Below, piece by piece: positions 1-64,000 of a DNA stretch of 64,000 bases (position 1 is the stretch's first letter; every line of letters starts with the position of its first letter). The stretch lies in NCBI GenBank assembly GCA_000468055.1, contig KI260561.1:211456-275455 (forward strand). Direction: 5' to 3'. The translations under genes and the position numbers were made by a program. Source of the DNA: Treponema lecithinolyticum ATCC 700332. Lineage in GTDB: Bacteria > Spirochaetota > Spirochaetia > Treponematales > Treponemataceae. A model generated the notes under the pieces. The model saw only the letters and a list, made by a program, of their open reading frames with translations, did no database searches and was not told the origin of the DNA.

Positions 1-1
1 C

Positions 2-52
2 GGCGGTGCCGACAGTGTCACCAAACTGACTACCGAAAATTCAAATAAATAA
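2..52 (+). CDS. C-terminal end of an upstream gene (partial)
   Basis: An open frame enters from the left edge and stops at TAA 50-52, giving a 16-residue tail (GGADSVTKLTTENSNK). It lies just before the next gene on the same strand, with a 24-base gap. There is too little sequence to recognise a family, and chance openness over 16 codons is likely, so this is only a plausible partial gene. Confidence 0.35.
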   Translation, partial: GGADSVTKLTTENSNK

Positions 53-76
53 ACAGCTGTAACACAGGGGGTATGT

Positions 77-547
77 ATGGACAGCGCTCTTACCAATGCA
101 AACAATATCGGTCACATTTATTATTTTATTATTATTCCGATCGCAGCAATTCTTTATATTGCATATATGATTTTTAGGCTAAAAGGCGACCGGCAACGCA
201 AAAAAGAATGGCTTGAAAAAAATCCTAATGCATCAAAGATTTATATCGGTACAAAAAACGCAATGCTGAAAACGGTTATAGGCGCAGGCGGCATAACGGT
301 TATATCGATTGACGGCGAAAAACCCATTTTCTTTACCGAAGGTTTAAGAACCGGTTTTTATGCCGCGCCCGGAATGCATACGGTCGAATCTTCTTTTAGC
401 AAAACGCGCCCCGGCTTTTTTTATCGCAGTGTGACCACAACATACCGTCCGAGCAAGCAGGAAATCAGCGTAGACGCGTCAAGAACATATAACTATTTAT
501 TCGACACAACAAACGAAACATACCGCTTTGAAGAAACAACCGAATAG
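77..547 (+). CDS. small membrane-anchored protein, unknown function
   Basis: This 156-residue protein has one hydrophobic segment at about residues 14-34 (IYYFIIIPIAAILYIAYMIF), followed by a basic stretch (RLKGDRQRKKEW) that suggests a cytoplasmic or positive-inside boundary, then a soluble domain of about 115 residues with predicted beta character. The start ATG follows a purine-rich AGGGGG. I do not recognise the family. The soluble part contains VIGAGGITVISIDGEKP and many aromatic residues, but no catalytic motif is evident. It lies upstream of nagA, separated by 59 bases that hold a possible promoter, so it is probably not part of the nag operon. Confidence 0.75.
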   Translation: MDSALTNANNIGHIYYFIIIPIAAILYIAYMIFRLKGDRQRKKEWLEKNPNASKIYIGTKNAMLKTVIGAGGITVISIDGEKPIFFTEGLRTGFYAAPGMHTVESSFSKTRPGFFYRSVTTTYRPSKQEISVDASRTYNYLFDTTNETYRFEETTE

Positions 548-559
548 TACGGATTTACC

Positions 560-588
560 TGTACTTTTTTTTAATAAAAGACTATAGT
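560..588 (+). promoter_or_regulatory. possible promoter of nagAB
   Basis: A TATAGT -10-like hexamer lies at 583-588, with a weak -35 (TGTACT, 560-565) 17 bases upstream. The predicted start point is near 595, just before the Shine-Dalgarno-like AGCGGAG of nagA. The -35 matches poorly, so this is tentative. Confidence 0.35.
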
Positions 589-606
589 AGTCAAAGCGGA
601 GAAAAA

Positions 607-1779
607 ATGTCTATGTCGGTTTGTTTACATAACGGAACATTGCTGACCGGTTTTTCGCAAATGGAAAAATGCGCCGTGTTATTGGAAGACGGTAAAGTAG
701 CCGAAGTGTTTTCCGAGCACCGCTTTTTACAAAAAAAGTTTGCACCTGATGTGCGCGTTATAGATGTACAAGAAGCTTATATTGCGCCGGGTTTTATAGA
801 TACGCATATTCACGGTTTTAAAGGACACGGTACCGATAACTGCAGCGCCGAAGCAATGATAGAAATGTCAAAAGATTTGGCGCAATACGGAGTAACGGCT
901 TTTAATCCTACTATGTATCCGTCGTCCGAAGACGATATGATTCACAATATAAAAGAAATCGTTAAAGCGATGGGTAAAGAATCGGGCGCTCACATTATGG
1001 GAATCCACATGGAAGGCCCCTTTATTTCCGCCGAAAAGCTGGGCGTTCAGCGCCCAGAAACGGTTAAACCCGTAGACATGGACCTTATGGAACGCTTATG
1101 GCAAGCTTCCGAAGGTCATATCGTGAATATGACCGTTGCGCCCGAGTTAAAAGGCATGCGCTATCTTGCACTGTACGGTCTTAAACACGGCATTGTTATG
1201 CAAGCCGGGCACACCAATGCGCAGTATCAAAATATGGTTGAAGGTATGCAAGCCGGTATTTTGCATTCGACTCATTTGTTTAACGCAATGAGCCAGCTGC
1301 ACCACCGCAATCCGGGAGCTGTAGGAGCCATCCTAATTCATTCGGAAATGTCATGCGAAGTTATTGCCGACGGAGTGCACATACACCCCGATTTGTTCAA
1401 ATTGCTTTTAAAAGATAAACCTTTGGAAAAAATAGTTTTGGTAACGGACAGTTTAACACCTACCGAACAAGACGGTGCGGTTTTAACGGCAAACGGAGAA
1501 CAAGTGGTGTTTGAAGGCGGTTGTTTTCACCGCGCAGCTGACGGCGTTATTGCAGGTTCTGCGTTGACTATGATCCGCGGAGTAAAAAATCTTGTTAGCT
1601 TCGGTTTTTCCGTTTCCGATGCTGTGCGTGCAGCTTCTTCAACACCTGCATCTATTATGCGTTATACAAAAAAAGGTATGATTATTCCCGGCTACGATGC
1701 GGATATTATTGTGTTCGACAAACAGTTTAATATTTTGGCTTCGATTGTCGACGGTGTGTTTAAAAAAAATATTATGTAA
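607..1779 (+). CDS. nagA: N-acetylglucosamine-6-phosphate deacetylase
   Basis: This enzyme removes the acetyl group from GlcNAc-6-phosphate in the cytoplasm to give glucosamine-6-phosphate and acetate. It has 390 residues, a normal length for the amidohydrolase family. Visible landmarks are the HIHGFKGHGTD metal region, the metal Glu in HMEGPF, the metal His residues in AGHTNA and THLFNAM, the substrate-binding HHRNPG loop and the catalytic Asp in VTDSLTP. The start ATG follows GCGGAG, six bases upstream. It lies 23 bases before nagB and clearly forms an operon with it, so GlcNAc from host glycans or cell-wall turnover can enter glycolysis as fructose-6-phosphate. Confidence 0.97.
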   Translation: MSMSVCLHNGTLLTGFSQMEKCAVLLEDGKVAEVFSEHRFLQKKFAPDVRVIDVQEAYIAPGFIDTHIHGFKGHGTDNCSAEAMIEMSKDLAQYGVTAFNPTMYPSSEDDMIHNIKEIVKAMGKESGAHIMGIHMEGPFISAEKLGVQRPETVKPVDMDLMERLWQASEGHIVNMTVAPELKGMRYLALYGLKHGIVMQAGHTNAQYQNMVEGMQAGILHSTHLFNAMSQLHHRNPGAVGAILIHSEMSCEVIADGVHIHPDLFKLLLKDKPLEKIVLVTDSLTPTEQDGAVLTANGEQVVFEGGCFHRAADGVIAGSALTMIRGVKNLVSFGFSVSDAVRAASSTPASIMRYTKKGMIIPGYDADIIVFDKQFNILASIVDGVFKKNIM

Positions 1780-1802
1780 TAAGCTGATATCGGGAGGTAA
1801 CT

Positions 1803-2603
1803 ATGAATCTTATTATACGGAAAAATTATGACGAATGTTCTTTGTGGGCGGCTGAGTATATTGCAAAACGCATTAACGACTTTGCTCCTACGGCAAAAAA
1901 GCCCTTTGTGCTGGGGCTTCCTACCGGCAGTACACCGCTTGGAACATATAAAAGGCTTATTGAATTGAATAAAGCCGGCAAAGTGAGTTTTGAACACGTG
2001 GTAACGTTTAATATGGACGAATATGTGGGCTTGCCCGCTGATCATCCGCAAAGTTATCATTATTTTATGTGGGATAACTTTTTTAACCATATAAACATAA
2101 AAAAAGAAAATGTTCATATACTCAACGGTATGGCGCGCGACTTACAAGCCGAGTGCGCCGCGTACGAAAAAGCGATTGCCGATATCGGCGGTATAAAGCT
2201 GTTTTTAGGCGGAGTAGGAGTTGACGGACACATTGCGTTTAATGAGCCCGGCTCTTCGCTTGCGTCCCGTACGCGCGTAGCCGCTTTAACTCACGATACG
2301 GTACTCGTCAATTCACGCTTTTTCGGCGGAGACGTAACCCAAGTGCCGGCAACCGCTTTAACGGTCGGCGTCGGTACGGTAACGTCTGCCGAAGAAGTGC
2401 TGGTGCTTATTACCGGTCACAATAAAGCGCGCGCCCTTTCTCACGCAGTGGAAAAAGGCATAAGCCAAATGTGGACTATCAGCGCTTTACAAATGCACCC
2501 TAAAGCCGTTATCGTGTGCGACGAAGACGCTACAGATGAACTGAAAGTGGGAACGGTAAAATATTTTAAGGAAATTGAAAACGCCGGCACCGGCGTTTTA
2601 TAA
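1803..2603 (+). CDS. nagB: glucosamine-6-phosphate deaminase/isomerase
   Basis: This enzyme converts glucosamine-6-phosphate to fructose-6-phosphate plus ammonia, the step after NagA. It has 266 residues, the same length as the classical enterobacterial enzyme. Family motifs are clear: the phosphate loop [12 protein letters not shown], the catalytic Asp in NMDEYVG, and [12 protein letters not shown] with the ring-opening His. A strong Shine-Dalgarno (GGGAGGT) precedes the ATG. Translation is likely coupled to nagA expression on one transcript, which ends at the hairpin just downstream. Confidence 0.98.
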
Positions 2604-2620
2604 AGCTTTGCGGTAGCAAT

Positions 2621-2659
2621 AAAAAAAACGGCGCAACTTCGGATGCGCCGCTTTTTTTA
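2621..2659. terminator. rho-independent terminator, probably bidirectional
   Basis: A GC-rich stem (CGGCGCA / TGCGCCG) with loop ACTTCGGA is flanked by an A-run on the left and a T-run on the right. It can end nagAB on the plus strand and the FecR-domain gene on the minus strand. Confidence 0.9.
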
Positions 2660-2697
2660 TCCTAATTCAAGTTTATTAAGTATCAAAGCGAGTGTAA

Positions 2698-3408
2698 TCA
2701 ATCAAATCCGATTTCAAAAACAATTCTGGATGTATCGGGTGATGTTGTTTTTTCTCCTGCATTTTTCAACGCTTCGGAAACAGATGAGGGCGCAGAAGAG
2801 CTTGTTTCCTTTTGACTGGGCGGTGTCGTTAACGGATTGTTTGGCACCGCTACATCGGCATTGCGCTCTTGCGGCTCAATTATCGTTCCGTCCGCTGCCG
2901 GCGCAATGCTGCTGCCTTTGGAAACGTGTATCTCCCGTTCTCCGAGCAAGGTGTTTGCCGCCACCGCCCATGTACCGTCGGTGCTTTGCAAAAAGCCTGC
3001 CGCATCAAAAATACCTGCAGTACCGCGCACCGAAGCCGTTGTAACAGGACTTTTTACCGTAAAGCCCACACGCTTGTTTTGTGCAGCTTTTATATCGGCT
3101 TTTATGGAACCTGCGTCAAGATATACTTTTGATATGTCTTTGTCCGGATTTTCCGTCAGCTCTTGCACCGTTAACCGGCTTAAAGGCCGCACTGTAACAG
3201 TCGACCTACCGATTCCCAAAACCGCTTGCGATTTAAAACCGGTTGATATAAGAGTACCTTTTGTAATTTTTTCTCCGGCTTTCATCGGCTGCCAACCCTG
3301 TGCCGTTTGCACTTCCGCTTTTCCCACAACCGAAACGACAACCGCTTCAAGGGCAAAGAGGGGAAGCGCTGCTAAAACACAGCATATCAGTGCGTATGCT
3401 TTTTTCAT
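2698..3408 (-). CDS. FecR-domain exported protein
   Basis: This 236-residue protein has a signal peptide (MKKAYALICCVLAALPLFA). The FecR fold covers about residues 23-135: a start like VVSVVGKAEVQ, then GEKITKGTLISTG, then LDAGSIKADI and TTASVRGTAGIFD, which is the typical order in this family. The C-terminal third is Ser/Thr/Pro-rich and probably unstructured. FecR domains are periplasmic sensors or ligand modules. Here it is not next to a sigma factor; the neighbours are an outer-membrane-like protein, a small exported protein and, divergently, a CHASE2 adenylate cyclase. FecR and CHASE2 genes are neighbours in other bacteria too, so a shared envelope-signalling role is an inference. A clear AAGGAGG precedes the start. 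Confidence 0.88.
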   Translation of the reverse strand: MKKAYALICCVLAALPLFALEAVVVSVVGKAEVQTAQGWQPMKAGEKITKGTLISTGFKSQAVLGIGRSTVTVRPLSRLTVQELTENPDKDISKVYLDAGSIKADIKAAQNKRVGFTVKSPVTTASVRGTAGIFDAAGFLQSTDGTWAVAANTLLGEREIHVSKGSSIAPAADGTIIEPQERNADVAVPNNPLTTPPSQKETSSSAPSSVSEALKNAGEKTTSPDTSRIVFEIGFD

Positions 3409-3523
3409 TTTAAGCCTCCTTAAGGCTGAGGTTAACGCTAAGTAAATGTTACCGATAGGTTACTATATAGTATAACCCGTTTTATACAAAAAAACAATTT
3501 TTTTCAAAATTTTTAAAAAAACT

Positions 3524-4684
3524 TTAAAACGAATATATGAGTTTTAACGACGCTGAGGTATACGGATTCTTTTTTTGCTCGTCGGAAACGGCAAAAAATT
3601 GACTTACCGATGCGGCAATTTGAATATCGCTTACAATTTGCCAGCGCCATGCCATGTGCCATTGTGCGCCTATAAATCCTTTTGCTTGGCGTGCGTTCAT
3701 TACATTAAAAAAAGTGTCGGCGGAACAAGCAAAAAGCAAACTGTCAATCGGACGGATTGAAGCGGTTAACCCCGTTTTAAAGTTCCCCGCGTATTCAAGT
3801 GAAGACGACGTATTTGCAGATGATACGGTAAGCGGTTCAAAGCTTGTCGTATACTTTGTTTTGCCGGTTGCAAAAACGGTATTCCACGAAACAAGTGAAG
3901 AGTAAAACGGCAAATAAGCCGAAATTTCCAAGCGCGATAAATTTGAAAAAGCGAATTTGCTGTCGTATGTTTGCCTAAGCGAGCCGGTTGCGGAAAACAA
4001 ATAAAACAGATTTTTGTATATTGGACCGTTTAAAGCCATGGTTGCATATAAGCGTTTTTCGATTGCATTTACCGCGCCGTACAATTCATATGCATTCGTT
4101 TGCTGTGCAAACAAACGCGGAAACGTACAGGTCAATTTACCCAATACCATAGGAGCCGTTTTTGTATACACGGGTGCAGCGTTTGCCGTTGTTGCAATAA
4201 CGTTCATTTGCTGTGTATGCGCGTTTAACAAACCGGTAAAACCTGCGTAAGCGGATACGGAAACGTTTTTGGTTTTTACCGCCAGCTCCATTCCGTCCGC
4301 ATTTTGGTTTACGATTAACCCCGATAAATCGCGCAAACCGTAGCGTCCTATATTAAATATGGTTGTCGCATTATTTAATTGATTGCTTAGGCTTAATTTG
4401 CATAAGTTTACATCGAATATGTGCGAAATGTCGTTTTTTTTGTTTTCATATTTAAATGTATAAAAAGACTCTGCGGTAAAATACGAATCTTTACTGCCGG
4501 GAAGGGGGACTTTTATCCACATAGTTAACTTATCCGATTGCCGTATGTGCATATCGTCGCTTTGCCCTTTGTATGTGCTGTCGTTTGTAACCAAGCCGCC
4601 CCATTCAAAAGCCGCTAACGAAGACGATGCAAGTGCACAAAGAGCAAACAAACTGATAATCGATTTTATTTTTATACCGTTCAT
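3524..4684 (-). CDS. predicted outer-membrane beta-barrel protein
   Basis: This is a 386-residue protein. I chose the ATG at 4684 because it overlaps the stop of the upstream gene (ATGA) and follows GGGAG; the open frame extends 15 codons further but without a ribosome site. Residues 1-24 form a signal peptide ending in SSSLA. The mature part alternates polar and hydrophobic residues and ends in ASLKLIYSF, the terminal aromatic expected of an outer-membrane barrel recognised by BamA. I do not recognise a named family. It is translationally coupled to the 156-residue exported protein upstream and may be co-transcribed with the FecR-domain gene 115 bases downstream. Confidence 0.8.
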   Translation of the reverse strand: MNGIKIKSIISLFALCALASSSLAAFEWGGLVTNDSTYKGQSDDMHIRQSDKLTMWIKVPLPGSKDSYFTAESFYTFKYENKKNDISHIFDVNLCKLSLSNQLNNATTIFNIGRYGLRDLSGLIVNQNADGMELAVKTKNVSVSAYAGFTGLLNAHTQQMNVIATTANAAPVYTKTAPMVLGKLTCTFPRLFAQQTNAYELYGAVNAIEKRLYATMALNGPIYKNLFYLFSATGSLRQTYDSKFAFSNLSRLEISAYLPFYSSLVSWNTVFATGKTKYTTSFEPLTVSSANTSSSLEYAGNFKTGLTASIRPIDSLLFACSADTFFNVMNARQAKGFIGAQWHMAWRWQIVSDIQIAASVSQFFAVSDEQKKNPYTSASLKLIYSF

Positions 4685-5151
4685 TGTTCTTTTTCTCCCG
4701 TGGTGTTGTTTTCGGCATATTGTGCGCATTTTGTCATAATGTACAATGCGTCACGTCCGCTTATTTTTGTGTACGGATCTGTCGAAGCGGGAATAATTTC
4801 AAGAGCTTTTAATTCTCTAAATGCGTAGCGTGGCAGCTTTGTTGTGCGAAGCATAATGCCGCCCCGTATGTCCCATACTTGGCAGCATAAATATGCACAG
4901 TCTTTTGCCGACAAAGCGCTTGCGGTATTTTTTATGCGTGAAAAATCGATATGTTCTTTTAAAGCGCTTAAAGCTTCTTCTCCGGTTGCCGTTTCGCCGG
5001 CGAGGTTTAAATAATTTGCTGCAAAGTACGAAAGCTGTTCAATCGTTACCGTTTGAGCATTCAACATTTCCGTCAGTTTATCTGCCGACTGAGAAAAAGC
5101 GCCGAAGTATAAAAAGGATAAAAACAGCGCTATACATACATTTTTTTTCAT
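4681..5151 (-). CDS. small exported protein, unknown function
   Basis: This 156-residue protein has an N-terminal signal peptide (MKKNVCIALFLSFLYFGAFSQ). The mature part appears mostly helical, with SAKDCAYLCCQVWDIRGG holding three Cys close together and a C-terminal segment PYTKISGRDALYIMTKC. No family is recognised. A GAGGGG site precedes the start. It is the first gene of a minus-strand unit with the outer-membrane-like protein (4-base overlap) and probably the FecR-domain protein. Only 44 bases separate it from the divergent cyclase. Confidence 0.75.
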   Translation of the reverse strand: MKKNVCIALFLSFLYFGAFSQSADKLTEMLNAQTVTIEQLSYFAANYLNLAGETATGEEALSALKEHIDFSRIKNTASALSAKDCAYLCCQVWDIRGGIMLRTTKLPRYAFRELKALEIIPASTDPYTKISGRDALYIMTKCAQYAENNTTGEKEQ

Positions 5152-5159
5152 AGACCCCT

Positions 5160-5188
5160 CTGCTTTTTATTTAAAAGTATGGTATAAT
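5160..5188 (+). promoter_or_regulatory. extended -10 promoter of the CHASE2 cyclase
   Basis: TATAAT (5183-5188) is preceded by TGG, making a TGn extended -10. The -35 position (CTGCTT, 17-base spacing) is poor. Only seven bases separate the -10 from the ATG at 5196, so the transcript would start at or next to the start codon, and no Shine-Dalgarno is present. Confidence 0.65.
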
Positions 5189-5195
5189 AAATTAT

Positions 5196-7991
5196 ATGAA
5201 AAATCAAGGAAAGAAAAAAGCTTCTTTGTTTTTTTCGGCAGCCGAATTGCTTATTTGCGCTACCGTTGTGTGCGTTCTTGCCGTAATGAGCGCTGCCGGT
5301 GCGCTGGAAAAGCTTGAACTGAGAATGTACGACGTGCTTTTGTCGGTAAAGCCGGAAATTCCGCAACACAAAGACGTCGTTATTGCGGCAATCGACGATG
5401 CGGCAATAGGCGAAATGGGTACATTCCCGTGGACGCGCGATATTCTTGCCGATGTGCTTATCCGCTTAAAAGAGCTGGGCGCTTTTTGTACCGTATTCGA
5501 TATAGAATACATTTCGCCGTCGCATCGCGGCATAGACCCTGCGGTTGAAAATTCATTACCCGCGCAATTCCGCAAAACGGAAACGGAACTTTCCGGTTTA
5601 ATGCGCGATTTTGCCGCCGCCCTTGCACAAGGCGATTTACCTGCGCGCTATGCTCCCGATACTGCGGAAGATTTAATAAGTTCTTATCTTGAACCGGAAT
5701 TGCGCACGCTGCAATTATCCGCTGTAGATAAACTGTCGCGCGACAACGACGAATACTTTGCTCAAGCCATTCATTTTTTTGCCAATACGTGGCTTACGAT
5801 AAACGCCGGCGATGTGGGTATCGATGTTTCCGAAGAACTTAAAAACTACGTAAGAGAGCGCTTTTTGCTTAAAAATGTAACGGAGCCTGCCGGTTTGATA
5901 GCTCGCGAAAACGATTTGTTTTTTTCAAAACAGCATACACAGCATAAAATGACTCCTGCGCTTTTGGTTTTAATGCAGCAAGCGCGCGGCGCAGGTTTTA
6001 CAAATATTATACTCGATTCGGACGGAACACGGCGGCGTATAGAACTGCTGCACGAAACGGACGGATTGTATATACCGCAGCTTGTTTTTGCGCCGCTTTT
6101 GGATGTGCTTCAAACACATACGCTTATCCGCACCCCCCGTGCGCTTATTGTAAAACAAGCCTTGTTTCCCGGCGAAAACGTGCGCCGTAATATTAGCGTT
6201 CCGCTTGACAGTAACGGAAGAATGCTTATTAATTGGGTGCCGACGGCTTTCAGAAACAGTTTTAAAAACGAATCGGTGCTGTTTTTGTGCGACTTGGATA
6301 AAAAAGAGCGGACGCTCATCGATATTTTACATACGATAGGCAATTTCCGCTTGGGAAAAAACGGTCGTATGTTAAGCTACTACGATGCGGCGCAGTATTT
6401 AAGCGCTGTTTACGATGATTTACAAAGCACAAAAACCGCCCTTGTTGAAAACGTTGACTCCGAAATACCTGCCGAAAACTATGCAAATTACTTTGAACGC
6501 CGCTCGCTTTTTTTTCAAGAATGTGCGGAATTAACCGATCCCTCTTACGAGCGGGAAATACTTGCAACGCTTGACGAAATCCGCACAGCTGAAAACGCTG
6601 CGGAAATTGAAGACATATCTTTATCCGTGTCGGATAAATTTGCCAAATTCGCTTCATATCTTGGCGAATACAATGCTTTGTTTGACGAACTTTCCGCCGT
6701 GTACGACAATGCTTTTTGTATTATAGGACACACGGCAAGCAATTCTACCGACTTGGGTACCACTCCGTTTGAAAGACAATACCCGAATATCGGAACGCAC
6801 GCAAACGTGTTTAACACAATTATAAACGAAAGTTTTATCGTACCGGTTCCGTCTTATTTCGGCTTTATTTTAACCGCTGTTTTGATTTTTATTGTAGTGC
6901 TGTTTGCTCGCCGTCTTCCCGTCAGCGCGTTAAACATTATCGGCGCCGCAGGCATTATAGCGGTTCCGCTCGCTTCGTTTATATTAATCCGTTTTAACAT
7001 ATACAGCGCTCCTGTTGCGCCGTTTTTAACGGTTGTTTTATGTTACGTCGGCGCGTCTTTATACCGGTTTGCTTCCGCCGAAAAAGATAAGGCTTTTTTG
7101 CGCCGCGCTTTTTCCACTTACCTTTCCGAAGACGTAGTTGCGGAAATCGTCAGCGACCCGTCTAAATTGTCGCTCGGCGGAAAAGAAAAAAACATTACCG
7201 CATTGTTTACCGATATAAAAAGCTTTTCTACGCTGTCGGAAAAATTGTCGGCGGAGCGGCTCGTTGCAGTTCTTAACGACTATTTAACCGCACTAAGCAA
7301 TATAATTTTGGAGCATAAAGGCACAATCGACAAATACATCGGAGATGCCATCGTTTCGTTTTTCGGCGCGCCTGTCGATTTGGAAGACCACGCATATCAA
7401 GCTTGCTTAACTGCCGTGCGTATGAAAAAAGCCGAACAAGCGCTGAATGAACAGCTTTCTGAGCAGGGAAAACTGCCCATGCTGCTGCATACCCGTATCG
7501 GCATAAACACCGGCACTATGGTTGTCGGCAATATGGGTACGGATATGAAAATGAATTATACGATTATGGGTAACGACGTAAACCTTGCCGCGCGACTTGA
7601 AGGTGTAAACAAAGTGTACGGATCGTGGATATTGATATCCGAATCTACATGGAATGCTGCAAACGCCGGAAAAAACGAAGGTAAATTGCTTGCCCGCCGT
7701 TTGGATAGAGTACGGGTTGTGGGTATCGAAAAACCGGTGCGCTTGTATAACCTTGTAGGTTTAAAATCCGAATTGGACGGTGCATACATAGAATGCGTAA
7801 ACGTTTTTCACAACGCTTTGGAATGCTATGAGCAAAAAGATTTTGTACAGGCAAAAGCCTTGTTTCAAAAAGCGCTTGCTTTAATGCCGGATGACGGACC
7901 TTCTTCGGTGTTTGCTGCTCGCTGCGATGAGTTTATAAAAAAAGGCGTCGGGCAAAACTGGGACGGCGTTTTAACGATGACGACAAAGTAA
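5196..7991 (+). CDS. CHASE2-domain class III adenylate cyclase
   Basis: This is a 931-residue sensor enzyme. An N-terminal membrane segment (about 10-30) leads into a large extracytoplasmic CHASE2 region, followed by three hydrophobic segments at about residues 550-625. The cytoplasmic cyclase domain spans about 660-850. It contains the two metal Asp residues (FTDIKSFS near 670 and GDAIVSFFG near 715), the adenine-type Lys/Thr pair (DKYIGDA, NYTIMG) and the transition-state Asn-Arg (VNLAARLE). These residues predict ATP as substrate, so it should make cAMP. The last 80 residues resemble a TPR (ALECYEQKDFVQAKALFQKAL). The start ATG lacks a Shine-Dalgarno but sits directly behind a strong -10. 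It is divergent from the FecR operon. Confidence 0.93.
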   Translation: MKNQGKKKASLFFSAAELLICATVVCVLAVMSAAGALEKLELRMYDVLLSVKPEIPQHKDVVIAAIDDAAIGEMGTFPWTRDILADVLIRLKELGAFCTVFDIEYISPSHRGIDPAVENSLPAQFRKTETELSGLMRDFAAALAQGDLPARYAPDTAEDLISSYLEPELRTLQLSAVDKLSRDNDEYFAQAIHFFANTWLTINAGDVGIDVSEELKNYVRERFLLKNVTEPAGLIARENDLFFSKQHTQHKMTPALLVLMQQARGAGFTNIILDSDGTRRRIELLHETDGLYIPQLVFAPLLDVLQTHTLIRTPRALIVKQALFPGENVRRNISVPLDSNGRMLINWVPTAFRNSFKNESVLFLCDLDKKERTLIDILHTIGNFRLGKNGRMLSYYDAAQYLSAVYDDLQSTKTALVENVDSEIPAENYANYFERRSLFFQECAELTDPSYEREILATLDEIRTAENAAEIEDISLSVSDKFAKFASYLGEYNALFDELSAVYDNAFCIIGHTASNSTDLGTTPFERQYPNIGTHANVFNTIINESFIVPVPSYFGFILTAVLIFIVVLFARRLPVSALNIIGAAGIIAVPLASFILIRFNIYSAPVAPFLTVVLCYVGASLYRFASAEKDKAFLRRAFSTYLSEDVVAEIVSDPSKLSLGGKEKNITALFTDIKSFSTLSEKLSAERLVAVLNDYLTALSNIILEHKGTIDKYIGDAIVSFFGAPVDLEDHAYQACLTAVRMKKAEQALNEQLSEQGKLPMLLHTRIGINTGTMVVGNMGTDMKMNYTIMGNDVNLAARLEGVNKVYGSWILISESTWNAANAGKNEGKLLARRLDRVRVVGIEKPVRLYNLVGLKSELDGAYIECVNVFHNALECYEQKDFVQAKALFQKALALMPDDGPSSVFAARCDEFIKKGVGQNWDGVLTMTTK

Positions 7992-8079
7992 AAAAATGCA
8001 AACGGAAGTTTCCGGTTTAAGCGCAGTGTAGTGTTTGACGTCTAAACGCCGGACAGACGGTGTGTCTGCTGTGCGTAAA

Positions 8080-8547
8080 CTATATGTTCAATGCGGGAAT
8101 TTTTTCTTTAAGCTTTCTAAGAAATTCGGCACCGCCGACACCTTCACGAAGGCAAACAAAAATGCAGTTGTCGCCCGCAATTGTGCCGAGCACATTGTCT
8201 ACAGCAAGGCAATCCAATGCTTCGGCTACGGTGTTTGAATGCCCCGAATGCGTTTTAATAACTGCCATATTGCCGGAGCAATCGATAGAAATACAGCCGC
8301 GCATAAAATCTTTTGCATACAATTCGCCGCTGTTTTGTTTTGTGTCAGGCGGAAGTGAATATTTGTAGCCGCCGGCATTGTCCGGAAGTCGTGCCGCTTT
8401 TAAAAGTTTTAAGTCCCGCGAAAGCGTTGCTTGCGTAGCATCAAAACCGGCTTTTTGCACGTGTTCAAGCAGCGCCGTTTGCGATTCTATGTTTTGTGAG
8501 TGTATTAATTTTCGGATAAGGTTCAAACGTTCCAAACGCTCTTTCAA
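8080..8547 (-). CDS. argR: arginine repressor ArgR
   Basis: This 155-residue regulator has a winged-helix N-terminal half (about 1-70, with ATQATLSRDLKLL typical of the recognition helix) and a C-terminal hexamerisation and arginine-binding half containing GTIAGDNCIFV. The start is TTG (8547-8545), supported by AAGGA six bases upstream and by alignment of the first helix. It should control arginine metabolism genes, none of which are in this window. It stands alone on the minus strand, 3' to 3' with the cyclase. Confidence 0.94.
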   Translation of the reverse strand: MKERLERLNLIRKLIHSQNIESQTALLEHVQKAGFDATQATLSRDLKLLKAARLPDNAGGYKYSLPPDTKQNSGELYAKDFMRGCISIDCSGNMAVIKTHSGHSNTVAEALDCLAVDNVLGTIAGDNCIFVCLREGVGGAEFLRKLKEKIPALNI

Positions 8548-8571
8548 AACAAGTCCTTAAAAAGTGTATAT

Positions 8572-8603
8572 TTAAATAATGCATAAAGATACGGTTTTGT
8601 CAA
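8572..8603 (-). promoter_or_regulatory. possible promoter of argR
   Basis: On the minus strand a perfect TTGACA (8603-8598) lies upstream of an AT-rich stretch; the best -10 candidates (ATTATT or TTATTT) are poor matches. A 10-bp perfect palindrome TATTTAAATA sits at 8569-8578, but it does not extend to a recognisable ARG box, so autoregulation is not supported by sequence alone. Confidence 0.4.
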
Positions 8604-8670
8604 GTTTTCTTCCATAATTTAGACTTAACTAAACCTATTTGAAAAAACTTTTTGTGCCGATATTCACATT

Positions 8671-8934
8671 ATGGATATATCGCGTATTATGTTTGTTGCC
8701 CGAAAAGTACTTTCAGATATACGTCTTATCGGCGCATGCGCTGCGGTTCTTGTATACGTTAATTTTGTTTTTTATGTAGCACGCTACCGCAAAAAAAAGA
8801 GCGCTTCGCATAAAAAATCTCTTGTTCACATTCAATCAGATTCTCAAAACGCCGCATCGGATGCCGCAGGTGCAGCACAAAGCGCTGCTTCTGCAGAAGA
8901 AAACTCGGATGCCGCAGACGATTTTATCGTGTAA
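8671..8934 (+). CDS. small single-pass membrane protein, unknown function
   Basis: This 87-residue protein has one membrane helix at about 18-38 (LIGACAAVLVYVNFVFYVA), a basic cytoplasmic-type patch (RYRKKKSASHKK) and an Ala/Ser/Asp-rich tail. No family is recognised. No Shine-Dalgarno is visible, but TTGAAA (8639-8644) and TATTCA (8661-8666, 16-base spacing) form a promoter four bases before the ATG, matching the leaderless pattern of many neighbours. Codon use resembles the surrounding genes, so I consider it real but not certain. Confidence 0.55.
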   Translation: MDISRIMFVARKVLSDIRLIGACAAVLVYVNFVFYVARYRKKKSASHKKSLVHIQSDSQNAASDAAGAAQSAASAEENSDAADDFIV

Positions 8935-8972
8935 AATCAAACCGTCACCGGCAAAAACCTGACATTTTTTTG

Positions 8973-9001
8973 TTGACTTTTTGAAAAAGCAGTGTTACGA
9001 T
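8973..9001 (+). promoter_or_regulatory. promoter of the ROK/HyuA cluster
   Basis: TTGACT (8973-8978), a 17-base spacer and TACGAT (8996-9001) with a TGT extended -10. The predicted start near 9008 leaves a leader of about 45 bases with GGAAAGG before the ATG. No other equally good promoter is seen within the seven-gene cluster, which supports one main transcript. Confidence 0.65.
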
Positions 9002-9053
9002 ATTTTATACAAACTTTTTACGAAGCTTGTAAGAAGTTTATTCGGAAAGGACT

Positions 9054-9962
9054 ATGTTGGATCAACTTAAAATCGGGAATTTAACGAATATACTGACGTG
9101 TCTTTTTTCTGAAAAACGTTTAACGAAAGCTCAGCTGGTTCGGCTAACCGGTTTAAGCAATTCCACTGTATCTTCGGCGGTAAACAGTTTGCTGAAACTT
9201 AAATTGCTGGTCGGCGACGGCTACGGAGAATCCATCGGAGGCAGGCGTTCGGAAATTTACCGCTTAAATAAAGCGTACGGACGCTTTATAGGGGTAGATA
9301 TGTGTGCAAACGGCTTTTATGTCGTTGTAACAGACTGCGAAAACACCGTTTTAACGCAATTTTTTGAGCTGTATGATAATCGAGTGCCGAAAATTCATTT
9401 TTTGTTGGGTGTTTTGGAAAAAGTTATAAAACAATTTCCCGGTGTGTTAGGAATCGGCATAGGGCTTGCGGCACACATTGATTTTTCCGAACAAATCGTT
9501 ATCGATTGTCCCGATGTATGCTGGAGTCAAGTTCATTTAAAGGAAATCATAGAACGTCATTTTATGATTTTCACGTACATAGACCACCGTGTAAATGCCG
9601 CTGCCATACGGGAAGGTTTGGTGGGTTATGCTGCGGACATAAAAAATTACCTTTTTTTTTATGAAAACTCACCAGATAAAGCGGCTCTTGTGTTGAACGG
9701 CGGAATTTGCCGCGGACATACAAATTATAATGGTAAATGGGAGGACTCTTATGGATTAACGGGGAAAGTGCGTTTGTTGAGTGAATTGTTCGATGTTGAA
9801 CGGATTTTTATTGCATATAAAACGCAGGCTTATAAAGCCCAATGGAAAAATGATTTGCCGCAATCGGTCGTTTGTTTTGAAGCAAAGAAAAATATGTGTG
9901 CACTCGGTGCGGCTGCGGTTGTGCAAAAAGAATGGTTTCGTTCCATTTATTTTATGCTATAG
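9054..9962 (+). CDS. ROK-family (NagC/XylR-like) transcriptional regulator
   Basis: This 302-residue protein has an N-terminal winged helix-turn-helix (about 5-65: LTKAQLVRLTGLSNSTVSSAVNSL, then GGRRSEIYRLN) followed by a ROK sugar-kinase-like domain starting IGVDMCANGFYVVVTD. The ROK part is shorter than usual (family members are near 380-400 residues). I do not see the Cys-rich zinc motif or the kinase metal motif, so it is probably a non-enzymatic effector-binding domain. It is first in a co-directional set with a permease, HyuA, TIM-barrel, DUF4127 and FAD genes and most likely controls them. The ligand is unknown; a sugar-like or sugar-amino acid effector would fit the family. Confidence 0.85.
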   Translation: MLDQLKIGNLTNILTCLFSEKRLTKAQLVRLTGLSNSTVSSAVNSLLKLKLLVGDGYGESIGGRRSEIYRLNKAYGRFIGVDMCANGFYVVVTDCENTVLTQFFELYDNRVPKIHFLLGVLEKVIKQFPGVLGIGIGLAAHIDFSEQIVIDCPDVCWSQVHLKEIIERHFMIFTYIDHRVNAAAIREGLVGYAADIKNYLFFYENSPDKAALVLNGGICRGHTNYNGKWEDSYGLTGKVRLLSELFDVERIFIAYKTQAYKAQWKNDLPQSVVCFEAKKNMCALGAAAVVQKEWFRSIYFML

Positions 9963-9986
9963 CGTTTTATTGTTGTTGCGTTTTTG

Positions 9987-10024
9987 CCGCCGTATTCGTA
10001 ACTGTATTGTACGCTTAGCGGCGG
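9987..10024 (+). other. intercistronic hairpin between regulator and permease genes
   Basis: CCGCCG (9987-9992) pairs with CGGCGG (10019-10024), and CGTA (9991-9994) with TACG (10010-10013) offers an alternative inner pairing. There is no T-run, so it does not look like a terminator. It lies just before the AAGGAGG site of the permease gene and could be an operator or an RNA-processing structure. Confidence 0.3.
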
Positions 10025-10042
10025 ATATAAAAAGGAGGACGT

Positions 10043-11332
10043 ATGGCGTCTACAATAGGTATTGTAGTTATTTTTATTATTATGTGTGCGTTGATGTACA
10101 CTAAAAAGCTGTCCGCATTTTTTGCTTTGCCTTTAATGGCTTTTTTTATTGCACTGGTTTCGGGAATTCCGTTTACGGATTCAGCGGATAAAACTCCGGG
10201 AATTTTAACGCTTTTGTTTGTCGAAGGTCCGGTTCGGTTGGCTTCGGCAATGATGATTCTAATTTTCGGTGCTATTTTAGCTCAGTTTGTAAAAAATACA
10301 GGAATAGCAGAAGAAACGGTACGAAAAGTATCGGAATTGGCGGGAGATCGCCCTTTAGTGTTGGGTATTTCTTTTTTACTGGTGTTAAGTCTTTTGTTTA
10401 CGACATTAGGCGGTTTGGGTTCGGTGATTATGATAGGAAGTATTGTTTTGCCTATTATGGCTTCCGTTGGAATAAGTCCGCTCACTTGTGCATGTATTTT
10501 ATTAATCTCGTTAAGTACTGGCGGTATATTTAACTTGGCAAACTGGGGATTGTATATCGACGGTTTTGGTATGACGGCAAATGAAATTAAACTGTTTGCA
10601 TGGCCGTTGGGAGCGATTTTTTTAGTGTTTGGTATCTTATTTGTAATCGTTCAAACAAAATTAAACGGACACCTTTTTAAGAAAAAACAGATTTCATGGC
10701 CGGACCCTGCTCCCGCGACGCAGTGTAAAAAAATAAATCCTTTAGCTTTACTTACACCGATAGTTCCGCTGGTTATGGTTTTTGTGCTTAAAGTAAATAT
10801 TATCGGTGCTTTTACCGTCGCTATAATATATTGCTTTATTACAACAATAAATAAAGACTCCTTAAAAAACTTGTCGAAGTCGGTTACTCAAGGTATTGCG
10901 GATTCCGCCGGAGCAATCTTTTTGATAATAGGTATAGGCATGCTGTTAAAAGTTGTTATGGATCCGCGTGTTACTGCCCATATCGGACAGCCGCTTGCTT
11001 CAGTACTGCCTTCTCATGCGCTGAGTTTTATTTTATTTTTCGGTATTCTGGCACCGCTTGCTTTGTACCGCGGTCCTTTAAATATTTGGGGGCTCGGTTT
11101 GGGCTTGGGAGCGGTTATGCTTTCAACCGGTAAACTGAGCAGCGCAGCTTTAATGGCGGCTCTTATGGCTACCGGACAAATACAGGGTATTTGCGATCCT
11201 ACAAATACGCATAATGTATGGACGGCTGCCGCTACCGGTACGGATGTAAACGATATTTTACGCAAAACCTTGCCTTTTGTGTGGGCAGCTTCAGTAATCG
11301 GTTTGATTATAGCAGGTTTTATGTTTTTTTAA
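10043..11332 (+). CDS. polytopic permease, ion-transporter-like (GntP/CitMHS-type)
   Basis: This 429-residue membrane protein has about 11-12 hydrophobic segments. Its arrangement resembles anion/proton symporters of the gluconate or citrate permease type: an early loop, a half-repeat with a Gly-rich re-entrant segment (TTLGGLGSVIMIGS, then STGGIFNLANWG), a central hydrophilic loop (FKKKQISWPDPAPATQ) and a second half with YRGPLNIWGLGLGLGA. I cannot place it in one family with certainty. A strong AAGGAGG precedes the ATG. Position between the regulator and the HyuA gene suggests it imports the substrate of the cluster, probably a small organic acid or an amide/lactam of one. Confidence 0.82.
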   Translation: MASTIGIVVIFIIMCALMYTKKLSAFFALPLMAFFIALVSGIPFTDSADKTPGILTLLFVEGPVRLASAMMILIFGAILAQFVKNTGIAEETVRKVSELAGDRPLVLGISFLLVLSLLFTTLGGLGSVIMIGSIVLPIMASVGISPLTCACILLISLSTGGIFNLANWGLYIDGFGMTANEIKLFAWPLGAIFLVFGILFVIVQTKLNGHLFKKKQISWPDPAPATQCKKINPLALLTPIVPLVMVFVLKVNIIGAFTVAIIYCFITTINKDSLKNLSKSVTQGIADSAGAIFLIIGIGMLLKVVMDPRVTAHIGQPLASVLPSHALSFILFFGILAPLALYRGPLNIWGLGLGLGAVMLSTGKLSSAALMAALMATGQIQGICDPTNTHNVWTAAATGTDVNDILRKTLPFVWAASVIGLIIAGFMFF

Positions 11333-11355
11333 AAATGGCAGCGGAGGTTGAATGG

Positions 11356-13512
11356 ATGGCGCTTCGGAATTTACGGGTTGGTATTGATGTCGGCGGCACA
11401 TTTACTCATGCGGTAGCGGTGGAAACACCGAGCAATCGGATAATTGCTTGTGCTGTAACACCGACTACGCACAGCGCCGTCCATTCGGTTTCCGAAGGTA
11501 TTGTACGGGTTTTTAAGGACGTAATGAAACAAGCCTGTGCTGAACCCGAAGAAATCTGTTTTGTTGCACACAGTACTACACAGGCAACAAATGCATTGCT
11601 TGAAGGAGACGTTGCCAAAGTCGGTGTTATAGGCATGGGCTGCGGTTTAAGCGGCTTAAAAGCAAAAGCCGATACCAATGTAAAAGACATTGAACTTACT
11701 CAAGGGAAAAAAATTGAAACTGCAGTATGCTATATAAATTCGGTATCTTCCGATTTACAAAAAGAAGCCGCCGTTGCAGTCGAAAAATTAAAAAAAGAAA
11801 ACTGTGCGGTTATAGCTGTAAGCGAAGCGTTCAGTACGGAAAACCCGGAAAAAGAAAAGGCGGTAGCCGAACAAGCCGTAGAGCAAGGGCTTCTGGCGAC
11901 TGCCGGTTGCGAAATTTCTCAACTATACGGTTTAAAAATACGCACACGTACGGCGGTAATAAATGCCAGTATTTTACCTAAGATGACTGTAACAGCGCAG
12001 CTGACTGCAGAAAGTTTAGTACAAAGCGGCATTACAGCCCCTTTGATGATTATGCGAAGCGACGGCGGAGTAATGGATTTGGCTCAAATGAAAAAACGTC
12101 CGATTCTTACTATGCTTTCCGGACCCGCCGCCGGCATTGCCGCCGCTTTAATGTATGTTAAAGTATCCGACGGTATTTTTTTGGAAACGGGCGGAACGAG
12201 TACGGATATTTCCGCTATAAAAAACGGTAAAGCTATGATGAAAACAGCCGTTGTCGGAGGGCATTTAACGTACTTAAAAACGCTGGATTCGCGTACGGTC
12301 GGTATCGGCGGCGGGTCTATGGTGCGCATGGCACACGGCACAGTTGCCGATGTAGGACCGCGCAGCGCACACATTGCCGGCTTGAGTTACATAGCTTTTT
12401 CCGATGAAGCGGAACTTGAACAGGTCCATCCGGAATTAATAAGCCCCGTGAGCTCTGATCCTGCAGATTACGTGGTTGCAGTAAACGAAAAAGGTAAACG
12501 TTTTGCACTTACGTTAACCGATGCAGCTATTGCTGCCGGACAAATTAAATCGGGTGATTATGCATATTCAAATGAAAAGACGGTTAAAAATGTATTTTGT
12601 CGATTGGCTGAACAAATGGGAACAACAGCCGAAAAGCTTGCCGAAGATATTTTGAGTAAAGCTTCTTCAAAAATTCGAACAACGGTTGAAGACTTGCTGA
12701 GCGAATACGATATGGATAAAGATACGGTATCCTTAATCGGCGGAGGGGGAGGAGCCTCATCCGTAGTTCCGCACCTCGCTGAAAAAATGGCAATGAATTA
12801 TGTTATTGCCGAAAAAGCGGAAGTTATTTCGGCAATCGGCGCGGCTTTAGCAATGCTGCGTGATAGCGTGGAGCGTACAGTTGTTCAGCCGACCGAACGG
12901 GATATCGCCGCAATCCGCACGGAAGTGATTGACCGTTTAGAACGTATGGGAGCGGATAGCGCTACTGTTGAAGTTCAAATAGAAACGGACAGCGCAAAAA
13001 ATATTTTGCGGGCAACAGCTGTCGGTTCTTTGCGCATGGATAAAAGCATTGTTGAAAGAAAAACTATGGACGAAGATGAAATTCTAAAACGGACGGCGTA
13101 TGCTTTTAAAGTCGATGAACAAGAAATAGAAAAAGTCGGACAAACCTCATCTTTGTATGTATTTTGTCGTACTCGAATAAAACGGCAGATATTCGGTTTA
13201 ATAAAAACAAAGGTGCTTGATTACCGCGCGACGGATTGCTTCGGTATTATAAAGCTTTCCATACAAGACGGCTTTTATTATCAAACAAAAGCCGAAACAG
13301 CCGTTCAAGATATTGCTGCTTATATAGAAGAAAAAGCGGTTTACAACGATATAGGTATGCTTTTGCCGGAAGTATTTATTTTATATAAAAGCCGTATTGC
13401 CGATTACACTAAAATACTTGATTTTTCGCAGTTAAAAATTTTAATAAAACTTGAACTTGAAGGTTTGGATAAAAAAGAGCCGGTACTGTGTATACTGCAC
13501 CGGCGTACTTAG
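11356..13512 (+). CDS. HyuA-type hydantoinase / 5-oxoprolinase subunit
   Basis: This 718-residue protein belongs to the ATP-dependent hydantoinase/oxoprolinase A family (ASKHA fold). I chose the ATG at 11356 because GGAGG lies eight bases upstream; an in-frame ATG at 11335 has no such site. Landmarks: VGIDVGGTFTHAV near the start, VAHSTTQATNALLEG near 60, SDGGVMDLAQMKKRP, LSGPAAGI, ETGGTSTDIS, GIGGGSMVR and, near 485, LIGGGGGASSVVPHLA. These enzymes use ATP to open cyclic amides such as hydantoins or 5-oxoproline. The usual partner HyuB is not in the window. The last 150 residues extend past the core domain and are unassigned. Confidence 0.9.
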   Translation: MALRNLRVGIDVGGTFTHAVAVETPSNRIIACAVTPTTHSAVHSVSEGIVRVFKDVMKQACAEPEEICFVAHSTTQATNALLEGDVAKVGVIGMGCGLSGLKAKADTNVKDIELTQGKKIETAVCYINSVSSDLQKEAAVAVEKLKKENCAVIAVSEAFSTENPEKEKAVAEQAVEQGLLATAGCEISQLYGLKIRTRTAVINASILPKMTVTAQLTAESLVQSGITAPLMIMRSDGGVMDLAQMKKRPILTMLSGPAAGIAAALMYVKVSDGIFLETGGTSTDISAIKNGKAMMKTAVVGGHLTYLKTLDSRTVGIGGGSMVRMAHGTVADVGPRSAHIAGLSYIAFSDEAELEQVHPELISPVSSDPADYVVAVNEKGKRFALTLTDAAIAAGQIKSGDYAYSNEKTVKNVFCRLAEQMGTTAEKLAEDILSKASSKIRTTVEDLLSEYDMDKDTVSLIGGGGGASSVVPHLAEKMAMNYVIAEKAEVISAIGAALAMLRDSVERTVVQPTERDIAAIRTEVIDRLERMGADSATVEVQIETDSAKNILRATAVGSLRMDKSIVERKTMDEDEILKRTAYAFKVDEQEIEKVGQTSSLYVFCRTRIKRQIFGLIKTKVLDYRATDCFGIIKLSIQDGFYYQTKAETAVQDIAAYIEEKAVYNDIGMLLPEVFILYKSRIADYTKILDFSQLKILIKLELEGLDKKEPVLCILHRRT

Positions 13513-13514
13513 GG

Positions 13515-13547
13515 GCTGTCAAAAAAGTAACCGACTTTTGAAACAGC
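13515..13547 (+). repeat. imperfect inverted repeat after hyuA-like gene
   Basis: Two 14-base arms (GCTGTCAAAAAAGT and ACTTTTGAAACAGC, 11 of 14 paired) surround loop AACCG, directly after the stop codon. No T-run follows, so it is not a standard terminator. The left arm resembles the ends of some insertion sequences, but no transposase is nearby. It may be an mRNA-stabilising or attenuating hairpin inside the operon. Confidence 0.45.
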
Positions 13548-13594
13548 ACTTAAGAATATGTATTAAAACACATAAACAATAAAGGAGAAAACAA

Positions 13595-14284
13595 ATGAAC
13601 CATCATTTTGAAACTATGCTTAAAAAAAATAAAATGACTTTAATAATGAGTTTGCCGGCAAACAAACCGGAATTGGCAGATGCCGCATGGGAAAACGGAG
13701 CCGATGTAATTAAAGTTCATATTAATGTAAGTCATCGCGCAAGCAAAACCGTATTCGGCAATTTTGATGAAGAAAAAGCAGGCTTGGAAAAAATTTTGGA
13801 GCGTTCAAAGGGACCGTGCGGAATCGTTATCGGCGATAACATACAAGCGGCACTGCGCGATTATCCCAAAGCGGTGGCACTGGGATTTGACTTTATATCT
13901 TTGTATGTGTCTCATGCTCCGCCGGAAATCCTATATGATAATAAAGTTTTAAAAATGCTTGCGTTAAGCTGCAATGATTCTTTGGAAACAGCAAGTGTTT
14001 TAAAAACGGTTGGAGCCGATATACTGGAAGCTTCTATAATGAAAGGGGAAACGTATGGGCAGCCGCTTTCGGCAAAAGAACTTATGCAATACGCTTATTT
14101 ATGCGCTCAAACGGATCTTCCCGTTGTCGTTCCCACACAGCGCTATATACTTCCCGATCATGTTTATGCTTTACAGCGCTGCGGTATTCGCGCTTTGATG
14201 ATAGGAGCCGTGGTAACCGGAAAAGAAAAAGAAACGATTTCTCATGCCGTATCGAGCTTTAAGCAAGCAATAAACAGGTTGTAA
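13595..14284 (+). CDS. TIM-barrel protein, NanE/aldolase-like, function unknown
   Basis: This 229-residue protein reads like a phosphate-binding beta/alpha barrel: LIMSLPANKPELADAAWENG, then GADVIKVHINVS (strand 2), GIVIGDN, ALGFDFISLYV, GADILEASIMKG, LPVVVPTQRY and a C-terminal CGIRALMIGAVVTG typical of the last barrel strands. The pattern recalls N-acetylmannosamine-6-phosphate epimerase or related aldolases, but I cannot assign a reaction. AAAGGAG precedes the ATG. It follows HyuA by 82 bases, including a hairpin, and precedes DUF4127 by four bases, so it should act in the same pathway. Confidence 0.75.
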   Translation: MNHHFETMLKKNKMTLIMSLPANKPELADAAWENGADVIKVHINVSHRASKTVFGNFDEEKAGLEKILERSKGPCGIVIGDNIQAALRDYPKAVALGFDFISLYVSHAPPEILYDNKVLKMLALSCNDSLETASVLKTVGADILEASIMKGETYGQPLSAKELMQYAYLCAQTDLPVVVPTQRYILPDHVYALQRCGIRALMIGAVVTGKEKETISHAVSSFKQAINRL

Positions 14285-14288
14285 AAAA

Positions 14289-15767
14289 ATGAACATTTGT
14301 TTGCTGCCTTTGGATTCCAGACCGTGCAATTACGTCTTTATCCGTGAGCTTGCCGAAGCCGCTCGTGTAAATATAAGCGTGCCGCCGAAAAAGATAATGG
14401 ATTATTTTACTGAACCGTCAAAAACGGAAGATTTAAAAGCATGGCTGGAAAAAAATGGCGCTTTTGCCGATTGCATCATTTTATCCGTAGACCAGTTTTT
14501 ATACGGCGGCTTACTAGCTTCGCGCCGACAGGGAAAAACACAAGAACAAATCGAAGATGACTTTTTGTGGCTGGAACATTTTAAAGCAAAACACCCCCGC
14601 ATAAAAATACTGGCTTTTTCGGTTTTAATGCGCACGACAATCGGCACTTTACGCGAAGAAAATAAAATATGGTGGGAAGCGGTAGCTGAATATTCCAAAA
14701 AAAAATATGCCGAATTGACTTTTCAGCGAAAAGAAGATATTGAAGCGGTTAAAAACTTGGAAAAACGCATTCCTTTTGACGTTTTAAATGAATTTTTATG
14801 CGTAAGACAACGCAATCACAATGTTAACTGCCGTTGTATTTTTTTAACCAAAACAGTGTTTGATAAATTAATAATCGTGCAGGAAGACTGTTGTGCCGAA
14901 AGTTTACACATTCCTGAAAAACAAATTCTTATGCGTATGGTTTGCGATGAACATTTGGAAAGCAAAGTTTTTTTTCATAACGGAGCCGATGAAGCGGGTA
15001 TGGAATTGACCTCTTGTGCCGTAGCTGAGAATAAAATCAAAACCACGGATGTGCAATTGTGCTTTTTATTCGATAATCGAAACTTTACGGCAAAATATGA
15101 AGATATCCCTTTTTATGAAAATCTAAAAGACCATTTACGTTTGTTAAACATACGGGAAGTAAAAAACTGCGAAAAAATATTGTGTATTTTACCGCCTAAA
15201 ACACGGCAGGGCGATTATTGTCCGGTAAGAGAAGACAGTGGTAGTTACCGCCGTGACGACTACGAAGTTATGGCAGATATTGTGTGTAAGCACATACGAG
15301 CAAAAAAGAAAGTATTCCTTTTGGATTTAGCCTATGCCAACGGCGGCGATTTTTCCTTTATGAGCATATTAATGCAAAAGTGCCGCTGGAGCACTTTGTA
15401 TGGTTATGCGGCGTGGAATACGGCGGGAAATGCTTTGGGGACTGTTTTAACGCAAATTATATTGTCCGACGGAGTAAACGGGAGACTAAATCGCCGTTTT
15501 ACAGCCGAGCGGCTGTTGGATGACCTTTTTTATCAAGCAATTGTTAGGGAAAAAGTATCGAAAAAATTGCAGTGTGCAGGTCAGGATGTGTGGGCATTAA
15601 AAAATATAAAAGAAGCAGCCATACTTCTAAAGCAAACGGTACGGGAAGAAAAAGAGGTGTTAAAAAGCATTTTCGGTAAAAAAATTCCCGATTTTAAAAT
15701 CTCTTTCCCTTGGCCGAGAACTTTTGAAGCCGAAATTTTAGTAAATACGGAGAGTAAAAAAAGATGA
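14289..15767 (+). CDS. DUF4127-family protein
   Basis: This 492-residue soluble protein matches the DUF4127 family from its opening NICLLPLDSRPCNYVF and the conserved YGGLLASRR segment at about residues 73-81. Other conserved-looking parts are PREDSGSYRRDDYEVMAD near 315-330, VFLLDLAYANGGD near 340 and YAAWNTAGNALGTVLTQ near 365-385. The biochemical role of the family is not known to me. The many conserved Asp, Arg and Asn residues suggest an enzyme. It starts four bases after the TIM-barrel gene and its stop overlaps the start of the FAD oxidoreductase (ATGA), so the three proteins are translationally coupled. The gene looks AT-richer than the flanking housekeeping genes. Confidence 0.88.
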   Translation: MNICLLPLDSRPCNYVFIRELAEAARVNISVPPKKIMDYFTEPSKTEDLKAWLEKNGAFADCIILSVDQFLYGGLLASRRQGKTQEQIEDDFLWLEHFKAKHPRIKILAFSVLMRTTIGTLREENKIWWEAVAEYSKKKYAELTFQRKEDIEAVKNLEKRIPFDVLNEFLCVRQRNHNVNCRCIFLTKTVFDKLIIVQEDCCAESLHIPEKQILMRMVCDEHLESKVFFHNGADEAGMELTSCAVAENKIKTTDVQLCFLFDNRNFTAKYEDIPFYENLKDHLRLLNIREVKNCEKILCILPPKTRQGDYCPVREDSGSYRRDDYEVMADIVCKHIRAKKKVFLLDLAYANGGDFSFMSILMQKCRWSTLYGYAAWNTAGNALGTVLTQIILSDGVNGRLNRRFTAERLLDDLFYQAIVREKVSKKLQCAGQDVWALKNIKEAAILLKQTVREEKEVLKSIFGKKIPDFKISFPWPRTFEAEILVNTESKKR

Positions 15768-17140
15768 AAAAAGAATATGATGTAATTATAGCCGGTGCAG
15801 GAGCTGCAGGAATTACAGCAACCCTTACGGCAGCTCGGCGCGGCCTTCGGGTTCTTTTAATCGATAAAAACGGATATCCGGGCGGTATGAATACCGCCGC
15901 AATGATTTGCCCGTTGATGACCTTTCATGCAGGAAAGCGTCAGATTATAAAGGGTATTGCTCAAGAAATTATAGACAGATTGGCACAAAAAGGAGCAACA
16001 CTCGGTCATATTCCCGATCCTATCGGTATGGCTTCAACAATTACGCCGATCGATACCGAAGCGTTAAAAATAGTATATTTTGAACTGCTCAGCGAAGAAA
16101 AAAATATTACGCTTTTACTGAGCACATGGATTGAAGATGTAACTTGTACAGAACGTTGCTTAAAAAATATTATGATGGTTAATAAAAGCGGAAAAAATAC
16201 CTATGCGGCAAAAGTGTTTATAGATGCAACAGGAGACGGCGATATCGCTTCAATGTGCCATACAGAATTTGAGTTGGGTAGAGATAAAGACGGTATGGCT
16301 CAGCCGATGACTCAAATATTTACGCTTGGCGGGGTTGATTTTTTGCCTGTTATCGATTATATGAAAAAAAATCCGGAACAATTTATTTTGAATATCGACT
16401 GTGATTTAAAAAAATATGTAGCGGTTTCTGGTTTTTTTGATTTGGTAACGAGAGCACGTTGTGCCGGCGATTTTTCTTTACCTCGTGACAGAGTATTATT
16501 TTTTCAAGGGGTGTATCCGGGAGAAGTTTTGGTTAACATGAGCCGGGTTACCGAGCGCTCGGGAATTAATGCCGAAGATATAACATTTGCACAAATTGAA
16601 GCACACCGGCAAATTCAAATGCTTGTTTTTTTCTTTAAGAAATACATACCCGGATTTAAAAACTGCCATATACAAAAGATAGCACCGGCAATCGGTGTTA
16701 GGGAAAGCCGGCGAATTGTAGGAATGGAAACGCTTACAACCGAAGCGGTTATTCACAGCAGCGAAAATAAAAACAGTGTGGCGATGTGTGCTTTTCCTAT
16801 CGATATACACGATCCTGTCGGTAATGAATTGAATTGGATACGAAAAGAAAAAAGTTGTTGTTACGATATTCCTTACGGTGTTATGGTGCCTGAAAGACCG
16901 GATAATCTTTTGGTAACCGGCCGTTGTATTTCAGCTACGCATGAAGCGCTTGCTTCCGCCCGGATTACGGCTACCGTTATGGCTTTGGGACAAGCTGCCG
17001 GCAATGCCGCCGTTTCGGCAATTCAAAAAGATTGTGCTTTTTCGGCTGTAGATCCTGCCGAAATTCAAAAAAACCTGGTATTGCAAGGCGCAGTCCCGGG
17101 TAAGCACTGGCTTAAAAATGATGAAAACGGCATTGTGTAA
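15764..17140 (+). CDS. FAD-dependent oxidoreductase
   Basis: This 458-residue protein opens with a dinucleotide-binding motif (DVIIAGAGAAGITATLTAARRG, residues 5-26), then LIDKNGYPGGMNT and, in the middle, FIDATGDGDIASMCHT, which is typical of the FAD_oxidored family (fumarate-reductase-like flavoproteins). Near the end, LLVTGRCISATHEALASAR and VMALGQAAGNAA form the second FAD-contact region. The substrate is unknown. No signal peptide is seen, so it is cytoplasmic. The ATG overlaps the DUF4127 stop by four bases. In this operon it may oxidise or dehydrogenate an intermediate produced by HyuA, the TIM-barrel protein or DUF4127. Confidence 0.9.
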   Translation: MKKEYDVIIAGAGAAGITATLTAARRGLRVLLIDKNGYPGGMNTAAMICPLMTFHAGKRQIIKGIAQEIIDRLAQKGATLGHIPDPIGMASTITPIDTEALKIVYFELLSEEKNITLLLSTWIEDVTCTERCLKNIMMVNKSGKNTYAAKVFIDATGDGDIASMCHTEFELGRDKDGMAQPMTQIFTLGGVDFLPVIDYMKKNPEQFILNIDCDLKKYVAVSGFFDLVTRARCAGDFSLPRDRVLFFQGVYPGEVLVNMSRVTERSGINAEDITFAQIEAHRQIQMLVFFFKKYIPGFKNCHIQKIAPAIGVRESRRIVGMETLTTEAVIHSSENKNSVAMCAFPIDIHDPVGNELNWIRKEKSCCYDIPYGVMVPERPDNLLVTGRCISATHEALASARITATVMALGQAAGNAAVSAIQKDCAFSAVDPAEIQKNLVLQGAVPGKHWLKNDENGIV

Positions 17141-17687
17141 AAGTGCGGAAAAACTCGATTTTGAGCTATGGTTGTCGCAACCCGTATTTTTGCACTGTGA
17201 ACCGAAAAAGTTAAAAACATATTATACACAGAGTGTTTTGTACGCCCGGCGTTTGGCATCCAAGTATCCGTTATCGGAAAAAAATGTTTTTAGCTCAATA
17301 TTTGATTTGGGAGTAACGAATATTACCCCTTATACGGAAACCGAAAAGTGCTTACGAACCGATAAAGCCTATTACGAAATCGATAATGCTTCCATTCACT
17401 GGAACGATGATTTTCCGCTTAAAATAAAAAGCGATATTCGAAACGGCGTATTGGACGGTGCTAAAAGAATTCAAGCTGCGCTTTTGTTTCATGAAGCCTT
17501 TCATCATATTGAAGAATATAAAGAAAAACCGACGGATGTATATTTGCAGCAGATGTTTGGACTCCGTTTTTTTTCTTTGTTTAGAGAACTTGCGGCTTTT
17601 GCTTTTGTAAATGCGCAGATGAAAAATTATTGCTGTCAGTGGATAGACTTTTACTGGCGGGAACAAAAAAATGAAGCAGTGCGGTAA
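17118..17687 (+). CDS. small HExxH putative metallohydrolase
   Basis: This 189-residue protein overlaps the end of the FAD gene by 23 bases (a second ATG at 17121 is equally possible). It contains LLFHEAFHHIEE near residue 120, an HExxH zinc motif, followed about 30 residues later by FRELAAFAF, whose Glu could be the third ligand, as in gluzincin-type peptidases. There is no signal peptide or membrane segment. I do not recognise a named family. As the last gene of the cluster it might act on the same amide-type compound. Its 3' end overlaps the convergent recQ gene by 37 bases. Confidence 0.72.
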   Translation: MMKTALCKSAEKLDFELWLSQPVFLHCEPKKLKTYYTQSVLYARRLASKYPLSEKNVFSSIFDLGVTNITPYTETEKCLRTDKAYYEIDNASIHWNDDFPLKIKSDIRNGVLDGAKRIQAALLFHEAFHHIEEYKEKPTDVYLQQMFGLRFFSLFRELAAFAFVNAQMKNYCCQWIDFYWREQKNEAVR

Positions 17688-19108
17688 AAATCTTTTTTAG
17701 GGTTAATTGTGCCCGTTTTGATAAAAAAGTTAAGCAGCTCCGATACGTCGGGTGCTTCCCATATACGTATTCCCAGTTTTTCGGCGCTTAAGCGGTTTTG
17801 TTTTTCGCAAAAAGCTTGAACGGCTTCTTGCTTGCTGTAGCGCTTGCGGTTTTTGTGTATAAAACGGATAAAATCGTCTGCATCACGCGCGCTGTTAACT
17901 GCGGTTTTTTCGCATACATCGCATCCTGCGCAAGCAGTTTCTTCGCAGCCGAGTGCTTTTAAAAGTATGTTGCGCCGGCACATACCGGATTGTGCAAAGT
18001 CGGCGATTACACGCGCTCTGCTTGACGCATCCGTATCTTTTGCCTTAAAACCGTCTTGCGGCGACCACAGTAATACGGCTTTTGCCGGCGAACCGTCCCG
18101 TCCCGCGCGACCGGCTTCTTGCACATAAGCTTCCGCCGTATCAGGCGCATCGTAGTGTATAACAGTACGGATATCTTTTTTATCGACTCCCATGCCGAAT
18201 GCGCACGTGCTTACCAAAACACCGTCCGTTTTCGGGTAAAACCACTGTTCCGTATTTTCGCGCTCTTCGCGCGTTAAACCTGCGTGATAAAACTTCACCG
18301 TATCGCGCTCGTCGCGGCGGTATAAAAAATCGCGCAGCACGTGCGCAAGCTGTGAGCATCGGGTACGGCTTGCGCAAAATACAATTAAGGGTCTTTTTTC
18401 AGAAGCGGCGGCTTCAATCAAAGTGTTTTGTTTAAAAGCCGTGTGCATAACGTAATAGCGGATGTTCGGCCGGTCGGTTTCGCCTCGCATAATGTATGCG
18501 CTTCCTGCAAACAGTATTTCGTTTATTCTGTTTAATACCGTATCGGAAGCCGTTGCCGTAAAAGCGGTAGTTGTTTTACAGTGCAGTTTTTGTATAATCG
18601 TACCCAGTGTCGTATACGCCGGGCGAAAACTGTCGCCCCATTCCGAAACACAGTGAGCTTCGTCTACCGCAACGTGAGCTATACCGCATTCTGCAAGGCG
18701 TTCGACTAAAGCGCCGTTTTGCAGCGTTTCGGGGTTGGTTAAAATAAATCGGGTTCCTGTTTTTATACGCTTAAAGCATTCTTCACGCTCTTGTGCGCTT
18801 TGTCCGCCGCGCAAAACAACCGCGTCCAAGTCCAGTTTTTTCAGTCGCCCGAGCTGGTCGTTCATTAAAGCTAAAAGCGGATAGATAATAAGCGTTGCGC
18901 CCGGCAAAAGTACTGCAGGAATCATAAAGCACAAGGATTTACCCGCTCCGGTCGGAAGCAGTACGATTTGTCCGCCGCGCTCTTCGTTTTGGTAAGCGTC
19001 CATAATGTGGGCGATTACCATGCGCTGCCACGGATATAAATAGGGTATGTTAAATACTTTTTGTGCGGTTTCGTGTACGTTGTCGCCTACGGCAAAAGGC
19101 GCGCACAT
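17651..19108 (-). CDS. recQ: RecQ-family ATP-dependent DNA helicase
   Basis: This 485-residue 3'-5' DNA helicase shows Walker A LPTGAGKSLCF (about residue 50), the DEAH box VDEAHCVSEWG, the motif VI region EAGRAGRDGSPA and a RecQ zinc-binding cluster CRRNILLKALGCEETACAGCDVCE near 390-415. The RQC and HRDC domains found in longer RecQ proteins are missing or very reduced. It starts seven bases after the guaB stop and probably shares its transcript, with no close promoter of its own. Confidence 0.93.
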   Translation of the reverse strand: MCAPFAVGDNVHETAQKVFNIPYLYPWQRMVIAHIMDAYQNEERGGQIVLLPTGAGKSLCFMIPAVLLPGATLIIYPLLALMNDQLGRLKKLDLDAVVLRGGQSAQEREECFKRIKTGTRFILTNPETLQNGALVERLAECGIAHVAVDEAHCVSEWGDSFRPAYTTLGTIIQKLHCKTTTAFTATASDTVLNRINEILFAGSAYIMRGETDRPNIRYYVMHTAFKQNTLIEAAASEKRPLIVFCASRTRCSQLAHVLRDFLYRRDERDTVKFYHAGLTREERENTEQWFYPKTDGVLVSTCAFGMGVDKKDIRTVIHYDAPDTAEAYVQEAGRAGRDGSPAKAVLLWSPQDGFKAKDTDASSRARVIADFAQSGMCRRNILLKALGCEETACAGCDVCEKTAVNSARDADDFIRFIHKNRKRYSKQEAVQAFCEKQNRLSAEKLGIRIWEAPDVSELLNFFIKTGTINPKKDFYRTASFFCSRQ

Positions 19109-19115
19109 AATTCGC

Positions 19116-20621
19116 TTACTCTGCCCGTATTGTGGTATTTTTTACCACAACGTCGTGAGAAGAGCCTTCTGCAATCGACGCTTGCGATACCAGCGTTATT
19201 TTTGCCTTTTGCTGCAATTCGCTTATACTTAAAGCGCCGCAATTGCACATAGTGTGGCGTATTTTACTCATGCTCACGTTTACGTTGTCGTGTAAACTCC
19301 CCGCATAAGGAACGTAAGAATCCACACCTTCTTCAAACGACAATTTTGATTCGCCGCCCATGTCATAGCGCTGCCAGTTGCGTGCACGGTTGGAACCTTC
19401 TCCCCAATATTCTTTAACGTAGTTTCCGTTTATTATCAATTTGTTTGTGGGACTTTCGTCAAAACGGGCAAAATAACGTCCGAGCATAACAAAGTCTGCT
19501 CCCATTGCCAAAGCAAGCGTTATATGATAGTCGTGCACTATGCCGCCGTCGGAGCACAGGGGAATGTATACGCCGGTTTTTTGAAAATATTCGTCGCGTG
19601 CTTGTGCCACTTCAATAACGGCGGTGGCTTGTCCGCGTCCTATGCCTTTTTGCTCGCGCGTTATACAAATAGAACCGCCGCCTATGCCGATTTTTATAAA
19701 GTCCGCCCCGGCTTCGGCTAAAAATAAAAAGCCTTCTTTATCTACAACGTTTCCCGCGCCCACGCGCACTTTTTCGCCGAATGTGCGATGTATGTCTTTG
19801 AGCGCGCGGCTTTGCCATTCGCTAAAACCTTCGGAAGAATCCAAACACAGCACGTCTACTCCCGCTTCAAGCAATGCGGGAACGCGTTCCATGTGGTCTC
19901 TGGTATTTATGCCGGCACCTACAATATAGCGGCGCTGAGCGTCGAGCAATTCAAGCGGATGTTCTTCGTGAGAAGCGTAATCTTTGCGGAATACCATAGC
20001 GGTAAGGCAGCCGTTTGGTGCAACAATGGGTAAACAGTTGAGTTTGTGCTTCCAAATAAGGTCGTTTGCTTCGCTTAAGCTGATACCGTCTTTTCCCGTT
20101 ACCAAAGAGGAAAGCGGGGTCATATAATCTTTTATGAGTGCATCTTCGCTCGTGTGCGTTATGCGGAAATCCCGCCCGGTTAAAATGCCTGCCAGTTTGC
20201 CCTGTGCGCTTCCGTCTTCGGTTATGGCAATCGTTGAATGTCCCGTTTGTGCGGTTAATGCGAGCGCTTCTTTGAGTGTTTGGTCGGGGCGTAAATTGGA
20301 ATCGGAGGGAACAAAGCCCGCTTTGTATTTTTTTACTTTGGATACCATTTGCGCTTGTTTTTCTATGGGCTGCGATCCGTAGATAAAGGAAATGCCGCCT
20401 TCTTTTGCCAGCGCGATTGCCATTTTGTCGTCGGAAACCGATTGCATAACGGCTGACACCAGCGGAATGTTTACGTGTAAATCGGATTGCTCGCCTTTTT
20501 TAAATTTTACGACAGGGGTGCGCAAATTGACTTGTGCGGGAATGCAATGCGCCGGAGTATAGCCGGGAATCAATAAATATTCGGAAAAAGTGTGTGATGT
20601 TTGTTCGAAAAAATATGCCAT
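19116..20621 (-). CDS. guaB: IMP dehydrogenase
   Basis: This enzyme oxidises IMP to XMP with NAD, the committed step to GMP. It has 501 residues, with the (beta/alpha)8 catalytic barrel interrupted by two CBS domains at about 95-220. The active-site loop [17 protein letters not shown] holds the catalytic Cys, and [24 protein letters not shown] provides the phosphate site. The start ATG has no Shine-Dalgarno, but a consensus promoter (TTGACA, 17 bases, TATAAT) ends five bases before it, so the mRNA should be leaderless. It is divergent from purB, which serves the AMP branch. recQ follows on the same strand. Confidence 0.96.
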
Positions 20622-20626
20622 ATATA

Positions 20627-20655
20627 ATTATATGGCATAGCTTAATTGCTGTCAA
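20627..20655 (-). promoter_or_regulatory. consensus sigma-70 promoter of guaB
   Basis: On the minus strand TTGACA (20655-20650), a spacer of exactly 17 bases and TATAAT (20632-20627) match the consensus in all 12 positions. The ATG at 20621 begins six bases after the -10, so the predicted transcript starts at about the start codon. This is the clearest leaderless arrangement in the window. Confidence 0.9.
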
Positions 20656-20686
20656 TTGCGGGGTTGCATTGTGTTGCTAGCGGATG

Positions 20687-20715
20687 ATGACATTACAAGC
20701 TTTTCGTGTTATAGT
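20687..20715 (+). promoter_or_regulatory. promoter of purB
   Basis: ATGACA (20687-20692, 5 of 6), 17 bases, TATAGT (20710-20715) with a TGT extended -10. The ATG is 10 bases after the -10, leaving a leader of about four bases. It lies back to back with the guaB promoter in a 104-base gap. Confidence 0.75.
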
Positions 20716-20725
20716 TTTTGCTGTT

Positions 20726-22162
20726 ATGGAAACGCGCAATATATTTTTTAACATTTCGCCGCTGGATCACCGCTATTCGTTGTCGGAAGAACAGCTTTTT
20801 AATACATTGTCTTCTTATGTGTCCGAGCAGGCAGCAATTATGTCCTGCGCCCGAGCAGAAATCGCACTCGTTAAAGCTCATCTTGCCGTGCGTTCCGTTC
20901 TTGATAAAAAAACGGAGCGCATGCTCGACGAAGCGGTACAAAACATCGACTGTTCGCGCGTGTACGAAGAAGAAAAAAAGACCAAGCACAGTATGCGCGC
21001 TTTAGTAAACGTGCTTAAAACAATGCTTCCGGAAAACATAGCTTCGTTTGTGCATTTGGGAGCCACCAGTGTCGATGTTTTGGATACGGCACTTGCCATG
21101 CGCATGAGAGACTGTATGCAAGGTGCGGTTTTACCCGTGCTGCGTTCTCTTGAAAATGAATTGTGTACGATAGCTGAACGCGACAGCGATGTGCCGCAAA
21201 TAGGGCGTACCCACGGACAGCATGCGGTTCCCATTACCTTCGGTTTTGCCGTTGCCGAATATGTAAGCCGTTTGGGTAAATCGATCGGTGAAATAGAGCG
21301 TCTTTCGTGCGATTTACGAGGTAAGCTTTCAGGCCCGGTCGGCGCTTATAACGGCACATCTCTTTTGGTAAAAGATCCGGAAGAGCTTGAAAAGCGTTAT
21401 CTTGCATACGTAGGGCTTAAACCCTCCGAGTATTCCACACAGCTGGTGGAACCCGAATATCTTTTGCGTTTGCTTTTGGAGTGCAATGTTGCGTTCGGCA
21501 TTATAGCAAACCTTGCCGATGATTTGCGCAATTTGCAGCGAAGCGAAATAGGCGAAGTGTTTGAATATTTTGCCGGATCGCAAGTCGGTTCTTCCACTAT
21601 GCCGCACAAACGCAATCCGTGGAATAGCGAACACGTAAAATCTTTATGGAAAGCTTTTGCGCCGCGCGTGATGACTTTTTTTATGGATCAAATTTCCGAG
21701 CACCAGCGCGATTTAACCAATTCGGCAAGTCAGCGTTTTGTTGCCGATTATGTAGCAGGTTTTGCGCTTGCAGCCGAGCGTATGAAAACGATTGTTGCCG
21801 CTTTGCGCGCCGATACAGACACAATGCTGCGCAATTTGAATACTGCCGGCGGAAAAGTTAAGGGCGGTATTCTTGCAGAACCTGCCTATCTTTTGCTTGC
21901 AGAAAGCGGCGAATTGAATGCGCACGAAATTATTCGCTTAATTACGCTGGAAGCGGAAAAAACCGGCGCGGATTTTTTTGAAGTTTTGCAAAAACACGCC
22001 GACGTTTTTCAACGTATAAAATCTCAACTGGAAAAACTCGGCACAACCGATGTCTCTTCTTTTTTTGAACACCCCGAACGCTATTGCGGCATTGCCGCGC
22101 AAAAAGCGAGATGCCTTGCACAAAAATACCGCTTTTACGGTACAACGATGCAAAATTCGTAA
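20726..22162 (+). CDS. purB: adenylosuccinate lyase
   Basis: This 478-residue member of the fumarase/aspartase superfamily cleaves adenylosuccinate to AMP and fumarate (and SAICAR if de novo synthesis exists). Motifs: TSVDVLDTALAMR, GRTHGQHAVPITFG with the catalytic His, and the signature GSSTMPHKRNPWNSEHV with the catalytic Ser. I start at 20726 (METRNIFF); the frame is open 14 codons further, but those codons contain the promoter and resemble no family N-terminus. The gene is paired divergently with guaB, so the two branches from IMP lie side by side. Confidence 0.95.
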   Translation: METRNIFFNISPLDHRYSLSEEQLFNTLSSYVSEQAAIMSCARAEIALVKAHLAVRSVLDKKTERMLDEAVQNIDCSRVYEEEKKTKHSMRALVNVLKTMLPENIASFVHLGATSVDVLDTALAMRMRDCMQGAVLPVLRSLENELCTIAERDSDVPQIGRTHGQHAVPITFGFAVAEYVSRLGKSIGEIERLSCDLRGKLSGPVGAYNGTSLLVKDPEELEKRYLAYVGLKPSEYSTQLVEPEYLLRLLLECNVAFGIIANLADDLRNLQRSEIGEVFEYFAGSQVGSSTMPHKRNPWNSEHVKSLWKAFAPRVMTFFMDQISEHQRDLTNSASQRFVADYVAGFALAAERMKTIVAALRADTDTMLRNLNTAGGKVKGGILAEPAYLLLAESGELNAHEIIRLITLEAEKTGADFFEVLQKHADVFQRIKSQLEKLGTTDVSSFFEHPERYCGIAAQKARCLAQKYRFYGTTMQNS

Positions 22163-22174
22163 AATATTTTTGCG

Positions 22175-23656
22175 TTAAAATTCGGCAGACTTTGGCGTAC
22201 GGGGAAAGGGAATAACGTCGCGCAAATTTGCCATACCGGTTACATAGCGCAAAAGACGTTCAAAGCCTAAGCCGAAGCCCGAATGAACGACGCTTCCGTA
22301 TTTGCGCAAGTCCAAGTACCACCGATAGTCTTCGGGATTTAAGCCCAATTCCTTTATGCGCGACAAAAGCACGTCGTAGTTTTCTTCGCGCTGCGAGCCG
22401 CCGATTATTTCTCCGATGCCGGGAACCAGCACGTCAACTGCGCGCACGGTTTTGCCGTCGTCATTCAATTTCATGTAAAAGGCTTTGATGTCTTTGGGAT
22501 AGTCGTACACCATTACAGGCTTGTTAAACAGCTGTTCGGTTAAAAAGCGTTCATGTTCGGTTTGCAGATCGCAACCCCAAAACGCTTTGAACTCAAAGCG
22601 GCCGTTGTTTTTTTCAAGCTCTTTGACGGCGTCGGTATAGCTTATGCGCTTAAAATCCGATGAAGCGACTTTTTTTAGCGTATCGATGAGCCCCTTTTGA
22701 ATGCGCGCGTCAAAAAACGCCATATCTTCGCTGCATTTTGTAAGCGCCCAATTCACCAGATATTTGATAAAGTCTTCCGCCAAGTCCATGTCGTCGTCGA
22801 GGTCAAAAAAAGCCATTTCCGGCTCTATCATCCAAAATTCAGCCAAATGACGCGGCGTGTTCGAGTTTTCCGCACGGAAAGTGGGACCGAAAGTGTAGAC
22901 GCGCGAAAGGGCGGTTGCCCACGCTTCCGCTTCCAATTGTCCGGACACCGTTAAGTTTGCACTTTTGCCGAAAAAATCTTTGGTGTAATCCACGAGTTCT
23001 GCGGCTTTTTCGGCTTTCATTCCTTTTGCACCGGCGATGATGCCTGCTTCTGCAATCTTTTTTAAATCGAGTGTGGTTACTTGAAACATTTCGCCTGCGC
23101 CTTCGGCATCGCTTGCCGTGATAATCGGCGTGTGTACGTAGTTAAAGCCGCGCTCTTGAAAAAAGGTATGAACGGCAAACGCCATTTGGTTTCTCATGCG
23201 CCCTACCGCGCCGAACGCGTTGGTGCGCGGTCTTAAGTGGGCGATTTCGCGCAGGAATTCAAAACTGTGGCCTTTTTTTTGTAAGGGGTAGGTTTCCGCG
23301 CTCGCTTCTCCGAGCACGTCTATGCACTCGAGCGCAACTTCAACAGCCTGCCCCGAAGCGGGCGAGGGTATGAGTTTTCCCGAAGCGTGAACCGAAGCTC
23401 CGGTCGTTATTTTTTTCAGTTCGTTTTCAATGAGTTTGCAAGCGCCGTGCTCTATGCCGTGCATCGACGCGTTTTGGTTTGCGCTTGTGCTTTCGCGGTC
23501 GAAGGTTAGCTGAATCGAAGCGAAGCACGAGCCGTCGTTTACTTCGATAAAGCACAGATTTTTCGAATCACGTTTGGTGCGCACCCAGCCGTATATGTCT
23601 ACGGTTTTTCCGTCAGGTTTTGAAACAAGAATATCTTTAATCAATGTATGCTGCAT
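22175..23656 (-). CDS. asnS: asparaginyl-tRNA synthetase
   Basis: This 493-residue class IIb synthetase charges tRNA-Asn. The N-terminal OB fold (about 1-115) contains [18 protein letters not shown]. Class II motif 2 is [21 protein letters not shown] near 272-292 and motif 3 is [15 protein letters not shown] near the C-terminus. The ending [15 protein letters not shown] is typical. The ATG lacks a well-placed Shine-Dalgarno, and a -10 lies six bases upstream. The gene is convergent with purB, with 12 bases between the stops. Confidence 0.96.
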
Positions 23657-23662
23657 AGCATA

Positions 23663-23691
23663 GTCATATCACCTTTTGCGCTTTTCTTCAA
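23663..23691 (-). promoter_or_regulatory. possible promoter of asnS
   Basis: On the minus strand TTGAAG (23691-23686), 17 bases and TATGAC (23668-23663) with a TGA extended -10; the ATG starts seven bases after the last -10 base. The hexamers are moderate, but spacing and position match the other leaderless promoters here. Confidence 0.5.
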
Positions 23692-23714
23692 GGCGCCTTC
23701 TTCTCTTTGCTTCC

Positions 23715-23743
23715 CTTGCTAAAACTCAAAAGCGTGCTATACT
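23715..23743 (+). promoter_or_regulatory. promoter of the aldo/keto reductase gene
   Basis: TATACT (23738-23743) with a TGC extended -10, and TTGCTA or CTTGCT around 23715-23721 as a weak -35. Six bases separate the -10 from the ATG at 23750, with no room for a ribosome site. Confidence 0.6.
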
Positions 23744-23749
23744 GTAGTT

Positions 23750-24616
23750 ATGGATAACAAAAAAAACGGAAAGCGCTGCTATACGCTGTCTTGCGGTGTT
23801 CGCATACCGAAAATCGGTTTCGGCACATACAAAGCCGCAGAGGGCGGCACGTCAAAGATAATCGCTCAAGCGATTGAAGCCGGTTATCGCTGTTTCGATA
23901 CGGCATCTTTTTATAAAACCGAAAAACACCTTGCCGACGCGGTAGAAAAAAGCGGAATTGAGCGAAAGGATTTTTTTTATATTTCAAAATTGTGGAAAAC
24001 CGACATGGGGCGCAAGAAAACAAAGGCTGCGTTTGAAAAAACGCTTTCGGCACTGCGCACCGATTACCTCGACTTATACCTTATCCATTGGCCGCTTCCG
24101 TTCATTCCTTGCCCCGATTGGGAAAAACTCGATGTTGAAACGTGGAGTGTTATGGAAGAACTTGTTGCACAGGGGCGTATACGGGCAATCGGTTTAAGCA
24201 ATTTTTTGCCGCATCATATTGAAAACATTGTACGCAATTGTAATATTATGCCTGCAGTAAATCAAATAGAATTTCACCCGGGCTATACGCAAGAAAGCAC
24301 CGTGCGCTATTGCAAGCGAATGGGCATACGGGTTTTGGCGTGGAGCCCCATAGGCAGAACCCGTATGCTTAACGATTCTTTAATTGTTTCGCTTTCGCAA
24401 AAATACCGGGTAAGCCCCGCTCAAATTTGTTTACGCTTTGCCGTGCAAAGGGGTATTATTCCCGTTCCAAAAGCGTCGTCCGTTGAACGCATAAAAGAAA
24501 ACCTTAATTTGTGGTCTTTTAAAATAGATGTGCAGGATATGCAGCGTTTGGAAAGCATGCCCCCGGCGGGCTGGTCGGGCGAACACCCCGACCGGGAACG
24601 CGTGTATTTTACTTAA
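23750..24616 (+). CDS. aldo/keto reductase
   Basis: This 288-residue NAD(P)H-dependent oxidoreductase has a TIM-barrel fold. The catalytic tetrad is visible: Asp and Tyr in FDTASFYKTE, Lys in FYISKLWKTD and His in LYLIHWPLP. The NADP-binding C-terminal strand reads IIPVPKASSVERIKENL. The closest general type is the 2,5-diketo-gluconate reductase/YvgN group that reduces small aldehydes such as methylglyoxal, but the substrate cannot be fixed from sequence. It stands alone, divergent from asnS and convergent with the Bax-inhibitor gene. Confidence 0.93.
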   Translation: MDNKKNGKRCYTLSCGVRIPKIGFGTYKAAEGGTSKIIAQAIEAGYRCFDTASFYKTEKHLADAVEKSGIERKDFFYISKLWKTDMGRKKTKAAFEKTLSALRTDYLDLYLIHWPLPFIPCPDWEKLDVETWSVMEELVAQGRIRAIGLSNFLPHHIENIVRNCNIMPAVNQIEFHPGYTQESTVRYCKRMGIRVLAWSPIGRTRMLNDSLIVSLSQKYRVSPAQICLRFAVQRGIIPVPKASSVERIKENLNLWSFKIDVQDMQRLESMPPAGWSGEHPDRERVYFT

Positions 24617-24644
24617 AACTGTGCGTGTATCGCGGTTTTACCCG

Positions 24645-24668
24645 ACCGGTGCGGATGCACGGTTTTTA
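24645..24668 (+). terminator. probable terminator after the aldo/keto reductase
   Basis: ACCGGTGC pairs with GCACGGT with one bulged G and loop GGAT, followed by a T-run. It is short but well placed, 28 bases after the stop. Confidence 0.55.
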
Positions 24669-24672
24669 AACT

Positions 24673-25374
24673 TTACCTGCGTTTTCCGAACAAGCGCAGC
24701 AAAGACAAAAAGATATTTATAAAATCAAGGTACAATTCCAGTGCACCGATAACTGCGATCTTTTTGAAATTATCGCTTCCGTCGGCATATACCGAAATAT
24801 TCATCAGTTTTTGAGTATCGTATGCGGTTAAACCGGTAAATACGACAACGGCAAGAATGGAAATAATCCAATCGAGCGAAGAAGAGCGCAGCAAAAGGTT
24901 TAATACCGAAGCGATGATAATTCCTATCAGCCCCATCAGCAAGTACCGTCCTGCCGAACGCAAATCGCTTTTTGTTTTAACTCCGTATAAACTCATACCG
25001 CCGAACATTAAAGCGCTTACTACAAACACTTTTGCAACGGCGTTCGGAGTGTACTGCAAAAAGATTGCCGAAAGAGTAATACCGTTAAACACCGAATAAG
25101 CGATAAAAGCGGTAAATGCCGTTGTGCTGCTCATTTTGCGGATTCCGGCTGAAAGCCAAAAAACCAAAGCAAACTCTCCGATAATCAAAGCGAAAAATAC
25201 GATCGGATTACCGAATATCAAGCGGAGCATAAAGGTGCTATGAGCCGTTACAAAAGCTGCCGCGCCGCTTATAGCGAGCGCCAGTACCATCCAGCCGTAT
25301 ACGCCGCTTATAAACTTGCGCCGTACATCTTCATTTGCCTGTTTAAGGCTGATTGTTTGAGTTGAATTATCCAT
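24673..25374 (-). CDS. Bax inhibitor-1/YccA family membrane protein
   Basis: This 233-residue protein has seven hydrophobic segments after a short soluble N-terminus (KQANEDVRRKFISGVYGWM). The segment ITLSAIFLQYTPNAVAKVF and the late AYDTQKLMNISVYADGSDNF with its Asp-rich pore region are typical of the BI-1 (UPF0005) family, which forms pH-sensitive calcium-leak channels in characterised members. The ATG follows a TTGACA promoter and has no close Shine-Dalgarno. It is downstream of the DUF4340 gene but has its own promoter. Confidence 0.93.
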   Translation of the reverse strand: MDNSTQTISLKQANEDVRRKFISGVYGWMVLALAISGAAAFVTAHSTFMLRLIFGNPIVFFALIIGEFALVFWLSAGIRKMSSTTAFTAFIAYSVFNGITLSAIFLQYTPNAVAKVFVVSALMFGGMSLYGVKTKSDLRSAGRYLLMGLIGIIIASVLNLLLRSSSLDWIISILAVVVFTGLTAYDTQKLMNISVYADGSDNFKKIAVIGALELYLDFINIFLSLLRLFGKRR

Positions 25375-25380
25375 ACTTAA

Positions 25381-25409
25381 AAGTTAACTCCCTTTAGTCT
25401 TTGTGTCAA
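25381..25409 (-). promoter_or_regulatory. promoter of the Bax-inhibitor gene
   Basis: On the minus strand TTGACA (25409-25404), 17 bases and TAACTT (25386-25381). Six bases lie between the -10 and the ATG at 25374, so the mRNA would again be leaderless. The -10 is weak, but the -35 is perfect. Confidence 0.6.
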
Positions 25410-25411
25410 GT

Positions 25412-26056
25412 TTATTTTTCAGCGGAAACTCCGCTTTCGGTTAAATCGGTAATGCCGTTCATCGAAGAAACTCCGTTGTCGGCGCTTTGACCGGGTTCGT
25501 TTGCGCTCATACTTTCATCGGCGTCGGCGGTTTTGTCATTTTCGTTTTCTTTTGCCGTAAGCTCTTCTTCGCTGCGGTCAAAGACGGCGCGTAAATCGCT
25601 TGAAGCAAGCAATACTGCTTCGTCTTTGTCGATCCGTATGTACGTTTGTGCCGATGTTTCGGCAGTTTTTCCGATGTACAAGGTGCGAAGTGTTTTTCCG
25701 TTTTTAGCTGCCGTTACCGTTATAAGGTTTTTTTCATCAAAGCCGAAACGTTCGGCAGCCGTTTTTTGCCGGCTTTCCGCCGAAACGGTTCCCAAAACGC
25801 GCACTTTTTGCACATTGTCGGCAATGCGCTCCGATACATAGCTTTCGGCTTTTACATTTTCGGCTAAAAACCATTCGCCGTCTTTTTTAGACAGCGTATA
25901 CGAACTGCCGTCTGCTTTTACTACGCTTATAAGATCCGCTTGTTCTTTGAGCACAAGATCGCGTACCGCATTTTTTCCCGAGCGTATCAATTGAAACGTA
26001 TAGGTAAGCGCTAAAACTGCAATAACCGCCAGTAAAATTATTTTTCGTGTATTCAT
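25412..26056 (-). CDS. DUF4340-domain membrane-anchored protein
   Basis: This 214-residue protein has an N-terminal membrane anchor (KIILLAVIAVLALTYTFQL) and a DUF4340 region with the pattern ...SYTLSKKDGEWFLAE, then AERFGFDE..LITVTAAKNGKTLRTLYIGKTA. The last 40 residues are acidic and low-complexity. The start lies one base from the stop of the GldG-like gene, so it is the fourth gene of this ABC operon. DUF4340 genes commonly follow Gld-type ABC genes; the function is unknown and it probably works with the GldG-like protein outside the cytoplasmic membrane. Confidence 0.88.
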   Translation of the reverse strand: MNTRKIILLAVIAVLALTYTFQLIRSGKNAVRDLVLKEQADLISVVKADGSSYTLSKKDGEWFLAENVKAESYVSERIADNVQKVRVLGTVSAESRQKTAAERFGFDEKNLITVTAAKNGKTLRTLYIGKTAETSAQTYIRIDKDEAVLLASSDLRAVFDRSEEELTAKENENDKTADADESMSANEPGQSADNGVSSMNGITDLTESGVSAEK

Positions 26057-26057
26057 A

Positions 26058-28127
26058 TTAGCGATCCTCCGTGTGCGCGTTCAAATAATGATTGCGTATT
26101 TTTCTTTTGCGTCTGCTTTTTGCATGCCATACTAAAAAGCCGGCAATAACCGTAAAAAGCGGCAAGCCGTATTGATTTATAATTTTTGCCAAAGCCGCCT
26201 TTGCTGCAGTTGTTTTGTTTAATGCGTTAAGCGAAAGCCCTTTGGTGCGCATGGCACACAGCTGTTCGTTTCCATTCAAATAATCGATTGCATTACGGTC
26301 GAACATGGCGATAGCTTGAGAACCGCTGTCGTCATTGATAAGCATACCGGTGGTGATTTTTGACGAGCCTGCAAAAAAGAAACGTCCTTTTTGTAAGCTG
26401 TGTGTAAGGTGCACTTTTTGTGCCGTTGTACCGCCTGTCGGCGTGCCGGCGTCGCTCATAGCAGTATCCGTTTCAACCGGTTTATCGAATGCGCTTTTAA
26501 AAGAGCCTTCAGCTATAAGGGCAAGATTTTCTTCTTTCATATCGGTTTTTGCCGGGGGAAAAATATATGAGGGATTTAATACACTGATGTCTTTTTGTAC
26601 CCACGCTTCTTTACTTGTTTTTGCCAAAACGGTAATGCTGCGCTCAGGATTTTCAAAACCGTCAAGAAGCTTTACCGCGCCGCTTTGCAAAAACAGTACG
26701 TATGAAAGATTTGCCGAAATCGGGTGTTTTTTGTTCATACCGCTTTGATACAACAAAGGTGCGTAGTAAAAGTTTGTTTTACCGTTTGCCGTGTTTGAAA
26801 CATAACACTGCGTGTCCATGACATAGCCTTCACCCAATTCAAAACCGTATGCACCGAGCAGTTTTTCCAAACCGGTTTCGTTTTTTTCGTACGTCGGCGG
26901 CATACCGTAGTACATTGCCGTTTGATCCTGTTTTTCGATATACGGGTCTAAAAACAAAGCGATGTTTCCGCCGCGCAGCAAAAACTGATCTATTTTATAT
27001 AGTTCGGCATCGCTGAATTTTTCTACCGGACCATTTATAACGAGCGTTGATATATTTGGGCTTATGTCCTTTTCGCTCAAATTCAATTCTTTAAACGTGT
27101 ACCAATCGGATGAATACGCAACAAAGTTTGCCGCTCCGTTTTGCGCATCGTACAAACCGCGTTCGCCGTGTCCGGTTACATAGCCGATGTCTGCAGAACG
27201 CGCCGTTAAAGCTGTTAAGCTTTCGCTGAGGCTTTGCTCCATATCGTCCAAGCCTGTAATAACATAGCCTCCGAACAGTGTATTGCTCATTTGCAGCGGT
27301 ACAAGGCGGAATGCTTCGCCGTATTCCAATACCAATCCTATAACGCCCTTTCCTTCAGAGCCGTCTTTTTCTGTCCAGCCGACGGTTTGTAAACCGTATT
27401 TTTCGCTCAATGCTTGAATTTCGCTTTGTGCCGGCTCTTTTTCGCTGTACGTTATGCGTCCTTCATTTTTTTCGTTAAGCGAAGAAAATGCATTTTGTAC
27501 CGACGATTTAATGGAAGAAAATCCTTTAATGTTAAAATCGGCGAGGCGCGGACTTATATATAAGGTAAGAGATACTTGCCCTTTTAATCCGGAAAGCGTA
27601 TTCACCGCATTTATCATTTGTACCATTTTGGAAGTTAATTTATATTCCAAACCTTCCGATGAAGTTACTCCGTCGATGGTTTCTATGCAGTCGGCATAGG
27701 TTAAAACAATGCCCATCCATACGCTTTTAAAACCGACTTCATTGTCTTTTACTTCCTGTATTTGCGCTTGCGACAGCCGGTACGCGCTTGCCAAAGATTG
27801 GTTTTCGCTTTGGTCCATATCGAAGCGTTCCCACGAAAAGTATTTGTTACCCGCGCCGGAGTACTCGGTTAATAAATCGGTAACGTATGTTGCCGTTCCG
27901 TTGTACGGGGAGGGCAGGTTTGACGAAAAAAACACTTTTACCGAAAGCGGCTGTTCCAGTGTTTTTACGACTTGTTTGCTCGCTTGCGACAAAGAATAAG
28001 ATTTGGGCGCGGTTGCATCGAGCCGAAAAAAGCTTCGTGCACTTACCAAGTTTAAAAGTACCAGTGCGATAATAAACAGTAAAAAATCGCTTTTAGGGCT
28101 TTTAAGATACCGTAAAAAGTTTTTCAT
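26058..28127 (-). CDS. GldG-like ABC auxiliary protein
   Basis: This 689-residue protein has an N-terminal membrane helix (LLFIIALVLLNLVSA), a long extracytoplasmic region of the ABC-type uncharacterised auxiliary family (KQVVKTLEQPLSVKVFFSSNLPSPY early; GYVTGHGERG near 318; FLLRGGNIALFLDPY near 380) and a C-terminal membrane helix (LPLFTVIAGFLVWHAK) with a basic tail. It is the equivalent of GldG from gliding-motility studies. The start overlaps the permease stop (TAATG). Treponemes do not glide, so the complex here probably has another envelope or secretion role. Confidence 0.9.
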   Translation of the reverse strand: MKNFLRYLKSPKSDFLLFIIALVLLNLVSARSFFRLDATAPKSYSLSQASKQVVKTLEQPLSVKVFFSSNLPSPYNGTATYVTDLLTEYSGAGNKYFSWERFDMDQSENQSLASAYRLSQAQIQEVKDNEVGFKSVWMGIVLTYADCIETIDGVTSSEGLEYKLTSKMVQMINAVNTLSGLKGQVSLTLYISPRLADFNIKGFSSIKSSVQNAFSSLNEKNEGRITYSEKEPAQSEIQALSEKYGLQTVGWTEKDGSEGKGVIGLVLEYGEAFRLVPLQMSNTLFGGYVITGLDDMEQSLSESLTALTARSADIGYVTGHGERGLYDAQNGAANFVAYSSDWYTFKELNLSEKDISPNISTLVINGPVEKFSDAELYKIDQFLLRGGNIALFLDPYIEKQDQTAMYYGMPPTYEKNETGLEKLLGAYGFELGEGYVMDTQCYVSNTANGKTNFYYAPLLYQSGMNKKHPISANLSYVLFLQSGAVKLLDGFENPERSITVLAKTSKEAWVQKDISVLNPSYIFPPAKTDMKEENLALIAEGSFKSAFDKPVETDTAMSDAGTPTGGTTAQKVHLTHSLQKGRFFFAGSSKITTGMLINDDSGSQAIAMFDRNAIDYLNGNEQLCAMRTKGLSLNALNKTTAAKAALAKIINQYGLPLFTVIAGFLVWHAKSRRKRKIRNHYLNAHTEDR

Positions 28128-28837
28128 TATGCCGCCCTCCGTGAATCGACGGTTTTAACCGTCAGCGTTAAAAATAAAGCAGTCAGCGATATAAAGTACA
28201 CTACGTCGCGGCTGTCGATAATACCGCGTGAAATCGACGTAAAGTGGCTTCCCGCCGATAAAAACTGCAAAAAACCTACAACCGGTGCCGGTAAAAAAAT
28301 CAAAAATTGGTCGATTAAAGCAAGCGCAATACATAAAGCAAAACCTGCAAAAAAAGCAACGATTTGATTTTTAGTAAGGGCTGAAGCAAAAAGTCCTACT
28401 GCACAAAAAGCTGCCGTTAAAAAAAGCGCTCCGATATAACCGCACACAAGCGGGCCTATATCAAGCGAACCGAAAAAAGATGCGGTAACGGCGTATACGA
28501 CGGTCGGTAAAAGCATAATCGCGCCGAACAAAACGGCGGCGCCGAATTTACCTGCGACTACGTCGAAAGAGGTAACCGGAAGCGTCATTAAAGTTTCCAA
28601 ACTGCCGGTTTTGCGCTCTTCGGCAAACAGTTTCATAGTAACGGCGGGAATAAAAAACGACAAAAGCATGGGCAGGTTGGTAAAAAACTGACGCAATTCC
28701 GCGCGGTTTGCCAAAAAAAATACTGCAAAAAATAAAAATCCGGAAAACAGCAAAAATAAACCGATTACGATATATGCGGTTGCTCCGGCAAAATAAGCGG
28801 CTAATTCGCGTTTTGCAATAACCGTTTTGGTATTCAT
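28127..28837 (-). CDS. GldF-like ABC-2 permease
   Basis: This 236-residue ABC-2 type permease has six hydrophobic segments. The typical signature is in the second cytoplasmic part, FAEERKTGSLETLMTLPVTSFDVVAGKFGA (about 70-100), which marks the NatB/NosY/GldF group. Its start overlaps the ATPase stop (ATGA), and its stop overlaps the start of the GldG-like gene, so all three are coupled. Confidence 0.93.
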   Translation of the reverse strand: MNTKTVIAKRELAAYFAGATAYIVIGLFLLFSGFLFFAVFFLANRAELRQFFTNLPMLLSFFIPAVTMKLFAEERKTGSLETLMTLPVTSFDVVAGKFGAAVLFGAIMLLPTVVYAVTASFFGSLDIGPLVCGYIGALFLTAAFCAVGLFASALTKNQIVAFFAGFALCIALALIDQFLIFLPAPVVGFLQFLSAGSHFTSISRGIIDSRDVVYFISLTALFLTLTVKTVDSRRAA

Positions 28838-29793
28838 GCTTCACCTCCCGTAGTCAGCGTGCGGAACACTTGTTCAAGGCTGTTGCGCTTTAACGACAAT
28901 TCGTACAATTTCCAGCCGTTTTTGGCAACGATTTCGGCGGCTTGCGGACGGATTTCCGTGTCCGGTTTAAGCGCAACTCGTACGGCGCATACACCGGCGT
29001 TTTGCGGAAAAGAGAATTCGTCGTCGTGTACGTCGATTCCGTTAACTTCAAGTACTCCTTGAAGTTGCGAAAACGCGTTTGTCAATTCTTTTTGCGTTGT
29101 TCCGGCTGCCGCAATGCACAGATTTGCGCCGCTTCCGTAACGGCTGCGCAGCTGTGAGGTGGGGCTGTCGGCGGCAATTTTTCCGTGCGAAATGATGATA
29201 ACCCTGTCGCACAGCATTTCCACTTCGCCCAAAATATGCGTAGAAATAATAACCGTTCTGGTTTTACCAATTTCTTTTATCAGGGAACGCACTTCACCGA
29301 TTTGATTGGGGTCCAAACCGCTGGTCGGTTCGTCTAAAATAAGGATTTCAGGATCGTTCATAAGCGCGTGGGCAAGTCCGACTCTTTGACGGTATCCGCG
29401 CGAAAGTTCGCTGATGTTTTTGTGCATTACTTCGGCTAAGCCGCAAGAGGCGCACAAAGCTTCGGTTTTTTTTACCGGATCTACGCCTTGCATGCGGGCA
29501 ACATATTCCAAATAGTCTTGCACAATCATGTCGCCGTACAGCGGGGCGGATTCGGGCATATAGCCTATTTTACGCTTTGATGCTTTTTCGTCGCTGCGTA
29601 TGTCTTGTCCGTCGATGGTAATGCTTCCTTCGTCTTGCGCAAGGAAACCGGTAATCATCCGCATGGTTGTCGTTTTCCCCGCTCCATTCGGTCCTAAAAG
29701 TCCGACGATTTCGCCGGTTTTAATCGAAAAACCGATGTCGTCTACCGCTTTAAAAGAACCGAAAGAACGGGAAACATGCGCCAGTTCAATCAT
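28834..29793 (-). CDS. GldA-like ABC transporter ATPase
   Basis: This 319-residue ATPase drives the ABC-2 permease encoded next to it. Walker A is GPNGAGKTTTMRM (about 34-46), the signature is LSRGYRQR, Walker B is LILDEPTSGLD, and the switch His is in ISTHILGE. A C-terminal extension of about 100 residues with a beta-type fold is typical of the GldA/NatA-like subfamily. It is first in the four-gene operon. A weakly matched AGGAG lies upstream of the ATG. Confidence 0.95.
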   Translation of the reverse strand: MIELAHVSRSFGSFKAVDDIGFSIKTGEIVGLLGPNGAGKTTTMRMITGFLAQDEGSITIDGQDIRSDEKASKRKIGYMPESAPLYGDMIVQDYLEYVARMQGVDPVKKTEALCASCGLAEVMHKNISELSRGYRQRVGLAHALMNDPEILILDEPTSGLDPNQIGEVRSLIKEIGKTRTVIISTHILGEVEMLCDRVIIISHGKIAADSPTSQLRSRYGSGANLCIAAAGTTQKELTNAFSQLQGVLEVNGIDVHDDEFSFPQNAGVCAVRVALKPDTEIRPQAAEIVAKNGWKLYELSLKRNSLEQVFRTLTTGGEA

Positions 29794-29915
29794 AATATTC
29801 TCCTCAATAATATATAAATACTAAATGTTTACGAATGGTTATGGTAACAATTCCGCGCTGTTTGGTAAAGTGCGTGTGAGCGCCATTGGCGGCTCCTGGG
29901 TGATGCTGCCGTGCC

Positions 29916-29968
29916 GTAGCGTCGCCCGAACTGTGCGCGGCGGGTTCGCTTCCGTACAGTAGCGTCGC
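29916..29968. repeat. intergenic direct repeat before parE
   Basis: GTAGCGTCGC occurs at 29916-29925 and 29959-29968, each preceded by a similar CCGT-containing stretch, so the units are about 19 bases long, 43 bases apart. They lie in an unusually GC-rich 225-base gap between the ABC operon and parE. I see no cloverleaf or other RNA gene here. The repeats could be protein-binding sites. Confidence 0.4.
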
Positions 29969-29983
29969 TTGTTTTGCTTACTC

Positions 29984-30012
29984 TTTCCACAGCTTCTTCT
30001 TTATGTTATAGT
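29984..30012 (+). promoter_or_regulatory. promoter of parE-parC
   Basis: TTTCCA (29984-29989), 17 bases and TATAGT (30007-30012) with a TGT extended -10. Six bases separate it from the ATG at 30019. Confidence 0.6.
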
Positions 30013-30018
30013 TATGCT

Positions 30019-31857
30019 ATGGGTGTGAAACAAGAAAAAAAAGATGCAAAAACCGCCGTATACGACGAATCCAAAATAAAAACGCTCAGTTCGCTTGAGC
30101 ACATACGGCTTCGTACCGGTATGTATATCGGGCGGCTGGGCGACGGCTCAAATCAAAACGACGGTATTTACATACTGCTTAAAGAAGTTATAGACAATGC
30201 GGTAGACGAATTCATTATGGGCAACGGTAAACGCGTCGACGTGGAAGTAAAAGAAGGGCGCGTAAAAGTGCGCGATTACGGGCGCGGTATTCCTTTGGGA
30301 AAATTGGTTGACTGCGTATCCGTTATAAACACCGGAGCCAAGTATAACAGCGAAGTGTTTCAGTTTTCGGTCGGCTTAAACGGTGTGGGTACAAAGGCGG
30401 TGAACGCGCTGTCTTCTTTTTTTAGAGTAGTGTCCGTGCGCGAAGGCAAAGCTGCCGAAGCGGTGTTTGAGCGCGGAAAACTGAAAAGCAATAAAACGAT
30501 TCAAGCAAAACCGGAAACAAAACCGGGCACGTATGTGGAATTTGTGCCGGATACGCAAGTGTTCGGCGAATATGCGTTTAATATGGAATTTGTTGAGCGC
30601 AGGCTGTGGAACTATGCGTATTTAAACGCAGGGCTTACTTTAGTATGCAACGGTATTAAATATGTCAGCGAAAAAGGTCTTTTGGATTTATTGTCCAACG
30701 AACTTGAAGGCGAAAGTTTATATCCGGTAGGCTATTATAAAGGTAAACAAATTGAATTTTCGTTTACCCATTCAAACGCGTACGGAGAAAATTCTTTTTC
30801 GTTTGTAAACGGACAATTTACTTCGGACGGCGGCACGCATTTATCGGCATTTAAAGAAGGTTTTGTAAAAGGCGTAAACGAATTTTACCGTAAAAACTAC
30901 AAAAGCGAAGACGTGCGCGAAGGAATGGCTGCCGCCGTTGCGGTAAAAATTCAAGAGCCGATATTCGAAAGCCAAACAAAAAACAAACTCGGCAACACCG
31001 ACGTAAAAGGCTGGATTGTAAACGAAACAAAAGCCGCCGTCGACGATTGGCTGCACCGCAACCCGGAAACGGCAAAAGCTCTGGAATTAAAAATTACGGC
31101 AAACGAAAAATTGCGTACGGAATTAAATACCGTAAAAAAAGAAGCAAAAGAAGCGGCAAAAAAAATTGCGCTTAAAATCCCCAAACTTAAAGACTGCAAG
31201 TATCATACTGAAGACGGCGCCAAAGGCGAAAATACGATGATATTTTTAACCGAGGGCGATTCGGCTGCAGGCTCTTTAGTCGGAAGCCGCGATGCAATGA
31301 CGCAGGCAATATTCAGTTTGCGCGGCAAGCCCGAAAATATGTACGGTAAAAAAAGAACGGACATTTATAAAAATGCGGAACTGTACAATTTGATGATGGC
31401 GCTCGGTATAGAAAACGACACCGAAGGTTTGCGTTACGGTAAAATCGTTATTGCAACCGATGCCGATAACGACGGTTTTCATATCCGAAACCTTTTGCTC
31501 ACTTTCTTTTTAGGCTATTTTGAAGAATTGGTAACCGGACAGCGCGTTTTTATTTTGGAAACACCGCTGTTCCGCGTGCGCAATAAAAAAGAAACGCGCT
31601 ATTGTTACAGCGAAGCCGAGCGCGACGAAGCCGTCAGCTTACTTGGAAATGCGGCGGAAGTAACCCGTTTTAAAGGTTTGGGAGAAATAAGCCCTACGGA
31701 ATTCGGACAGTTTATCGGAGACGATATGCGCTTGGTGCCGGTAGAAGTGCAAACGCTTAAAAACGTTCCGCGTTTATTGGAGTTTTATATGGGTAAAAAT
31801 ACTCCGCAGCGCCGCGATTTTATTGTTCACAATTTGCTTGAGCAAATAGACGCTTAA
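30019..31857 (+). CDS. parE: DNA topoisomerase IV subunit B (type IIA topoisomerase ATPase)
   Basis: This 612-residue GHKL ATPase and TOPRIM subunit starts at 30019 (MGVKQEKK), directly behind the promoter; the open frame upstream reads through the promoter. The ATP site shows KEVIDNAVDEF and DYGRGIPLG (about 55-90), the transducer follows, and the TOPRIM domain has LTEGDSAAG near 415 and ATDADNDGFHI near 490. It pairs with the next gene to form a decatenating topoisomerase. It is ParE rather than GyrB by length and its position beside parC, although the two are hard to separate without a tree. Confidence 0.92.
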   Translation: MGVKQEKKDAKTAVYDESKIKTLSSLEHIRLRTGMYIGRLGDGSNQNDGIYILLKEVIDNAVDEFIMGNGKRVDVEVKEGRVKVRDYGRGIPLGKLVDCVSVINTGAKYNSEVFQFSVGLNGVGTKAVNALSSFFRVVSVREGKAAEAVFERGKLKSNKTIQAKPETKPGTYVEFVPDTQVFGEYAFNMEFVERRLWNYAYLNAGLTLVCNGIKYVSEKGLLDLLSNELEGESLYPVGYYKGKQIEFSFTHSNAYGENSFSFVNGQFTSDGGTHLSAFKEGFVKGVNEFYRKNYKSEDVREGMAAAVAVKIQEPIFESQTKNKLGNTDVKGWIVNETKAAVDDWLHRNPETAKALELKITANEKLRTELNTVKKEAKEAAKKIALKIPKLKDCKYHTEDGAKGENTMIFLTEGDSAAGSLVGSRDAMTQAIFSLRGKPENMYGKKRTDIYKNAELYNLMMALGIENDTEGLRYGKIVIATDADNDGFHIRNLLLTFFLGYFEELVTGQRVFILETPLFRVRNKKETRYCYSEAERDEAVSLLGNAAEVTRFKGLGEISPTEFGQFIGDDMRLVPVEVQTLKNVPRLLEFYMGKNTPQRRDFIVHNLLEQIDA

Positions 31858-31876
31858 GCTTTACTAAAGGATTACT

Positions 31877-33817
31877 ATGGCTTACGTAAAAAATATATTC
31901 GACAAAAACTTTTTGGAATATGCAAGCTACGTTATCCGCGACCGCGCAATTCCCGATTTGGAAGACGGGTTAAAACCGGTTCAGCGGCGCGTTTTGCATA
32001 CCCTTTTTGAAATGGACGACGGTAAATTCCACAAAGTGGCAAACGTTGTCGGCCAGTGTATGAAATACCACCCGCACGGAGATGCTTCCATTTACGGGGC
32101 ATTGGTTGTGCTTGCCAATAAAGATTTGTTTATAGACCGGCAGGGGAACTTCGGCAATTTGTACACCGGAGACGGAGCTTCGGCTGCGCGTTATATAGAA
32201 TGCCGCTGTACCCGTTTGGGAAAAGATATTTTGTACAATCCGGCTATTTCAAACTATGTGCCGTCTTACGACGGACGCGGTAAAGAGCCGTCGGTATTTA
32301 GAGCAAAGCTGCCCTTAGCGCTTGTTTTGGGAGCCGAAGGTATTGCAGTCGGTATGTCTACCCGTATTTTAAGCCACAATATCCGCGAAGTAATAGAAGC
32401 CGAAAAAGCTTGTTTAACGGGTAAAAATTTTGCGCTGTATCCGGATTTTCCCACCGGCGGTTTAATCGACGTTTCCGAATATCAAGACGGATTGGGAAAA
32501 ATCATCACACGTGCAAAATTGGATACCTCGGATCCCAAACGTATTGTTATTACCGAACTGCCTGCAGGAAGCAATACCGAAACCCTTATGCAATCCATAG
32601 AAACTGCAGCAAAAAGCGGAAAAGTTAAAATCGCTTCCATTAACGATTTTACCACCGATAAAGTTGAAATTGAAATAAAATTGCAGCGCGGAGTGTACTC
32701 AAAAGAAGTTGAAGATGCGCTGTTTGCGTTTACCGATTGCGAACAATCCATTTCCTGCAATTTACTCGTTATAAAAGACAATATGCCGCAAGTGATGACG
32801 GTAACCGATGTAATAAAACACCATGCAAAGCAGCTTGTCGGCATTTTAAAAGACGAATTGCAATTGGAAAAAGCGAATTTAACCGACCGGTTGCATTTAC
32901 GCACCCTTGAGCGCATTTTTATAGAAGAACGCATTTACAAAAAAATAGAACAAATGAAAACGGCGGAAACGGTTGTAAAAGCTGTTATTGCAGGATTTAA
33001 ACCGTTTGCCGCAGAGCTTATCCGTCCGGTAACGGAAGAAGACGTCGATACGCTTTTGAAAATACCTATCCGGCGCATATCGTTATACGATATACAAAAA
33101 AACCGCCAAGAAGTGCAGGAAATAAACGAGCGGCTTAAAGAAATTGCCAAATTGCTTAAAAATTTAACCGCGTATGCGGTAAGCTGGCTTGACGGAATTC
33201 TTGCAAAATTGGACGAAGATAAAGCTGTGCGCAAAACAAAGATTACCGATTTTAACCAAGTGGATGTGCGCGAAGTCGTTAAAAAAGATACCGCCCTGCG
33301 CTACGATTCCAAAACGGGGTATTTGGGAACTGCCGTTTCAACCGGAACTGAATTGTTTAAAGTGTCGCCCTACGACCGTATTGTAGTGTTAAGAAAAAGC
33401 GGCGTGTACACGGTGTGCGATGTGCCGGATAAATTGTTTGTGGATACGGGCATGTGGTATTGCGGTTCTTCGGAAAAAGAAGAGCTTTCCAAAGTTTTAT
33501 TTACGCTTATTTTCCGCGACCCTAAAACAAAGTTTTGCTTTATAAAAAGATGCCGTATCGGGCAGTTTATATTAAACCGCGATTATTTGATTGTTCCGGA
33601 AGGAATGCAGCTTTTGTATGTAAGCACTAAAGCCGATTTTTCTTTTACGCTTATGTATACAAAAAAACCGCGCGTAAAGATTTTGCAAGAAACGTTTAAA
33701 GCTTCCGATTACGAAGAAAAAGGTTTAAAATCTATCGGTGTGCGGCTGAGCTCCCGTGAAACGGAAAAAATCGTCGTGACAAAAAAAGCTCAAGCAAAAG
33801 ACATTCAGGATGTGTAA
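31877..33817 (+). CDS. parC: DNA topoisomerase IV subunit A
   Basis: This 646-residue breakage-reunion subunit opens with YASYVIRDRAIPDLEDGLKPVQRR. The catalytic Tyr is in SAARYIECRCT (near residue 98). In the quinolone region HPHGDASIYG (residues 65-74), the positions equivalent to E. coli GyrA Ser83 and Asp87 are Ala70 and Gly74. A coiled-coil and short C-terminal beta region follow (about 480-646), shorter than in enterobacterial ParC. It lies 19 bases after parE with an AAAGGA site, so the two form an operon. Confidence 0.93.
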   Translation: MAYVKNIFDKNFLEYASYVIRDRAIPDLEDGLKPVQRRVLHTLFEMDDGKFHKVANVVGQCMKYHPHGDASIYGALVVLANKDLFIDRQGNFGNLYTGDGASAARYIECRCTRLGKDILYNPAISNYVPSYDGRGKEPSVFRAKLPLALVLGAEGIAVGMSTRILSHNIREVIEAEKACLTGKNFALYPDFPTGGLIDVSEYQDGLGKIITRAKLDTSDPKRIVITELPAGSNTETLMQSIETAAKSGKVKIASINDFTTDKVEIEIKLQRGVYSKEVEDALFAFTDCEQSISCNLLVIKDNMPQVMTVTDVIKHHAKQLVGILKDELQLEKANLTDRLHLRTLERIFIEERIYKKIEQMKTAETVVKAVIAGFKPFAAELIRPVTEEDVDTLLKIPIRRISLYDIQKNRQEVQEINERLKEIAKLLKNLTAYAVSWLDGILAKLDEDKAVRKTKITDFNQVDVREVVKKDTALRYDSKTGYLGTAVSTGTELFKVSPYDRIVVLRKSGVYTVCDVPDKLFVDTGMWYCGSSEKEELSKVLFTLIFRDPKTKFCFIKRCRIGQFILNRDYLIVPEGMQLLYVSTKADFSFTLMYTKKPRVKILQETFKASDYEEKGLKSIGVRLSSRETEKIVVTKKAQAKDIQDV

Positions 33818-33831
33818 AGCGGGGAAAGAGT

Positions 33832-34836
33832 ATGAAGTCGGTAAAAAAATTACTGCGTAACATAAGCGTGTGCAGCGCGCGCCATTTGCCCAAACTGGCT
33901 TTGGCTATGCTGGTAATGACGCTTATTTCTTACTTTTTTTTAGCTTTTGCGGTAACCCCCTTTGCTGCAGTTGTTGCTTCTAATGCTTCGTCCATGCGCC
34001 TTTTGGCTGCGGTGGGCTTTTCGGCGTTTGCAGTGTCCGTTTTAAACACCGTTTTACAATACGGTTTTTTTGTACTGACGCTTTTATTGTATACCGGAAA
34101 GCGCGCCGTGCTCGGTCATTTGTTTACCGGATTTCGCGATTTTAAAAGAGCTCTTACAGCTGCTTTGTTTTTTATGCTACTGTATGCCGTTTTTACCTTT
34201 GCGCTGGTATTTGCACTCGGCGCTGCCGGCTCCCGATTGCTTTCTAACACGGATTTTTCGCAATTGCTTCAAAACGCGGCGGAAAACTCTTTTTCTTCCG
34301 AGCGAACATCCCTGCTGCTTGCAATCGGTATTGCTTTAGTACTTTCGTTTGTTGTTTTTGCTTTAATTTATTTACGTTACGGTTTTACGTGGTTTTTTTT
34401 ATACGAAAACTCCTCGCTTTCGGTGCGTCAAGCGCTGCGCAAAAGCGCTGTCTTTGCCAAAGCTCAGCGTATGCGCTTTTTTGTGCTGTGCGTAAAAAGC
34501 TGCTGGCGTTATGCGCTTTGTGCGCTTCTTCTAACGGCGCTTTCGTTCGGTATTACCGGTGCCGCCTCGCATCCTTTTTTCCGCTCGCTGCAGCTGTTTG
34601 ACCCGCTTTTTAGCATGGCAAGCACGCTGTGTTTGTACATCGCTGTTATCCGGGTATGCATTGCTTTTGCCGCTTTTTACGATGAACAATCGACAAATAC
34701 GGTCGGCTCGAGCGGCTCGGGCAGCTTAAGTTCTGCCGGCATCGGGCTGAGCGACACGGATGACGGCGCACACAGCGGAACCGGGACGGGCGGCAGCCGT
34801 GAAAATCATACCGGCGCTTTACCGGAAAAAACGTGA
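33832..34836 (+). CDS. polytopic membrane protein, unknown function
   Basis: This 334-residue protein has about six hydrophobic segments (for example LALAMLVMTLISYFFLAFAV, ALFFMLLYAVFTFALVFALG, LLLAIGIALVLSFVVFALIY) and a Gly/Ser-rich C-terminal tail (SSGSGSLSSAGIGLSDTDDG). No family motif is recognised. It follows parC by 14 bases with GGGGAAAG before the ATG, and its stop overlaps the start of yigZ (GTGA), so it is probably on the parEC transcript. Confidence 0.78.
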   Translation: MKSVKKLLRNISVCSARHLPKLALAMLVMTLISYFFLAFAVTPFAAVVASNASSMRLLAAVGFSAFAVSVLNTVLQYGFFVLTLLLYTGKRAVLGHLFTGFRDFKRALTAALFFMLLYAVFTFALVFALGAAGSRLLSNTDFSQLLQNAAENSFSSERTSLLLAIGIALVLSFVVFALIYLRYGFTWFFLYENSSLSVRQALRKSAVFAKAQRMRFFVLCVKSCWRYALCALLLTALSFGITGAASHPFFRSLQLFDPLFSMASTLCLYIAVIRVCIAFAAFYDEQSTNTVGSSGSGSLSSAGIGLSDTDDGAHSGTGTGGSRENHTGALPEKT

Positions 34837-35414
34837 AAGTTTTGCTTGCACCCGCTGCAGCCGAAATAACCGTAAAAAAATCGCGCTTTATAGCCGAAGC
34901 TTTTCCGGTAAAAACCCAAAGCGAAGTGCGTGCTATGCTTAAAGCGCAAAAACAAAAGTATGCGGATTCTTCCCACGTTGTGCACGCCTTTGTGCTCGGT
35001 CATGGTGCGCAAATCTGCGGAATGTCCGACGATGGGGAGCCTTCCGGTACTGCAGGGCGCCCCGTGCTGAATGTGCTTAAAGGTTTCGGCTGCAGCGATA
35101 TTTTGCTGAGCGTAACGCGTTATTTCGGCGGCACGCTTTTAGGAACGGGCGGCTTGGTTAAAGCATACACGCAAGCGGCGCAAGCAGTGCTCGAAGATGC
35201 ACAAACCGAAGAATTTGTTGAGCGAAGCGCGTTTGAATTAAACCTTTCATACCAAAATTACGAAGCTTGCCGCTTTTTATTTGAAAAATTTTGTATAACC
35301 GGATTGTGCGAAACGTTTGCCGAAACAGTTGTGTTAAGCGGCTTTGTACAAACGTCCTTAAAAAATGACTTTGAAAAAAAAATAAAGGATGTGTGCGCCG
35401 GCTCTCTTTTATAA
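34833..35414 (+). CDS. yigZ: YigZ/IMPACT family protein
   Basis: This 193-residue protein has a UPF0029/Impact N-terminal domain (KKSRFIAEAFPVKTQSE, HVVHAFVLG, MSDDGEPSGTAGRPVLNVL, RYFGGTLLGTGGLVKAYTQA) and a short ferredoxin-like C-terminal domain (about 130-193). The eukaryotic IMPACT protein regulates GCN2; the bacterial role is not settled. The start is GTG, overlapping the preceding stop. Confidence 0.92.
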   Translation: MKVLLAPAAAEITVKKSRFIAEAFPVKTQSEVRAMLKAQKQKYADSSHVVHAFVLGHGAQICGMSDDGEPSGTAGRPVLNVLKGFGCSDILLSVTRYFGGTLLGTGGLVKAYTQAAQAVLEDAQTEEFVERSAFELNLSYQNYEACRFLFEKFCITGLCETFAETVVLSGFVQTSLKNDFEKKIKDVCAGSLL

Positions 35415-35448
35415 TTTTGCCGTGCGTAACTAATGTTAAAATCCATCC

Positions 35449-35478
35449 TTGCCTGTTTTTTACGTTCCGTGATAGTAT
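35449..35478 (+). promoter_or_regulatory. possible promoter of the zinc-ribbon gene
   Basis: TTGCCT (35449-35454), 18 bases and TAGTAT (35473-35478) with a TGA extended -10; an AAGGAGG site follows near 35491, before the ATG at 35502. Confidence 0.45.
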
Positions 35479-35501
35479 ATACATCATATTAAGGAGGAAC
35501 C

Positions 35502-36572
35502 ATGGCAGATAAATCTATGCGGCATGTAGAGCGGATAATCAAGATTATTTTAACGATTATCAGTTTGCTTTTTGCCTTTTTTCTTATTATGTTCGGTACG
35601 ATTCTTTTGCGCGACATGGGTTCGTGGGGAGCAAAACCCGAATTGGAAGATTTTTTGGAGCGCGCAGGTGTTTCAGACATGGAAGCTGCCGTTGAAGAAG
35701 CGGAAAAAGAAGCCGATTTTATTGAAGACAGTTTGCAAACCAATCAAGCTGGATACGAAAATGCACTAAAGCTCTACCGTGAAGAAAAAAGCGTTTACGA
35801 AAATTGGCTGGCAACACGCGCAGTCTTAAAAGACAAAGAGCAAAACGCTGTTGTGCTTCAAAAAACGCGCCTTTTGGAATCGTACAAAGATTCTATGCGC
35901 AGTTGGTCAAATGCCGTTCAAAAAGATACGCAGCAGCTTAAAGAAAAAAAGAGTGAAATTGAATCGCTGCGCAAAAACGAAGATGATGCGCGCAGCAGTG
36001 CCCGTAAAGATTGGGATAAAGCTTATTCGATGTATAAACTGAAAATCTTTGCCGTGCGCTTGCTGTTCGTTTGCCCTCTTTTGGCTTTGGCAATTTTTTT
36101 GGTTATTAAATACCGCACCCGCAAATTCGCCGCCTTTATTTGGGGTTATACGGTGTTTGTACTGTGGGCATTCTTTTTCGGTTTAATACCGTATTTGCCC
36201 AGTTTCGGCGGCTATGTGCAATACGGCGTCGGCATATTGCTGACGGTTGTTGTCGGCTATTATGTTATAAAATATACGCAAAACTATGTGCGCGAAAAAC
36301 AAGAGCAAGCGCGCTTGTCTTCCGAAGAGCGCAGCAAAAAGATTGCGGAAGCTGCTGCACTGCGCTCGTATACAATGCAAGTGTGTCCGTCGTGCGAGCA
36401 TTCCTATATGCCGTCGGTTACCAAAGCTTCAACGCTGCCGAGTTTTTGCTCTCATTGCGGTTTGGAACTTTTTTCGCCCTGTAAAAGCTGCGGTGAAGTA
36501 AACTTTGTGCATTTTAATTTTTGCTGGAAATGCGGCGCCGACTTAAAGAAAAAAGAACAAAAACAAGGGTAA
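35502..36572 (+). CDS. membrane protein with coiled coil and C-terminal zinc ribbons
   Basis: This 356-residue protein has an N-terminal membrane helix (ILTIISLLFAFFLIMFGTIL), a predicted coiled coil at about 55-180 rich in Glu, Lys and Gln, then three hydrophobic segments at about 185-265. The tail carries two CxxC zinc-ribbon modules, CPSCEHSY...FCSHCG and CKSCGEVN...FCWKCG. No named family is recognised. The zinc ribbons are predicted to be cytoplasmic and may bind a partner or nucleic acid. A strong AAGGAGG precedes the ATG. Confidence 0.82.
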   Translation: MADKSMRHVERIIKIILTIISLLFAFFLIMFGTILLRDMGSWGAKPELEDFLERAGVSDMEAAVEEAEKEADFIEDSLQTNQAGYENALKLYREEKSVYENWLATRAVLKDKEQNAVVLQKTRLLESYKDSMRSWSNAVQKDTQQLKEKKSEIESLRKNEDDARSSARKDWDKAYSMYKLKIFAVRLLFVCPLLALAIFLVIKYRTRKFAAFIWGYTVFVLWAFFFGLIPYLPSFGGYVQYGVGILLTVVVGYYVIKYTQNYVREKQEQARLSSEERSKKIAEAAALRSYTMQVCPSCEHSYMPSVTKASTLPSFCSHCGLELFSPCKSCGEVNFVHFNFCWKCGADLKKKEQKQG

Positions 36573-36604
36573 AAAAAACATTTTGTTTGATTATGCCGGA
36601 AGCC

Positions 36605-36644
36605 TAAAAAAGCGCGGCGCGGCTTTTTAGCTGCGCCGCTGCGC
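36605..36644 (-). terminator. terminator of the FMN-binding-like gene
   Basis: A long GC-rich hairpin (GCGC..GGCGCAGC paired with GCCGCGCC.GCGC around TAAAAA) is followed on the minus strand by six T residues. It sits between two convergent genes. Confidence 0.8.
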
Positions 36645-36660
36645 TTCACTTTGCTGCATG

Positions 36661-37902
36661 CTATTTTATATTTTTTATCTTTTCCGCTAAAAATAAATAA
36701 TTTTTATATGCTTCTTTTACGTGCGGCATATCCAATTTTAAAGCGTCGCTAGGAAATTCGGTAAGAGATTGTGAGCGCAAAACTTCTCTGCGAAGCGTAT
36801 TTACAAAAGTTCTAAAACTTTTATTTGTAATGCGGTTATATTCTATTGATTCAAGTTTGCTTTGACGATAAAATTCCCGTAAAACAGGATTTTTTATATT
36901 TTCTTTATCGTCGGCAAAAATCTCATCATATTTTAAATCAACTATTTTTCCTTTTTCGTATATAACTTCCAGACGTGTGCTTATGCCGCAATCATAGGGT
37001 TGCGTTATTCCTACATATCTTTTATCGCTCGCTTTTTCTTTAACTTCTTTCGCCATCTCTTTGAGCAAAGGAACAAAACCGTTTTTTGCACTGTTGGATG
37101 AACCGAACAAAGTTTTATAGTCAAGGTCCAATTTTTGATTTTTTAAAACTTGCCATTCCAAATAGCTCATGCCGTTTATAAGCGTAACCAAAGTGTAATT
37201 CGTTCTGGCATTTTTTGCTTGAAAAAAACCGTAGCCCGAACGGCGTTTTGTCTCTCCTGCCCATTCGGAAGCATAGTACGTAATAGGCGGTCTTTCATTC
37301 AGTTCTATATGCACTATCTCGTTATTATTAACCACGACTTCCGCGTAAGCTTCATAGCCGCCGTCAAAAACTTTTTTTCCGGAATAATAATCTCCTACGA
37401 TAATTCCCTTGGGAGGCTGAACCGACCAGTACATAGCCTTGATTTTTTCCTGCCCCTCTTTGTTTTTTTTCTTTGCTATTTCCATAGCTTCTTTAACCTT
37501 AGGGTCCGCTTCCAATTCTTTGGCAGCTCCTTTTTTTCCGTCGTATTTTAATGTTTGGGAGTGATTTACCATGTCGGCGGCTGTTCTGGACGCTCCGCTC
37601 GATGCGTCGTAATCATACACTCTGCCGTTTATGACGATTTCCTTTGAGCTTTTATCGATATATTTATAATAATTCGGAGTGTAATTTATTTTTTCTTGTT
37701 TTTTATTATTACATACATAGTCATCCAAATTGATAAGTGTTTTCCATTTATCAACTTGGCTTACTGTCGGAGTCGATACTGCATCGATTTTCGTTGTCGC
37801 GCCCGTTTTAGCGTTTACTTTTGCGGGAGTTTCGGCGTTGGCTTTTAATGAAAACAATCCCAGCAGTAAAAAAAATTTTAAAAGGTTGTTTTTTCTTTTC
37901 AT
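36661..37902 (-). CDS. exported protein with FMN-binding-like repeats
   Basis: This 413-residue protein starts at 37902 (MKRKNNLLKFF), where AAGGAG lies upstream; the open frame extends 19 codons further without support. A signal peptide (LLKFFLLLGLFSLKANA) is followed by a Lys-rich mature protein. The segment GGYEAYAEVVVNNNEIVHIELNE and, later, RLEVIYEKGKIVDLKYDE resemble two FMN-bind-like motifs as seen in other treponemal exported proteins, but I do not see the Ser/Thr flavinylation motif, so flavin binding is only a suggestion. The gene looks AT-richer than its neighbours and is isolated, with its own terminator. Confidence 0.72.
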   Translation of the reverse strand: MKRKNNLLKFFLLLGLFSLKANAETPAKVNAKTGATTKIDAVSTPTVSQVDKWKTLINLDDYVCNNKKQEKINYTPNYYKYIDKSSKEIVINGRVYDYDASSGASRTAADMVNHSQTLKYDGKKGAAKELEADPKVKEAMEIAKKKNKEGQEKIKAMYWSVQPPKGIIVGDYYSGKKVFDGGYEAYAEVVVNNNEIVHIELNERPPITYYASEWAGETKRRSGYGFFQAKNARTNYTLVTLINGMSYLEWQVLKNQKLDLDYKTLFGSSNSAKNGFVPLLKEMAKEVKEKASDKRYVGITQPYDCGISTRLEVIYEKGKIVDLKYDEIFADDKENIKNPVLREFYRQSKLESIEYNRITNKSFRTFVNTLRREVLRSQSLTEFPSDALKLDMPHVKEAYKNYLFLAEKIKNIK

Positions 37903-38007
37903 GGTTTTTCTCCTTTTCTTTGCATTTGGTTTGTGACGTATTTTAACAGATTTTTTCAATTAAGAGCAATATAGGCAGATTTCTGTTTTACCCAAAATAC
38001 GCACTAC

Positions 38008-38036
38008 TTGTAGCTTTTTATATTATACCGTACAAT
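38008..38036 (+). promoter_or_regulatory. promoter of the TPR/RseC genes
   Basis: TTGTAG (38008-38013), 17 bases and TACAAT (38031-38036). The predicted start near 38043 leaves a short leader with GGAG before the ATG at 38052. Confidence 0.6.
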
Positions 38037-38051
38037 AAAACCGGAGCCAGT

Positions 38052-38591
38052 ATGACGGAAAATCCGGATGTATTAAATACACAAGCTATAGACCTTGCTG
38101 CCAAGGGCGACTACGACGAAGCGATCGCCTGCTTTAAGCGGGCAATTTACATGGAAAATTCAAACCATCTTTTATGGTATAATTTAGGCATAACGTACCG
38201 CGATTCGGGCAATTTGAACGCGGCAAAGCAAGCGTTGTTAACAGCCTATGCTTTGGATGATACGGATCAAGAATTGTTGGAAAGTTTAACTTTGGTTTGT
38301 TTTGCGCTCGATGAAACCGACGATGCCTTTGAATACTGCTCCGAATCACTTGAGTTAAACGGCGAAAATGCGCGATCGTGGAATAATTTGGGGGTACTGT
38401 ATTTTTCACGAAGCGAATATCAAAAAGCGGAAGAAGCGTTTGAGCAAGCGTTGAGTATATATCCGCATTATTACGATGCACTGTATAATTTGCGCGACAC
38501 CTATGCCGAACTCGGCAATAAAACGGGAGAAGCCGAATGTACGCGCTTGCTGTCCGACATGCGTTCAAGCGGGAGTGTTATGCATGCGTGA
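38052..38591 (+). CDS. tetratricopeptide-repeat protein
   Basis: This 179-residue protein consists of about four to five TPR units, for example AIDLAAKGDYDEAIACFKRAI, LWYNLGITYRDSGNLNAAKQAL and SWNNLGVLYFSRSEYQKAEEAFEQAL, each with the family's Ala/Gly/Tyr spacing. No signal peptide is seen, so it is a cytoplasmic adaptor. The partner is unknown. It overlaps the RseC-like gene by eight bases, suggesting coupled translation. Confidence 0.88.
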   Translation: MTENPDVLNTQAIDLAAKGDYDEAIACFKRAIYMENSNHLLWYNLGITYRDSGNLNAAKQALLTAYALDDTDQELLESLTLVCFALDETDDAFEYCSESLELNGENARSWNNLGVLYFSRSEYQKAEEAFEQALSIYPHYYDALYNLRDTYAELGNKTGEAECTRLLSDMRSSGSVMHA

Positions 38592-39000
38592 TACGGCTCA
38601 AGTGCTTGAAGTAAATCAAAACGGCAGCGTACTGGTAATGCCTTTTATAACGAATGCATGCATAAGCTGTACGAATTCCGGCTGCGGCAAGCGCGGCTCT
38701 CCTTTTACCGCAGCAAACCCGAACGGACTTCCGCTTGCACCAGGTATGACTGTGCGCATAAGTGCAAAAAAACGCTATCAAGCGCTGCAAGCTTTAACCG
38801 CACTGTGCGTACCGCTTGTGTGTGCCGCAGCCGGCTGGTTTGTGTCGGCAAAACTTGCCGTGTTTGCCGGAATGCGCGTGCACGAATGGGTGCATGCTTT
38901 AGGCGTGCTGGCGGGAATTTTTATACCTTCCGTTATTATCGCTTTGATAAGCCGATTTAAAAAGCCGGTGCACGGAGAAATAAGCGAAATCGTGTATTAG
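38584..39000 (+). CDS. RseC/SoxR-reducing-system family membrane protein
   Basis: This 138-residue protein starts at 38584; the open frame upstream only shadows the TPR gene. The N-terminal part holds a Cys cluster ACISCTNSGCGKRG (residues 27-40), followed by two membrane helices (ALTALCVPLVCAAAGWFV and ALGVLAGIFIPSVIIALI). This layout matches RseC, which in other bacteria occurs near rnf genes and in the SoxR-reducing system. No rnf gene is in the window, so the role here is open. Its stop overlaps the convergent cheB stop by three bases. Confidence 0.82.
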   Translation: MRDTAQVLEVNQNGSVLVMPFITNACISCTNSGCGKRGSPFTAANPNGLPLAPGMTVRISAKKRYQALQALTALCVPLVCAAAGWFVSAKLAVFAGMRVHEWVHALGVLAGIFIPSVIIALISRFKKPVHGEISEIVY

Positions 39001-40172
39001 TACTTTAATGCAAGTTCGTTAATTTCTTTTGCCATATTGCTTAAAGATACTTGCTTTTGAACGCCGCCCATTTCCCATGCTACGCGCGGCATGCCGTATA
39101 CGATGCATGATTCAGGGTCTTGTCCTAAAGTCCGCGCACCTTGTCTGCGCATTTCGGCTAGTTGAGCGGCGCCGTCTTTACCCATACCGGTCATAATAAT
39201 GCCGAGGGCATTTGCCTGATAGGTTTTTGCAACCGATTCAAACAATACGTCGGCGGACGGACGGTGACCGTTTCGCGGTTCTTCGTCGCTTAAGTGTACA
39301 ACCGAAGCAAGATTTTTCTTTTCGACAACAACATGGCGTCCGCCGGGCGCGATAAGAATTCTGCCTTTTTTTAATAAATCGCCCTCGGCAGCTTCTTTAA
39401 CTTCCAAAGGACAAATATTGTTTAAGCTTGCCGCGAACTCGGCGGTAAAGCCTGCGGGCATGTGCTGTACGACAACTATCGGCTGACGCAAATCAGGCGA
39501 AAGACCTGCAAATACTTCGCGCAGCGCATTGGGGCCTCCGGTAGAAATACCGAAAGCTATAATATCTATGGGACCGCTTTCCCGAATCGGCTTTACGGGA
39601 ACTATTTCTGCCGGAGTTTCTTTTGCAAACGAAGAAACCGGAGCGCTTTTGTTTTCAGAAGCGGCTTTTGCAGCAGAAAACAAACCGCCGGTGCGCTGCG
39701 CTTCTTGCGAAGCAGGCGCGGCAGCGGTAAAGCCCGGTAGCGGAACGTTTTTGCCGTGACGGCGTGCGTATGCGCCGCCGTAGCTTTTTACCATTTCCGC
39801 AAGCCGGTCGGCTACTTTTCCGATATCTTCAGAACCGGTGTCCGATGGTTTAAGCAAAAAGTCGCTTGCACCCAATTCCAAACATTCCATAGTAACGGCG
39901 GCGCCGCGGTGGGCAATGCTGGAAAGTATAACGACGGGAATATCGATTTTCCGCGCTTTACGTTCGCGCATAAATTCAACACCCGTCATAACCGGCATTT
40001 CAAGGTCTAAAATGATAACATCGGGATTGCAGCGTTCCAACTTTTCCAAAGCCATTTGACCGTCCATGGCTTTTCCCACAACAGTCATTCCCGGAACGGC
40101 ATCAATCATCCGCGAAACAAGGTTGCGCATAAGCGCGGAATCGTCTACAACTAAAACAGCAATGTCATCCAT
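38997..40172 (-). CDS. cheB: chemotaxis response regulator, protein-glutamate methylesterase CheB
   Basis: This enzyme removes methyl groups from chemoreceptor glutamates during adaptation. It has 391 residues. The receiver domain (about 1-125) has the acidic pair VVDDSALMR and the phosphoacceptor Asp in VIILDLEMPVMTG. A linker of about 70 residues leads to the esterase domain with catalytic Ser (FGISTGGPNALREV), His (VQHMPAGFT) and Asp (MTGMGKDGA). It follows cheR by 19 bases in one operon, consistent with a motile spirochaete. Confidence 0.97.
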   Translation of the reverse strand: MDDIAVLVVDDSALMRNLVSRMIDAVPGMTVVGKAMDGQMALEKLERCNPDVIILDLEMPVMTGVEFMRERKARKIDIPVVILSSIAHRGAAVTMECLELGASDFLLKPSDTGSEDIGKVADRLAEMVKSYGGAYARRHGKNVPLPGFTAAAPASQEAQRTGGLFSAAKAASENKSAPVSSFAKETPAEIVPVKPIRESGPIDIIAFGISTGGPNALREVFAGLSPDLRQPIVVVQHMPAGFTAEFAASLNNICPLEVKEAAEGDLLKKGRILIAPGGRHVVVEKKNLASVVHLSDEEPRNGHRPSADVLFESVAKTYQANALGIIMTGMGKDGAAQLAEMRRQGARTLGQDPESCIVYGMPRVAWEMGGVQKQVSLSNMAKEINELALKY

Positions 40173-40191
40173 AGCGAAAACCTACCGTATC

Positions 40192-41007
40192 TTATGTGTT
40201 TTTCTGGTACAAGCATGCCCAGTCTGTTTTTAAAAATTCGAATTTAGTATCCATGCCGAACAAAGATTCGGAATGACCTATAAAAAGGAAAGATTTGGGA
40301 GCCATTGAATCCCAAAAACGGTTTACGGCAGCCGTTTGCATAGCTTCGTCAAAGTAAATAAGCACGTTTCGGCAAAAAACAACGTCCAAATTGCGCTGTC
40401 CCGAATCGTTTTTTAAGTTGTGATAGTCAAAGTTAATCGTAGACTTTAATTCTTCTTTAACTTGGTAACCGCCGTCTATTTTAGTAAAAAAACGCGTTAA
40501 ATAATCGGGCGGGATGCCGACTATGCGGGCTTCAGGGTAGTAACCTTGTTTTCCGACCATCAGCGATTTTAAAGAAATATCGGATGCGGTAATTTCAAAA
40601 TTTATTCCTGCAGGCAGTATTGATTTTAAAATCATAGCGATGGTGTAGGGTTCTTCACCGGTGGAACAGCCTGCGCTCCATACTTTTATCGTGCGTCCGC
40701 CCTGTTGTTTTTTTAGTTCAAGTACTTTGGGAATAACGTAGTGAGTAAAAGCGTCAAAGTGAGGCTGATTTCTAAAAAAACGGGTTAAATTGGTAGTAAC
40801 CGAATCCAAAAAAGCCTTCATTTCTTCTTTGTCTGAAAGAATAAGGCTGTAGTAGTCTTCGACTTTCTCAAGCTGTTTTTCGCGCAAACGTTCTTTTAAT
40901 CTGCTGTCCAAAATGGAACGGTTGGAAGCGGAAAAAGTGATACCGCTTTCATCGTAGATGGTTTTACGGAACATATCAAATTGCGCGTCGGTTAACAAAT
41001 CCATCAT
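40192..41007 (-). CDS. cheR: chemotaxis protein methyltransferase CheR
   Basis: This enzyme methylates chemoreceptor glutamates with S-adenosylmethionine, opposing CheB. The protein has 271 residues from the ATG at 41007 (a second ATG at 41004 is also possible). The SAM-binding motif is VWSAGCSTGEEPYTIAM (about 112-128), and the helical N-terminal domain carries SGITFSASNRSILDSRL. Neither ATG has a Shine-Dalgarno; a TATAAT ends nine bases upstream of the first. Confidence 0.96.
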   Translation of the reverse strand: MMDLLTDAQFDMFRKTIYDESGITFSASNRSILDSRLKERLREKQLEKVEDYYSLILSDKEEMKAFLDSVTTNLTRFFRNQPHFDAFTHYVIPKVLELKKQQGGRTIKVWSAGCSTGEEPYTIAMILKSILPAGINFEITASDISLKSLMVGKQGYYPEARIVGIPPDYLTRFFTKIDGGYQVKEELKSTINFDYHNLKNDSGQRNLDVVFCRNVLIYFDEAMQTAAVNRFWDSMAPKSFLFIGHSESLFGMDTKFEFLKTDWACLYQKNT

Positions 41008-41016
41008 AATTAACAA

Positions 41017-41045
41017 ATTATACTCTATTTATAAAAAAAAGTAAA
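41017..41045 (-). promoter_or_regulatory. promoter of cheR-cheB
   Basis: On the minus strand TTTACT (41045-41040), 17 bases and a perfect TATAAT (41022-41017). The start point is predicted near 41010, leaving three to six bases before the ATG. Confidence 0.65.
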
Positions 41046-41063
41046 CGGTTTTATTGTAAACCG

Positions 41064-41092
41064 TTGACAAAAAGCGGCAGAGATGTGAAAAT
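41064..41092 (+). promoter_or_regulatory. promoter of pyrG-lptCAB
   Basis: A perfect TTGACA (41064-41069), 17 bases and GAAAAT (41087-41092) with a TGT extended -10. Six bases separate it from the ATG at 41099, with no Shine-Dalgarno. Confidence 0.6.
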
Positions 41093-41098
41093 TGCGCA

Positions 41099-42697
41099 AT
41101 GAGTAAATATATTTTGGTAACCGGCGGCGTGTGCTCCAGTTTGGGCAAGGGTGTGGCAGCAGCGTCTATCGGCACTCTTTTGGAATGCAGCGGCTTAACA
41201 ATCGCTATGATGAAATGCGATCCGTATATAAATGTGGATGCGGGGAATATGAATCCGTTTCAGCACGGGGAAGTGTATGTAACCGAAGACGGCGCGGAAA
41301 CGGATTTGAACTTGGGCAATTATGCGCGCTTTACCGGCGTAAAGCTCAGCAGTGCAAATTCCGTTACTACCGGTAAAATATACGAAGAAGTAATAAAAAA
41401 CGAGCGAAGCGGGCGCTATAACGGGCGTGCGGTGCAAGTAATTCCGCATATAACCGACGAAATAAAACGGCGCATTATGCTTGTGGGAATGAAAACGCAA
41501 GCGGATGTGGTTATCGTTGAAATAGGCGGAACGGTCGGCGATATAGAATCCATTCCCTTTTTGGAAGCTGTACGTCAGCTGATACGCGAACAGGGTAAAG
41601 AAAACGCCCTGTCTGTTCATTTAACACTTATTCCCGCCATCACCGGGGGAGAGCTTAAAACAAAGCCGACTCAGCATTCGGTAAAAAATATGCAGCAATT
41701 GGGTATTCAGCCCGACATTTTGCTGTGCCGCACGGAAGTTCCGCTTGACGAAGATATGCGCAAAAAAATAGCGCTGTTTTGTAATGTGGAAAAAGAAGCG
41801 GTTTTTACTTCTATAGATGTGCATAAAACCATATACGAGCTTCCTATAGAATTTCACCGTCAGGGTGTTGATAGCCGTATTTTATCAAAGCTCGGCTACT
41901 CTTCGCGTAAAGCGGATATCCGCTCGTGGATTGATTTTATCGATAAATTAAACCGCCCCAAAGGCAAAGTGCGTATCGCTATGCTCGGTAAAAAAACATA
42001 CCTTGACGATTGCTATAAATCAGTGCGCGAATCTTTATTTCATGCGGCAGTTAGTGCTCACGGCCTTGCCCTTGAAATATGCAAAATAGATGCGGAAACG
42101 CTTGAAAACACTTCCGATATAGAACCGTTTTTTCAAAACATAGACGGTATCATCATTCCCGATAATTACGGGCAAAGAGGCTTTTTAGGGCTTTTGCAAG
42201 CCGTCCGCTATGCGCGTGAAAACAATATTCCGTTTTTGGGTATTAATTTGGGTATGCAGCTTATGGCAATAGAAACTGCGCGGGATTTACTCGGTTGGGA
42301 AGACGCCGATTCTACTGAATTTGTGCAAAATTCGCAGCATCCGGTAATCAGTTTGCCCGAAGAGCAAGCAGGGCTTGCTGCAAGCGGTGTCGTCAGATTG
42401 GGAAACGGCGGCATAACGCTGGTTAAAGGTTCAAAAATAGAACGCATTTACGGCAAACAAGACATTATCGAACGGCACCGCAGTAAATACGTATTCGACC
42501 GTAAATATGCCGACGATATGGCGTCTCATAATTTATTGATAAGTGCTTTTTCCCAAGACGATGGGCAAGTGCAAGCTTTTGAATGGAAAAATCATGTTTG
42601 GGGAATAGGCGTGCAGTTCCATCCGGAATTTTTGTCGCGGCCTGCTTCTCCGCACCCGCTGTTTGCAGCATTTATTGGGGCGGCTTTTCACAAATGA
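41099..42697 (+). CDS. pyrG: CTP synthase with degenerate glutaminase domain
   Basis: CTP synthase aminates UTP to CTP. The 532-residue protein has an intact N-terminal synthetase domain: TGGVCSSLGKGVAAAS, DPYINVDAGNMNPFQHGEVYVTEDGAETDL and the later QPDILLCRTE. The C-terminal class I amidotransferase domain (about 295-532) is altered. The nucleophile Cys of the GICLGMQ motif is Asn383 (AAT at 42245) in FLGINLGMQL, and the oxyanion-loop motif PGGFG reads PDNYG. The His-Glu pair in QFHPEF remains. The enzyme should still make CTP but use free ammonia, not glutamine. It overlaps lptC by four bases. Confidence 0.95.
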   Translation: MSKYILVTGGVCSSLGKGVAAASIGTLLECSGLTIAMMKCDPYINVDAGNMNPFQHGEVYVTEDGAETDLNLGNYARFTGVKLSSANSVTTGKIYEEVIKNERSGRYNGRAVQVIPHITDEIKRRIMLVGMKTQADVVIVEIGGTVGDIESIPFLEAVRQLIREQGKENALSVHLTLIPAITGGELKTKPTQHSVKNMQQLGIQPDILLCRTEVPLDEDMRKKIALFCNVEKEAVFTSIDVHKTIYELPIEFHRQGVDSRILSKLGYSSRKADIRSWIDFIDKLNRPKGKVRIAMLGKKTYLDDCYKSVRESLFHAAVSAHGLALEICKIDAETLENTSDIEPFFQNIDGIIIPDNYGQRGFLGLLQAVRYARENNIPFLGINLGMQLMAIETARDLLGWEDADSTEFVQNSQHPVISLPEEQAGLAASGVVRLGNGGITLVKGSKIERIYGKQDIIERHRSKYVFDRKYADDMASHNLLISAFSQDDGQVQAFEWKNHVWGIGVQFHPEFLSRPASPHPLFAAFIGAAFHK

Positions 42698-43377
42698 AAC
42701 GCGTGCGCCGTACTCTGACTCTGTGCCGCCGCTTTTTAGTTGAGCGCGGCTTTAAATGCAAATATACCTGTAAAAATAAAGGGCTTTTTTGTATTTTATG
42801 TACGGGCGCATTTTTTTTGTGTTTGCAAAGCGTTTTATGTTCTTGTTCGCTCGATTACGGACAACGTGCCGTTTCAAGCGCCAATGTGCCCGAATTCGCT
42901 TTTTACGGCGCCGAATTTACGCGGATAGAAAACAATATGCCCAAGCTGTATATGAAAGCCGCAAAACTGGAACAGTACGGCGGAACCGATGCTATGTACG
43001 TTCAAGACGCTGTTTTTACCCTGTATGACGGTGAAAATGTGCGCATGGAAGGTTCGTGCGCCTTGCTTTCCGCCGAACGCAACGAAAAACGTTATCATTT
43101 TTTTTCACATATCGATATAAAAGATTATGAAAAAAACGCCGAAGTGCAAGCGGAAAATTTGCGCTGGGACGGCACGGGCGAAACGCTTGACGGCGGAAAA
43201 GACGATGCTGTTTCCATTTCCGTGTCAAACGATAACGGTACGGTTATACAAGTGCAGGGTACGGGTTTTTCCGCACGCGGCATTGATGTAACGTATGCTT
43301 TTGAAGGAAAAGTCAGCGGTACTATTGAAACTGCCGAGGCTGCCGGGAACGCTGAACAAGCGCAAAGTGCCGAATAA
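42694..43377 (+). CDS. lptC: LptC-like lipopolysaccharide/lipid export protein
   Basis: This 227-residue protein starts at 42694, overlapping the pyrG stop (ATGA). A hydrophobic N-terminal segment (LFCILCTGAFFLCLQSVLC) precedes the mature part; the LCSC ending resembles a lipobox, so it could be lipid-anchored rather than a plain membrane helix. The body matches the OstA/LptC fold: FAFYGAEFTRIEN..PKLYMKAAKLEQY, then AENLRWDGTGETLDGG and GTVIQVQGTGFSARG. LptC bridges the inner-membrane LptB2FG complex to LptA. Its place next to lptA and lptB supports this. Confidence 0.85.
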   Translation: MKRVRRTLTLCRRFLVERGFKCKYTCKNKGLFCILCTGAFFLCLQSVLCSCSLDYGQRAVSSANVPEFAFYGAEFTRIENNMPKLYMKAAKLEQYGGTDAMYVQDAVFTLYDGENVRMEGSCALLSAERNEKRYHFFSHIDIKDYEKNAEVQAENLRWDGTGETLDGGKDDAVSISVSNDNGTVIQVQGTGFSARGIDVTYAFEGKVSGTIETAEAAGNAEQAQSAE

Positions 43378-43396
43378 AAGCTTGTAGGGGAAAAAC

Positions 43397-44266
43397 GTGC
43401 AGAGGATACAAACGCTACAGCTACTACAGCCGCTTAAAGCGCTTAAAACAAACAGCCGGTATCGGAGAAATTTTTGTTTGCCGCGTGCGCTGCTTTATTC
43501 TTTTGTATGCGCACTGTATGTACTTTTTCCGTTTGCCGCCCGTGCCGAAACAATACGGTTTTCCGCCGATTCTATGAGCGGGAGTACCGCGCAAGACAGC
43601 GAATACACGCGGTTAAGCGGTTCGGCACAAGTGGAAACCACTTCCCTGCAATTAAAAGCCGGAACAATAACTTTGAGCGGAACCGATTACCGCATTATCA
43701 GTGCCGAAGAAAATGTGCAAGGCACTTACCTTGAAAGCGGGTTTACCTTTAAGTGCAATTCTTTGCGCTACGACCGCAAAACAAAGGTAACCGTTTTGGA
43801 AGGAGCGGTTTCGATGAATGATACGGAAAACGACGTTCAGTTAAAAGCCGAGTACATTGAATACAGTCAAGACACCGAAACGGCGCTTATTCAAATAAAT
43901 GTGGAAATTACCCAAGACGATGCGCTGTGCACTTCGGCGTTTGCCGTGTACCGAAAAAAAATGCAGATTTTGGAATTAAGCGGTGCGCCCAAAGTAAAAC
44001 AAAAAGACGACACCTTTCAAGCACAAGAAATCGTTTTTGATTTACGTTCGCGAGAAATTACTTTGGACGGTAAAGTGCGCGGCAGTGTTTCGGATACATC
44101 GGATACAAAGGAAAGCGGAGTAAAAAGCGAAAACGGAACTAAAACCGAAACAGAAACAGGAACCGAAAGCGAATTAAAAACCGAAAAAGACGTTCAAAAA
44201 AAAGGTTCAACAAAAAATACAAATACAACAACAAATACAAAAAGCGGCGGAAAAAACAATGGCTGA
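43397..44266 (+). CDS. lptA: LptA/OstA-like periplasmic protein
   Basis: This 289-residue protein starts with GTG behind AGGGG. A signal sequence (LLYSFVCALYVLFPFAARA) leads to an OstA-type beta region: IRFSADSMSGST, SAQVETTSLQLKAGTITLSG, NSLRYDRKTKVTVLEG and IEYSQDTETALIQINVEI, with the repeated short strands of the beta-jellyroll. The last 60 residues are Lys/Glu/Thr-rich and low in complexity, which is unusual for LptA. The stop overlaps the lptB start by eight bases. Confidence 0.85.
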   Translation: MQRIQTLQLLQPLKALKTNSRYRRNFCLPRALLYSFVCALYVLFPFAARAETIRFSADSMSGSTAQDSEYTRLSGSAQVETTSLQLKAGTITLSGTDYRIISAEENVQGTYLESGFTFKCNSLRYDRKTKVTVLEGAVSMNDTENDVQLKAEYIEYSQDTETALIQINVEITQDDALCTSAFAVYRKKMQILELSGAPKVKQKDDTFQAQEIVFDLRSREITLDGKVRGSVSDTSDTKESGVKSENGTKTETETGTESELKTEKDVQKKGSTKNTNTTTNTKSGGKNNG

Positions 44267-44996
44267 TATAAAAGGCGAACTGCAAGCAGTCAGTTTATAT
44301 AAAAGTTTCGGGAAAAAAGAAGTGGTGCGCGGCGTTAATTTTTCCATGCATACCGGAGAAGTCCTGGGACTTTTGGGACCGAATGGAGCGGGCAAAACTA
44401 CCACTTTTTATATGATAGTCGGCTTTTATCGTCCTACCGGCGGAGAAGTTTTTTTGAACGGGGAGTGCATTACCCGCCTTCCGATGTATAAGCGTGCGCG
44501 CATGGGTATTTCTTATTTGCCGCAAGAAGCTTCTATTTTTAGAAAACTCAGTGTTGAAGAAAACGTGTGGGCGATTATCGAAACGCGCCGCGATTTGTCT
44601 TCCGTACAAAAAAAAGAACTTTTGGAAGAGCTTTTGGAAGAGTTCTCCATAACGCACATACGCAAACAAGGCGCTTATACACTTTCCGGCGGCGAGCGGC
44701 GCCGAACCGAAATCGCACGCGCGCTTGCAAGCGATCCGCGTTTTTTGCTTTTGGACGAACCTTTTGCCGGCATAGACCCTATTGCCGTAGCCGACATAAA
44801 GGCAATGGTACGCTTGCTTGCCAAGCGCGGTATCGGCGTGTTGATTACCGACCACAACGTCCGCGATACTTTGGAAATTACCGACCGTTCAATTATTATA
44901 AGCGGCGGTCAAATTGTTGTGCAGGGAATCCCTCAAGAGATTTTGGATTCCCCCATCGCCCGCAAAATCTATTTGGGCGAAGAATTCAAAATGTAA
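44259..44996 (+). CDS. lptB: LptB-type ABC transporter ATPase
   Basis: This 245-residue ATPase has Walker A GPNGAGKTTTFYM, the LptB-like GMGISYLPQEASIFRKLSVEENVWA segment, signature LSGGERRR and Walker B LLLDEPFAGIDPIA, with the switch His in LITDHNVRDTLEI. These fit LptB, which powers extraction of lipopolysaccharide from the inner membrane with LptFG. LptF and LptG are not in this window. Treponemes lack classical LPS, so the cargo is likely another glycolipid. It ends the pyrG-lptCAB operon. Confidence 0.95.
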   Translation: MADIKGELQAVSLYKSFGKKEVVRGVNFSMHTGEVLGLLGPNGAGKTTTFYMIVGFYRPTGGEVFLNGECITRLPMYKRARMGISYLPQEASIFRKLSVEENVWAIIETRRDLSSVQKKELLEELLEEFSITHIRKQGAYTLSGGERRRTEIARALASDPRFLLLDEPFAGIDPIAVADIKAMVRLLAKRGIGVLITDHNVRDTLEITDRSIIISGGQIVVQGIPQEILDSPIARKIYLGEEFKM

Positions 44997-44999
44997 GGG

Positions 45000-45038
45000 G
45001 TGCAGGAAATTAAGGGTATAATTTTCCTGCACTTTTTT
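45000..45038 (+). terminator. rho-independent terminator after lptB
   Basis: GTGCAGGAAA (45000-45009) pairs perfectly with TTTCCTGCAC (45023-45032), loop of 13 bases, followed by six T residues. It closes the pyrG-lptCAB operon. Confidence 0.93.
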
Positions 45039-45041
45039 CAC

Positions 45042-45935
45042 TTATAGCGTGTCGGCGAAAAACGAGCCTGTTTCATCGACGGCTATGTACAAACTGGCAA
45101 AGTTCGGCTCCGAAAACACGTTAAACGTATGTTCCATGCCTTCAATAAATACCGTTTTGCTTTTGGGATTGTGCGAAACCTCTTTTATTTTTGTGCTCCA
45201 TTCGGGATTAACCGCCGTGTCCTGCGTGCCTGCAATCGCCAATACCGGTCCGGTAAAACGTGCAAATTCGGCTAAAACGTCCGTGCTCATAACATCTTTG
45301 CACCATTGCAAGCTGACGTTCAGCGGACTTCTCCAATCGAATTCCATTACAAAAAAACCGTTTTTTTGTGCTTCTTTGTAATCGGCTTCGGTAAAAAAAT
45401 CGCCGTCATTTAATTTGGGAGCTCCCGCCCATGTGACTGCGCTTTTAAAAATATCACCGTGGCGTGCACAGGCAAGCAAGGCAATTGTACCGCCTTGGCT
45501 CCAGCCCATTACCCCGATGCGCGAAGAATCGATGTTTTTTAATGAACCGATGTATTGAGCCGCTTTTACTGCATCTGCTACGGCGCTTGTAAATGTATAG
45601 CCGGTGTAGTCGGCTTTTGAATCGCCGTTTCCCATAAAGTCAATGCGGATGGTGGCTATGCCGTATTTTTCTGCCAGTACGGGAGCGGCTTTGCGGTATC
45701 CGTCGCCGGCTTCGTTACGGTTGGACGCGGTTCCGTGCAGCATGACAACGGCAGGAAAGCGGGAAGAGCCGTCGGGTATGCACAGCGTTGCCGGAATAAC
45801 GTGACCGTTTGCAGGAATTTCGACATCGGTTTGCGTATACGCGTACATGCCGTCTTTTTTTGAAGAAGTACAGGCACTCATTAAAAGTCCTGCACCGACG
45901 CAAACACTTAAACAAAAAAATACCCCTTTTTTCAT
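45042..45935 (-). CDS. alpha/beta-hydrolase lipoprotein
   Basis: This 297-residue protein starts at 45935 behind AGGAGG; the open frame upstream is spurious. A lipoprotein signal (LSVCVGAGLLMSAC) points to lipid attachment at Cys. The hydrolase fold shows PAVVMLHGTASNRNEAG (oxyanion region), the nucleophile elbow GVMGWSQGGTIAL with Ser, and a late His in GMEHTFNVF, with Asp in GTQDTAVNPEW. This fits the dienelactone-hydrolase/acyl-esterase group. The substrate is unknown; it would act in the periplasm or on the outer membrane. Confidence 0.88.
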   Translation of the reverse strand: MKKGVFFCLSVCVGAGLLMSACTSSKKDGMYAYTQTDVEIPANGHVIPATLCIPDGSSRFPAVVMLHGTASNRNEAGDGYRKAAPVLAEKYGIATIRIDFMGNGDSKADYTGYTFTSAVADAVKAAQYIGSLKNIDSSRIGVMGWSQGGTIALLACARHGDIFKSAVTWAGAPKLNDGDFFTEADYKEAQKNGFFVMEFDWRSPLNVSLQWCKDVMSTDVLAEFARFTGPVLAIAGTQDTAVNPEWSTKIKEVSHNPKSKTVFIEGMEHTFNVFSEPNFASLYIAVDETGSFFADTL

Positions 45936-46014
45936 AAGTCCTCCTAAAAAACTATTGTAATAAAGCGCCAGTATAACTATGCGCGGCGATTGTGTAAAGG
46001 TAAAAAAAATTAAC

Positions 46015-46043
46015 TTGACATGTACGCCAATGGCATATATAGT
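46015..46043 (+). promoter_or_regulatory. promoter with operator palindrome of the toxin-antitoxin locus
   Basis: TTGACA (46015-46020), 17 bases and TATAGT (46038-46043), nearly perfect. The spacer is filled by an inverted repeat TACGCCA-A-TGGCATA (46023-46037), a likely operator for the antitoxin. Six bases separate the -10 from the toxin ATG at 46050, so the transcript would be leaderless. Confidence 0.75.
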
Positions 46044-46049
46044 TTGTAT

Positions 46050-46352
46050 ATGGAGCTTATTGAAACTTCGGTATTTACGAAAAAAATTACGGCTTTGCTC
46101 AGTGAAGACTCTTATAGATTGTTTCAAAATGCTCTTATTACAGCGCCGTGTCAATTAAAGGTGGAAACGGACTGAGGAAAATGCGTTGGAGTATTGCCGG
46201 TAAAGGAAAACGGGGCAGTCTCCGCATTATTTATTATTATAAAACGGTAAAATCTTTGATTTATTTACTGTATGTTTACAAAAAAAAATGAAGCGGAAGA
46301 TTTAACCGATAAACAATTGGAAATATTGGCTAAAGCGGTAAGGGAGTTGTAG
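46050..46352 (+). pseudogene. frameshifted RelE/HigB-type toxin
   Basis: Three short frames together spell a RelE/HigB-like toxin. The first reads MELIETSVFTKKITALLSED and stops at TGA 46173-46175 after 41 codons. The next, in another frame, gives LRKMRWSIAGKGKRGSLRII, the conserved core of the family with GKGKRG, and ends at TGA after a nine-A run (46280-46288). The last returns to the first frame (NEAEDLTDKQLEILAKAV) and stops at TAG 46350-46352. The pattern fits a small deletion near 46152 and one extra A in the run. The toxin, an mRNA-cleaving ribosome-dependent RNase in active relatives, is probably dead here. Confidence 0.8.
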
Positions 46353-46356
46353 TGGT

Positions 46357-46653
46357 ATGAAAGAACAAGATTTTAATGAATTGTTGACAAGTGTACAAGA
46401 AGCCGTTCAAATAAGCAAAGGTAATATTCCTCCTTCGCGTTCATTTAAGCCGACTCCGGCAAATGTTGCCGCTATTAGAAAAGGTATCTGTAAAAGTCAA
46501 GTTGATTTTGCACATATGATAGGAGTAAGTGTCGGCACTTTACGGAATTGGGAGCAAGGACGCCGGTATCCTCAAGGGGCAGCAGTTGCTTTACTTAAAC
46601 TTGTTTCGGCATCTCCCGAATATGCCGCACAAATTCTATCAAAAAAAATTTAA
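46357..46653 (+). CDS. NadS/HigA-like HTH antitoxin
   Basis: This 98-residue protein has a Cro/C1-type helix-turn-helix at about 40-95: VAAIRKGICKSQVDFAHMIGVSVGTLRNWEQGRRYPQG, which is the NadS/HigA-2 pattern (Q..FA...GVS..TL.NWEQGRR.P). The N-terminal 40 residues would bind and neutralise the toxin. It starts four bases after the broken toxin gene, with AGGGAG upstream, and is intact, so it may still bind the palindrome in the shared promoter. A kept antitoxin beside a dead toxin suggests either very recent decay or a retained regulatory use. Confidence 0.88.
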   Translation: MKEQDFNELLTSVQEAVQISKGNIPPSRSFKPTPANVAAIRKGICKSQVDFAHMIGVSVGTLRNWEQGRRYPQGAAVALLKLVSASPEYAAQILSKKI

Positions 46654-46755
46654 TATTGTTATCTGATATACAGTCGGCAATGTCCGGTTCAGGGAGCACG
46701 ATTGTGTAAAGGTAATTGTGTAACTTTTTGTTGAACGGGAAGTTATATAAGTAAC

Positions 46756-47475
46756 ATGAAACGCTATATTACAGCTGCACTTGTGTGCGCTCTGTTTTCG
46801 GTTGTGCCGGTGTCGCTTTTTTTTATGTCCTGTAAAAGCAGCAGCTTTGCACTCCGTGATTCTCAGGAGCGCAAACAAGCGGCGGTGCGCAATACAAATG
46901 CCGAAAATCCCGATTTTTTAGGCGATTTTGACCCGATACGGCTTGAAGACGTTATGGCGCTGCGCGTTGTATTCGGAAAATTAAAGCCGACCCGCATACG
47001 CTTGTATTTTTTGCCGCGCACAAACGTTGTTGAAGCGTACTTACGCGACGGTATGAACGCTTATGCGCTTTTATTTACACAAAAAGAGCGCGAAGCGCTT
47101 TCCGAAGGTATAACGCTATATACCCGCGACTACCAAGTTTACGCTGCAGGCGATAAAAATGCGATGAACGTGCGCGCCCCTTCGACAAAAAACGCGTATA
47201 ACCGCGGCAGTTTAACGGTAGGTTGGGGCGCTGCGAGCACTGTACGCAACGGGAAAACCGAATTCCGCACCAATTATGAATTTCTTGAAAAAGGAAAGCC
47301 GTATTTTGTGTTTACGGCGGAACCTGCCGACGACAGCGAAGATCAGGACGCACAATCTCCTGTTTTACACTTGTATTTTTCGCCTTCTCAGCTCGAAAAA
47401 CTGATAAATACCGTTAATCAGGATGTTTTACAGGAAAAAGTAGACGAACTTTCGCAAGAAGCGTTTTCATTTTGA
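46756..47475 (+). CDS. predicted lipoprotein, unknown function
   Basis: This 239-residue protein has a lipoprotein-type signal (ALFSVVPVSLFFMSC), so Cys24 is the likely lipidated residue. The mature part contains RVVFGKLKPTRIRLYFLP, FTQKEREALSEGITLYTRDY and a C-terminal helical stretch LEKLINTVNQDVLQEKVDEL. No family is recognised. There is no Shine-Dalgarno, but a TATATA (46744-46749) lies six bases before the ATG, the pattern seen for other leaderless candidates. It precedes msp. Confidence 0.72.
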   Translation: MKRYITAALVCALFSVVPVSLFFMSCKSSSFALRDSQERKQAAVRNTNAENPDFLGDFDPIRLEDVMALRVVFGKLKPTRIRLYFLPRTNVVEAYLRDGMNAYALLFTQKEREALSEGITLYTRDYQVYAAGDKNAMNVRAPSTKNAYNRGSLTVGWGAASTVRNGKTEFRTNYEFLEKGKPYFVFTAEPADDSEDQDAQSPVLHLYFSPSQLEKLINTVNQDVLQEKVDELSQEAFSF

Positions 47476-47503
47476 CATATTCCCTTGTAACTGTTAAAAA
47501 TAT

Positions 47504-47532
47504 TTGACAATTCCCATAAGGTGTGCTAAACT
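47504..47532 (+). promoter_or_regulatory. promoter of msp
   Basis: A perfect TTGACA (47504-47509), 17 bases and TAAACT (47527-47532) with a TGC extended -10. Unlike many neighbours it leaves a long leader of about 79 bases. ACTGT (47551-47555) can pair with ACAGT (47581-47585) around AAAGC/GCTTT, giving a leader hairpin before AAGGAGG. Confidence 0.75.
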
Positions 47533-47617
47533 TTTAGGAAAAGAAAGCTGACTGTGCCTTAAAAAAAGCGTTGCTTTAGTACAGTTTTGCACATTTTAAG
47601 GAGGGATATTTTAAATT

Positions 47618-49390
47618 ATGAAAAAGATCCTTGCATTTTTTCTTGTGTTTGCTTTAGCCGGAGCTGTTTTTGCAGATGAACCTTCCGCCGAAGCAAAAAT
47701 AGCGGAATTTAAAGGTGATGCCGCAGTTACGTTCGGAGTTGATTTGGACACAAATCGCACCGGTTTTAAAAACGAAGTCGGCGGCAGTATTAAACTGAAC
47801 TTGTTGAACGGCGGCGATAAATCGACCACCGGCGACGGCATATGGGGCGAACTTAAGCTTAAAATAAACGCTTTTACCCTGCAAGCTAAAGCCGATAAAA
47901 ACGTTAATTTGCTTACCAAAATAGACGACGATGATGTTAAGGTGGAAATAGATACCGCAAAAATCCACATCGGTCCTGCATATGTAGGTATTAAAAAAGG
48001 CGATCTTAACTACGGTTCGAATTTTTGGTACCCGAATGCGCTTAACTACAAAGACGGCGACGATGAATATTATAACCGCACGCCTTCCGATAAAGTTAAA
48101 TACGATCAGGGGCTTGTGCTGGGTTATGAACAAAAAGACTTGTTCAAAGTTGAAACGGCTTTCCGTTCTCAAAAGGATACCGGAAAAAAATTAGACAAAG
48201 TTGAAGGCGTTATTCTTCCGAAAGATACCGAAATTAAAAAAGGAGAATATTTTAAATCTGTTGAAGGTGCACATGACAATGCCAAAACCGATGACGTTTT
48301 TGACGACGCTGCTCTTGTTGATCCTATTCCGGGAAAAACCGATGTGAAAAAACTGAAAGCTACTAAGGCTGTTTTCAAACGCGTTATGAAAGACGGCGAT
48401 ACGAATTATTGGACCGATAAATACGCTTTGGGTGTGTACGGTGAAGTAAAACCCATTAAAGATTTGCGTGTTGCTATCGGTACGGCTTATGTATTCGGCA
48501 GACTTAGCGGCGATAAAGATGTTCTTAAAGCGGTAGGCGATTCCGATAACAGAGGCGATATTACATTCTTTACCGGCGCGGATTATAAACTTTCTTTATT
48601 GGAAAAATTCGTCGTTAATCCTGTGGTTACTTATACCTTGTATGCCGATGCAAAATGGAACGGTGCAGACGAAAAACTGTATTACCCGGAAGACCTTAAA
48701 ACCAGCATGTTAAAAACCGGCGTACGGTTCGGCTGGGGCGAAGAAAAAAAATCAAACTCTCTTTTGTATGATTTCTTCGGAAAAAACACACTGGTATACG
48801 ATACGAACAAAGAAGACAAAGGCGATGACAAACTGCTTCCCGGTGTTTCACTTTTCGGCGCGTTTGACTTAGTTAACAAAAATATCGAAACAAAACTGCC
48901 CCTGATGATGACGTTCTATTCCGGCGAACTCGTAAAGGGCTTAAACGTTGCTGCGTTGGTTCATGCAAACGTTGCTAAAGACGCTTCAGAAATTTCCAGA
49001 GTTGTTCCCGGTACGGTATATGCGGGACGCATGACCAAAGCGGACTACGAGCGTTTGATCGGTGCAAAAGGTTTGCAGATCGGTCTTGCCGCAAGCTATG
49101 ACGTTAAACTTAACGATATAACGATTGTTCCTGCTGCCGCTATGCTTTGGACGCACGGTATGTTAAAAGGTGAGGCTGATACCCGCATGACTGCCGATGA
49201 ATTCAAAGTAGAAGCTAAAGTAGACGTTAAGGGTGTTATTCAAAACACAACGCTTTCCGTTTTTTGGGATGAGGCCGCTTTTGGTAAAGGTACATCAAAA
49301 GAATGGACATTTGGCGTAAAACACGACGAACAAAATTATTACACGCTTAAAAACGGTGTGTTCGGCTTAAAGGCGAAAATCGCTCTGTAA
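47618..49390 (+). CDS. msp: major outer sheath protein (Msp/MOSP family)
   Basis: This 590-residue outer-membrane protein is the dominant surface porin and adhesin type of oral treponemes. The signal peptide is MKKILAFFLVFALAGAVFA. The N-terminal MOSP-type part reads AAVTFGVDLDTNRTGFKNEVGGSIKL, and the C-terminal half (LKTGVRFGWG, GLQIGLAASYDVKLNDITIVPAAAM) looks like porin strands, ending in FGLKAKIAL. The central region (about 180-260) is highly charged and probably surface-exposed and variable. A strong AAGGAGG precedes the ATG, but its 13-base spacing is long. It is a single gene with its own promoter and terminator. Confidence 0.88.
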   Translation: MKKILAFFLVFALAGAVFADEPSAEAKIAEFKGDAAVTFGVDLDTNRTGFKNEVGGSIKLNLLNGGDKSTTGDGIWGELKLKINAFTLQAKADKNVNLLTKIDDDDVKVEIDTAKIHIGPAYVGIKKGDLNYGSNFWYPNALNYKDGDDEYYNRTPSDKVKYDQGLVLGYEQKDLFKVETAFRSQKDTGKKLDKVEGVILPKDTEIKKGEYFKSVEGAHDNAKTDDVFDDAALVDPIPGKTDVKKLKATKAVFKRVMKDGDTNYWTDKYALGVYGEVKPIKDLRVAIGTAYVFGRLSGDKDVLKAVGDSDNRGDITFFTGADYKLSLLEKFVVNPVVTYTLYADAKWNGADEKLYYPEDLKTSMLKTGVRFGWGEEKKSNSLLYDFFGKNTLVYDTNKEDKGDDKLLPGVSLFGAFDLVNKNIETKLPLMMTFYSGELVKGLNVAALVHANVAKDASEISRVVPGTVYAGRMTKADYERLIGAKGLQIGLAASYDVKLNDITIVPAAAMLWTHGMLKGEADTRMTADEFKVEAKVDVKGVIQNTTLSVFWDEAAFGKGTSKEWTFGVKHDEQNYYTLKNGVFGLKAKIAL

Positions 49391-49424
49391 GACTTGAATA
49401 CTCCGATTTTTAATCGGTAAAGTT

Positions 49425-49470
49425 AACAGCCGCCGTGCGGGAAACCGTGCGGCGGCTGTTGTTTTTTTTT
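49425..49470 (+). terminator. strong terminator after msp
   Basis: A 16-base-arm stem (AACAGCCGCCG.. / ..CGGCGGCTGTT, inner two-base mismatch, loop GAAA) is followed by a run of nine T residues. It ends the msp message; the next gene starts 49 bases later. Confidence 0.94.
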
Positions 49471-49518
49471 TATATTTGTGCTAGGGTGGGAATCTATTTT
49501 TTTTCCCGGGAGGAAGCA

Positions 49519-50808
49519 ATGGAAAAATTATTCAAAATGGATGTTCACGGCACGAATATTCGCCGTGAAACGGTTGCAGGAATTACTACTTTTTTAGCAA
49601 TGGCGTATATTTTAGCGGTAAATCCTTCAATTATGTCGAATGCCGGTATGAGCAGCGCGTCTGTGTTTACCGGTACGGCAATTGCCGCTGCGATTGCTAC
49701 GCTGACTATGGCGTTTACGGCAAATTTACCCATAGCCTTGGCACCGGGTATGGGCTTAAATGCGTTTTTTGCTTTTACCGTTGTACTGGGCATGGGAATT
49801 TCATGGCAAAAAGCTTTAACTGCAGTTTTTCTTGAAGGTGTTTTATTCATCATTTTATCGCTGTTTAACGTTCGCGAAGCTATTATAAAAGCTATTCCGT
49901 CAAATCTTAAAAAAGCCGTTGCAGCAGGTATAGGCTTGTTTATTTGTTTTATCGGCTTCCAAAATGCAGGTATTATTGTAAACAACGATGCAACTTTAGT
50001 AGGCTTGGGAAACTTAACGTCCGGTTCCGCTGCAGTTGCTATGATAGGTCTTGCAATCACCGCCGTTTTGTTTGCTTTAAAAGTTCCCGGTTCCATTTTG
50101 CTCGGCATTTTGCTTACCACGCTTATCGGAATTCCTTTCGGGGTAACTCAGTTGCCGCAGGGGTGGCAGCCGGTTAGTATGCCCGCTTCTCCGCTTTTGT
50201 TTCAGTTTGATTTTAACAATATACTTTCTTTCGAATTTTTTGCAGTCTTTTTTACATTTTTGTTTGTAGATATTTTCGATACGGTGGGAACTTTGGTTGG
50301 TGTTGCTTCAGAAGGACGCCTCATGGATGCTAACGGAAACGTGCCGCGCGTAAAACAAGCCTTGCTTGCCGATGCCGTAGGAACGGTAGCCGGTGCATGT
50401 TTGGGAACATCGACGGTTACCAGCTATGTGGAAAGCACGGCAGGTGTTGCAGCAGGCGGGCGCACCGGTTTTACTTCGCTTACTACGGGTATACTGTTTT
50501 TACTCGCTTTATTTTTAAGCCCCATTTTTTTACTGGTACCCGCTGCAGCAACAGCTCCTGCGCTTATTGTTGTAGGATTTTTAATGCTTAAAGCTGTAAC
50601 CGGTATCGATTTTAACGATGTAAGCGAAGGCTTGTCTGCATTTATTACAATCGTTATGATGCCTTTTGCCTATTCTGTAGCCGAAGGTATTGTATGGGGT
50701 ATCATTACTTACGTGGTAATGAAAGCTGCTACCGGAAAAGCAAAAAGCATCCCGGTAATTACGTGGATTTTATGTGCGGTTTTTGTTTTACGGTTGGTGT
50801 TGGCTTAA
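49519..50808 (+). CDS. AzgA-family purine (hypoxanthine/guanine) permease
   Basis: This 429-residue NCS2-family permease starts at 49519 behind GGGAGGAAG; the open frame upstream overlaps the msp terminator and is ignored. It has about 12-13 hydrophobic segments. AzgA-like motifs are AGITTFLAMAYILAVNP, ALAPGMGLNAFFAFTVV near 80 and FVDIFDTVGTLVGVA with the conserved Asp, followed by GTSTVTSYVESTAGVAAGGRTG. It should import purine bases for salvage, fitting with guaB and purB elsewhere in the window. Confidence 0.94.
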   Translation: MEKLFKMDVHGTNIRRETVAGITTFLAMAYILAVNPSIMSNAGMSSASVFTGTAIAAAIATLTMAFTANLPIALAPGMGLNAFFAFTVVLGMGISWQKALTAVFLEGVLFIILSLFNVREAIIKAIPSNLKKAVAAGIGLFICFIGFQNAGIIVNNDATLVGLGNLTSGSAAVAMIGLAITAVLFALKVPGSILLGILLTTLIGIPFGVTQLPQGWQPVSMPASPLLFQFDFNNILSFEFFAVFFTFLFVDIFDTVGTLVGVASEGRLMDANGNVPRVKQALLADAVGTVAGACLGTSTVTSYVESTAGVAAGGRTGFTSLTTGILFLLALFLSPIFLLVPAAATAPALIVVGFLMLKAVTGIDFNDVSEGLSAFITIVMMPFAYSVAEGIVWGIITYVVMKAATGKAKSIPVITWILCAVFVLRLVLA

Positions 50809-50844
50809 AAGCAAAAGTATCCGATAAAAAATAAAATAAAGATT

Positions 50845-50889
50845 AAAAAAAACGCCGCTGAAGCTGCATAGCTTTGCCGGCGTTTTTTT
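50845..50889. terminator. bidirectional terminator between permease and ridA
   Basis: AACGCCG (50851-50857) pairs with CGGCGTT (50878-50884), with an inner AGCT/AGCT extension; an A-run lies before it and a T-run after it, so it can serve both convergent genes. Confidence 0.88.
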
Positions 50890-50894
50890 ATTTG

Positions 50895-51278
50895 CTATTG
50901 CTTTACGGCTACGGCTTCGATTTCAACCAATGCGTCTTTGGGTAAACGCGCCACCTGGACTGCAGAACGTGCAGGAAATGCGCCGTCGGTAAAAAATTGA
51001 GCATACACTTCGTTCATTGCGGCAAAGTTATTCATGTCGCTTAAAAAAACGGTTGTTTTTACGATGTCGCTCATTGAACAGCCGGCTTCATCGAGTACCG
51101 CTTGTACGTTTTTCAGCGATTGCTGTGTTTGTTCTTTTATCGTTGTGCCTGCAAAAGAGCCGGTTGCAGGATCGACGGGAAGCTGTCCCGAAGTAAAAAC
51201 AAAATTGTTTGCCTGAACGGCTTGTGCATACGGACCTATTGCTTGCGGTGCGTTTTGTGTTGCTATTGTCTTTTTCAT
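50895..51278 (-). CDS. ridA: RidA family reactive-intermediate deaminase
   Basis: This 127-residue protein hydrolyses enamine/imine intermediates released by PLP enzymes. Motifs: AIGPYAQAVQANNFVFTSGQLP at the start, GCSMSDIVKTTVFLSDMNNF in the middle and RSAVQVARLPKDALVEIEAVA with the conserved substrate-binding Arg. GGAGGG precedes the ATG. It may be the last gene after the MATE transporter (60-base gap). Confidence 0.96.
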   Translation of the reverse strand: MKKTIATQNAPQAIGPYAQAVQANNFVFTSGQLPVDPATGSFAGTTIKEQTQQSLKNVQAVLDEAGCSMSDIVKTTVFLSDMNNFAAMNEVYAQFFTDGAFPARSAVQVARLPKDALVEIEAVAVKQ

Positions 51279-51338
51279 AATCCCTCCGTTATTCGGTTAC
51301 TACGAAAAACTATATCATAAATTGCGTTTTGAGGCAAT

Positions 51339-52715
51339 TTATAAGGCGGTTTTTGCATTTTGGCTGCTGTGATCTTCGCTTACAAAGCGGAATGCGTCTT
51401 TTTCCCAGCGTCCGCTTAGATAGTAAGGGGTAATAATAAGTGCCCCTGCAAGCCAACCTGCCGCATAACACCAAAAAATGTCGTATTTACCGCTTATGTA
51501 ATTAAATAGATATGCAGACGGTACGCGTACTATAATTAACGATACGAATGTAATAATCATCGGCATAAGCGATTTTCCCGCACCGCGTACGGCAGCGCCC
51601 AAGATAAAAATAACGGCAAGCAAAAAATAGCCCGGCATTAAGCGCATAATAAATTCTTGACCGGTATGCAGTACTTCTTCGTCGTGGGTAAATGCCATAA
51701 GTAAATAGCGCCCAAAAACCATAACCAAAATACTTATACTTACGGATAAAGCAATGGAAATAAAAAGAGTACTGCGTACCCCTTGTTTTACCCTGTCCAG
51801 TTTTTTTGCGCCGATGTTTTGTCCTACGTAGGTTGAAGTTGCATTTGCAAAACTGAGCAAGGGCATAAAAACAAAGGTGTCGATTTTATTTGTTGCGCTG
51901 TACCCTGCCATAAAAGCGCTTCCGTGCCCGTTTACCAAACGCTGCAATACAACCGTCCCTATGGAAAACAGCGCGTTTTGAACTCCTGCCGGCAATCCTA
52001 TACGGATACAGCGCGATAAAATACTCATATCGAATTTTATATGACGCAGCGATATGCGGAATAGCGTAATCGTACGGTTTATGTACCACACACCGAATAA
52101 AAATGCCGCACACTGCGCAATAAGGGTTGCCAGTGCAACGCCGAATATACCCATGTCGAAAACGGTTACAAAAATCAAATCCAATACGATGTTTATAACG
52201 GTTGCGATACTTAAAAAAAGCAAAGACGATTTACTGTCTCCGACACCCTGTAAAATGGCATTATTGATGTTATAGCCGAACGAAACAAAAGTACCGGCAA
52301 ACATGGTTTTTAAATACAAAGCGGACATTTCCATTGTGTCGCCTTGGGGCGTATTCATTAAGTTTAAAAACGGACGGGCGCAAACGATTCCGCTTACGGT
52401 AATCACGGTAGCTCCTACAACCATGGCTATGTACAAAGTGTCGACGGTTGATTGCAGTTTTTCTTTTTGTCCGGAACCGAAAAATTGGGCGATTAAAATC
52501 GAAGCGCCTATACCTATGCCGGTAAAAACCGATACTAAAAGAAGCATTACGATAAACGAATTGCCGACTGCAGCTAAAGCTTCTTTTCCGACAAAGTTTC
52601 CGACGACAACGCTATCTACGATATTGTATGCTTGCTGCAACAAGTTTCCCAAAAGCATGGGAAATGCAAAACGGCTGATAAGCCGTATGGGTTTTCCTTC
52701 TGTCATGTCAATCAT
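51339..52715 (-). CDS. MATE-family multidrug/Na+ antiporter
   Basis: This 458-residue protein has 12 hydrophobic segments and the MATE pattern: LISRFAFPMLLGNLLQQAYNIVDSVVVG at the start, the repeated half FVFMPLLSFANATSTYVGQNIGAKKLDRVKQG near 275-310 and paired Pro/Gly-rich helices. It probably exports cationic compounds with Na+ or H+. The ATG at 52715 overlaps the preceding gene by eight bases; an in-frame ATG at 52706 is possible. Substrate is unknown. Confidence 0.94.
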   Translation of the reverse strand: MIDMTEGKPIRLISRFAFPMLLGNLLQQAYNIVDSVVVGNFVGKEALAAVGNSFIVMLLLVSVFTGIGIGASILIAQFFGSGQKEKLQSTVDTLYIAMVVGATVITVSGIVCARPFLNLMNTPQGDTMEMSALYLKTMFAGTFVSFGYNINNAILQGVGDSKSSLLFLSIATVINIVLDLIFVTVFDMGIFGVALATLIAQCAAFLFGVWYINRTITLFRISLRHIKFDMSILSRCIRIGLPAGVQNALFSIGTVVLQRLVNGHGSAFMAGYSATNKIDTFVFMPLLSFANATSTYVGQNIGAKKLDRVKQGVRSTLFISIALSVSISILVMVFGRYLLMAFTHDEEVLHTGQEFIMRLMPGYFLLAVIFILGAAVRGAGKSLMPMIITFVSLIIVRVPSAYLFNYISGKYDIFWCYAAGWLAGALIITPYYLSGRWEKDAFRFVSEDHSSQNAKTAL

Positions 52716-54285
52716 CTTTTTTCAGTTTCTCCATTTTTCTGAGCCGCTGTTCATCGATCGTAACGGTTAGATTTTTTTCGTGAGAAGGTAAAACAGTTCC
52801 TTTGGGCGCATTTTTTGCACGCCTAAGGTGTTTTACCTGTGTATAATATATATCGGCGGTTTTTGCTTTACGGGCTTTGGAATAAAAAACCGCTAGATTG
52901 CCCGCATCCAATAAAATTTCCAGAGGGATAGTTTTGTCTCTGCGGCTTTTTATAAAAATGTAACCGCCGCTCCAATCCCGCGTATGCAGCCACATGTCTT
53001 GTCCTTTTACGTAATGACGCAGTAATTCATCGTTTTCGGCTGCACTGCGTCCTGCAAAGATGTCCCATCCGTCGATAAAAAACGCAACTCCGGGCCGTTT
53101 TTTCTTTTGCTGTACCCGTATGCTTGTGTTTTTTTGCAAAAGCTGCTTCATCCGTACCGGGTTTTCTTCTTGGCGGATGGTGTCCCATGCGCTTTGTACC
53201 TTTTGCAATTCGGCTTTTAAATCTTCAATGTCGCGTTCCAAATCGGCGCTGCCGCTTGCAGCTTTTTTGTACTTTGTATAGTACATTTGTGCATTTTGCG
53301 CTGCACTTTTTAAAGGGTCTATTTTTAAGCACACAATGCTGCCGCCGTTTTCGTAGTCGGTACATTCAATGCTGGAAGTTCCGCTGTATTTGCCCTCGCC
53401 GGTCTTTTTTTTATCGCCGACCGTTTTTTTTCCGGCTGCGCTGTTTTTTGGAACGCTGTTATTCGCGCTGCTTTCGGCTGTTTTTTCGCTTTCCCTGTTT
53501 TTTTGCGCATTCAACAAATGCGCATGTGCCAGTATTAAATCGCCTTGATGTTTCCACAGTGCGGCATTTTCAAAATCTTTTCTTTTTTCTTCCAGCCTTT
53601 GCAAAGCACCCTGTATGCGGTTTACCGCTTGACCGTATTTTTTTTCGGCTTGAAGTAAAAGAGCGCTGCGTGAACAACGCTCTCCGTGTTCGCCGTACCA
53701 GAGGTCGATTTTTTCGTTTAAGCTCAAGCCGCTTGACTCGATTTTTTCGGCAGCGAGCAATTCATCGAAATTTCTGATTTCAAAAGTTTTTTGCGCCGCA
53801 CGGATATGCTCTCCATCGATTTTGGGTAAAGTAAAGATACCGCCGCTTACTTCTTTGCGTTTGGGTCTCCGATAAAAGGCGTCTAAAATGCACAAGTTTT
53901 CGTCGGTAAGCAAAACGTTTGCCGCACCGCTCCACAGTTTTATAAACATACGGTACTTTTCGCCGCTTCGTTCAAGCTCCAGCCGGACGATACGTTCTTT
54001 TCCTATTTGCCGGCAGCTTGCAATTTTACAGCCTTTTACGCGGCTTTTTAAGAATTCCATAAAACGAAGCGGCTTTGCCGTTTTCGGAATGTTTCGTTTT
54101 GTTTCGTGTATGCGGCACTCACCGGCAGCAAGGCACATGTATAGAACTTTTGCGTTTTGGTACGAAGTTTTGTATACATACAAAGCCAAACTGTCGTAAC
54201 CGGGCTGTACAATTTGCTGGATAAAAGCATTTTCAATGTCCAGTTCAGCTAAAACGGCATCTATTTCCTTATAATTCAGCGACAT
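52708..54285 (-). CDS. NFACT family protein (RqcH/FbpA-like)
   Basis: This 525-residue protein starts at 54285 (MSLNYKEI) behind GGAG. The NFACT-N part (about 1-200) includes FIQQIVQPGYDSLALYVY, the middle is a coiled coil (about 205-390), and the NFACT-R part near 425-500 reads WLHTRDWSGGYIFIKS, then ILLDAGNLAVFYSKAR and YYTQVKHLRRAKNAPKG. In other bacteria RqcH adds Ala tails to stalled nascent chains on the 50S subunit. The linker at about 270-315 is rich in Lys and Ser and is low complexity. Confidence 0.92.
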   Translation of the reverse strand: MSLNYKEIDAVLAELDIENAFIQQIVQPGYDSLALYVYKTSYQNAKVLYMCLAAGECRIHETKRNIPKTAKPLRFMEFLKSRVKGCKIASCRQIGKERIVRLELERSGEKYRMFIKLWSGAANVLLTDENLCILDAFYRRPKRKEVSGGIFTLPKIDGEHIRAAQKTFEIRNFDELLAAEKIESSGLSLNEKIDLWYGEHGERCSRSALLLQAEKKYGQAVNRIQGALQRLEEKRKDFENAALWKHQGDLILAHAHLLNAQKNRESEKTAESSANNSVPKNSAAGKKTVGDKKKTGEGKYSGTSSIECTDYENGGSIVCLKIDPLKSAAQNAQMYYTKYKKAASGSADLERDIEDLKAELQKVQSAWDTIRQEENPVRMKQLLQKNTSIRVQQKKKRPGVAFFIDGWDIFAGRSAAENDELLRHYVKGQDMWLHTRDWSGGYIFIKSRRDKTIPLEILLDAGNLAVFYSKARKAKTADIYYTQVKHLRRAKNAPKGTVLPSHEKNLTVTIDEQRLRKMEKLKKDD

Positions 54286-54354
54286 AGGTTTCTCCGAATG
54301 CATGTGCAGCTGTGCCCGTTAAAAAAATTGCGCATATAAGTTTGGGTGAGGCAT

Positions 54355-54390
54355 AAAAAAAGCTGCCCGGTATTGCAGGCAGCTTTTTTT
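54355..54390 (-). terminator. terminator of the P-loop gene
   Basis: GCTGCC (54362-54367) pairs with GGCAGC (54378-54383), flanked by A7 and T7 so the structure works on both strands. It ends the minus-strand gene at 54435 and lies between it and the NFACT gene. Confidence 0.9.
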
Positions 54391-54434
54391 CAGCGCTTAC
54401 GTGTACTTGTGTACCGGGCGCCGTGCCGCAATTT

Positions 54435-55115
54435 TTATTTTTCCGCCATAAGCAGCGTTTTGGGGTCGAGCTTTAAGTTAATTCCGTCAGTTGCTTTGCC
54501 GTGCATTTTCAGCACTTTCATGTTAATGGAATCGTTCTTTTGCTCTAAGTGAACGACGGTGTTTATTTTTTGTTCGGTTGCGCTGTTCATAACCGTACAC
54601 ACGTCTTCGCTTTCGCAATTACATGTTGCCCAAATAACAAAGCCGGCTTCGGCAGCATAGTTTTTTAATATGGTTATGTCGTTTTCGTTTACTTCAGCAA
54701 AATTAAACCCGTCTATAATCAAACAAGCGGTAGGAATGCCGCCGGAAAGCAGCGCTTTAAGCGTTTGTACAATTTGCGCAACCGAAACGGCGTGCTGGTT
54801 GAAATTCAAAATAATGCGCTTGCTGATCAATTCGTTTTTTACTTCTTCAGCATTGGCAAGGTTTTTCTTTTTTGACATTTCCCAAAAGATATCTTCATAC
54901 CACGTAATTATGGCATTTGTATGTTGATTAAAGGAAACATGTACGACTTGCTTGTTTTGCAACAGCATATCCAAACCGATTTGTACAAGTACCGCCGTTT
55001 TGCCCAATCCTTTTTTGGAAGTCAAAATGCCCATTTCACCGGTTTGTAATCCGCCGTTGGTCGCTTGCTCAAAAAAACGAACCGGACTGCGGTCGATAAG
55101 ATCTTGTTTGACCAT
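54435..55115 (-). CDS. RecA/KaiC-like P-loop protein, unknown function
   Basis: This 226-residue protein starts at ATG 55115, five bases after AAGGAG; a GTG two codons upstream overlaps that site. A RecA-like layout is visible: ATNGGLQTGEMGILTSKKGLGKTAVLVQIG with a P-loop whose first residue is Ser instead of Gly/Ala, a Walker B-like segment (ACLIIDGFNF) and AGFVIWATCNCESED. There is no DNA-binding domain. It lies 30 bases downstream of fusA on the same strand and is probably co-transcribed. I do not know its role. Confidence 0.82.
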   Translation of the reverse strand: MVKQDLIDRSPVRFFEQATNGGLQTGEMGILTSKKGLGKTAVLVQIGLDMLLQNKQVVHVSFNQHTNAIITWYEDIFWEMSKKKNLANAEEVKNELISKRIILNFNQHAVSVAQIVQTLKALLSGGIPTACLIIDGFNFAEVNENDITILKNYAAEAGFVIWATCNCESEDVCTVMNSATEQKINTVVHLEQKNDSINMKVLKMHGKATDGINLKLDPKTLLMAEK

Positions 55116-55145
55116 GTTCACTCCTTAGTTAATATTTTGTTTTAC

Positions 55146-57230
55146 CTATTGGCTTTTTTTGCGTTTTTCTTCGTACTCTTTTGTCAGCGTTTCCGAAATG
55201 CTTGAAGGCACTTTGCCGTATTTTTCGAATTCCATAGAGAATTCCGCTTTACCTTGCGTTAACGAACGCAGCACGGTTGAAAAGCCGAACATTTCACTCA
55301 ACGGAACTTCCGCATCGACACGGCTGAAATTTCCGTCTTCGGTAGAAGAAATAATAACGCCGCGGCGCTGGTTTATAACGGCAAAAATGTTTCCTTGGAA
55401 TTCGGTAGGACCTTCTATGGAAACCTTCATAATCGGTTCCAAGATAATCGGTTTTGCTTTCATGTACGCTTCCCTGAACGCTCCGATAGCCGCTTGTTGG
55501 AATGCGATATCGGAAGAGTCTACCGGGTGCGATTGACCGTCGTTGATGGTCGCTTTTATGCCTACGATCGGGAACCCTATTAAAGAGCCTTTTGTCATAG
55601 AAGCGCGGAAACCTTTGTCGCATGAAGGAATGAATTCGTTGGGAATAGCACCGCCTTTAATGGCATCCACAAATTCATAGTCTTTGCCTTCAAGGGGTTC
55701 TAAAAAGCCTGCAACGCGTCCGTATTGACCGGAACCGCCTGTTTGCTTTTTATGCGTATAGTTAAAATCGGCGTGTTGGGTAATGGTTTCGCGGTACGCA
55801 ACTTGGGGCATACCGGTTTCCACTTCGCATTTGTATTCGCGTCTCATGCGTTCGATGTAAACTTCCAAGTGAAGCTCACCCATACCTTTAATAATCGTTT
55901 GGTTCGATTCAGGATCCACATAGGTTTGGAACGTGGGGTCTTCTTTGGTAAAGCGGTTAAGCGCTTTTGCCATTTGGTCTGCCGATTTTTTGTCTTTCGG
56001 CGTAATTGCCAAAGAAATAACCGGGTCGGGAACGAACATCGAAGTCATAGCATAGTTTAAACTGGGATGGCAAAAGGTATCGCCGGAAGCACAGTCGATT
56101 CCGAACAAGGCTACGATGTCGCCCGGAGCTCCCTCGTTGATGTCTTCCATCGTCGAAGAGTTCATACGCACCAAGCGTCCGACTTTAAATTTTTTGCGTG
56201 CACGCGTGTTTAAAAGTTCATCGCCTTTTTTAAGGCAGCCTTGGTATACGCGCACATAGGTAAGCTGTCCGTATTGTCCGTCTTCCAATTTAAAGCCTAA
56301 AGATACGCACGGCAATTTTTCGTCGGATTTTAATTCCACCGGAGCTTCGTTGTTGTTCAAATCCAAAGCGGTGTTTTTTACTTCGGTAGGGTTGGGCAGG
56401 TATTTGATAACGCCGTCTAAAAGCGGCTGAATGCCTTTGTTTTTGTATGCAGAACCTAAAAATACGCCGACAAATTGTTCGCTGAGCGTTCCTTTACGGA
56501 TCGCACGCTCAATCATTTCTTGAGTTTCGTTTCCTTCAAGCATAGCTTCCATAAGTTCGTCGTCGAACATAGAAGCGGCATCCAAAAGTTCTTCGCGGTA
56601 TTTTGCGGCTTCGGCTTGCAAGTGTGCCGGAATTTCGGCTGTACGCAGTTCGGTTCCGTTATCGCCTTCAAAATAGATGGCTTTCATCGTTACCAAATCT
56701 ACAACACCTTCGAGTTTGTCTTCCAAACCGATGGGGATTTCCATCATGTATGCGTTAAGACCGAGTTTTTCGCGCAATTGCATGCGTACTTTAAACGGGT
56801 TTGCTCCGGTGCGGTCGCATTTGTTAACAAAGGCTATACGCGGAACGTGGTAGCGCTTTAATTGGCGGTCTACGGTAATTGACTGCGACTGTACGCCGCC
56901 GACGGAACACAAAACTAAAATTGCCCCGTCCAAAACGCGCAAAGAACGTTCAACTTCAACGGTAAAGTCCACGTGACCTGGTGTGTCTATAACGTTGATA
57001 GTGTGATCTTTCCATTTTACCTGCGTAGAGGCAGATTGAATAGTAATACCTCTTTCGCGTTCCAATTCCATGTTGTCCATTACAGCGCCGACACCGTCTT
57101 TCCCGCGCACTTCATGGATCGCGTGAATTTTATCGCAGTAAAAAAGAATGCGTTCCGACAGGGTTGTTTTTCCGGAGTCGATGTGGGCACTGATACCGAT
57201 ATTTCTCATTTTTGAAATATCAAAGCTCAT
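55146..57230 (-). CDS. fusA: elongation factor G, spirochaete/mitochondrial-like type
   Basis: This 694-residue translational GTPase moves tRNA and mRNA on the ribosome. I start at 57230 ([10 protein letters not shown]) with GAGAGG upstream. G motifs: AHIDSGKTT (G1), RGITIQSA (G2), DTPGHVD (G3) and NKCD (G4). The opening [23 protein letters not shown] resembles the spdEFG1/mtEFG1 group rather than the standard bacterial AHVDAGKTT type. Spirochaetes usually carry two such EF-Gs with separated roles in translocation and recycling; this one looks like the translocation type, by inference. Confidence 0.94.
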
Positions 57231-57375
57231 AATTATAGTACCTCTCAATTATAGTTTTGCAGACATTGCAAAGATTTCAGTATAAAAACACTCGCACCAT
57301 TATATCGAAATTTTTTTATAATAGCAAGCTCAATACTGTTTTTTTTATTGTGCTAAAGGGTGGCGGTTTATAATT

Positions 57376-58980
57376 TTAAAAACGGATTTTTGCCGTAATA
57401 TCGCCTTTAAAACCGTTTGCTTTATTTTCGCCGCCGGTAAACGAGCAAGAGGTATCCAAACTTACGCTGTTTTTGCGCGTATATTGCAGCGGAATAAACG
57501 AAACAGCTTTTAGTTTTATAAGGTATGAGCGCTCATAAGTATGCGTTTTTTGAGGAGCAAAAAAGATAAGCTGTGCAGATGCACCCACTGTGGTGCGTAT
57601 GCGCTCAAGCGGTATAAAGCTTGCCGAAAACGAAGAGGTTAAACGATATTCTTTTAGTATCCGTGCGCCTTGCGGTATGCACAGCCATTGGCAGCTCCAA
57701 TCCCATGTGCGTTTTACTTTTTTGCTCGCATACGGCGGGGTAAAACTTATGAGTGATTTTACTGTAACGGAAGTTTTATCGTGTACGGCGGGGTATACGC
57801 TGTCGGCTTTTTTTATTACGCGCATATCGGAAACGCTGCACGATACTTCGGTTTTTACCGGCGGCGCTTGTACAACAATGCCTGTTTTTAAGGCGGCGGT
57901 CCACGGGCTTTGGTTTTGTTTTTTTTCTTTTTTTGTTTTACCGGAGCCCGGTTTTTTACCTGTTTGCGAAGCGGCTTCTTTTTTTGGCGTTTCGTATGCA
58001 ATTTCGCTTGCAGCACCTATTTTAACAGACCGTATCGGCGAATGTGCAAAAACGAATGTAAGCTGCGGATTAAATGAAAACTTAACGCTGTGTTTTTCAC
58101 TTGTTCCCGATTGATTTACGTAGTGCGGCGTGCACATAAACCACTGCAAGCTGTATGAATAGGGTAAAAGAGAGCGGATAAGGTATATGCGGGTAAACGC
58201 TTGAAAAGCGGACGTTTGCGGATTGTTGCCTTGGGCGAAGCGCATGCTCAAACGGCTGTGTGCGGTTTTAAAATCGAATTGCTGCATAAACGCATGCGAG
58301 TATAGTGTTTCCGTGTATACCGTACCGGCTTTTTTTGCTGCAGAAGGGCTTACGTAAGCAGGTATACGCTCAACTGTAAGCGGAACGCTTTTCCATGCAA
58401 ACGCTGCTGAAGCGCTTATTCCTTCGGGAAGCAAACGCCCGTACACTTCGATTTCAAACGGTACGTATATGCCGGCGCCCGGCGACATTTTGCCGAAAGA
58501 CAAAGACGGAGCTTGGTTTGCCGCCGCTTTTTCACCGCTTACAAAAACAAGGGTGTGTATAAACGAAAACGCTTTGAATTCCAGTGCGCACGACAAAGGC
58601 GTTTTTTCGGCGGCGGAAGGAAAGCCGATGTACAGCGGATGCACCGGTTTTGCCGGCTGTGATGCAGCGCTTGCAGTTCCCGTAGTGGGTTTTGAAAAAC
58701 CGTTCCACATACCGGCAAAGCGCACGTTTCCCAAAAATAGGGAAAAAAGCGGCGACGGGTTGATTTTTATACTTACGCTGCTTTGAGCAGGGCGCACGCC
58801 CGATACGATTGCTTGAAATTCTACGTTTTGTGTAATCCGCCCTTTTTCTGCGGTTGGGGTAGGGATTGCCGTTTCGGTTCGGCTAGCTGTTGTACCGGGG
58901 ACGGTCGTCTCGGCAACGGCGGCGTTTTGCGCTGCGATTGCACACAGCGTATATAAAAATAAAGGCAGTATGTGTTTCAT
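57376..58980 (-). CDS. predicted outer-membrane beta-barrel protein, unknown function
   Basis: This 534-residue protein has a signal peptide (MKHILPLFLYTLCAIAAQNAAVA), then a Thr/Pro-rich segment (ETTVPGTTASRTETAIPTP), and an alternating amphipathic body ending in GDITAKIRF, with the terminal Phe expected of BamA substrates. It contains a Lys/Gly/Ser-rich insertion (KKPGSGKTKKEKKQNQ) that may be a periplasmic turn or surface loop. No family is recognised. AAAGGT precedes the ATG. It stands alone between fusA and the SPOR gene. Confidence 0.78.
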   Translation of the reverse strand: MKHILPLFLYTLCAIAAQNAAVAETTVPGTTASRTETAIPTPTAEKGRITQNVEFQAIVSGVRPAQSSVSIKINPSPLFSLFLGNVRFAGMWNGFSKPTTGTASAASQPAKPVHPLYIGFPSAAEKTPLSCALEFKAFSFIHTLVFVSGEKAAANQAPSLSFGKMSPGAGIYVPFEIEVYGRLLPEGISASAAFAWKSVPLTVERIPAYVSPSAAKKAGTVYTETLYSHAFMQQFDFKTAHSRLSMRFAQGNNPQTSAFQAFTRIYLIRSLLPYSYSLQWFMCTPHYVNQSGTSEKHSVKFSFNPQLTFVFAHSPIRSVKIGAASEIAYETPKKEAASQTGKKPGSGKTKKEKKQNQSPWTAALKTGIVVQAPPVKTEVSCSVSDMRVIKKADSVYPAVHDKTSVTVKSLISFTPPYASKKVKRTWDWSCQWLCIPQGARILKEYRLTSSFSASFIPLERIRTTVGASAQLIFFAPQKTHTYERSYLIKLKAVSFIPLQYTRKNSVSLDTSCSFTGGENKANGFKGDITAKIRF

Positions 58981-59116
58981 ACTACCTTTATTCGCTCACG
59001 TTTGTAATTTTTTTATACTTTTTGCGCGTTAAACCGTAAAATTCCGTGTTTTTTTTATTTTTATAAAAAAAACACTTGCGTTACAGTATCGCTTATCCTT
59101 ACCTTGCCGCTAACCC

Positions 59117-60097
59117 TTATCGTGCAGGCTTTGAAGAATTGGTAACATAGCTTTTTGTGGAACTGAAATTATCTATCAGTTTTATGCGGCTGTTCCAGTA
59201 TTCGGCTTCGCTTTCGGTTGTATAGGGTCCGACTCTCAGCCGGTAGTATACGGTGCCGGCTTTATCCTGATACGTAAACACTTCGGCAGGAATTTTTTCG
59301 CCGGCGAGCACGCTGCGCGCATATTCGGCGTTTGCTTTGTTGGTATAAGAGGCGGCTTGTACCCAAAAACGGTCGGCTATTTTTTGAGAGCCGGTTTTTG
59401 CGCTTTTTGCGGAAGCCGAAGCTGTTTTTGCCGAGCCCGCATTTTTGACGGCAGGCTTTGCTTTCTTTGTTTGTGTTTTTGCTTGCGCTCCGGCATTGCT
59501 TTTTTTAGCGCTTGCCGTAGTACTTGTCTTTTTAGCTTCCCCGGCGGATGATGAAACTGCCGTATTATTGGTTTTGGCAGAAGTTGTAGCTTCCGCTTGC
59601 ACGGTAACGGGAACAACCGTTTTTACATCGCTCATCGGCTGCGTGCCGGAAGGAGCGCTTATTACTCTTTGTTCTGCCGCACCGGTTTGGTCCGTTTGAT
59701 TGTCGCCGGAAGCGTTTTGCGCAGTTGTTTGCGAAGCGCCCAAATCGATAACGGTAGTGTTTTCGCTGATTACCGTAACATCGCGGCTTTGTACCGTTTC
59801 AGGCGGCAAAACGCCGTTTGTGTTTTGCATGTCGGTTTGGTTTTGTAAACCGTTATCGGTTGATTGTAAACCGGATGACTGTATATCCGAAGGTAAAAGT
59901 TGTCCTGTTTGGTCTTGGCTGTTTTGCATAGAACCGGAAGACGAACTGAGAAGCCATGTGCTGTTATCCGTTTGTGCGGAACTTATAAGCGGCTCTGTGC
60001 TTTTGTGCGGAGAATAGAGAATAAGTGCAGCTCCGATAACAACCAGCAAAAAAATACCGACTGCCGCGGTTACCCATAATATTCGTTTGTCATCCAT
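59117..60097 (-). CDS. SPOR-domain membrane protein
   Basis: This 326-residue protein has an N-terminal membrane helix (ILWVTAAVGIFLLVVIGAALIL), a long Ser/Thr/Gln- and Ala/Lys-rich linker (about 30-235) and a SPOR domain at about 240-320 (RFWVQAASYTNKANAEYARSVL, then VYYRLRVGPYTTESEAEYW). SPOR domains bind denuded glycan strands at the septum, so it is probably a cell-division or peptidoglycan-associated protein. It starts seven bases after the coaE stop in the polA-coaE operon. Confidence 0.92.
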   Translation of the reverse strand: MDDKRILWVTAAVGIFLLVVIGAALILYSPHKSTEPLISSAQTDNSTWLLSSSSGSMQNSQDQTGQLLPSDIQSSGLQSTDNGLQNQTDMQNTNGVLPPETVQSRDVTVISENTTVIDLGASQTTAQNASGDNQTDQTGAAEQRVISAPSGTQPMSDVKTVVPVTVQAEATTSAKTNNTAVSSSAGEAKKTSTTASAKKSNAGAQAKTQTKKAKPAVKNAGSAKTASASAKSAKTGSQKIADRFWVQAASYTNKANAEYARSVLAGEKIPAEVFTYQDKAGTVYYRLRVGPYTTESEAEYWNSRIKLIDNFSSTKSYVTNSSKPAR

Positions 60098-60104
60098 AAA
60101 AGTA

Positions 60105-60725
60105 CTATCCTTTGTTTATACACATATTCAAAGCGCGCAGAATTTGCGTTTTCAGCCGCTCCTGTGTTTTTGAATTTTCTACAATATATATATCGGCATT
60201 TTGTTTTTTACATTTAGCAAAGTTTTTTTGCTGAAAGAAAAACCGTGCGGCGATTTGAAAAAAACTTAATCCGTCTCTGCGGCGCACCCGTTTAATGCGA
60301 AGGCACAGCGGAGCGTGTATGTACAGTATGCAATCGCAGCGCTTTATAATCGGAACTTTGTGTAAAAGCGCCGCATTCACTACAAAAGAAGCGAGGGGCT
60401 GTTTTTCGATTTGTTCTTCCATAATACGGTTTACTTCGGGGTGAATTATGTGCTCAAGGGCTTGCAAATCCTTTTTGCCGGAAAAAACGATTGAACCGAG
60501 CGCCCGTCTGTTCAGGGAACCGTCGGCGTTCAGCAGTTGTATGTGCCGTTTGCGCGCTTTTTCTTTAAACATTTCGGCTATTTGTGCCGTATGTTCGCAC
60601 AGCACGCTGTGCGCAATTACGTCGGCATCCAAAACTGTAAAGTTTTTTTCGCGCAATATATCGGCTGCGGCGTTTTTTCCGGCTGCCATAGGTCCGGTAA
60701 TGCCGATGATGTACCGGTTTTTCAA
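60105..60725 (-). CDS. coaE: dephospho-CoA kinase
   Basis: This 206-residue enzyme performs the last step of coenzyme A synthesis. The family layout is clear (IIGITGPMAAGKNAA, DADVIAHSVL, FVVNAALLHK, RVRRRDGL), although the P-loop reads GPMAAGKN with Asn in place of the usual Ser/Thr after Lys. The start is TTG overlapping the polA stop (TTGA), behind GGGGTG. Activity is likely, but the Asn is unusual and is listed as a finding. Confidence 0.9.
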   Translation of the reverse strand: MKNRYIIGITGPMAAGKNAAADILREKNFTVLDADVIAHSVLCEHTAQIAEMFKEKARKRHIQLLNADGSLNRRALGSIVFSGKKDLQALEHIIHPEVNRIMEEQIEKQPLASFVVNAALLHKVPIIKRCDCILYIHAPLCLRIKRVRRRDGLSFFQIAARFFFQQKNFAKCKKQNADIYIVENSKTQERLKTQILRALNMCINKG

Positions 60726-63541
60726 TGGAATTCACCCCAGTTGGCGCCGTATTCTACGCTGACGCGAAGCGGGACGGAAAGTTCAACCGCTTTTTCCATT
60801 TCGGTTTTTAAAAGAGAAGCAGTGTCTTTTGCTTGTTCTTCGCTGCATTCGGCTATCAATTCGTCGTGCACTTGCAGCAGTAAGCGTGCGCCGGCTATGT
60901 CTTTTTTCAGTGCGCGGTCAACTGCAATCATCGCTTTTTTTACGATGTCTGCCGCAGAACCTTGGATGGGTGTGTTTACCGCTATGCGTTCGGCTGCCGC
61001 TTTTTCTTTTTTGTTTGCGCTGTTTATGGATGTAATAATGCGCCGTCTTCCCATAATGGTTTGTACATATCCGTTTTGTTCGGCATCCGCTATCGTTTTA
61101 TAAATAAATTCTTTTACGCCCGAATACGTTGCAAAATATGAATCTATAAACTGTTTTGCCGTCCCCATGGGAATACCCAATTCATTGGACAATCGGAAAG
61201 CGCTCATGCCGTACATAACGCCGAAATTGATGGTTTTTGCCGTTCTGCGCTGCTCTGCGGTGATTTGTTCGGGCGGCACGCCGAATATAAGTGCTGCCGT
61301 TGAGCGGTGTACGTCGGTTCCTTCGTTAAATGCGGCGCACAGGTTTTTATCTTGCGATAAATGTGCCAAAATAACCAATTCTATTTGCGCATAATCGGCG
61401 GAAACCAAAACGCGTCCTTTGGGAGCGCTAAAGGCGGCTCGTATGCGTCTTCCGGCTTCTTCGCGCACGGGGATGTTTTGCAAATTGGGATCGCGGCTGG
61501 AAAGTCTTCCGGTTGCCGTTCCCGTTTGAATAAAACTGGTGTGTATGCGCCCGTTTTTGTCAGCCAAAGCGGGCAACGCGTCCACATAGGTGGATTTTAG
61601 TTTGGCAAGCGCACGGTATTCGAGTATTTGTTTGGGAACGCTGTGCCACAGTGCTAATTCTTCAAGTACTCCCGTATCGGTAGAAAAACCTGTTTTTGTT
61701 TTTTTTGAAGGCGTTAATTTAAGTTCTTCAAACAATACCTGCTGCAATTGTTTAGTGCTTGCAATGTTAAACTCGTGTCCTACCGTATCGTAAATAGTTT
61801 GTTCGGCAGTTTTGATTTGTGCCGTCAATTCCGCCGAATATTCGGTAAGTTTTTGTTTTTCAATACCGATACCTGCGATTTCCATTTGTGCCAGTACGGG
61901 CAGTACGGGGGTTTCCAGTTCGTAAAACAAAGCGCTTAAGCCTGTGCTTTCCAATTGCTTTTTAAGCACGTGCCACAACTGCAGCGTAAAATCGGCGTCT
62001 TCAGCGGCATACGGTACGGCTTGTTCCGGCGGAACGTCCATAAAAGTTGCACCTTTGGGAACGATATCCGCAAATTCTATGCCTTTTAAACCCAGTTTGC
62101 TTTCGGCAAGGGAGCCCAGTTTAAAAGAGTCGCGCTCCGGCTGTAAAAGCCATGCGGCAATCATCGTATCGTACACAGTGCATTCGGGGAATTTTCCTGA
62201 ACCCAAACCGTTTGCCAACAGCACTTCCAAGTCGTATTTGCCATTGTGCATTATCAAGTGCATGTCTTTATTGTAAAAAATGCGTTCAAGTTGATGTAAC
62301 GCGTCTTTTTTTGCTATCAGGTTTCCGGCAAGCAGCATATCGGTTGTTTCAATCGGAACATAGTATGCCGTTCCCGCTTGCGTGCACAAAGAAAACCCGG
62401 CAAGGCGCGCTTGGTGCGCATTAAGGCTATCCGTTTCGCAGTCGAATGCAGCTGTTTTAAGCTCGAGTACGGTGTCTATAAGGGCTGTCAGTTGCGTTAA
62501 ATCGTATACCGGGCGGTAATCTCCCGTGTTTTGCCTAACTTCGTCGGCGGTTTTTTCTTCCGGAATATCCGTATGCGGCGTTTTTGCAGCATGAATTGCA
62601 GCAGATGGTGTAGCGGAACTGTCCGATGGCTTTGCCGATGAAACCTCTTTTTTTTGCCCCTGTGCGGATTCTGCGGCTTGTGCGTATTGTTTTGCCACGG
62701 CAAAGACGCCGCAGTTTTGTAAAAGATGCGAAGCTGCAGCGTAATCGATATGAGCGAGCGAAAGATCTTCAATCGTTGTGCCGAGCGGAACATCCGTTTT
62801 AAGCCGGATAAGCGTTCGCGAAAATTCTCCGCTTGTTTTACCTTCACGTATTTTGTTGCCGAGCGCTCCGGTAATTTCTCCTGCGTGTTCGTAAATACCT
62901 TCAAAACTTCCGTATTGTGCCAGCAGTTTTTGTGCGGTTTTTTGTCCTATACCCGGAACTCCGGTTATATTGTCCGCCGTATCGCCGGTTAAAGACAGCA
63001 TATCCAACATAAGAGAGGGGGGTACTCCCCACTCTTGTTCAACTTGTTCGGATCCGATAAGCTCCCAGCCGCCGGTTTTTCCGTTTTTCATCATCATGAT
63101 TTTATCGTCGATAAGCTGCATAAGGTCTTTGTCACCGGATAAAATGCGGCACTGTTTGTTTTGTTCGCGGCACATACGGGCGACCGTCGCGATAATGTCA
63201 TCGGCTTCAAAACCGTCTTGGCGCAGCACGGGTATACCCAACGTTTGCAAAATGTTTTCTATAACAGGTACTTGTGCGTGCAAATCTTCGGGTGTTTTAT
63301 CGCGGTTTGCTTTGTATTGGTCGTACATTTGATGACGGAACGTAGGCGTACGCGAATCAAAGGCTGCCGCCGCAAAAGAAGGGCGTTGACTTTGCAAAAG
63401 GTTTAACAAATTGCGGAAAAAGCCGAATACGGCTGAAACGTTTTCGTTTTTTTCATTTGTCAGCGGGTGGTTTATAAAAGCGTAATACGAACGGTAAATA
63501 AGCGCGTAGGAATCCAAAATATATACCGTGTTGTCGGTCAT
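60722..63541 (-). CDS. polA: DNA polymerase I
   Basis: This 939-residue enzyme fills gaps and removes primers. The 5'-nuclease domain is at about 1-290 (DSYALIYRSYYAF, DGFEADDIIATVA, SGDKDLMQL), the 3'-5' exonuclease at about 345-530 and the polymerase at about 560-939 (SADYAQIELVILAHLSQD motif A, VHDELIAE motif C). Proofreading residues are retained: FDCETDSL, HNGKYDLEVLL and YAAEDADFT. A Ser/Ala-rich linker joins the first two domains. GGAG precedes the ATG. coaE overlaps its stop. Confidence 0.97.
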   Translation of the reverse strand: MTDNTVYILDSYALIYRSYYAFINHPLTNEKNENVSAVFGFFRNLLNLLQSQRPSFAAAAFDSRTPTFRHQMYDQYKANRDKTPEDLHAQVPVIENILQTLGIPVLRQDGFEADDIIATVARMCREQNKQCRILSGDKDLMQLIDDKIMMMKNGKTGGWELIGSEQVEQEWGVPPSLMLDMLSLTGDTADNITGVPGIGQKTAQKLLAQYGSFEGIYEHAGEITGALGNKIREGKTSGEFSRTLIRLKTDVPLGTTIEDLSLAHIDYAAASHLLQNCGVFAVAKQYAQAAESAQGQKKEVSSAKPSDSSATPSAAIHAAKTPHTDIPEEKTADEVRQNTGDYRPVYDLTQLTALIDTVLELKTAAFDCETDSLNAHQARLAGFSLCTQAGTAYYVPIETTDMLLAGNLIAKKDALHQLERIFYNKDMHLIMHNGKYDLEVLLANGLGSGKFPECTVYDTMIAAWLLQPERDSFKLGSLAESKLGLKGIEFADIVPKGATFMDVPPEQAVPYAAEDADFTLQLWHVLKKQLESTGLSALFYELETPVLPVLAQMEIAGIGIEKQKLTEYSAELTAQIKTAEQTIYDTVGHEFNIASTKQLQQVLFEELKLTPSKKTKTGFSTDTGVLEELALWHSVPKQILEYRALAKLKSTYVDALPALADKNGRIHTSFIQTGTATGRLSSRDPNLQNIPVREEAGRRIRAAFSAPKGRVLVSADYAQIELVILAHLSQDKNLCAAFNEGTDVHRSTAALIFGVPPEQITAEQRRTAKTINFGVMYGMSAFRLSNELGIPMGTAKQFIDSYFATYSGVKEFIYKTIADAEQNGYVQTIMGRRRIITSINSANKKEKAAAERIAVNTPIQGSAADIVKKAMIAVDRALKKDIAGARLLLQVHDELIAECSEEQAKDTASLLKTEMEKAVELSVPLRVSVEYGANWGEFH

Positions 63542-63638
63542 TGCATTCTCCTGCTATAAAGTAACACGGATTGGAAGTAAAAACAAGGAGTTTGCAGGTA
63601 CGCATTGTGCGCTTTCGTTTTTTTATCAAAAAAAAAGG

Positions 63639-63667
63639 TTGAAACCTGCCGGAAAGCAGGTTATAAT
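63639..63667 (+). promoter_or_regulatory. promoter with embedded palindrome, phase-variable gene
   Basis: TTGAAA (63639-63644), 17 bases and a perfect TATAAT (63662-63667). The spacer carries a perfect inverted repeat AACCTGC-CGGAAA-GCAGGTT (63643-63662), reaching into both hexamers. A further GCAGGT lies at 63594-63599. The ATG at 63675 begins eight bases after the -10, so the transcript would be leaderless. The palindrome could be a repressor site. Confidence 0.8.
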
Positions 63668-63674
63668 AATACCC

Positions 63675-64000
63675 ATGGAACAATACCGTAGCGCAAACAG
63701 TATTCCGCTCCACGACCTTGCCTCCTTTGCGCATCAACATGTAACACAAATTACACAAAAGTCTGCCCGGATGCTTGACAAAGCGTTCGAACGGTGCATA
63801 ATCGTTCGTTCGTTCGTTCGTTCGTTCGTTCGTTCGTTCGCGTAACTTATGCACAAAACTCAAAATCCGTAAACAACCAACAAATAGGGGCGAATGTGGA
63901 AACCTGTCCCGCTTTACGTGAAAGAACAAACAACGGCATCCATGCCGGTATGAGGATTGCATATCCTGAGTGCAATTCACAACTCGAGTTTGCTCCGCAA
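63675..64000 (+). CDS. candidate phase-variable gene, out of frame here, cut by window end
   Basis: The gene begins MEQYRSANSIPLHDLASF at an ATG just behind a strong promoter. From the ATG the frame runs through a CGTT repeat (coding VRSF units) and stops at TAA 63843-63845, giving only 56 residues. Another frame is open from 63839 to the end of the window (RVTYAQNSKSV..., then CPALRERTNNGIHAGMRIAY...), 54 codons without a stop. Adding one CGTT unit or removing two would join the two parts. Mononucleotide or tetranucleotide tracts in this position are classic phase-variation switches. I do not recognise the protein family. Confidence 0.65.
63803..63840 (+). repeat. CGTT tetranucleotide repeat, nine copies plus CG
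   Basis: Nine perfect tandem CGTT units (63803-63838) are followed by CG; no interruption is seen. Units of four change the reading frame when gained or lost by slippage. It is the only such tract I find in the window and sits inside the first 60 codons of an open frame behind a promoter. Confidence 0.97.

What the first reader, a model, noticed from the sequence alone, without database searches (positions are those of the whole stretch)
63639..64000. Phase-variable gene switched by a CGTT repeat
A strong promoter and ATG lead into nine perfect CGTT units. The ATG frame dies three codons after the repeat, but another frame is open from the repeat to the window edge (54 codons). One extra unit or two fewer would fuse them, so this copy appears OFF. 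Tetranucleotide tracts are a known switch for surface modifiers and restriction-methylation genes in other bacteria. The encoded family is not recognised, so this could be a new switchable system.
Basis: partly seen in the sequence, partly recalled or inferred. Interest (0 to 1): 0.8.

Follow-up and report, generated by a model that had tools for sequence, protein, structure and literature searches.

The report
Repeat-switched leader before treponeme lipoproteins
A short DNA repeat of changing length sits in a small translated leader in front of surface-lipoprotein genes of treponemes (spirochaete bacteria); it probably switches them on and off by deciding whether a ribosome can run through a transcription stop signal, as already shown for pili in one streptococcus.

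Summary
A 39-base CGTT tract (63802-63840) follows a promoter and an ATG. At its present length the ATG frame stops five bases after the tract; a second frame is open to the window edge, which is an assembly gap. That frame is a leader ORF, not a gene of a new family; beyond the gap come two lipoprotein genes. Such leaders occur at 14 loci in 8 of 274 Treponemataceae genomes, three in this one; at 13 of 14 the next gene seen is a lipoprotein. At 11 loci (no gap, terminator-like hairpin) at least one frame runs 34-197 nt past the hairpin, while the frames that do not stop at least 35 nt before it. Leader residues drift, but the frame is kept. Near-identical leaders differ in tract length; two loci use an 8-base repeat. 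Best reading: a phase-variable translation attenuator, the mechanism shown for pil1 of Streptococcus gallolyticus (PMC3894217), here in spirochaetes and on surface lipoproteins. At the window's own locus the gap hides the key stretch, so its mechanism is inferred from relatives. Switching itself was not observed. A second consensus promoter abutting the tract is unexplained.

The parts
63639..63667 (+). Promoter P1: TTGAAA-17-TATAAT, 7 bases before the leader ATG (leaderless or nearly so); the spacer holds a short dyad CCTGC..GCAGG (seen by eye)
   Evidence: TATAAT aligned at 9 of 12 copies; -35 poor at three of these, none of 9/12 or better in the two G133 copies
63675..63845 (+). Leader ORF in its present (closed) state, 56 codons, ends 5 bases after the tract
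   Evidence: an ATG in frame with the LDK..II block at 14 of 14 loci
63775..63802 (+). Promoter-like P2: TTGACA-16-CATAAT inside the leader ORF, abutting the tract; role unexplained
   Evidence: TTGACAAA invariant in 12 of 12 aligned copies
63802..63840 (+). CGTT tract, nine full units plus part, encodes (RSFV)n in every frame
63839..64000 (+). Alternative exit frame, open for 54 codons to the window edge and the gap ('YAQN' frame; its counterpart is the long frame at relatives)
63974..64000 (+). 27-base repeat that also follows the 100-N gap and flanks the gap at the C19 copy; probable cause of the broken assembly (inference)

Best explanation
A phase-variable translation attenuator. Transcription starts at P1 and a ribosome starts the leader ORF. 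Slipped-strand changes in the repeat set the exit frame. In one frame (two at one locus) the leader stays open through an intrinsic terminator in front of a surface-lipoprotein gene, so the ribosome prevents the hairpin and transcription goes on (ON). In the other frames the ribosome stops well before the hairpin, which then ends transcription (OFF). Seen in the sequence: tract, frames, hairpins, lipoprotein genes, length differences between copies. Inferred: slippage in cells, termination and antitermination, and action at the window's own copy, where a gap hides the region.
For: Three copies in this genome, at the only CGTT tracts of 3.5 units or more that it shows; 14 loci in 8 of 274 Treponemataceae genomes. 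The next gene seen is a lipoprotein (by lipobox pattern) at 13 of 14, two of them across a gap; the exception, g521, has an HU-DNA_bdg/DUF4469 gene, then a lipoprotein. Terminator-like hairpin between tract and gene at 11 of 14; at 10 of these the best one beats at least 97 of 100 shuffles. All 11 have a frame open through the hairpin: shuffle expectation 4.3; product of per-locus chances 1.2e-7, or 3e-6 for 9 less redundant loci; antisense strand 5 of 11. Open frames stop 34-197 nt past it, the others 35-408 nt before it. The hairpin lies 30-76 nt before the gene at 6 of 11, with no promoter-like site of 9/12 in between. Six equal-length leaders show changes at all codon positions but no indel from ATG to -10. 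Near-identical leaders differ in tract length: 9.75 v 6.75 and 16.25 v 14.75 units. G133 keeps the design with TTCGTCAG repeats, 4 and 17 units, one open and one closed. The mechanism was tested by mutants in S. gallolyticus pil1.
Against: No reads, no strain series of one species, no transcript data: switching is not observed. A Fisher combination of the per-locus chances is not significant (p 0.079 for 11 loci, 0.11 for 9). At three loci the chance of an open frame is above 0.75. Hairpins were chosen after looking. At the window's locus and C19 the region is cut by a 100-N gap and no terminator stands out; at G088_2362 the best hairpin is matched by 40 of 100 shuffles and two frames are open. 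G088_714 has only weak hairpins: the one used for frames (-9.0) is weaker than the best (-10.1), itself matched by 11 of 100 shuffles; the open frame passes both. Promoter-like sites after the hairpin exist at g521 (10/12) and T. parvum (9/12). P2 has no role in this model.
Confidence: 0.7

Rival explanations
1. Promoter or 5'-UTR type: P2 is the working promoter, its start lies in the tract, and tract length tunes transcript level or stability; the ATG frame is incidental.
For: TTGACA-16-(T/C)ATAAT abuts the tract with constant spacing; TTGACAAA is invariant in 12 of 12 aligned copies while neighbours diverge.
Against: Tract length does not change P2 spacing; the -10 is CATCAT in two copies; it does not explain the kept ATG frame in leaders of different length nor the open frame through the hairpin at 11 of 11.
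Confidence: 0.12
2. Polarity or coupling: leader translation is needed, but acts by Rho-dependent polarity or by translational coupling at the lipoprotein start codon, not through the intrinsic terminator.
For: An open leader frame overlaps the lipoprotein start by 14 nt at g2529, G088_714, T. socranskii and G133_859.
Against: Stop-to-start distances of open frames at the other seven loci range from -235 to +131, the lipoprotein genes have GGAG-type ribosome sites of their own, and strong hairpins with T runs are present.
Confidence: 0.12
3. The leader ORF is an independent small gene with its own terminator, and the lipoprotein genes are transcribed from elsewhere.
For: An ATG with promoter, often a ribosome site, and a terminator after it; promoter-like sites after the hairpin at g521 and T. 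parvum.
Against: No sign of amino-acid selection; no promoter-like site of 9/12 after the hairpin at 9 of 11 loci, six of which leave only 30-76 nt.
Confidence: 0.04
4. Decaying repeat: a copied element without present function.
For: Leader residues drift freely; only 8 of 274 genomes have it.
Against: Frame, -35 block, early stops and hairpins are kept while the rest diverges.
Confidence: 0.02

Closest known systems
Streptococcus gallolyticus pil1 and pil3 (GCAGA repeats in a leader-peptide gene; PMC3894217, abstract and passages seen)
   Same: Short repeat inside a translated leader; the frame decides whether the leader ends before or runs to or through a premature intrinsic terminator; surface structure downstream; two loci in one genome.
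   Different: Tetra- or octanucleotide instead of pentanucleotide; spirochaetes; lipoproteins (BspA-type LRR, FGE-sulfatase domain and others) instead of pili; open frames run well past the hairpin, at some loci into the gene; a second promoter-like site abuts the tract; related leaders at many loci and species. Sequence relation to pil1 was not searched.
Tetranucleotide contingency genes such as Haemophilus lic/mod (recalled)
   Same: Tetranucleotide tract read in a translated frame.
   Different: There the tract lies in the gene itself; here in a leader upstream of the gene.
Treponema pallidum phase-variable loci with poly-G tracts (recalled; review PMC11868660 names T. pallidum for SSR repertoires, passage seen)
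   Same: Repeat-based phase variation in the genus Treponema.
   Different: Homopolymer tracts, no leader ORF or attenuator (recalled).

Membership tests
SSR-switched leader-peptide attenuator (pil1 type) | Short tandem repeat, unit not a multiple of 3, inside an ORF that starts upstream | tested here: met
   in-frame ATG and 4- or 8-base unit at 14 of 14 treponeme loci
SSR-switched leader-peptide attenuator (pil1 type) | Intrinsic terminator between leader and regulated gene | tested here: met
   11 of 14 loci, one of them weak; not seen at the window's own locus (gap), C19 (gap), G088_2362
SSR-switched leader-peptide attenuator (pil1 type) | One frame ends before, another runs through the terminator | tested here: met
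   11 of 11 loci with a hairpin
SSR-switched leader-peptide attenuator (pil1 type) | Repeat number varies within a population | not testable with these tools
   no reads; only differences between loci and species
SSR-switched leader-peptide attenuator (pil1 type) | Downstream transcription depends on leader translation | not testable with these tools
   needs reporter or RNA data
SSR-switched leader-peptide attenuator (pil1 type), window's own copy | Terminator and long frame up to the gene | tested here: inconclusive
   100-N gap at the window edge; no hairpin listed
Phase-variable restriction-methylation or surface-modifier gene (reader) | Tract in the 5' part of a conserved long gene | tested here: not met
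   exit frame ends beyond the gap without a conserved protein; next genes are lipoproteins

The most novel reading that the evidence does not exclude
A portable switch cassette (promoter, leader ORF, embedded second promoter, repeat, early stops in other frames, terminator) has been copied in front of several surface lipoproteins in treponemes and shared with a Synergistales-labelled genome, giving each cell a random combination of surface proteins; the embedded promoter, firing at the edge of the tract, may make the repeat unstable or set the OFF level.
Probability: 0.35. Interest if true: 0.75.

Novelty: new variant of a known kind. Interest (0 to 1): 0.6.

Why it matters
Repeat-switched attenuation was demonstrated for pil1, and indicated for pil3, of one streptococcus. 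The same logic with other repeats and other genes in spirochaetes would mean that it is more widespread and may have arisen more than once; it is easy to overlook because the repeat lies in an apparently intergenic leader. It also predicts which surface lipoproteins of these treponemes vary, which tract lengths in existing metagenome reads could test.

Tried and rejected
Rejected: a new protein family encoded by the open frame (pair counts without amino-acid selection; no long conserved frame). Rejected: restriction-methylation gene at this tract. Considered: antisense ORF over the tract (63453-63980 minus), no support. Viral contigs: no match to one pattern. Rfam: none at gathering score in L066, L113, L009. 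Statistics: the Fisher combination of per-locus chances gave p 0.079 (11 loci) and 0.11 (9 loci); I then used the chance that every locus is open, which states the hypothesis better, but it was chosen after seeing the first. Literature: eight searches; no listed paper appeared, from title and start of abstract, to describe this in treponemes. Searches listed 20 of 42 and 12 of 96 papers. Opened: PMC3894217 (outline, abstract, 12 passages) and PMC11868660 (two passages, one of them references).

Full report
OBSERVATION. The tract, promoter, ATG and two frames are as described. The window lies at G000:C11:211456-275455 of an unnamed 2.34 Mb genome in 21 contigs. Directly after base 64000 come 100 N, flanked on both sides by the same 27-base repeat; the C19 copy has the same kind of gap. 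After the gap follow a 162-aa lipoprotein-like ORF without a Pfam match and a 749-aa lipoprotein with an FGE-sulfatase domain. Lipoprotein here means a lipobox-like pattern near the start; no signal-peptide program was run.

FAMILY OF LEADERS. CGTT tracts of 3.5 units or more occur at three places in the genome, C11, C17 and C19, all within related leaders. Relatives: 2 of 59 genomes in the first pattern search, own genome included; 9 of 145 by leader-protein search, own included, of which G023 is a weak hit without tract (24% identity) and G133 has another repeat; 7 of 274 by promoter-plus-tract pattern; 8 of 274 by a pattern without a long tract. Together 14 loci: C11, C17, C19; two in G001; three in G088; one each in G067, G138, G109, G111; two in G133. 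T. parvum and T. socranskii are oral (recalled). A pattern scan of the GTDB r220 genome contigs found six stretches: in these three species and three in a MAG labelled Synergistales PG1894_167; records near the window's genome may be left out there.

ANATOMY. Each of the 14 leaders has an ATG in frame with a block that reads LDK, then II, then the tract. ATG-to-LDK lengths are 9 to 33 codons. In equal-length pairs, changes are spread over codon positions (for example 9/8/14 for C11 v C19; synonymous 10, non-synonymous 21), so there is no sign of amino-acid selection, but no indel occurs between ATG and -10 in the six leaders of the 33-codon type. The CGTT tract encodes RSFV in all three frames. 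Tracts range from 6.75 to 23.75 CGTT units; G133 has TTCGTCAG instead, 4 and 17 units. At 7 of 14 loci the two other frames both stop within 10 nt of the tract, by stops such as those in GTAGCGTAA; at 13 of 14 at least one frame stops within 12 nt. Exceptions: C11 (81 nt), C19 (312, with N), G088_1928 (42), G133_2265 (17), Q4130 (45 and 58, degenerate repeats), g2529 and G088_2362 (two frames long).

TERMINATOR AND GENE. The next gene seen is a lipoprotein at 13 of 14 loci; at C11 and C19 a gap lies between. Domains: BspA-type LRR_5 (G088_714, G088_1928, G067, G133_2265, and g2529 if its two contig ends belong together), LRR_4 (C17, T. parvum), FGE-sulfatase (C19, G088_2362, Q4130; at C11 in the second gene), none recognised (C11 first gene, G133_859), T. 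socranskii cut by its contig end. A terminator-like hairpin lies between tract and gene at 11 loci. The best hairpin of the stretch is matched by 0 of 100 shuffles at 5 of 11, by 1-3 at 5, by 11 at G088_714. C19 and G088_2362 have none better than shuffles (48 and 40 of 100); C11 showed none and was not in the shuffle test. For the two G133 loci the hairpin ends were set by a motif, not by folding.

FRAMES AND TERMINATOR. At 11 of 11 such loci at least one frame is open through the hairpin; at 10 exactly one. Present states: 5 open, 6 closed. Shuffles predict 4.3 open loci; the antisense strand has 5 of 11 (one-sided Fisher p 0.006). A Fisher combination of the same per-locus chances was not significant (0.079), because at short distances an open frame is expected. 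The strongest single loci are g2529 (0.03), g521 (0.048) and Q4130 (0.063). In S. gallolyticus, isolates whose leader stops at least 28 nt before the terminator show the heterogeneous, mostly low profile, and those that end just before it or run through it have many high cells; here closed frames stop 35-408 nt before and open ones 34-197 nt past.

MECHANISM. These features match the attenuators of S. gallolyticus (abstract and passages of PMC3894217): repeat in a leader gene, frame-dependent leader length, premature terminator, ribosome-dependent antitermination. I therefore read the treponeme leaders as the same kind of switch. 'Works like pil1' is well supported by anatomy; descent from it is not claimed. 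For the window's own locus the reading is by analogy with its copies, since the gap hides the key stretch.

P2. TTGACA-16-(T/C)ATAAT lies inside the leaders with constant spacing; TTGACAAA is invariant in the 12 aligned copies. The pattern searches demanded TTGACA, but the protein search did not and found the same 12 CGTT loci. The -10 is CATCAT in two copies. Its role is not explained by the attenuator model. P1 is weaker as a common feature: TATAAT at 9 of 12 aligned copies, a poor -35 at three of them, and nothing of 9/12 at G133.

SYNERGISTALES. Two copies lead into a UDP-galactopyranose mutase fragment (one of the two searched), one to an ORF without family match. They have the same promoter-tract block and an in-frame ATG. 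Whether the contigs are truly synergistal was not tested beyond G+C (0.54-0.56 v 0.47-0.53 in seven treponeme stretches).

Noticed in passing
L009 5871, L010 minus (C19 gene), L066 5726 and 6689, L069 2038, L109 6343, L113 6174, L114 6322, L108 8222, L068 minus: A purine/pyrimidine hairpin stands just before several lipoprotein and HU-DNA_bdg/DUF4469 genes, the window locus's first lipoprotein gene included. In 11 aligned copies 10 of 14 predicted pairs have compensatory changes; no Rfam match in three sources. By eye a second, mirror-like purine arm often precedes it, but the automated mirror score was 8 or more of 11 at only 6 of 29 hits. Function unknown.
   Followed up: partly
window 63645-63661 and P1 of other copies: The spacer of P1 holds a dyad (CCTGC..GCAGG here, CTGT..ACAG and CCGC..GCGG elsewhere) that changes on both sides, like an operator; seen by eye.
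   Followed up: no
L012 3760-4465: The P1/5' region of the second leader type also precedes a small ORF pair that looks like a toxin-antitoxin module (by eye, no search), followed by another lipoprotein gene.
   Followed up: no
window 63974-64000; L009 5557-5583; L010 C19 copy: A 27-base repeat flanks both 100-N gaps; further similar stretches in the genome.
   Followed up: partly
L072 160-776, L074 4284-4880: In a Synergistales-labelled MAG the leader and tract run, in frame in one of two copies at present length, into a truncated UDP-galactopyranose mutase.
   Followed up: partly
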